Below, in pieces: positions 1-20,569 of a stretch of 20,569 nucleotides of DNA. Position 1 is the first letter of the stretch. The number at the start of each line of letters is the position of its first letter. The notes under the pieces were generated by a model. It had not been told where the DNA came from. It worked only from the letters and a program-made list of their open reading frames with translations, and ran no database searches. The translations under genes and the position numbers were made by a program. The stretch comes from a virus, in the IMG/VR virus record IMGVR_UViG_3300009494_000026, positions 1 through 20,569 of that record. The stretch is one strand, 5' to 3'.

Positions 1-306
1 GGAAGGGAGTTGAAACAAGTTGCCACCAGCGGAGCCCGAGCTCTCGGCGCGGCGTCCCGGTCGGGCGCGTCCCGCCGGCGCGGGCGGCTCTCGCGGACGG
101 CCGTCGTCCGGCCGCTTCCCGTCGCGCTGGTGCTGAGTCTCCGGGAGGCGCTGGCGCTTTGTCGGTTCTGTAACGTGAGCTCACCCGAGGAGTTCCGAGA
201 CCCGCGGGAGTGGGGCGCTTTCAAGCGCGCGGTCTCTAAGCTGTTCGATGCGACACCACTTCACGAGCCTGAGGAGGATTGGATTGGCGACGACGCAGAG
301 CAGTAG
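1..306 (+). CDS. Partial or uncertain ORF upstream of parB-like gene
   Basis: The frame is open from the left edge to a TAG at 304-306, so the gene may begin outside the window; an in-window TTG at 10 or GTG at 174 are other possible starts. The first half is arginine/alanine/serine-rich and could be non-coding read-through. The last 40 or so residues (SSPEEFRDPREWGAFKRAV, then an acidic EPEEDWIGDDAEQ tail) look like a real soluble protein with helical, charged composition. Its end overlaps the start of the ParB-like gene at 284, the same spacing style as the rest of this operon. I recognise no family. It could be the C-terminus of a small phage protein upstream of the packaging genes; the exact start is undecided. 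Confidence 0.4.
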   Translation, partial: GRELKQVATSGARALGAASRSGASRRRGRLSRTAVVRPLPVALVLSLREALALCRFCNVSSPEEFRDPREWGAFKRAVSKLFDATPLHEPEEDWIGDDAEQ

Positions 307-1054
307 ACGTGAGATCCGGGAGCCGGCAAGCCCGGCAACTCGAACGGTTGCCGCGGTTGCCGCCAGGGCGAAGAAGCCGGTCGCGAAGAAGAAGCCGGCC
401 GTGAAGAAGAAGCCCGCCACGAAGCAGAAGCCCGCGGCCGTCGTCGCGGCGCTCCGGATCGAGCGGAAGGCGCTCGTGGACCTCAAGTCGATGCCCGTCA
501 ATCCCCGCGTGGAGCTCCGGCCGGGGATGCCGCGCTACGAGAATCTCAAGCAGTCAATCGAGCGTCACGGCTTCGTCGATCCGCTCGTCTGGAATCGACG
601 TAGCGGACATCTCGTCGGCGGCTGGCAGAGGCGCGCCGTCCTCATGGACATGGGCTACACCGAGGCCGACGTCTCCGTCGTGGACATGGATCCCGATCAG
701 GAGCGTGAACTCAATATCGTCCTCAACGGCGTCGGCGGGGAGTGGGATTATCAGGCGCTGGCCGTCGAACTGCAGACCTTCGATGACGTGACCGGGCTTG
801 GTTTCTCGGCCGAGGAGATTGACAGGATCTACGAAGAAGCCGGGCTCGGCGCCGACGCCGCCGGCTCCGGCTCGGGCGATTTCAAGAAGCTAGAGGAGGA
901 GCTCAAGGGGCTCGCGGGAACGGAAGATTACTCGATCATTGTCATCGTCCCCGTCGAACACGCCGACGAGGTCAAGGCGTGGCTCGCGAATGGGGAGATG
1001 GACACCGCACCGGGCCGCGGCCGGGGAGTGATGAAACGATGCGAATTGCTCTGA
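284..1054 (+). CDS. ParB/sulfiredoxin-fold (ParB N-terminal-like) phage protein with basic AKP-rich tail
   Basis: I place the start at TTG 284 because GAGGAGG (271-277) lies 6 nt upstream; an in-frame ATG at 248 lacks such a site. The product is 256 residues. Residues 25-52 are a basic AKKP-type repeat tract resembling histone-H1-like tails and suited to DNA contact. Residues 63-155 match the ParB/Srx fold: a VDLKSMPVNPR strand region, the LVGGWQR motif at 110-116 (the family's G-G-H-x-R box, here with Trp), then LNIVLN and GEWD near 143-155, typical of phage copies. The C-terminus (215-256) is a small alpha/beta segment. I see no helix-turn-helix, so it is not a canonical parS-binding partition ParB. 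Related phage proteins are annotated as ParB-like nucleases and often lie beside methylases or sulfotransfer enzymes near terminase genes. It overlaps the radical SAM gene by 16 nt, suggesting co-translation. Confidence 0.85.
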   Translation: MATTQSSRREIREPASPATRTVAAVAARAKKPVAKKKPAVKKKPATKQKPAAVVAALRIERKALVDLKSMPVNPRVELRPGMPRYENLKQSIERHGFVDPLVWNRRSGHLVGGWQRRAVLMDMGYTEADVSVVDMDPDQERELNIVLNGVGGEWDYQALAVELQTFDDVTGLGFSAEEIDRIYEEAGLGADAAGSGSGDFKKLEEELKGLAGTEDYSIIVIVPVEHADEVKAWLANGEMDTAPGRGRGVMKRCELL

Positions 1055-2193
1055 TCGACACGACGAAACGCCGGACGCACTACAGCATCGCGCTCCTGAA
1101 GCTCGGCGCGTGGATCCGCGACCGCGAGGACGAATGCGAACTGTTCGAGGGAACGCTCCCGCCGGCCGGCGCGTTCAATGAGATCTGGCTCTCGACTGTG
1201 TTCTCGTTCGACATGCCGCGCGCGCTCGAGTTTGCCAGGGCGGCGCGCGATCGCGCGGAGCGCGTCCTGGTCGGTGGTATCTCCGCGACGCTCTTTCCGG
1301 ACTACTTCACACGCGAGGGATTCGAGGTCGTCCGGGGTCTTGTCCCCGAGGCCGAAGCGATGCGACCAGCTTACGATCTACTTCCGGAGCCGCCGGACTA
1401 CGCAATCACGCACGCGTCGCGTGGCTGTCCGCGATCGTGTGAGTTCTGTATGGTGTCGCGGCTCGAACCGAAGTTCCGGGCGCGCGCTAACTGGACGCAA
1501 GACGTTCCCGAAGGGGTCTCCGAGATCCGCTTCTATGACAACAATGTGCTTGCGCTCCCGCCGAAGAAACTGGAGGAGGTCGTCGGGAGGACGCGGGCGC
1601 TGATCGACGATTTCGGGATCACGCATATCGACTTCAATCAGGGGCTCGACGCACGGCTCCTCACCCGGAAGTCCGCGGACCTGCTCGCATTGCTCCCGAT
1701 CCACAACGTCCGCTTTGCCTTCGATGGGATGCAGGAAGAAGGGCACTATCAGCGCGCGGTCCGGATGATGGCCGCGCGGGGCTCGACGATGTTCCGGACC
1801 TATGTTCTCTACAATCACACCGGGACGCCGGCCGAGTTCTACCACCGGATCCGGGCTTCGGTCGAACTACAGATCGAGCTCAAGGCCGCCGGCCATAAGC
1901 TCCGCGTCGAGAGCTATCCGATGAAGTTTGCGCCAGTCGTCGCGCCGGACCTTGCGCGCGATCACGTCGGCTACCACTGGCGCCGGTCGGACCGTGACGC
2001 GATCCACCATATCCTGTCGATCTCCGCGGCTGGTTCGATGACCGTTTCCCCTGGCGATCTCGAGGAATTTGAATACTGGTGGGGTCGCGACGCCGACGAG
2101 TTTATGACACTGATCCGCTTCCCGGATCTGAAACTCCTACTCGACCGGCGGCGAGGTTCGCTCCGACTCGCGCGCGCGCGGGGCTCAGAATAG
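1039..2193 (+). CDS. Phage-encoded radical SAM protein
   Basis: This 384-residue protein carries the cluster-binding motif at residues 130-137 (C-PRS-C-EF-C, that is CX3CX2C), which in radical SAM enzymes holds a [4Fe-4S] cluster that cleaves S-adenosylmethionine to a 5'-deoxyadenosyl radical. The N-terminal 125 residues (MRIALIDTTKRR..., VLVGGISATLFPDYF) resemble the Rossmann-like cobalamin-binding-type domain often placed before the radical SAM barrel, though I cannot confirm a cobalamin-binding DxHxxG motif. The segment around FYDNNVLA, FNQGLDAR and VRFAFDGM fits successive barrel strands. The start at ATG 1039 lies inside the end of the ParB-like gene (16-nt overlap). The substrate is unknown. 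Its place between a ParB-fold protein and the terminase suggests DNA or RNA modification, which is inference. Confidence in the superfamily is high and in function low. Confidence 0.9.
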   Translation: MRIALIDTTKRRTHYSIALLKLGAWIRDREDECELFEGTLPPAGAFNEIWLSTVFSFDMPRALEFARAARDRAERVLVGGISATLFPDYFTREGFEVVRGLVPEAEAMRPAYDLLPEPPDYAITHASRGCPRSCEFCMVSRLEPKFRARANWTQDVPEGVSEIRFYDNNVLALPPKKLEEVVGRTRALIDDFGITHIDFNQGLDARLLTRKSADLLALLPIHNVRFAFDGMQEEGHYQRAVRMMAARGSTMFRTYVLYNHTGTPAEFYHRIRASVELQIELKAAGHKLRVESYPMKFAPVVAPDLARDHVGYHWRRSDRDAIHHILSISAAGSMTVSPGDLEEFEYWWGRDADEFMTLIRFPDLKLLLDRRRGSLRLARARGSE

Positions 2194-2208
2194 ATCGGAC
2201 GGCAACGG

Positions 2209-2739
2209 ATGGAGCTCCTCTCGGGCCGGGCCTATGCGACGCGTCGCGGGTGCTCTCACACGGCTGTGCAGAAGGCGATCAAGACTGGCCGGATCACGAC
2301 CGTGGAAGGGAAGATTGATCCGGCTGTTGCTGATAGGGAATGGGCTGAGAATACCGACCCGAGCACGTCGCGGAACACCCTAACCGGAACACCGAAGGGG
2401 CACCGGCGCGGGAGCGGGCCGCCGAAACCGAACGAGGTAGACAGCGGCGGCGGGAATGGACGGGCGACGGGTTACTCGCGGGCGCGGGCGGCGCGCGAGG
2501 CGGCGCTTGCAGGAATCGAACGGTTGAAACTGGAGAAGATGCGCGGCGATCTCGTCCGCGTTGAGGAGGTCCGGCGCGTGTTCTTCAATGCGTCGCGGAA
2601 GGCGCGGGACGAACTCTACACGCTCCCCGCGCAACTGGCGGCGACGCTGGCCGTGATTGACGACGCCGCGGTCCTCGAAGGCGTCCTCTTTGAAGCGATC
2701 GAGCGAGTGTGCAAGGGGCTCTCTGATGGCGCAGAGTAG
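2209..2739 (+). CDS. Terminase small subunit (lambda gpNu1-like)
   Basis: This 176-residue protein starts at ATG 2209, 15 nt after the radical SAM stop. Residues 1-30 form a MerR/Nu1-like winged helix-turn-helix (SGRAYATRRGCSHTAVQKAI), which in this family recognises the packaging site in phage DNA. A glycine/serine-rich linker (about 50-90) leads to a charged helix (ARAAREAALAGIERLKLEKM) and a C-terminal helical region that in the family mediates oligomerisation and binding to the large subunit. Its length is close to the roughly 180 residues of lambda gpNu1. It overlaps the large-subunit start by 14 nt, the usual coupling for these partners. The identification rests on the N-terminal domain plus position. 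Confidence 0.87.
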   Translation: MELLSGRAYATRRGCSHTAVQKAIKTGRITTVEGKIDPAVADREWAENTDPSTSRNTLTGTPKGHRRGSGPPKPNEVDSGGGNGRATGYSRARAAREAALAGIERLKLEKMRGDLVRVEEVRRVFFNASRKARDELYTLPAQLAATLAVIDDAAVLEGVLFEAIERVCKGLSDGAE

Positions 2740-4633
2740 CGGCTCCCAAATCCAACTTGCCGACGTCGACGTCGAGTGTCTCCCGTCGTTCTTAGCTGGC
2801 TGGCTTCCGGAGCCCTCGATCACAGTTTCCCAGTGGGCCGACGCGGAGCGATTCATCGGAACGAAGGCCGGCCGCGCGGCGTTGCGCTGGAGCACGGACA
2901 CGACGCCTTACTTGCGGGACATCATGGACGCGCTCGGGCCGCGCTCGCCGTACCGGGTCGTCGTCTTTGAGAAGGGATCACAGATCGGCGGGACCGAGGC
3001 CGGCAACAACTGGCTCGGTTTCCTGATGTCGAACTCGCCCTGTCCGATCCTCGTTCTGCGTCCGACGGTTGAGGAAGCCCGGAGGTTCAGCCGCCAGCGG
3101 CTGGTCCCGATGATCGAGGAGACGCCGGCGCTGGCGGCGCTCGTCAAGCCGGCGCGGTCGCGTGAAGGCGGGAACACTCTTCTGATGAAGGAGTTTCCCG
3201 GCGGCGTCCTCTTCCTCGTCGGTTCTAACTCAGCGACCGGCGTCAAGTCGATGCCGATCCTCTGTCTCTTCTGCGACGAAATCGACGAGTATCCCGGCGA
3301 CGTCGACGGCCAGGGCGATCCGATCGCGCTCGCTGAAAAGCGTATGTCCGGCCCGACGTTCGGGAGGCGCAAGGAGTTGCTCGTCGGGACGCCGACGATC
3401 AAGGGCGTCTCCCGGATCGACCGCGAGTACCTCAAGACCGACCAGCGTCGTTACTTCGTGCCGTGTCCCTTCTGCGGCCGCTTCGATTTCATTCGGTGGG
3501 AGAATATCCGCTATGACCGCGACGCAAGCTACAAGCTGATCCCGGAGAGCGTCTCGCTCGGGTGCGTCCAGTGCGGGACGCTGATCGAGGAACGCTACAA
3601 ACTCGAGATGTTGCCGGCCGGTCAGTGGCGGCCGACTGCGGAGGGGCCGCCGGGTCGGATCGGGTTTCACTTGTCGAGTCTCTACTCTCCCTTCGGCTGG
3701 TTCCCGTGGACGGCGGCCGTCTCCGAGTGGATCGAGGCGCAAGAAGATCCGATGAAGTTGAAGGCGTTTAAGAACACGGTGCTCGGCGAGACGTGGGAGG
3801 AGCGCGGCGATACCGTGGAGCCGGAGACACTCCGCGCGCGCGTCGAGCAATACGAGGCCGAGGTCCCCACCGGCGTCGGGATTCTTGTCGCGTCCGTCGA
3901 TGTGCAGGACGACCGGCTCGAATGTCTGGTGAAGGGCTACGGAGCGGCAGAAGAATCCTGGCTGATCGACTATGAGATCCTACATGGAGATCCGGCGACG
4001 GGTGCGCTTTGGCTGGAGCTCGATGCCTTCCTCAGCGGGACATACAAACACGCGAGCGGTCGCAACGTCCCGATCTCCTGCACCGCGGTCGATAGCGGCG
4101 GGCATTTCACGGAACAGGTCTACCGCTTCTGTAAGGCGCGGATCGCTCGGCGCGTGTTCGCGATCAAGGGCGGGACCAAGAAGGGCGAGCCGGTGGTCGG
4201 CCGGCCGTCCGTCAACAACGCCTACCGCGTCAAGCTCTTTCTGCTCTGCGTCGACACCGCGAAGGGCGCGATCTACGGCCGGTTGAAAATCCGCGCTCCG
4301 GGGGCGGGCTACTTTCACTTCCCGGTCGCGGACTTCGTCGATGATGAATACTTCGACCAGCTCACCGCGGAGAAGGCAATTCCGAAGTGGGTCAAAAATC
4401 GCGGGTTCGTCCGACATTGGGTCAAGATCCGCACGCGGAACGAGGCGCTCGATCTCGAAGTCTACGCGCTCGCGGCGCTCTACATCCTGGGCCAGCAGTT
4501 TGTGAAGTCGCTCCCGAAGCGCGCCGCGGCTCTCGCGAAACCGCTCGACGCTCCCGACGAGGTCGCCGTCGTTGAGCGGACCGGGCCGGTGCTCCCGAAG
4601 CGGCCCGGATACATCGACGGGTACAAGGGCTAA
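2726..4633 (+). CDS. Terminase large subunit, lambda gpA / GpA family
   Basis: This is the ATP-driven DNA packaging motor and nuclease, 635 residues, close to lambda gpA (641). The ATPase half has a Walker-A-like loop at about 83-91 (KGSQIGGTE) and Walker B at 181-189 (LFCDEIDEY). A zinc-ribbon-like insertion pairs CPFC (247-250) with CVQC (280-283), as in GpA proteins. The nuclease half shows the acidic strand SVDVQDD (390-396), TAVDSGGH (453-460) and a final RNEALDLEVYALAAL motif (571-585), matching the RNase-H-like nuclease of the family. ATG 2726 overlaps the small-subunit stop by 14 nt. The family normally recognises specific packaging sites and makes cohesive ends, so a cos-type genome is likely but no cos site was identified. 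All key motifs appear intact. Confidence 0.96.
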   Translation: MAQSSGSQIQLADVDVECLPSFLAGWLPEPSITVSQWADAERFIGTKAGRAALRWSTDTTPYLRDIMDALGPRSPYRVVVFEKGSQIGGTEAGNNWLGFLMSNSPCPILVLRPTVEEARRFSRQRLVPMIEETPALAALVKPARSREGGNTLLMKEFPGGVLFLVGSNSATGVKSMPILCLFCDEIDEYPGDVDGQGDPIALAEKRMSGPTFGRRKELLVGTPTIKGVSRIDREYLKTDQRRYFVPCPFCGRFDFIRWENIRYDRDASYKLIPESVSLGCVQCGTLIEERYKLEMLPAGQWRPTAEGPPGRIGFHLSSLYSPFGWFPWTAAVSEWIEAQEDPMKLKAFKNTVLGETWEERGDTVEPETLRARVEQYEAEVPTGVGILVASVDVQDDRLECLVKGYGAAEESWLIDYEILHGDPATGALWLELDAFLSGTYKHASGRNVPISCTAVDSGGHFTEQVYRFCKARIARRVFAIKGGTKKGEPVVGRPSVNNAYRVKLFLLCVDTAKGAIYGRLKIRAPGAGYFHFPVADFVDDEYFDQLTAEKAIPKWVKNRGFVRHWVKIRTRNEALDLEVYALAALYILGQQFVKSLPKRAAALAKPLDAPDEVAVVERTGPVLPKRPGYIDGYKG

Positions 4634-4779
4634 TCTCCGGGACTCAGGGGCCGCCGGAGGTCGAGAACATGGCTCAGATCGGCTCTATGGAGCTCGGATT
4701 TCCGGAGATCCGGCCGAAACGGGATTGCCCGGAGTAGCCGGGCCGGGTCCGGGCTCCGGAGCCTCTCAGGGAGGACGCT
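4634..4779 (+). other. Intergenic leader after terL, with repeat copy 1 and a tiny ORF
   Basis: This 146-nt gap contains a small hairpin (CTCCGG 4635-4640 with CCGGAG 4653-4658), the first copy of the 36-bp dispersed repeat (4663-4698), a perfect 12-bp palindrome GGCTCCGGAGCC near 4749-4760, and the ribosome binding site GGGAGG before ATG 4780. A 22-codon ORF (ATG 4669 to TAG 4737, encoding MAQIGSMELGFPEIRPKRDC then PE) has GGAGG 8 nt upstream. It begins within the repeat, whose other copies lack this ATG, so its coding status is doubtful. Confidence 0.55.
4663..4698 (+). repeat. 36-bp dispersed repeat, copy 1
   Basis: This copy begins GAGAACATGGCTCAGATCGG and ends TATGGAGCTCGGA. It differs from copy 2 (12752-12787) at only two positions (7 and 9). 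All three copies are on the plus strand and lie outside recognised genes. Weaker similarity to copy 3 continues for about 30 bp downstream (GGAGATCCGGCCGAAACGG here). Confidence 0.9.
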
Positions 4780-5745
4780 ATGACAAGCGATCGCGTGATC
4801 GTGATCCGAAAGACGGCGGCGCTCGGGCCGTCGGACCGGCCGCTCGAGATCGTCTACTCGGGGAGCCGGCTCCCGTCCAACGACGAGCTCGCCAGGTTGA
4901 ACGCTACGCCGGGCCGGGTCTTAGTCCTCGAGGAGACGGTCGTCGAGCTAGACGACAACAGCGACCACATCACTTTCCCGATGGCAACCGCCGATTGGGG
5001 TACGGTGACTCACTTCGCGCTTACGATCGACAAGCTCCCGCTCCTCTTTCCCGGCGATCAGCTCTTTGTTCGGCGCGAGATCCGCGGTCCCGTCGGGGAG
5101 TGGCTCGTCGCGTTTCTAATCCGGGTCGCGACCTTCACCCGCAAGGACAAGCGGCCGACGGTTTTCAATCACGTCGCGACCGTGATCCGGGCCGTCCGGG
5201 AGATCGACGCGATCACGCCGGCGGGAGAGCTCGTTTCCTCAGGGCCGATCGTGGATTACGTGATATGCGAGGCGCTTGGGGAGGGCGGCGTCCAGCTCCG
5301 GCGGCTTCTGGCGGCTTACGGCGACGCCGGGCTCTACTCGATCGCGATCGCGCGACGGCGGACGATCCAGCGCCAGCGCGCGAAGATCGTCCGTGCGGAG
5401 CTCTCGCTCGTCGGCCGTCCCTACGGCTACGCGAAGATCGGAGCGCACGTTGCCGACTACGGGCTGACGTGGCTCTGGAATCTGGCCGGCGGACCCGGCG
5501 ACGTCTACGCGTTCCGCTGGCTCTGCCGGATGGAGCGCTACCCGATGTGCTCTTGGAAATCGCTCTACAGCTACCGAAAGGCCGGACTCGATTTCGAGAC
5601 AGCGCTCTCGACGGGATCGCCGGACGATCTCGCGGACGAGTGTCTCCGGAAGCCGGCCGTCTGGCACTGGCCGTTTATCTCGTCGACAATCCGGGACGAT
5701 CTCCTCGCTCCGGGGATCGGCGACGACGAAGGGAGGACGGAATGA
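4780..5745 (+). CDS. Permuted NlpC/P60-like (YiiX/YebB-type) cysteine hydrolase fused to a phage structural-protein segment
   Basis: This 321-residue protein starts at ATG 4780 behind GGGAGG. Residues 91-290 follow the permuted papain-like pattern: PGDQLFV (91-97) as the GD entry motif, His131 in FNHVATVIRA as the likely catalytic histidine, E164 in VICEALGEGG, a conserved VGRPYGYAKI block (211-220), Cys257 in PMCSWKSLYSY as the likely nucleophile, and a PDDLADECL tail (281-289). Such enzymes cleave peptide or amide bonds, often in cell-wall or lipid contexts. Residues about 46-84 (ITFPMATADWGTVTHFALTI at 64-83) closely match the minus-strand structural protein at 16187-16606, so the N-terminus is a borrowed virion-protein segment. 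The product might be a virion-associated or lysis-related hydrolase; the target is unknown. Its stop overlaps the next start (ATGA). Confidence 0.75.
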   Translation: MTSDRVIVIRKTAALGPSDRPLEIVYSGSRLPSNDELARLNATPGRVLVLEETVVELDDNSDHITFPMATADWGTVTHFALTIDKLPLLFPGDQLFVRREIRGPVGEWLVAFLIRVATFTRKDKRPTVFNHVATVIRAVREIDAITPAGELVSSGPIVDYVICEALGEGGVQLRRLLAAYGDAGLYSIAIARRRTIQRQRAKIVRAELSLVGRPYGYAKIGAHVADYGLTWLWNLAGGPGDVYAFRWLCRMERYPMCSWKSLYSYRKAGLDFETALSTGSPDDLADECLRKPAVWHWPFISSTIRDDLLAPGIGDDEGRTE

Positions 5746-6098
5746 GCAAGTGCGAGGCGAGTCTCCGGGTTAGGCTCGGCGTCCGTCTCGGGAATGTGAT
5801 GGGGGCGCTCGACAGGATTGAGCTTGAACTCCCGACGGCCCGGCCGCGATCGCGGCTTTGTCGGATCGGGCGTCACCGTTGGACCTGTTGGGATCTACGG
5901 CCGGGAGACTTCCGGACGTTCGATTCCCGGTGCAAACGAGGGTGCGGCGCGCGCCGCGTCATGGTCTACAAGGGCGAAGCGACGAGCGCGACGGATAGAC
6001 CCGGCGCGTGGTTCGCCGCTCGATTACGGAGGAACCTATGCCACGGACAATCGGAAGGGTCACGGCGGGGATCGAAGCGAGAATCAAGCCGACGCTGA
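5742..6098 (+). CDS. Small zinc-ribbon-like phage protein (DUF1660-like)
   Basis: ATG 5742 overlaps the previous TGA as ATGA, a translational-coupling arrangement. The product is 118 residues. Residues about 38-72 carry a cysteine/histidine array (LCRIGRHRWTC, then CKRGCGARRVMVYKG) resembling the short prophage zinc-ribbon proteins that read LCR.xGHxW...C.RCG. The last 20 residues are arginine/serine-rich and overlap the next gene by 61 nt, so the functional part is probably the first 100. The role is unknown; such proteins are usually early or accessory genes with presumed nucleic-acid or protein binding. The upstream part of the same open frame, back to 4572, is a shadow of the hydrolase gene and was not included. 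Confidence 0.6.
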   Translation: MSKCEASLRVRLGVRLGNVMGALDRIELELPTARPRSRLCRIGRHRWTCWDLRPGDFRTFDSRCKRGCGARRVMVYKGEATSATDRPGAWFAARLRRNLCHGQSEGSRRGSKRESSRR

Positions 6099-6382
6099 CT
6101 GGCAGGGACCAGCATCTCGGTTTCTGCACGGCGCTCGCGGCGGTCAACGAGGAGCTCGGGGCCGCGACAATGGTCGCAGACGGACGGATTCTCGCGCGCG
6201 CGGTCGAGGGCCGGATCTGTCCTGACTGCGGGGCCGTCATGGTGAAGCGTCGCGCGACGACCGAGGCCGGCCAGATCCGGGTCGCCTGGATCTGCGAGTG
6301 TGATCCCGAGGCGATCGCGGAGTCCGGGCCGCCGTCGGTGGCTGACGGGTCCGAGGCGGAGCCGCCGGCGGAGGATCTCTAA
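6038..6382 (+). CDS. Hypothetical protein with C-terminal zinc-ribbon
   Basis: I chose ATG 6038 because CGGAGGA lies 5-6 nt upstream; an in-frame GTG at 6008 extends it but has no such site. The 114-residue product begins MPRTIGRVTAGIEARIKPTL and has a central helical region. Cysteines at CPDCG and CEC form a probable zinc-binding knuckle (about residues 66-89) with a beta-hairpin (MVKRRATTEAGQIRVAWI) between them. The tail is acidic and proline-rich. It ends 2 nt before the next gene. I do not recognise a named family; zinc-ribbon adaptors of this size are common in phage accessory regions. Confidence 0.65.
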   Translation: MPRTIGRVTAGIEARIKPTLTGRDQHLGFCTALAAVNEELGAATMVADGRILARAVEGRICPDCGAVMVKRRATTEAGQIRVAWICECDPEAIAESGPPSVADGSEAEPPAEDL

Positions 6383-6384
6383 CC

Positions 6385-6651
6385 ATGTTCGGAGGAGAGC
6401 TCGCGCTCGCGATCGTGCTTCTGCTCGGTGGTCTCCCCGACTCCGATCACATCTTGATCGGCGTCGTTCCACAAGCCGAGTTCGAGGTCCGCGTCAACGG
6501 CGTCGAGCTCTCCGCGTCTCCCGTCCTGGCTGACTCGCTCGGGATCCTTGCCTTCCAGATTCCCGAGATCGCGGAGCCGGGATCGGCTACCGTGTCGATC
6601 ACGAGGACGCTCGACGGGCCGTCGATGTCTTGCGGAGAATCCCCACAATGA
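6385..6651 (+). CDS. Small protein with hydrophobic N-terminus and Ig-like beta segment
   Basis: ATG 6385 follows the previous stop by 2 nt, with GGAGGATCT 7-14 nt upstream. The 88-residue product has a hydrophobic N-terminus (LALAIVLLLGGLP, residues 6-18) that could be a signal peptide or membrane anchor, although the usual N-terminal positive charges are absent. The remainder (VRVNGVELSASPVLADSLG, FQIPEIAEPGSATVSITRT) reads as alternating beta strands like an Ig/fibronectin-type fold. Its last codons overlap the region upstream of the next gene. Function unknown. It is one of several small, probably exported proteins in this block. Confidence 0.6.
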   Translation: MFGGELALAIVLLLGGLPDSDHILIGVVPQAEFEVRVNGVELSASPVLADSLGILAFQIPEIAEPGSATVSITRTLDGPSMSCGESPQ

Positions 6652-6665
6652 AAGGAAAGCTGATT

Positions 6666-7094
6666 ATGAAGCTGACGCTGATCGTTCTTGTCGCGCTGTC
6701 GCTCGGCGCGTGTTGTTGTTTCGGAGGAGAGCTCCTCGACGGTCCGGAGATCGAGCTCAAGGCCGCGGCGCGTTGGGCGGGAGAACTCCCGCCGGCGGGC
6801 TCCTCGGCGACCGTCGACTTCTATGTCCTTGCGGAGAGCGTCGGGAACTGGAATCAGATCGAGCTCGACGTCCCTTACCCGGTCGACGCGGCCGGCGTCC
6901 TCGTCGACACCTTCCGTTTCGACTACGCCGTCCCGCTTGACGGGGAGCACGTCACGTACCGCTATGCGATCGACCTTACCGTCGCCGGCGTGACCTACAC
7001 CGCGGAGGATTACCCGGACGCGCTCACTTGTGAGTCTGGCGCGTGGTGGTGGTATTTCGCCGGCCGGCTGTTCTGTTGTGAGGGAGGGCGCTAA
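6666..7094 (+). CDS. Putative lipoprotein or secreted protein
   Basis: I prefer ATG 6666, 142 residues, because AAAGGAAAG lies just upstream; ATG 6648, which overlaps the previous TGA as ATGA, would add MKGKLI. The N-terminus MKLTLIVLVALSLGACCCFG has a basic residue, a hydrophobic core and an LGAC sequence that fits a lipobox, with Cys16 as the acylation site. The mature part is rich in beta strands and acidic/aromatic residues (IELKAAARWAGELPP, FRFDYAVPLDGEHVTYRY) and ends with a Trp-rich, Cys-containing stretch. In a phage such a protein might act in superinfection exclusion or envelope alteration, but nothing here proves it. The motif PEIELKAA suggests a cell-surface beta-sandwich. Family not recognised. 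Confidence 0.65.
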   Translation: MKLTLIVLVALSLGACCCFGGELLDGPEIELKAAARWAGELPPAGSSATVDFYVLAESVGNWNQIELDVPYPVDAAGVLVDTFRFDYAVPLDGEHVTYRYAIDLTVAGVTYTAEDYPDALTCESGAWWWYFAGRLFCCEGGR

Positions 7095-7096
7095 CA

Positions 7097-7483
7097 ATGC
7101 GCGGAATGAAGTCGAACAGCCAGGGCGGCCGGCTGATTCGCGTCCTCGTTCGCGCCTATCCCAGTGGCAAGTGGTGCGCGGGCCGCGAGGACTTCGGAGA
7201 CGACTTCTACACCGCGCGCAATCGGTTCGGGGACACGCTCGCGCCGCGAGGGATCAACGTCGCCGGCCGGAAAAGGGAGCCCGAGGTCTCCGGCGGTAAG
7301 TCTAAGATCCACGAATGGCGGCTCGCGTCGGACGTCGACTACCACGAGGCCGCTCTCCTGATCCGGTCATGGGATACGGGTGAGGATCTTGAAACGCTAC
7401 GGGCCACCGATTCCTTACTTGCTCGCGCGCGCGCGGCGGCCGCGGTCCGCGCGCTTGACACTCAAGAGAGCCTTGGGCTCTGA
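7097..7483 (+). CDS. Hypothetical phage protein
   Basis: This 128-residue protein starts at ATG 7097, 2 nt after the previous stop, with GGAGGGCGC upstream. The N-terminal part (RLIRVLVRAYPSGKWCAGRE, GDDFYTARNRFGD) looks like a compact alpha/beta fold with a basic surface. The middle (KSKIHEWRLASDVDYHEAAL) and the alanine/arginine-rich C-terminal helix (LLARARAAAAVRALDTQ) suggest a helical tail. No catalytic signature or membrane segment is visible. It has the same tight packing as its neighbours and probably belongs to the same transcription unit. Family not recognised. Confidence 0.6.
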   Translation: MRGMKSNSQGGRLIRVLVRAYPSGKWCAGREDFGDDFYTARNRFGDTLAPRGINVAGRKREPEVSGGKSKIHEWRLASDVDYHEAALLIRSWDTGEDLETLRATDSLLARARAAAAVRALDTQESLGL

Positions 7484-7502
7484 TCCGGAAGGAGCTGGAC
7501 GG

Positions 7503-7856
7503 ATGCGATGTGTGATTGACGTGACACAGACAGCGACCTGCACTCGGGAGGTTATCGTCGAGGCTGACAACGTGCGGCTTGCCGCTGTCGCCGCAGAGAT
7601 CGTGGTCGAGCGCGCGCTCGGCCGCAAGGTCTATCTCGACCGCGAGGATTGGGACACGATCGAGCTAGACGGAGAGCTCGAGACGAGTAACGCCGAGCAG
7701 CTCCTCGATCGTCGGACGCGGGAACGCCGCGAGCTCGGCGCGCGTTCTGATGCTGAGTGCGATTCCTGCGACGCGACGCCGGTCCGGACGACCCGCTATG
7801 GCGACGCCCGCGTCTGCTCCGTGTGTCTCTCGAAGCTCCCGCCACTCTCAGGATGA
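7503..7856 (+). CDS. Small protein with C-terminal CxxC pairs
   Basis: I chose ATG 7503 because AAGGAG lies 7 nt upstream; the longer reading back to 7380 overlaps the previous gene. The 117-residue product begins MRCVIDVTQTATCTREVIVE and has a ferredoxin-like looking alpha/beta start (VIVEADNVRLAAVAAEIVVE) of a type seen in small phage proteins. The C-terminus has two cysteine pairs, CDSC and CSVC (about residues 90-109), spaced to bind one zinc ion around a short basic hairpin. The stop overlaps by 9 nt the end of the minus-strand gene at 7848-8180. Function unknown. Confidence 0.6.
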   Translation: MRCVIDVTQTATCTREVIVEADNVRLAAVAAEIVVERALGRKVYLDREDWDTIELDGELETSNAEQLLDRRTRERRELGARSDAECDSCDATPVRTTRYGDARVCSVCLSKLPPLSG

Positions 7857-8180
7857 CGACTTCGCTCCCCTGTCGGGATAGCACCGGGCTCGGTAATGCG
7901 GGTCGGCAAGGTCTCGGTCGCTTCCGATTATGTCGAGCAGTCGCGCGATCGCGGGGTCCGGCTTCATGTCGAGCGGGACTCCGGGCGACGGTTGCAGTCG
8001 GTCGCGCGCGCATTCGTACGCGCGGCCGAGCGACCCCGCGATCTTCTCGACGTTCTCTGTGCTAATCACGCAGATGACGCGACCGTCCGCGAGGAAGAGC
8101 GCGACCTCTTCGACGACGTCCGCGACTATCAAGAGCGCGTCCGTTCGGTCGATCATGCTTCGTTCGATTCTCTCGTTCAC
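7848..8180 (-). CDS. Hypothetical minus-strand protein within the plus-strand accessory block
   Basis: On the minus strand a GTG start (8178-8180) has AAGGAG 6 nt upstream, a near-ideal ribosome binding site, which decides the strand over the plus-strand reading. The 110-residue product (IDRTDALLIVADVVEEVALF, LADGRVICVISTENVEKIAG, LGRAYECARDRLQPSPG) has a typical alpha/beta, acidic composition, whereas the opposing frame is arginine-rich and unconvincing. The last third (KPDPAIARLLDIIGSDRDLA) is helical. No family was recognised. It is the only minus-strand gene between 284 and 12537 and starts divergently from the operon at 8488, separated by a 307-bp region with promoter and terminator signals. 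That places it as a possible regulator or independently expressed gene; this is inference. Confidence 0.7.
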   Translation of the reverse strand: MNERIERSMIDRTDALLIVADVVEEVALFLADGRVICVISTENVEKIAGSLGRAYECARDRLQPSPGVPLDMKPDPAIARLLDIIGSDRDLADPHYRARCYPDRGAKSSS

Positions 8181-8361
8181 GTCGATCTCCTTCCGTTCGG
8201 GTCTACTCTATGGCGCCGGTCGGCGCCGCGAATGTTGCCCGTCCTCAAGATCACAAAGGGGGGGCTCGCGCTCCGGAGGGGACATCGCTCCCGGCCCGAG
8301 CTCGCCGGCGGCGGCCGCCGATCTTCCTGATTCCCTCTGAAACCCCTCTGTGTGGCCGTTT

Positions 8362-8390
8362 GAAGCCCCGCGAAATCGTCGCGGGGCTTC
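8362..8390 (+). terminator. Hairpin terminator candidate
   Basis: GAAGCCCCGCG pairs perfectly with CGCGGGGCTTC (11 bp, 7-nt loop). On the plus strand it is followed by GCTCTTTCAT, a weak U-rich tail; the minus-strand tail is CAAACGG. It would stop plus-strand transcription of the 4780-7856 genes before the next promoter. Confidence 0.6.
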
Positions 8391-8405
8391 GCTCTTTCAT
8401 AGACA

Positions 8406-8433
8406 TTGCGCCTTATAGGTATATACTTATAGT
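8406..8433 (+). promoter_or_regulatory. Promoter-like AT-rich site with CTTATAG direct repeats
   Basis: TTGCGC (8406-8411) and TATAGT (8428-8433) are spaced 16 bp, a sigma70-like arrangement; TATACT (8422-8427) is an alternative -10. CTTATAG occurs twice (8412-8418 and 8426-8432, repeat period 14 bp) flanking the perfect palindrome GTATATAC (8419-8426), which could be an operator overlapping the promoter. The operon beginning at 8488 lies downstream. Confidence 0.5.
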
Positions 8434-8487
8434 AGGTGGGCGGGGCGCGGGAGGAGCCGACGAGGGAGTCCGAGAAGGGAGCTGGGA

Positions 8488-8829
8488 ATGAAGGCGACGA
8501 CGGAGGCGACGACGAGCGGGACGAGCGATCGGACGGGTCTGCAGTTCATTTCGATCGAGGAGGCCAGCGTGACAAACGATACCAGAATCCACGACGCCGA
8601 AGGCGTGGCGGTCAGAGTCGGAGACGAGATCGAAATGGTCGTGCCAATGGACCCGACGAGCTCGCCAGCTCAGAAACCGCGGAGGACGTTCGGTCGCGTG
8701 ATCGAGGTCAGGACGGAGGCGACGGTCCACAAGCCGGCCGCTGTGATCGTTGGCTGGCATCACACTCAGCGCGTCGCAGAGCTCGACCCGATCGTGTTCG
8801 AGAACTTCTGCAGGGTACTCGTATCGTAA
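8488..8829 (+). CDS. Hypothetical protein, first gene after the 8406 promoter
   Basis: ATG 8488 has GAAGGGAG upstream and gives 113 residues. An in-frame GTG at 8569 has GAGGAGG five nt upstream and would remove a low-complexity Thr/Ser-rich N-terminus, leaving 86 residues, so the start is uncertain. The conserved-looking core (AEGVAVRVGDEIEMVVPMDP, RRTFGRVIEVRTEATVHKPA, AVIVGWHHTQRVAELDP) reads as a small beta-barrel, SH3-like in rhythm, with a VGDEIEMV motif. No family recognised. A hairpin (8845-8870) follows the stop. Confidence 0.6.
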   Translation: MKATTEATTSGTSDRTGLQFISIEEASVTNDTRIHDAEGVAVRVGDEIEMVVPMDPTSSPAQKPRRTFGRVIEVRTEATVHKPAAVIVGWHHTQRVAELDPIVFENFCRVLVS

Positions 8830-8844
8830 TCGGAGGAGCTAACC

Positions 8845-8870
8845 GGCGGCCGGGCTCCGGCCCGGCCGCC
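8845..8870 (+). other. Intercistronic hairpin
   Basis: GGCGGCCGGG pairs perfectly with CCCGGCCGCC (10 bp, 6-nt loop CTCCGG) in the 59-nt gap between two genes. No U-tract follows; the ribosome binding site AAAGGAG of the next gene begins 4 nt later. It could be a weak terminator, an RNA stabiliser or a translational control hairpin. Confidence 0.7.
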
Positions 8871-8888
8871 ACGAAAGGAGCTGGAGAA

Positions 8889-9521
8889 ATGGAGACGACA
8901 AGGGAGAGAGCGCGATCGCTTTCGACGGTTGAGACGGCGAAGCTGGTCCGGAAGGCGCTCCGGGCTGAGTTCCCGGCGACGAAGTTCTCCGTCCGCTCGT
9001 CGAACTACTCGGGCGGCTCCTCGATTGATATCCGCTGGACGGACGGCCCGACGTCGGTCGAGGTCGACGAGGTCTCCGGCGGCTTCGCCGGCGGCGGTTT
9101 CGATGGCTCGATTGATCTCCGCTACTACGTCACGAGCTGGCTCGCGCCGGACGGGACCGCGTCGCCGGCCCGCTCAACCGGGACCGAAGGCTCCGGCGGA
9201 GCCTACGCCGGCTTCGACTACCCGCGGCCGCACCCGGACGCGGAGCTCGTCACCTTCGGTTCTCACTTCGTGTTCACACAGCGGGAGACGACGCTCGACG
9301 AGGCGACGATCGGCCGCGACCTCTGCGAGCTTCAGCGGATCGAGTTCGTCGACCTCAATCAGTGCGGGATCCTCGGTGCGGGCGATCGGTTCAATCTCCG
9401 CGATCACGTGCGGAACATGGTCGCCCGGACGTCGATCCCCGCCGGCGCGGTCTACGCCGGCGTCCATTACGACCACGACGGCGCGACGGCTCGCGAGTGG
9501 TGCGCGATCGACTTCGTATAG
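8889..9521 (+). CDS. LPD29 (large polyvalent protein-associated) domain protein
   Basis: ATG 8889 is preceded by AAAGGAGCTGGAGAA; upstream parts of this frame belong to the previous gene. The 210-residue product opens with STVETAKLVRKALRAEFP and KFSVRSSNYSGGSSIDIRW followed by TDGP and a glycine-rich GGFAGGGFDGSIDLRYY (residues about 12-84). This is the signature of the LPD29 domain found in phage, plasmid and polyvalent proteins. The rest (FDYPRPHPDAEL, FVFTQRETTLDEATIGRDLC, VYAGVHYDHDGATAREW) has no recognised domain. LPD domains accompany proteins delivered with mobile elements or acting early in infection; its activity is unknown. Confidence 0.78.
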   Translation: METTRERARSLSTVETAKLVRKALRAEFPATKFSVRSSNYSGGSSIDIRWTDGPTSVEVDEVSGGFAGGGFDGSIDLRYYVTSWLAPDGTASPARSTGTEGSGGAYAGFDYPRPHPDAELVTFGSHFVFTQRETTLDEATIGRDLCELQRIEFVDLNQCGILGAGDRFNLRDHVRNMVARTSIPAGAVYAGVHYDHDGATAREWCAIDFV

Positions 9522-9530
9522 GTTCAAGCG

Positions 9531-9558
9531 GGGAGCCCGGTCGTGAGGCCGGGCTCCC
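9531..9558 (+). other. Intercistronic hairpin
   Basis: GGGAGCCCGG pairs perfectly with CCGGGCTCCC (10 bp, 8-nt loop) in the 54-nt gap after the LPD29 gene. AAGGAG follows within 3 nt. It has the same placement as the hairpin at 8845-8870 (between a stop and a ribosome binding site, no U-tract), so the two look like one kind of control element. Confidence 0.7.
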
Positions 9559-9575
9559 GGAAGGAGACCGTTCAG

Positions 9576-9848
9576 ATGCATACCTGGCAAGAGCTCCGAT
9601 TTGATGAGGCGACGAGGATCGAGCTCCGCTCGGGCGTCAGTGTCAGGCCCGTGCAGGACCGCTTTTGCGGTCAGGGCTCGCTCGGCTTGTCCGCCGGCGT
9701 GTTTGTTTACTGCGATTTCGGCTTCACGTACGGCGAGCGGGAGGTCCGGGGTCACCCGAATCTCGCCGGGCTCTCCGTGTGGCGCATGGTGTATCTTCCG
9801 TCCGTCGTGTCGATCCGCGGCGCGATCTACGAAGGGGGACCGCGATGA
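9576..9848 (+). CDS. Hypothetical phage protein
   Basis: ATG 9576 has AAGGAG 9 nt upstream. The 90-residue product (MHTWQELRFDEATRIELRSG, AGVFVYCDFGFTYGEREVRG, SVWRMVYLPSVVSIRGAIYE) appears to be all-beta with aromatic residues and two cysteines. No membrane segment, signal peptide or catalytic motif is visible. Its stop overlaps the next start as ATGA, so it is probably co-translated with the ribbon-helix-helix protein. Family not recognised. Confidence 0.6.
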   Translation: MHTWQELRFDEATRIELRSGVSVRPVQDRFCGQGSLGLSAGVFVYCDFGFTYGEREVRGHPNLAGLSVWRMVYLPSVVSIRGAIYEGGPR

Positions 9849-10039
9849 AGGCGACGAGAAACTGCAAGCGCGTGAACGACGCGGTAACGCTGTTCAAGCT
9901 CCCGGCGTCTCTGCTCCGGAGGATCCGCGACGCGGCGAAGCGGGAGCGCGTCTCCGCGTCGAAGCTGATCCGGACGGCCGTGATCCGGCTCCTCTCGGAT
10001 CTCGCGGCTGGCAAGGGGAAGGAGATCGTCTGGCGGTAG
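9845..10039 (+). CDS. Ribbon-helix-helix (CopG/Arc-type) DNA-binding protein
   Basis: ATG 9845 overlaps the previous TGA (ATGA), with GAAGGGGGACC upstream. The product has 64 residues. The pattern AVTLFKLPASLLRRIRDAAK (residues 13-32) followed by RERVSASKLIRTAVIRLLSD is the ribbon-helix-helix plan: one short DNA-contacting strand, helix A, a turn with S-x-S, then helix B. Such proteins bind operators as dimers and serve as phage repressors, plasmid copy or partition regulators, or antitoxins. No toxin-like partner is evident; the upstream gene is not a known toxin. Candidate targets in the window are the CTTATAG repeats (8412-8432) and the 36-bp repeats, which is inference. Confidence 0.75.
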   Translation: MKATRNCKRVNDAVTLFKLPASLLRRIRDAAKRERVSASKLIRTAVIRLLSDLAAGKGKEIVWR

Positions 10040-10174
10040 GGGCTTGTTTTCGGCGCTCAGGGCCGATCTCGCGCGAATTCCTCGATGTAATGTCATTTAG
10101 GCCCGAGATCTGCACTTGACTATGGTAGTGCTGGAGATCGTGAAGTGAGATAGACTTAATCGAAGGAGGACGAC
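10040..10174 (+). promoter_or_regulatory. Intergenic region with possible promoter
   Basis: This 135-nt gap is more AT-rich than its surroundings from 10083 on. TTGACT (10116-10121) matches a -35 box, but the hexamer 16-17 bp downstream is poor, so promoter function is only suggested. GCACT and AGTGC arms (10112-10116 and 10127-10131) form an inverted repeat around it. GAAGGAGGA before ATG 10175 is a strong ribosome binding site. Confidence 0.35.
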
Positions 10175-10297
10175 ATGGGACCCGAGACAGTTCAGGAAAT
10201 GCTCGCGCTAGTGAGCCCGATCCTTTGGGTCTGTGGTGGCGCTATCGTGCTTGCGATCGTGGTGATTCGAGTGCTCGTTCTTAACGACAACGACTAG
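10175..10297 (+). CDS. Tiny single-span membrane protein (40 aa)
   Basis: ATG 10175 has AAGGAGGA 6 nt upstream and the frame ends at TAG 10295-10297. The 40-residue product starts MGPETVQEMLALVSPILW, continues with a hydrophobic segment (ILWVCGGAIVLAIVVIRVLV, residues 16-35) that is long enough to span a membrane, and ends in an acidic LNDND tail. Small membrane proteins like this can be holins, antiholins, toxins or envelope modulators, but the family is not recognised. The strong ribosome binding site and clean hydrophobic span support a real gene. It lies just upstream of the structured-RNA candidate. Confidence 0.65.
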   Translation: MGPETVQEMLALVSPILWVCGGAIVLAIVVIRVLVLNDND

Positions 10298-10316
10298 GGG
10301 ATCGGAGCAGAAGCGA

Positions 10317-10423
10317 CCCGGTCCTCGGAGCCTACGGCAAGTCGGTTGCATACGCGCCTCGAAAGAGGTTGCCCGAGGGTGGCACCGAGGGCACGACCCA
10401 CCAACGGCCAGCCGGGGACCGGG
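10317..10423 (+). ncRNA. Structured RNA candidate (riboswitch- or ribozyme-like)
   Basis: Positions 10317-10328 pair with 10412-10423 (12 bp, one G-U). Inside are a short hairpin GCAA/TTGC (10337-10340 with 10346-10349), CCTC-GAAA-GAGG with a GNRA tetraloop (10357-10368), and two interleaved 5-bp helices: TGCCC 10370-10374 with GGGCA 10389-10393, and GGTGG 10378-10382 with CCACC 10398-10402. The last two define an H-type pseudoknot. The element ends 8 nt before the AGGAG of the next gene, the usual place of a cis-regulatory RNA. I do not recognise it as a known class. Confidence 0.55.
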
Positions 10424-10443
10424 AAGCACATAGGAGACCCGTT

Positions 10444-10635
10444 TTGAATCTAGCAATCGAGAGAATCCGGCTGACGTCCGCGCTTAAGCTCGCCCCGCTC
10501 CTCGTCGGGCTCCTCGTCGTCGGGCTCGCAGTCCAATGTTCCCGCGCCGCGCGCGCTTGGGTCGATCAGGCTAGGGCTCTCGCGCGCGCTCGTCTCCCTC
10601 AGGCATTTGAGGGTGAGGGCCGGCGGCGATGGTGA
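10444..10635 (+). CDS. Small single-span membrane protein (63 aa)
   Basis: A TTG start at 10444 lies 7 nt after AGGAG (10432-10436). The 63-residue product has a short basic N-terminus (IERIRLTSALK), a hydrophobic span (LAPLLVGLLVVGLAVQC, about residues 16-32) and an alanine/arginine-rich helical tail (RAARAWVDQARALARARLP). One membrane span with a helical periplasmic or cytoplasmic tail recalls small accessory lysis or envelope proteins, but no family can be assigned. Its stop overlaps ATG 10629 of the next gene by 7 nt. The structured RNA directly upstream may control it. Confidence 0.55.
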   Translation: MNLAIERIRLTSALKLAPLLVGLLVVGLAVQCSRAARAWVDQARALARARLPQAFEGEGRRRW

Positions 10636-11306
10636 GAACAATTCTGACATTCGTCCTTGCGGTCAGCGTCTCGACCGCGATCGCCGGCGGGCCGTCCCCG
10701 ACGGTCGATTGGCTCACGACGTTCGAGATCGCGCCCGGCGACACGGTCGCGGTCTGGAGTCTCGTTGATTCGTTCGACCTCTGGCCGTCCTCTTTCGACG
10801 CGCGCTCCCGCGCCGCTTACGACGCCGGACACCTTGAGGACGCGCGCTACATGTTCACGAACAAGGGCGATTATCTCCGCGCGATCGTGTATCTCGCGGA
10901 GGGCTCGACGTGGATCCTGAGCTCGGAGACCCGGATCGTATTCCACTACGCGGAGCTGGATCTTGTAGCAGCCGAGATCCTGTCTCCTACGGCCGCGCGC
11001 GACGTCGTCAGGATCTCGACCGACGGCGTCGTGCTAGGTCGGACTCCGGGGCTCATGCGATCGCGAGACGGTGGCTTTCGCGTCTATCTGAGATTCCCGC
11101 CGGGCTCCTTGCCTCGACCGGCGAAGCGTTGGATCTTCGGAGGCAATCGTTGGGGCGTCGTCCGTCCCGAGTCCTGCACGATCGAGAAAGGAGAATCCAA
11201 TGAAACGGTTTCTGGTGATCTTCGTCGTCTGTCTGCTGGCGCTCGCGCCGATGCTGACGGCGGCGCTTCCGAGCTCGTGCTCGGTCGACGTGGCGACAGC
11301 CCGTGA
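10629..11306 (+). CDS. Secreted hypothetical protein
   Basis: ATG 10629 overlaps the previous stop. The 225-residue product has a Sec-type signal peptide (MVRTILTFVLAVSVSTAIAG, cleavage probably after AIA near residue 19). The mature part (FEIAPGDTVAVWSLVDSFDL, YMFTNKGDYLRAIVYLAEGS, TRIVFHYAELDLVAAEIL, RVYLRFPPGSL, RWIFGGNRWGVVRPE) looks like a beta-rich exported domain. The last 35 residues overlap the next gene by 107 nt and look like out-of-frame sequence (DLRRLSAGARADADGG), so the ancestral stop may have been lost by a small mutation. Function unknown; it pairs with other small exported proteins here. Confidence 0.65.
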   Translation: MVRTILTFVLAVSVSTAIAGGPSPTVDWLTTFEIAPGDTVAVWSLVDSFDLWPSSFDARSRAAYDAGHLEDARYMFTNKGDYLRAIVYLAEGSTWILSSETRIVFHYAELDLVAAEILSPTAARDVVRISTDGVVLGRTPGLMRSRDGGFRVYLRFPPGSLPRPAKRWIFGGNRWGVVRPESCTIEKGESNETVSGDLRRLSAGARADADGGASELVLGRRGDSP

Positions 11307-11394
11307 CGAGGGAGACAGTGGCGAGTCCGAGCTCACGTTTTGGGATTGGTGCGTCATGTACTGGACATCCCACTTGGACGATTGGCCGATGTAG
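11200..11394 (+). CDS. Small secreted protein with signal peptide
   Basis: ATG 11200 has AAAGGAGAA 5 nt upstream, a strong site that supports this start although the previous frame still runs through it. The 64-residue product begins with a clear signal peptide (MKRFLVIFVVCLLALAPMLT, cleavage probably after TAA or near residue 22). The mature peptide is acidic, with two cysteines and a Trp/Tyr-rich end (TFWDWCVMYWTSHLDDWPM). Short acidic Trp-rich exported peptides could act at the envelope. Not recognised as a family. A strong hairpin follows at 11404-11439, ending this gene cluster. Confidence 0.65.
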   Translation: MKRFLVIFVVCLLALAPMLTAALPSSCSVDVATARDEGDSGESELTFWDWCVMYWTSHLDDWPM

Positions 11395-11403
11395 GCTGAC
11401 GCG

Positions 11404-11439
11404 GACGGGAGCGCCTTCAGCACGTGGGGCGCTCCCGTC
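11404..11439 (+). terminator. Hairpin after the 11200 gene
   Basis: GACGGGAGCGCC (11404-11415) pairs perfectly with GGCGCTCCCGTC (11428-11439), 12 bp with a 12-nt loop. It begins 10 nt after a stop codon. No U-tract follows (ACAGATGG), so it is terminator-like in position but may need other factors. Confidence 0.55.
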
Positions 11440-11466
11440 ACAGATGGTTGGTCAGGATAAACTCCG

Positions 11467-11805
11467 ATGCCTATTCGACCCGAGGAACGCAAGCGCTATC
11501 CGAAGGATTGGGCCGAGATCTCTCTCCGAGTGAGACGCGAAGCTCACTGGAGCTGTGAGTGGTGCGGTGCGATCGACGGGCTTCCGCACCCGACAACCGG
11601 AGCGACCGTCGTTTTGACAGTGGCTCACCTGGATCACACTCCGGAGAATTGCCAGCGCTCGAATCTGCGGGCGCTCTGCCAGAAGTGTCACAACGCCTAC
11701 GACGCCCCGCACCGTCGTGCTGGCATTGTCACGCGCCGCGTCCACGCAGAGGAAGCCGCCGGACAGATTCGGCTCTACAGGCTTGAGGATACCGGATCTG
11801 CCTAG
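11467..11805 (+). CDS. HNH endonuclease
   Basis: This 112-residue protein starts MPIRPEERKRYPKDWAEISL, a very common opening for phage HNH proteins. CEWC (about residues 31-34) and CQKC (about 75-78) form the structural zinc site. The catalytic part is VVLTVAHLDHTPENCQRSNL, with the AHLDH histidines and the Asn of NCQRSNL, followed by RALCQKCHNAYD, so the H-N-H signature is intact. The product cuts or nicks DNA. In HK97-type phages such proteins aid terminase-mediated packaging when next to terminase; here it is 6.8 kb away, beside a parS-like site, so a homing or other role is possible. An AGGAT element precedes the start. The stop is TAG 11803-11805. Confidence 0.93.
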   Translation: MPIRPEERKRYPKDWAEISLRVRREAHWSCEWCGAIDGLPHPTTGATVVLTVAHLDHTPENCQRSNLRALCQKCHNAYDAPHRRAGIVTRRVHAEEAAGQIRLYRLEDTGSA

Positions 11806-11811
11806 CCGCTT

Positions 11812-11827
11812 TGTTTCACGTGAAACA
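11812..11827. promoter_or_regulatory. Perfect parS-type centromere site
   Basis: The 16-bp palindrome TGTTTCACGTGAAACA is identical to the canonical chromosomal parS consensus recognised by ParB/Spo0J across most bacterial phyla. It lies in the 46-bp gap between the HNH gene (stop 11805) and the 57-residue gene (start 11852). No ParA or HTH-containing ParB is in the window, so host ParB is the natural ligand. An exact match by chance in 20 kb is very unlikely. Confidence 0.88.
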
Positions 11828-11851
11828 CGCCTTGACGGAAGGAGGCCGCTC

Positions 11852-12025
11852 TTGTATAGCCGTTTCGTAGTCGAGGCCGACGCGCGGGAGCTCCGCGCGC
11901 TCCTCAGAATCGCTCGCCGGCTCACAGGTAAGATCGCCAGAGGGGCGGCGCTCGAGATCTGGGCGCTTGTGTGGAATTGGACTATCGCGGGGATCGTCCC
12001 GCGAAGAGAAAGGAGTCGATCGTGA
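11852..12025 (+). CDS. Small basic protein with hydrophobic C-terminal helix (57 aa)
   Basis: A TTG start at 11852 has GAAGGAGG about 8 nt upstream. The 57-residue product (YSRFVVEADARELRALLRIA, RRLTGKIARGAALEIWALVW, NWTIAGIVPRRERSRS) begins with an amphipathic, arginine-rich helix and continues to a Trp-rich hydrophobic segment that may insert into membrane, with a basic tail. The stop overlaps the next GTG start as GTGA. No family recognised. It follows the parS-type site directly and is probably co-translated with the secreted protein downstream. Confidence 0.55.
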   Translation: MYSRFVVEADARELRALLRIARRLTGKIARGAALEIWALVWNWTIAGIVPRRERSRS

Positions 12026-12537
12026 GAGCTCTTGTTGTGCTCGTCCTGGTGGCGCTGATCGCGCTGGTCCCCGTCGCGGTGTGTTTGGCCGAAGGGACGG
12101 AGCCGTTCGATATGAGGACGGCGTTCGAGCAGACGGAGGAGAAAGAGCCGCTGGACGACTGGTATGGCATGCTGGAGTTCCAGGGCGGCACGACGTACGA
12201 CGTCGGGAGCAACATCGCGCGGCTCTACGCGGCGGGCAAGTTCGGCGGCTGGAGAGAACTTACCGGGATCGTCGGCACCGAGTTTGACGTCGACGACGCC
12301 ACGGACGAAAACGGCCCGGTGACTGCGCTCGTTGGTGCGACCTACAATCTCGGGAGTCTCAAGGACCACGGCGTTGAAGTATCGTGGGCCGAGTACTTCC
12401 GGCTGAACGTGGGCGCGTGTATCACCTACGGATGGGTAGAGGACACGCCGACGGAAGGTTGGGGCTGGCGTGTCATGGCGAGCGCGGTCGACGTGTCGTT
12501 GAGCGACGGCGGCGCGAAGAGGCAGCGGGAACGATGA
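12022..12537 (+). CDS. Exported beta-rich hypothetical protein
   Basis: A GTG start at 12022 overlaps the previous TGA (GTGA) and has AAAGGAG 6 nt upstream. The 171-residue product begins with a signal peptide (MRALVVLVLVALIALVPVAV then CLAEG; cleavage near CLA). The mature protein has regularly spaced beta strands with glycines and aromatics (YDVGSNIARLYAAGKF, LVGATYNLGSLKDHGVEV, FRLNVGACITYGWVEDTP, WRVMASAVDVSLSDGG), which recalls small outer-membrane barrel or surface proteins and would imply a Gram-negative host. No family assigned. It is the last gene of the rightward arm; the non-coding hub begins right after it. Confidence 0.65.
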   Translation: MRALVVLVLVALIALVPVAVCLAEGTEPFDMRTAFEQTEEKEPLDDWYGMLEFQGGTTYDVGSNIARLYAAGKFGGWRELTGIVGTEFDVDDATDENGPVTALVGATYNLGSLKDHGVEVSWAEYFRLNVGACITYGWVEDTPTEGWGWRVMASAVDVSLSDGGAKRQRER

Positions 12538-12751
12538 GAGACAGGTCCGGACCGGGGACTCGTCACGGCGCGTTGCTTTCGCGACGAGAAGCTGGTTTAG
12601 ATCCGTGACATGTGAGCACGCCGCGCACGGATCCGAGTCCCGGCCGGGCCGTAGCGGGTTTCAGACCCGGCGGGAATCCCGCGCTAGAGCAGGCTCTCAG
12701 GCGCGCCGTTCGCCGCGAGGGGCCGTCCGCGGCTCCTCGTGCGTCTCGGAG

Positions 12752-12787
12752 GAGAACGTCGCTCAGATCGGCTCTATGGAGCTCGGA
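12752..12787 (+). repeat. 36-bp dispersed repeat, copy 2
   Basis: This copy begins GAGAACGTCGCTCAGATCGG and ends TATGGAGCTCGGA. It differs from copy 1 at two positions and from copy 3 at two positions in the first 34. It sits 12 nt after the TCCG-loop hairpin and upstream of the AT-rich patch of the candidate origin. Confidence 0.92.
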
Positions 12788-12835
12788 GGGTCTCCCCGAT
12801 CCTCGGTCGCGAGCTCGTCCGCTCCGTCCTTACTG

Positions 12836-13075
12836 CTGTTCTTTTCAATAGCTAAGTACAAAACCTAGTAGTAGTAGGGCCAGTGGATATCTGGACAACG
12901 TCCTGAGACGCCGCGCGGCTCGGGGCTTTCTCGCTTCGGCCATTGTGGACAACCTGGGGACTACGGTGGACGCCTGTCCACATCGGCCGCCGGCGGCGTC
13001 CTTGTCCCCGAAATCAATGGAGTTGCACACTGGCTATCAACCGTTTCGAGGGCTGTTATCCACAAGTTATCCACC
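12836..13075. other. DnaA-box cluster next to an AT-rich patch (candidate oriV)
   Basis: A perfect DnaA box TTATCCACA (13056-13064) and a one-mismatch copy TTATCCACC (13067-13075) are tandem with an 11-bp period, one helical turn. TGTGGACAA (12944-12952) is one mismatch from the inverted box, and CTGTCCACA (12974-12982) is two away. GTGGAC-N4-GTCCAC (12966-12981) is an inverted repeat. The AT-rich patch 12836-12877 could be the unwinding element. The arrangement fits DnaA-dependent initiation. Confidence 0.65.
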
Positions 13076-13106
13076 GGCGCTGGCGGGGCTACGGGTCGGA
13101 TCGAGC

Positions 13107-13140
13107 GAGAACGTCGCTCAGATCGCCTCTATGGAGCCCG
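13107..13140 (+). repeat. Dispersed repeat, copy 3
   Basis: 34 bp matching copy 2 except at two positions (G to C at 20, T to C at 32). It lies 31 bp beyond the last DnaA box, so copies 2 and 3 flank the box cluster. Weak similarity to copy 1 continues into 13141-13175. Confidence 0.9.
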
Positions 13141-13232
13141 TTTTAGGAGGGATTCGTCGAAATCGGCCGATCGCGGAGATCCCGCCGGCCGGAGCGCCGA
13201 CGCCGGGGCAAATCGACGGCGGCGCGGGGGAC

Positions 13233-13724
13233 TCACGCGTAAGCGCGAGCGATCCAACCGGCGGCAAAGGGCGCTTGCGAGGGATCCCGGACCAGCTTAA
13301 CGCGGTATTCGCCGGCCGCTTCGGAGCGGAGGGCGGCCAGGATCACGAGCTCGCAGAGGAGCCCCGCGGCTCCCGCCGTCTCAGGTCCGACGACGCCGTC
13401 GATCGCGACCGTCGTCCCGGTCGCGCGGAGCGCCCGTTGCAGACACGTGATCGCGGCGTTTCGTCCCATGTTGACAGCCAGGTCAAACACCTTGATCGCA
13501 AGCCGTTCGGGCAGAAGCTCGTAGCCGTTTCCGGACCAGTACTTTTCAAAGTAGATCTCGATCGCTTCCGGGCGCGTGAGGGACGCGACGTCGACGCCGG
13601 GATTGTAGGTCGAGCTGATCCCGTAGTTCGTAGCGCCGCCACCATCCGCGGGATGGTCTACGAAACCGCCTTCGTGCGCGAGGACGATCTCGACCGCTTT
13701 CTCGAACGTCTCTCGACTGCTCAT
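13233..13724 (-). CDS. Endolysin, GH108 family N-acetylmuramidase
   Basis: This 163-residue protein matches the GH108 endolysins that cut the glycan strand of peptidoglycan at the end of infection. Residues 8-37 read EKAVEIVLAHEGGFVDHPAD then GGGATNYGIS, with Glu18 of the EGG motif as the expected catalytic acid. A YFEKYWSGNGYELLP segment follows. The second half (LAVNMGRNAAITCLQRAL, IDGVVGPETAGA) matches the peptidoglycan-binding domain usually fused to GH108, and the length is typical for the family. No signal peptide is present, so export needs the adjacent holin-type protein. ATG at 13724 is preceded by GAGGGGAG. It is the last gene of the leftward operon. Confidence 0.92.
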   Translation of the reverse strand: MSSRETFEKAVEIVLAHEGGFVDHPADGGGATNYGISSTYNPGVDVASLTRPEAIEIYFEKYWSGNGYELLPERLAIKVFDLAVNMGRNAAITCLQRALRATGTTVAIDGVVGPETAGAAGLLCELVILAALRSEAAGEYRVKLVRDPSQAPFAAGWIARAYA

Positions 13725-13750
13725 CAGGCCGCTCCCCTCTCTCGTGTATC

Positions 13751-14095
13751 TCAGCCGGCTATCTTGGCGATGAAGATCGTTGCGGCGGCGACGGTGACCC
13801 CCACCGCTGTCGGGACGACGTAGGTCCGCCAGTTCGCGGTCCGGAGCCTGTCGGCTCCGTCCCTTGCGAGCTCACAGGCTCCGCGGATCGTCTCGCAGGA
13901 TTTCGTTGTGACCATCGTGGCGAAAACCTTCGTCGCGGCGTTCTCGACGGTCCCGATCCGGCCGTTCGCTCGATCGAGCCGGCCGTTGACTCCGGCGAAT
14001 CCGGAGGACGTCGTCTCCCGGAGGGATTTCACTTCGGCTTTCAGGCCACCGATCGCTCCTGCGATCGCGGCGACGTCGACCTTGTCCTCTCCCAT
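13751..14095 (-). CDS. Holin-like / XhlA-type coiled-coil membrane protein
   Basis: This 114-residue protein has an N-terminal amphipathic and coiled-coil region (IAGAIGGLKAEVKSLRETTS, then GFAGVNGRLDRANGRIGTVE with heptad-like spacing) and a single C-terminal hydrophobic span (YVVPTAVGVTVAAATIFIAK, about residues 92-111) with a very short tail. That architecture matches the XhlA-type lysis accessory proteins that help holin and endolysin act at the membrane. It lies 26 nt upstream of the endolysin on the same strand, as lysis cassettes usually do. GGAAGGG precedes ATG 14095. No second multi-span holin is visible, so this protein may serve as the holin itself. The exact family is inferred from architecture and position. 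Confidence 0.7.
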   Translation of the reverse strand: MGEDKVDVAAIAGAIGGLKAEVKSLRETTSSGFAGVNGRLDRANGRIGTVENAATKVFATMVTTKSCETIRGACELARDGADRLRTANWRTYVVPTAVGVTVAAATIFIAKIAG

Positions 14096-14123
14096 GTCAA
14101 GAGCCCTTCCGTGGAGTGTGGTG

Positions 14124-14507
14124 TTAGGGCGTCGTCGAGCGCGTGACGTCGCCGGTCAGATCTACCGTTCCGACCTCGGGCGTGTAGACAGTCCCGTTCG
14201 TTAGCTTCACTTGTATGTCGTAGACCCACGACGCCGCGCCCAGGGCCGTCGTGTCAATCGGAGTGAGATCGAAGCGGAGCGCGCCTTCGACATCGACGCC
14301 GCCGGCAATAGTGATATGGCCGATCCCTGGCTCGTCGGCGGTCGTGATTATCTTCGAGACGACGGCGTCCGTGTCAGCCGCGCGGGCGTGTCGCTTGATC
14401 GTGAGCCACGCCGTTTCGAGCGCGGCAGGGAGATCCGTCACATTGCGCCGAATCTCGAGATTGTCTCCGACCACGTAGCCGGTGATCGTCCCCGTTAGAG
14501 TACTCAT
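14124..14507 (-). CDS. Phage structural protein, BppU/Ig-like domain
   Basis: This 127-residue protein has the conserved arrangement of a common tail- or baseplate-associated beta domain: GDNLEIRRNVTDLPAALETA, WLTIKRHARAADTDAVVSKI, then IDTTALGAASWVYDIQVKLT and NGTVYTPEVGTVDLTGDVT. The WLTIK...YDIQVK...YTPE pattern recurs in many phages next to tail-fibre or lysis genes, annotated as hypothetical or BppU N-terminal-like. Its ATG overlaps the upstream stop by one nucleotide (TGATG), so it is co-translated with the repeat-rich fibre protein, and it probably forms part of the same virion appendage. The precise role is inferred. Confidence 0.7.
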   Translation of the reverse strand: MSTLTGTITGYVVGDNLEIRRNVTDLPAALETAWLTIKRHARAADTDAVVSKIITTADEPGIGHITIAGGVDVEGALRFDLTPIDTTALGAASWVYDIQVKLTNGTVYTPEVGTVDLTGDVTRSTTP

Positions 14508-16102
14508 CAGTTCCCTCTCCTCGGTCCTCGGGTTTCGACATCGTCCGGGTTGACCGCGATCGTCGCGGAATCCCTGGCGGCGACGGAGATTGTGGCGGCG
14601 TCATAGCTGGCGACGGAGATTGTCGCCTCGTGCAATGCTAGGGGCTCGGGAATCACTACGGTCGCGAGCCCGGAAGCGCTTCCTTTGCCGGTAGCCGTAC
14701 CCGTTGCGCAACCGGGGACCGCGTACGTGCCGGCTCCGGAGCTGGTCCCGATCCCGGTAGCGGTGGCGGCTCCGGGGATCTCGAGGATCGGCGTTCCGGA
14801 GCTGGTCCCGATCCCGGTAGCGGTGGCCGCGCCGGGGATCTCGAGGATCGGCGTTCCATAGCTGGTCCCGATCCCGGTCGCGAGGCCGGCTCCGGGGATC
14901 TCGAGGACGGCCGCTCCGGAGCTCGAACCGATCCCGGTCGCGATGGCGGCTCCGGGGATCTCGAGGACGGCGGCTCCGGAGCTCGAACCGATCCCGGTCG
15001 CCGTCGCGGAGCCTGTTCCCACAACGGAATATGTCGCCGCTCCGGCGCTCGTGCCAATCCCGGTAGCGGTGCCCGCGCCGGGGATCTCGAGGACGGCCGC
15101 TCCGGAGCTCGTCCCGACGCCCGTCGCAATCCCGGAGCTGGCGGTTTCGAGGACGGCGGCTCCGGAGCTGGTCCCGATCCCGGTCGCGGTCGCGGAGGCT
15201 GTTCCCTCGACGGAATATGTCGCCGCTCCGGAGCTCGTGCCGATCCCGGTAGCGGTGGCGGCTCCGGGGATCTCGAGGATCGGTGTTCCGGAGCTCGTCC
15301 CGACGCCGGTAGCGGTGGCGGCTCCGGGGATCTCGAGGACGGCCGCTCCGGAGCTCGTCCCGACGCCCGTCGCAATCCCGGAGCTGGCGGTTTCGAGGAC
15401 GGCGGCTCCGGAGCTGGTCCCGATCCCCGTCGCGGTCGCGGAGCTGGCGGTTTCGAGGACGGCGGCTCCGGAGCTGGTCCCGACGCCGGTTGCAGTCCCC
15501 GACCCATTAAGCGGGGCCTCGTACGTTCCGACGCCCGAGCTCGTTCCGACGCCGGTCGCGGTCCCGGACCCGAGGAGAGCCTCCGTATAATTGACCACCA
15601 GCTTGCAGCGTAGGCTGGTGTTCTTGTTGAAGTTCGTTCCCCACGTCGACTGGCCGGTCCCTTCTTGGCTGTTGTCTGCAATTCGGAGATCGGTATCGCC
15701 CGAATCGTTGAGGGCGGCGCGGCCGGCGCCTCCGAGATCGTAACTCGTTTTATCAAGGGGCTTGATGGTCTGCGTCAGGCAGATTGTCCCGGCCGACCAT
15801 TCCCCGACGTCCCCGTTAAGAGCCGCACCGATGAACGTGCCGATGTAGTACCTGATCTGATAGATTTGTGGTTCGCCGATCGGGTCAGGGCGTCGGCGGC
15901 AGAGGAAGCTCACGGAATTGATGACAGCGCCCGCAGGGATCGCGGACGTGTCGAAGCTGAAGAACGCGCGATCTACATGATTCGCGTCTCCGTCCTGTCC
16001 TGTTCCGCACTCGATCCAGCCGGTGTGGGGTGTATACGTGGAGCCGTTCCAGTAGATACGGCCACTCTTGGCGTCATCGAAATCGAAATTAAGTACGGCC
16101 AT
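14507..16102 (-). CDS. Repeat-rich fibre-like structural protein with DNRLRE-type N-terminal domain
   Basis: This 531-residue protein has two parts. Residues 1 to about 172 resemble a DNRLRE-type jelly-roll domain (AFFSFDTSAIPAGAVINSVS is the diagnostic strand), a fold common in secreted and virion proteins. Residues about 175-480 are 15 tandem units of about 20 residues with the consensus ATATGIGTSSGAAVLEIPG; the Gly-[VI]-Gly-[TS]-Ser core repeats throughout and is expected to form a beta fibre. The C-terminus has three ATISVA-type repeats (ATISVASYD, ATISVAARD, ATIAVNPDD). It is probably a tail or head fibre, perhaps host-binding. ATG 16102 has only a weak AGGA site; a hairpin (16123-16147) precedes it. 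The repeats may vary in number by recombination. Confidence 0.75.
   Translation of the reverse strand: MAVLNFDFDDAKSGRIYWNGSTYTPHTGWIECGTGQDGDANHVDRAFFSFDTSAIPAGAVINSVSFLCRRRPDPIGEPQIYQIRYYIGTFIGAALNGDVGEWSAGTICLTQTIKPLDKTSYDLGGAGRAALNDSGDTDLRIADNSQEGTGQSTWGTNFNKNTSLRCKLVVNYTEALLGSGTATGVGTSSGVGTYEAPLNGSGTATGVGTSSGAAVLETASSATATGIGTSSGAAVLETASSGIATGVGTSSGAAVLEIPGAATATGVGTSSGTPILEIPGAATATGIGTSSGAATYSVEGTASATATGIGTSSGAAVLETASSGIATGVGTSSGAAVLEIPGAGTATGIGTSAGAATYSVVGTGSATATGIGSSSGAAVLEIPGAAIATGIGSSSGAAVLEIPGAGLATGIGTSYGTPILEIPGAATATGIGTSSGTPILEIPGAATATGIGTSSGAGTYAVPGCATGTATGKGSASGLATVVIPEPLALHEATISVASYDAATISVAARDSATIAVNPDDVETRGPRRGN
14685..15560 (-). repeat. Tandem repeat array of about 60-bp units inside the fibre gene
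   Basis: About 15 units of 60-66 bp, most sharing GGGGATCTCGAGGA and CCGGAGCT elements on the plus strand, encode the 20-residue protein repeats. Some larger blocks recur, such as the units around 15101-15170 and 15341-15410, which points to block duplication. The array also keeps other frames open, which makes long but false antisense ORFs. Confidence 0.85.
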
Positions 16103-16122
16103 GCGCTTGCGTCCTATGGAAC

Positions 16123-16147
16123 GGCGGCCGCTAGGTCAGCGGCCGCC
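16123..16147 (-). other. Hairpin between structural genes
   Basis: GGCGGCCGCT and AGCGGCCGCC form a perfect 10-bp stem with a 5-nt loop in the 84-nt gap between the 16187-16606 gene and the fibre gene (start 16102). No U-tract follows on either strand. It might attenuate the highly repeated fibre gene relative to the portal or stabilise its mRNA. Confidence 0.65.
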
Positions 16148-16186
16148 GGCCGTCACGTCGGAGACAGATCGCAGACGAGCTTGGAG

Positions 16187-16606
16187 CTATTCGAGCCGGA
16201 AGTCTAGATCGGCGACCAGGAACTTGAAGATCCCGCCGATCCCGACGACCTGAGACGCGTCGAGCACACCGTGGAAGAGCAGATTCCCGAGGGTCGCGGC
16301 GTCGTGGACGCCGAAGTGAGTCACGGTCCCCCACGCGACGGTCGCGGTCGGAAACACGATGTCGTCACTGTTCTCGACAAGGTGGCCGATGCCGTCGACG
16401 ACGGCGAGCTCCCAGTCGGGACTCCCTCCGCCGTTCGCGTAGACACGGACGCGCGCGTAGCTCCCGCCGGAGACCTCGGTCCCGGTATCCGCGTCGGTCG
16501 GGTCGCTCGTGTAGAGCGAGACCCACGTGTCAGGGGCCACGTATGCTACGCCATTGAAAACCTCGTCCAGGAGATCACTCTCGAGATAGTCGGACAGCTT
16601 ACTCAT
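16187..16606 (-). CDS. Phage minor structural protein (tail/head appendage family)
   Basis: This 139-residue protein follows a pattern seen in many phages: SDYLESDLLDEVFNGVAYVA opening, then VSLYTSDPTDADTGTEVSGG, YARVRV, and the second half DDIVFPTATVAWGTVTHFGV and FHGVLDASQVVGIGGIFKF. These proteins are virion-associated and commonly annotated as tail-fibre or minor structural proteins. GAAAGGAGCAGATA precedes ATG 16606, and the start overlaps the portal stop by one nucleotide (TAATG). The segment around TATVAWGTVTHFG has a paralogue in the N-terminus of the hydrolase at 4780-5745. It may form a small jelly-roll spike or decoration; the exact position in the virion is not known. Confidence 0.78.
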   Translation of the reverse strand: MSKLSDYLESDLLDEVFNGVAYVAPDTWVSLYTSDPTDADTGTEVSGGSYARVRVYANGGGSPDWELAVVDGIGHLVENSDDIVFPTATVAWGTVTHFGVHDAATLGNLLFHGVLDASQVVGIGGIFKFLVADLDFRLE

Positions 16607-18198
16607 TATCTGCTCCTTTCAAGTGCCGGATTGATTACGGGTTCCTTCTGTGATTCGTGGTCTCCGGACAAGCGGGTCTCGGTCACGTCGTCTCGGCCGT
16701 CGCCGTTCCCGCGGTCCTCGACGATCGCCGCGACATCATCCTTCGTTGCAGGTTCGGAGACCGGGGCCGAGTCTTTGAGCACGACGCCGTAGCCGGCCGC
16801 GAGCTCGGTCTCGGCTTTGATCTCCGCGAGGACATCCTCGAATTCAATTCCTTGCTCCGCGAGGATCGACGTGCGGGACGTGAGCTGATTCGAGAGTGCG
16901 AGGACGGCTCCCTTCGCTTCTTTCTCCGGGTCGATCGCGCTCCACCCACGTGGACGGTGTCGGACGGCCATGTAGCCGGCGGGGTTCCGCGAGCCGAGCC
17001 GGAGCGCGCCGGTCAGGAGCGCGAGCTTGATCCACTCGGAATAGATCGGACGCCGCCACCAGTCGATCACGTCCTCTTGGACTTGCCGCCAGTCGTCGCG
17101 CATTATCAGCGCGAAGGCGCGGAACGAGGAGTAGTTGACGTCCGAAGCGTCGTTGAGCAGGACATTGGAGAAGATCGAGACGCCGCTCGCGATCTTGCGA
17201 CCCATCTGTTTGATGAAAGCGCCGAACTGGCTCGTCGGGTGCGTCGGAGCCCACTCCTTGAAGGAGTAGCCGTCCTCGAGGATCTCGAACGAGCCCGGCG
17301 CGGCTTGCATCTTGGCGGTCGTGCCCTCGGACGCTAGCGACGGGCCGATCGACGGATCGACCTTTTCGAAGAAGCCCATTTTGGCTGAGGCGACGCGCGA
17401 GGCGATCGCTTCGCTCTCCTCGTACGCGTCGAGCATGTGCGCCGCGACCATAATCGAGTGAAGCCACGTCACGCCGCGCGTCTGATTGACGCGGTCCGGG
17501 CGGTAGATGTGGACGATCTCGTCGGCCGGGACTCGGTAGCGGTTACGCGCGACCATTCCCGTAGCCGTCGAGGGCTTGTCCCAAAAGTGGTAAGCGACCG
17601 GAGCGCCTACGGAGTCGACCTCGACGCCGAGCCGGATCTCGTTCGAGCCAGCGCGAGCCGCACGGTTGAATCGCTCGTCGAGTAGATCGACGTCGATCGG
17701 CTGGAGCGCGAGCCCGAAGCGGTTAGTCTTGACGCCGCGCCAGAAGCGGACGCAGATCTCGCCGTCTGTGGCGAGCGTTCGGAGGAGGAGTCCTTCGAGG
17801 GGCCGGAGTGCCAGCTTCCCGTCGAGCGTGACCTTGCCACGTGACCATTCGACCCACGCCGCTTCGATCTTTGCGTTAGTTTCGGTGTCGAGCTTGCCGT
17901 CCTTGCGGACGAGGGCTTGCAGTCTGATCCCGGCGGGACCGATCACGTTCGCGACGAGCAGTCGGAGATAGCGCTTGATGTAACTGTTGTTTCTGGCGAG
18001 CTCGCGAGCTCGCGCTCTCAGCTTACGGAGGTCTCCACGAATATCGTCGTCGGCCGATCGCGCGTTGGCGATCCAATCGAGCAAGAGTCGGTTTGATCCC
18101 GCGCCGGAGAATGCGCTTCGCTGGAGGGGACCGCGGAGCTCGCGGCCGAGCGCTCGGAAAGCTCTCCTGAGCCGATGGTGAAACGGGCGTCGTGTCAT
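16606..18198 (-). CDS. Portal protein, lambda gpB family
   Basis: This 530-residue protein (lambda gpB has 533) forms the dodecameric ring at one capsid vertex through which DNA is packaged and ejected. Family features are an N-terminal basic region, RARARELARNNSYIKRYLRL followed by LVANVIGPAGIRLQ (the classic N-x-x-G-x-G-x-x-L/P start of the core), VEWSRG, the TDGEICVRFW strand, LQPIDVDLLDERFN and EIVHIYRPDRVNQTRGVTWL. The C-terminal part is charged (DVLAEIKAETELA, then an acidic/Arg-rich tail). ATG 18198 overlaps the connector stop as ATGA. It transcribes away from the protease/capsid genes, which is unusual since the portal is normally upstream of and co-directional with them. Confidence 0.93.
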   Translation of the reverse strand: MTRRPFHHRLRRAFRALGRELRGPLQRSAFSGAGSNRLLLDWIANARSADDDIRGDLRKLRARARELARNNSYIKRYLRLLVANVIGPAGIRLQALVRKDGKLDTETNAKIEAAWVEWSRGKVTLDGKLALRPLEGLLLRTLATDGEICVRFWRGVKTNRFGLALQPIDVDLLDERFNRAARAGSNEIRLGVEVDSVGAPVAYHFWDKPSTATGMVARNRYRVPADEIVHIYRPDRVNQTRGVTWLHSIMVAAHMLDAYEESEAIASRVASAKMGFFEKVDPSIGPSLASEGTTAKMQAAPGSFEILEDGYSFKEWAPTHPTSQFGAFIKQMGRKIASGVSIFSNVLLNDASDVNYSSFRAFALIMRDDWRQVQEDVIDWWRRPIYSEWIKLALLTGALRLGSRNPAGYMAVRHRPRGWSAIDPEKEAKGAVLALSNQLTSRTSILAEQGIEFEDVLAEIKAETELAAGYGVVLKDSAPVSEPATKDDVAAIVEDRGNGDGRDDVTETRLSGDHESQKEPVINPALERSR

Positions 18199-18737
18199 TG
18201 TTCTGTCCCTGGTCTGACAAACTCGACCACGCCGAGGCGCGAGACCTTGTCAGGATTCTTGACCCGCGCGAGCCGCGCCGCGAAACGGTCACGGAGCTTC
18301 ACAGCTTCCTCAATCGGGATCTTCGTCACGGCGCGGCCGGCGATCGCGTACGATTGCATGCCGCCGGTGAGGCGTCCCTCGATGTGCGCTTCGAGGACCG
18401 GGATCACTCGCTCAAGCCAGAGCTGAGAGCTCCCGTCGGTCGCGGCCGCGAGATTGTCGTTCACGGTCACCTTGCCGAACGCAACCTCGTAGATGTCGCC
18501 GGAATAGGAGACGCGCTCGACCCACTGATAGAAACCGGGCTCAATCGCCGCGGTCGCGGGGATCGTCACGACAAAAGCGTCGCCGTCGGCGACCGCTTCG
18601 AAGTCGGCGACGATCACGCCGGCGATGTAGAGAGTGAGCGTCCAGGTCGACGCGGGGTAATCGGTGAAGCTCTTCGTGTAGGCGACCGTCGTCCCGGCTG
18701 AGAAGGATTCCGGAAGCGCTGTCAGTTCGTTCGGCAT
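18195..18737 (-). CDS. Head-tail connector: Ig-like domain plus gpW-like domain
   Basis: This 180-residue protein has two regions. Residues about 1-92 (LPESFSAGTTVAYTKSFTDY, PASTWTLTLYIAGVIVADFE, FYQWVERVSYSGDIYEVAFG) form the common phage Ig-like domain with its conserved W-x-L and Y-x-W strands. Residues about 105-165 (LEAHIEGRLTGGMQSYAIAG, RAVTKIPIEEAVKLRDRFAA) resemble lambda gpW, the small joiner that closes the portal after DNA packaging; its L-x-G and basic-arm motif is recognisable. Fusion of the two is common in phages with gpA-type terminase. The start ATG 18737 has no good Shine-Dalgarno site (upstream reads CCTGACCCC), which suggests leaderless or unusual initiation near the 18761-18803 palindrome. 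The stop overlaps the portal start. Confidence 0.75.
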   Translation of the reverse strand: MPNELTALPESFSAGTTVAYTKSFTDYPASTWTLTLYIAGVIVADFEAVADGDAFVVTIPATAAIEPGFYQWVERVSYSGDIYEVAFGKVTVNDNLAAATDGSSQLWLERVIPVLEAHIEGRLTGGMQSYAIAGRAVTKIPIEEAVKLRDRFAARLARVKNPDKVSRLGVVEFVRPGTEQ

Positions 18738-18880
18738 GGGGTCAGGCTATCCGGACGCGCGCTCTCGCGTCGACTCCAATATGATTGGACTCGACGCGAG
18801 AGCTCCCGTTGACGGATATTGAAGCCGACCCGCAGTCGAGGACTGCTTACCGCTGGCGCACTCAGGGAGCAGACAATGCT
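18738..18880. promoter_or_regulatory. Divergent intergenic region between connector and protease
   Basis: 143 bp separate two operons transcribed away from each other: connector/portal leftward (ATG 18737) and protease/capsid rightward (ATG 18881). The main content is a 43-bp near-perfect palindrome (18761-18803). The remaining 77 bp before ATG 18881 hold a weak GGGAG element 12 nt upstream and no clear sigma70 promoter that I can identify. Confidence 0.55.
18761..18803. repeat. 43-bp near-perfect palindrome in the divergent region
   Basis: Left arm GCTCTCGCGTCGACTCCAAT (18761-18780) and right arm 18784-18803 are reverse complements with a single mismatch and a 3-bp spacer (ATG). It would make a very stable hairpin in RNA from either strand, or a cruciform in DNA. 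Possible roles are an operator for both operons or a trace of an inversion; a bidirectional terminator is possible too. Confidence 0.88.
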
Positions 18881-19936
18881 ATGAAACCAGAAACGAGAAC
18901 GGTCAAGGTTCCGCGGAAGCTGACGCGGGAGTTCGAGATCGAGATCGGCGAGCGCCAGGGCGACGAGGGCGCGGAGCTCTACCCGATCTCGCTGACGAGC
19001 GAGTTTCCTGTCAAGCGCTGGTCCTGGGACGGACCTTACTTCGAGATTCTCTCTCACGATCCGGCCGACGTCGATCTCTCCCGCGCGGAGTCGGGTCTCC
19101 CGCTCCTGAAGAATCACATTACCAGCCAGCAGATCGGGAGCGTCCGCGGTGTGATGCTCGACACTCAGGCGCGCCGCACTCGCGGAATGCTCTCGTTCGC
19201 CTCGATCTCGATCGCGCGAGATCAAAAGGCGCTGGTCGACGAGGGCCACCTGAAGACGAGCTCCGTCGGTTACTTCGTTACGGGGATGAAGCTCCTCTCA
19301 ACAGACGAGAACGACGTCCCGACGTACAATGTTTCGTGGGCGATCGCGGAGGAATCACTGACGCCGGTCCCCGCGGATCCGACGGTCGGCGTCGGGAGGA
19401 GCGCCGAGGAAGCGATCCTAGCAATAAGAAGTGTAGCCGCTGACGAGCTGGTCGAGTTCGAGGTCGCGGACCACGTCCGCGCGGAGAGGCCGGCCGACGA
19501 GGGAGGAGAAGAAGAAATGAAGGACAAGGACGGACGAGAGGTCGGGACGGTCACTCCCACGCCGACGCCGGCTCCGGCACTCGCGGAGATCGCGCGCGAC
19601 TACGGCAAGGAAGCCGCGGAGATCGCGGGGCTTTGCGCCGCGCACGATCGCGCGGACAAGGCGGAGGAGTACATTCGGGAGCAGGTCGAGCCGGGCGTCG
19701 TCGCGAGGATGATCCTCGACGAGATCCGGACGGCCGGTCCCGCACAGCCGGCGAGTGAGGGTCTCGACGTGCCCGCGCGCGACGTCGCGCAGTACTCGGT
19801 CCGGAGGGCGATGGGAATCGCCGCCGGGATCGAGCAGCGGAACGGTATGGAGGCCGAGCTTCACGACGAGCTGATCGTGAAGGGCGCGAAGCCGACGCAC
19901 GGCGGCGTCCTCGGTTCCGTGGCGGCTCCGCGGTAA
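18881..19936 (+). CDS. HK97-type prohead protease (S78), fused frame broken before capsid
   Basis: ATG 18881 gives 351 residues; GGGAG lies 12 nt upstream. Residues 1-175 are the protease: FPVKRWSWDGPYFEILSHDP, the catalytic His79 in LPLLKNHITSQQIGSV, Ser128 in KTSSVGYFV, and the conserved EESLTPVPADP turn near residue 158. The enzyme cleaves scaffold and capsid N-termini during head maturation. Residues 180-345 are acidic and helical (DYGKEAAEIAGLCAAHDRAD, YIREQVEPGVVARMILDEIR), like the scaffold/delta domain preceding a capsid protein. The frame ends at TAA 19934-19936, but the next frame continues the expected capsid sequence, so this is probably the 5' part of a protease-capsid fusion broken by one base near 19913. 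Confidence 0.9.
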   Translation: MKPETRTVKVPRKLTREFEIEIGERQGDEGAELYPISLTSEFPVKRWSWDGPYFEILSHDPADVDLSRAESGLPLLKNHITSQQIGSVRGVMLDTQARRTRGMLSFASISIARDQKALVDEGHLKTSSVGYFVTGMKLLSTDENDVPTYNVSWAIAEESLTPVPADPTVGVGRSAEEAILAIRSVAADELVEFEVADHVRAERPADEGGEEEMKDKDGREVGTVTPTPTPAPALAEIARDYGKEAAEIAGLCAAHDRADKAEEYIREQVEPGVVARMILDEIRTAGPAQPASEGLDVPARDVAQYSVRRAMGIAAGIEQRNGMEAELHDELIVKGAKPTHGGVLGSVAAPR

Positions 19937-20569
19937 CGACGAGCTCTCGCCGGCACGTCAGCGCGCGCTCGGGACGACCGAGCCTACCGGCGGCGCTACG
20001 CTCGTCGGGACTCAGGTCATGCCCGACATGATCGACCTACTCCGGAACAAGACGCGCGTCCTCGAGCTCGGCGCGAAGCTCTATCCGGGGCTTCAGGGTG
20101 TCGTGCAGTTCAACAAGAAGACGGGCGAGCCCACGGTTCACTGGATGGAGGAGAATCCCGCGACTCCGGCCGCAGGCTCTACGCCGAGCTACGGCTACGT
20201 GACCATGTCGCCGAAGACGATGATCGGCTCGGTCACGATCCCGCGCCAGCTTCTGACGATGGCGTCGATCGACGTCGAGGCCGACGTCCGGAACGATCTC
20301 GCGCTCGGTCACGCGACGGCGTTCGATCTCGCCGCGATTCACGGGACCGGGACGGACAAGCAGCCGATCGGGATCTACTCCGCGGCCGACGTGCAGGCTC
20401 AGGCGTTCACGGGGATTCCGGATCTCCCGGAGCTGACGTCCTGCGTCGGCAAGGTCGCGGACGTCAACGCCGACTTCGGCGCGCTCGCGTGGCTGACGAC
20501 GCCGCTCATGGCGGCGCTCATGTCGCGGACGCCGCTGATCGGTACGACCTTCCCGGCGTTCATCTGGAA
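19914..20569 (+). CDS. Major capsid protein, HK97 fold (partial; right edge)
   Basis: This frame has no start of its own in a good position; it is read from about 19914 by shifting +1 from the protease frame. It runs to the right edge of the window without a stop. It begins VPWRLRGNDELSPARQRALG and TTEPTGGATLVGTQVMPDMI, then DLLRNKTRVLELGAKLYPGL, VQFNKKTGEPTVHWMEENPA, TMSPKTMIGSVTIPRQLLTM and IHGTGTDKQPIGIYSAADV. The LVGTQ strand, the LRN..V..LGA block, the W..E.P.TP loop, the SPK..G..T.PR.LL strand and the HGTGTDKQPIGI loop are hallmarks of HK97-fold capsids, which form the icosahedral shell. The N-terminal delta domain would be the end of the upstream frame. Confidence 0.88.

Follow-up and report, generated by a model that had tools for sequence, protein, structure and literature searches.

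An exact chromosomal-type parS site without an encoded reader in a phage genome fragment, and orphan parS sites across phages

An exact copy of the 16-bp chromosomal parS consensus is present in a phage genome fragment that encodes neither ParA nor a ParB with an HTH domain. The fragment, IMG/VR record IMGVR_UViG_3300009494_000026, is linear and 20.6 kb in size, and its whole length of 20,569 nucleotides is called the window in the following. We give a probability of about 60% to the reading that ParB of the host loads at the phage parS and that the phage genome is thereby attached to the ParA/SMC machinery of the host, in the manner of SGI1. The bases of this reading are the exactness of the site, its conservation in the closest relative (L225), the parS type of the putative host, the absence of ParA and HTH-ParB and a conserved origin; the points against it are that the window has one site, that there are relatives with no parS, that the link to the host is by binning and that the record is fragmentary.

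The parS site of the window

The palindrome TGTTTCACGTGAAACA at positions 11812-11827 matches the chromosomal consensus with 0 mismatches over 16 bp. The first-pass annotation had described it as the canonical bacterial parS, which is correct, and had asked for further copies: a scan of the whole record identified this site as the only one in the 20,569-nt window. The number expected by chance is about 0.02 per window, even when up to three mismatches are allowed (100 shuffled windows), and a chance origin of the site is ruled out by these shuffles together with the palindrome controls described below. It is likely that host ParB binds here, and in the reading that we prefer the window parS works as a place where the chromosomal ParB of the host binds and is loaded.

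The site lies within a 46-bp gap between two genes of the plus strand. Upstream is an HNH endonuclease gene (11467-11805; phrog_1571, E 9e-25), with its stop codon (11805) 6 bp before parS; downstream, starting with TTG at 11852, is a small conserved ORF of 57 amino acids that was recognised from its sequence and is preceded by the Shine-Dalgarno motif AGGAGG at 11840-11845 (motif and ORF: 11840-12025). The block at 11831-11962, around the start of the small ORF, is 89% identical in L225.

The DNA had been called a phage genome at first pass, and this is correct: the window carries genes for both terminases (small and large), the portal, the prohead protease, the capsid and a GH108 endolysin, and its GC content is 0.62-0.71 throughout. 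The minus strand carries the portal gene and one at 18195-18737 (16606-18737), and the plus strand those for terminase, protease and capsid (18785-20569); this strand split is not an assembly error because relatives show the same arrangement. The protein encoded at 14507-16102 contains numerous repeats of the ATGIGTSSGA type and matches no family.

No parS reader is encoded in the record

The window record has no match to PF13614, and the KGGxGK motif is absent from all six reading frames of the window and also from a 36.5-kb relative (G001). The first-pass annotation, which had reported no ParA in the window and a ParB-domain protein without a visible HTH, thus holds on both counts. The latter protein, encoded at 248-1054 on the plus strand, has a ParB-CTPase fold: it matches the ParB-like PHROGs phrog_620 (E 1e-32) and phrog_498, but it has no Pfam match at E<=1e-3 and hence no HTH_ParB, and it is not a parS reader. 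One of the ParB-fold PHROGs that it matches is a DNA methyltransferase family. According to a recent survey, ParB-fold proteins are common in phages, are often fused to other domains, for example methyltransferases, and have roles beyond segregation (PMC12704722). In the window, the gene is adjoined by one for a radical SAM protein (979-2193), and in L224 (13551-17584), of the relative G001, it is QueD-, FolE-, QueC- and tRNA-ribosyltransferase-like genes that adjoin the ParB-fold protein, which suggests 7-deazaguanine DNA modification. As the window is a linear fragment of 20.6 kb, the absences of ParA and HTH-ParB hold for this fragment; within that scope a self-encoded ParABS system is rejected, since neither component is present in the record.

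Conservation of parS in relatives

The closest relative that we found is L225, a contig binned with the MAG 'Candidatus Eisenbacteria CSMAG_500'; the IMG/VR scan contained none that is closer. Its portal is 87% identical to that of the window, and the DNA of the two is about 76-89% identical over seven blocks, the longest with 83.6% identity over 3.5 kb. The first-pass annotation had named the absence of the site from all related phages as evidence against its reading. In L225, parS is again exact (16 of 16 bases) and sits at the corresponding position, ahead of the small ORF that L225 shares with the window. The flanks of the L225 site differ from those in the window (it forms GCCGATTGTTTCACGTGAAACAATCGGC), its distance to the small ORF is about 100 bp longer and the HNH gene does not adjoin it, while the phage genes on both sides of the window parS are collinear with L225. 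The diverged flanks and the lack of the HNH gene beside the site indicate that the 16-mer was kept while its surroundings turned over.

Other relatives, identified by portal searches of IMG/VR, have portal identities of 56-66%. No parS was found in L189, L190 and L153/G001, in which the best match has 5-6 mismatches, and the other common natural parS type, TGTTCCACGTGGAACA, was sought in the distant relatives and not found, with the exception of a site with one mismatch in L197. Relatives at 58-68% portal identity have kept the origin (see below) and have no parS; the phage family therefore does not need parS. Relatives identified via terminase or HNH proteins added nothing on synteny, with L136, L146 and L153 as the exceptions, and blastn of the parS region against INPHARED gave no match.

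The putative host has a matching parS

The MAG that holds L225 contains the exact parS twice: once on the phage contig and once just upstream of parA in a parA-parB locus, where there is also a second parS with one mismatch, again just upstream of parA. Site and putative host therefore match, and the orphan phage site equals the parS of another replicon, although the host is linked to the phage by metagenome binning and its assignment is hence tentative. Phage parS and putative-host parS share the 16 bp only and no flanks, so the former was not copied over as part of a host segment. ParB is also present in MAGs holding more distant relatives, and several of these MAGs carry TGTTCCACGTGGAACA near parB instead.

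An oriC-like origin close to parS

A 695-bp gap between convergent genes (12538-13232) contains a cluster of DnaA boxes and is a likely replication origin. Allowing one mismatch, there are six DnaA boxes within 12541-13222, two of them exact, compared with 0.43 in shuffled sequences. The cluster announced by the first-pass annotation, which had put it 1.2 kb from parS, is therefore real; it starts at a distance of about 1.06 kb, and the origin is 1.05 kb away. The origin core (12866-12898, minus strand) resembles a basal unwinding system: it consists of two tandem DnaA boxes, the second of which is degenerate, followed by GGCC and the DnaA trios (CTA)4, and an AT-rich stretch (12801-12900, 51% GC) comes after the trios. 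Bacterial oriC has the same order in its basal unwinding system: tandem DnaA boxes, a GC-rich spacer, DnaA trios and an AT-rich stretch. The 33-bp core has 0-2 mismatches among the window, L225, L189, L190 and L153; in 240 strands from other phage loci, no match has fewer than nine. The phage origin thus has the element order of its bacterial counterpart and is conserved across the phage family; it differs in sitting between convergent genes and in being known here from sequence.

Further boxes are TTGTCCACA (exact; 12944-12952, minus strand) and the tandem pair TTATCCACA (exact) and TTATCCACC (13056-13075, plus strand). The core is flanked by a 34-nt direct repeat on the plus strand, with copy 1 at 12752-12785 and copy 2, 94% identical, at 13107-13140; it reads GAGAACGTCGCTCAGATCG.CTCTATGGAGC.CG, has similar motifs in relatives and is a possible iteron or regulator site.

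The proteins of G001 that were scanned include head, tail, ParB-fold and FolE-, QueD-, QueC- and tRNA-ribosyltransferase-like proteins, and none was recognised as belonging to a polymerase, primase, helicase or integrase family. Given the oriC-like build and this lack of a recognised replication gene in G001, phage replication is probably started by host DnaA, and the phage family probably relies on both the DnaA and the replisome of its host. An oriC-like DnaA origin near parS is consistent with a replicon that draws on the machinery of its host.

Orphan parS sites are found in many phages

In IMG/VR, TGTTTCACGTGAAACA was found in at least 120 stretches and TGTTCCACGTGGAACA likewise in at least 120, compared with 1 and 0 stretches for the respective reversed-palindrome controls. 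In INPHARED, which was searched with a tandem query for which about 17 bases must match, there were 213 records for TGTTTCACGTGAAACA and 99 for TGTTCCACGTGGAACA; the reversed palindrome had 0 matches and a CACGTG-core palindrome with two positions changed per arm pair had 1. Many of the INPHARED entries of Listeria phages LM 4-11-1 and LM 4-14-1 are short unannotated fragments with parS that could be host DNA. As some entries of both databases are possibly host DNA, all of these counts, including the 213, are upper figures; the complete isolates stand. Plasmids (7.3 Gb) had only 24 matching records, some of them megabase-sized.

The named organisms among the TGTTTCACGTGAAACA matches in INPHARED are mostly phages of Microbacterium, Listeria, Gordonia, Lactobacillus, Arthrobacter and Bacillus. 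Escherichia is outside the ten commonest names, beyond which each name has at most six records; this fits with enteric bacteria, which are not known to have a chromosomal ParABS.

HTH_ParB was found in 0 of 99 parS-bearing records tested, and a ParA-type ATPase in one of the 99 tested for ParA (window included). The sites are also enriched outside ORFs: 64 of 131 sites (49%) of the TGTTTCACGTGAAACA type and 44 of 115 (38%) of the TGTTCCACGTGGAACA type are located there, compared with an expected 11-12% (p 8e-27 and 2e-12). A tyrosine integrase is present in nine of the 47 long records tested, which include the window and one relative with no parS.

Among the genomes that were checked in full, Gordonia phages Orchid and Woes have two exact copies each, Roseobacter phage DSS3P8 has three, Glutamicibacter phage Voltaire has two in tandem and Lactobacillus phage Bacchae has two plus one with a single mismatch; apart from this one site, the isolates and complete genomes contain no intermediate matches. 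The site is also found in a Herelleviridae phage. The densest case is inovirus bajarodino 6 (PQ006135.1), which has six exact parS within 5.9 kb (at 635, 662, 1414, 2857, 4096 and 5628) and no ParA or ParB; related bajarodino viruses have similar numbers of parS places. Microviruses, whose DNA is single-stranded, have sites of one parS type or the other, for example Microviridae MG945524 at 828-843. In Clavibacter phage CMP1 (1357-1708) parS is directly 3' of an HNH gene, as in the window, and in Microbacterium phage Kozie an HNH gene is about 1 kb before parS.

Orphan parS sites in hundreds of phage records suggest that the host chromosome machinery is probably borrowed more often than has been noticed, and their presence in tailed phages with no tyrosine integrase, in filamentous phages and in microviruses suggests that they may have uses beyond prophage maintenance. 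Tentatively, and with the odds slightly against us, we propose that an orphan host-type parS is a widespread strategy of tailed phages, filamentous phages and microviruses and that, with its host-style DnaA origin, the phage of the family studied here is replicated and positioned like a small mimic of the host chromosome.

What the phage parS may do

In the established mechanism, CTP-dependent loading of ParB at parS is followed by its spreading as clamps, and ParB activates ParA and loads SMC. In the reading that we prefer, host ParB would load at the phage parS and form CTP clamps that spread over the phage DNA, and the spread ParB would tie the phage genome to the ParA gradient and the SMC loading of the host. 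Host DnaA would start replication at the oriC-like origin, to which parS would add borrowed positioning and segregation, making it a piggyback centromere. That partition is the purpose of the phage parS is a possibility to which we give not quite an even chance. Many of the other parS phages may be virulent, and partition to daughter cells has no obvious benefit there. The setting of the proposed ParB binding and its consequences may be an episomal prophage, lytic infection or both. The first-pass annotation had proposed that the phage could, as an episome, hitch to host segregation or could disturb the host chromosome by titrating ParB; this interpretation is supported in part, by the host-type site with no phage reader, its conservation in L225, the putative host and the nearby origin, and the episome, the ParB binding and the disturbed segregation stand as proposals.

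Two alternatives share the first step of this reading, binding by host ParB, and differ in the later ones. ParB and SMC could be recruited in lytic growth to condense, localise or shield the phage DNA, with no partition. The occurrence of parS across unrelated phage types, many with no integrase, would agree with this, and SMC loading by ParB-parS is established for chromosomes (PMC10197239); however, SMC on phage DNA is a proposal that the sequence cannot separate from our main reading, and we regard recruitment of this kind as rather unlikely. A decoy function, in which the many copies of a replicating phage titrate ParB off the host chromosome and stall segregation in lytic growth, appears unlikely too: the absence of a detected tyrosine integrase from 38 of the 47 long records and the range of carriers, from the Herelleviridae phage to a microvirus and the inovirus with six exact copies in 5.9 kb, are compatible with a decoy, but the window has one site per genome, and ParB would spread and load SMC on titrating phage DNA as well, which makes titration hard to separate from recruitment.

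The site could also be another palindromic element that equals parS by coincidence, for example the operator of a phage repressor, and its position 24 bp before a start codon would suit an operator; we consider this very improbable, because the enrichment is specific to the two natural parS types, with 0-1 matches for altered CACGTG and reversed palindromes, and because the site is about 100 bp farther from the same ORF in L225. Nor is it an intrinsic terminator, as there is no T run 3' of the site. Finally, bacterial chromosomes are the main source of the parS motif, and a parS with no role could have been carried in with a host segment or by an assembly error. We reject such a capture or chimera as having very little probability: the window shares only 16 bp with the putative-host parS, the flanks being unrelated, and the phage genes to its left and right are collinear with those of L225, with the 16-mer kept while its neighbours diverged.

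If ParB binding to the phage parS is confirmed, the consequences would be broad. With many phage lineages carrying the parS of their own host, ParB and SMC would become infection factors, the parS type would be a signal for host prediction, and a change of 16 bases in cultured Gordonia, Microbacterium, Lactobacillus and Ruegeria phages would allow an immediate test of what ParB does on phage DNA.

Comparison with known systems

ParB-parS is normally treated as a device of chromosomes and plasmids whose owner encodes the reader. The phage site is identical, over all 16 bp, to the parS of chromosomal ParABS systems such as Spo0J-parS of Bacillus subtilis, and the parA-parB locus of the putative host adjoins an exact parS; the phage record differs in having one site and neither parA nor a parS-reading parB. 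Centromere sites in phage genomes are known from the extrachromosomal prophages P1 and N15, which have their own parABS. The same is true for extrachromosomal prophages of mycobacteria (PMC7157519), and, in contrast to the window with its host-type site and no reader, all of these encode their own ParA and ParB and have parS sequences of their own. In the open-access literature, which was the scope of our search, we found no description of an orphan host parS in phages; PMC12416852, considered as an account of a phage episome with parS, does not cover one. The nearest known case is SGI1, whose parS-like elements hijack the ParABS of IncC plasmids (PMC10954446). Like the window, SGI1 is a mobile element with ParB-binding sites of another replicon, and it gains stability via the ParABS of that replicon; its target is a plasmid system and the effect has been measured, whereas the window is a phage with a site of the host-chromosome type, known from sequence alone.
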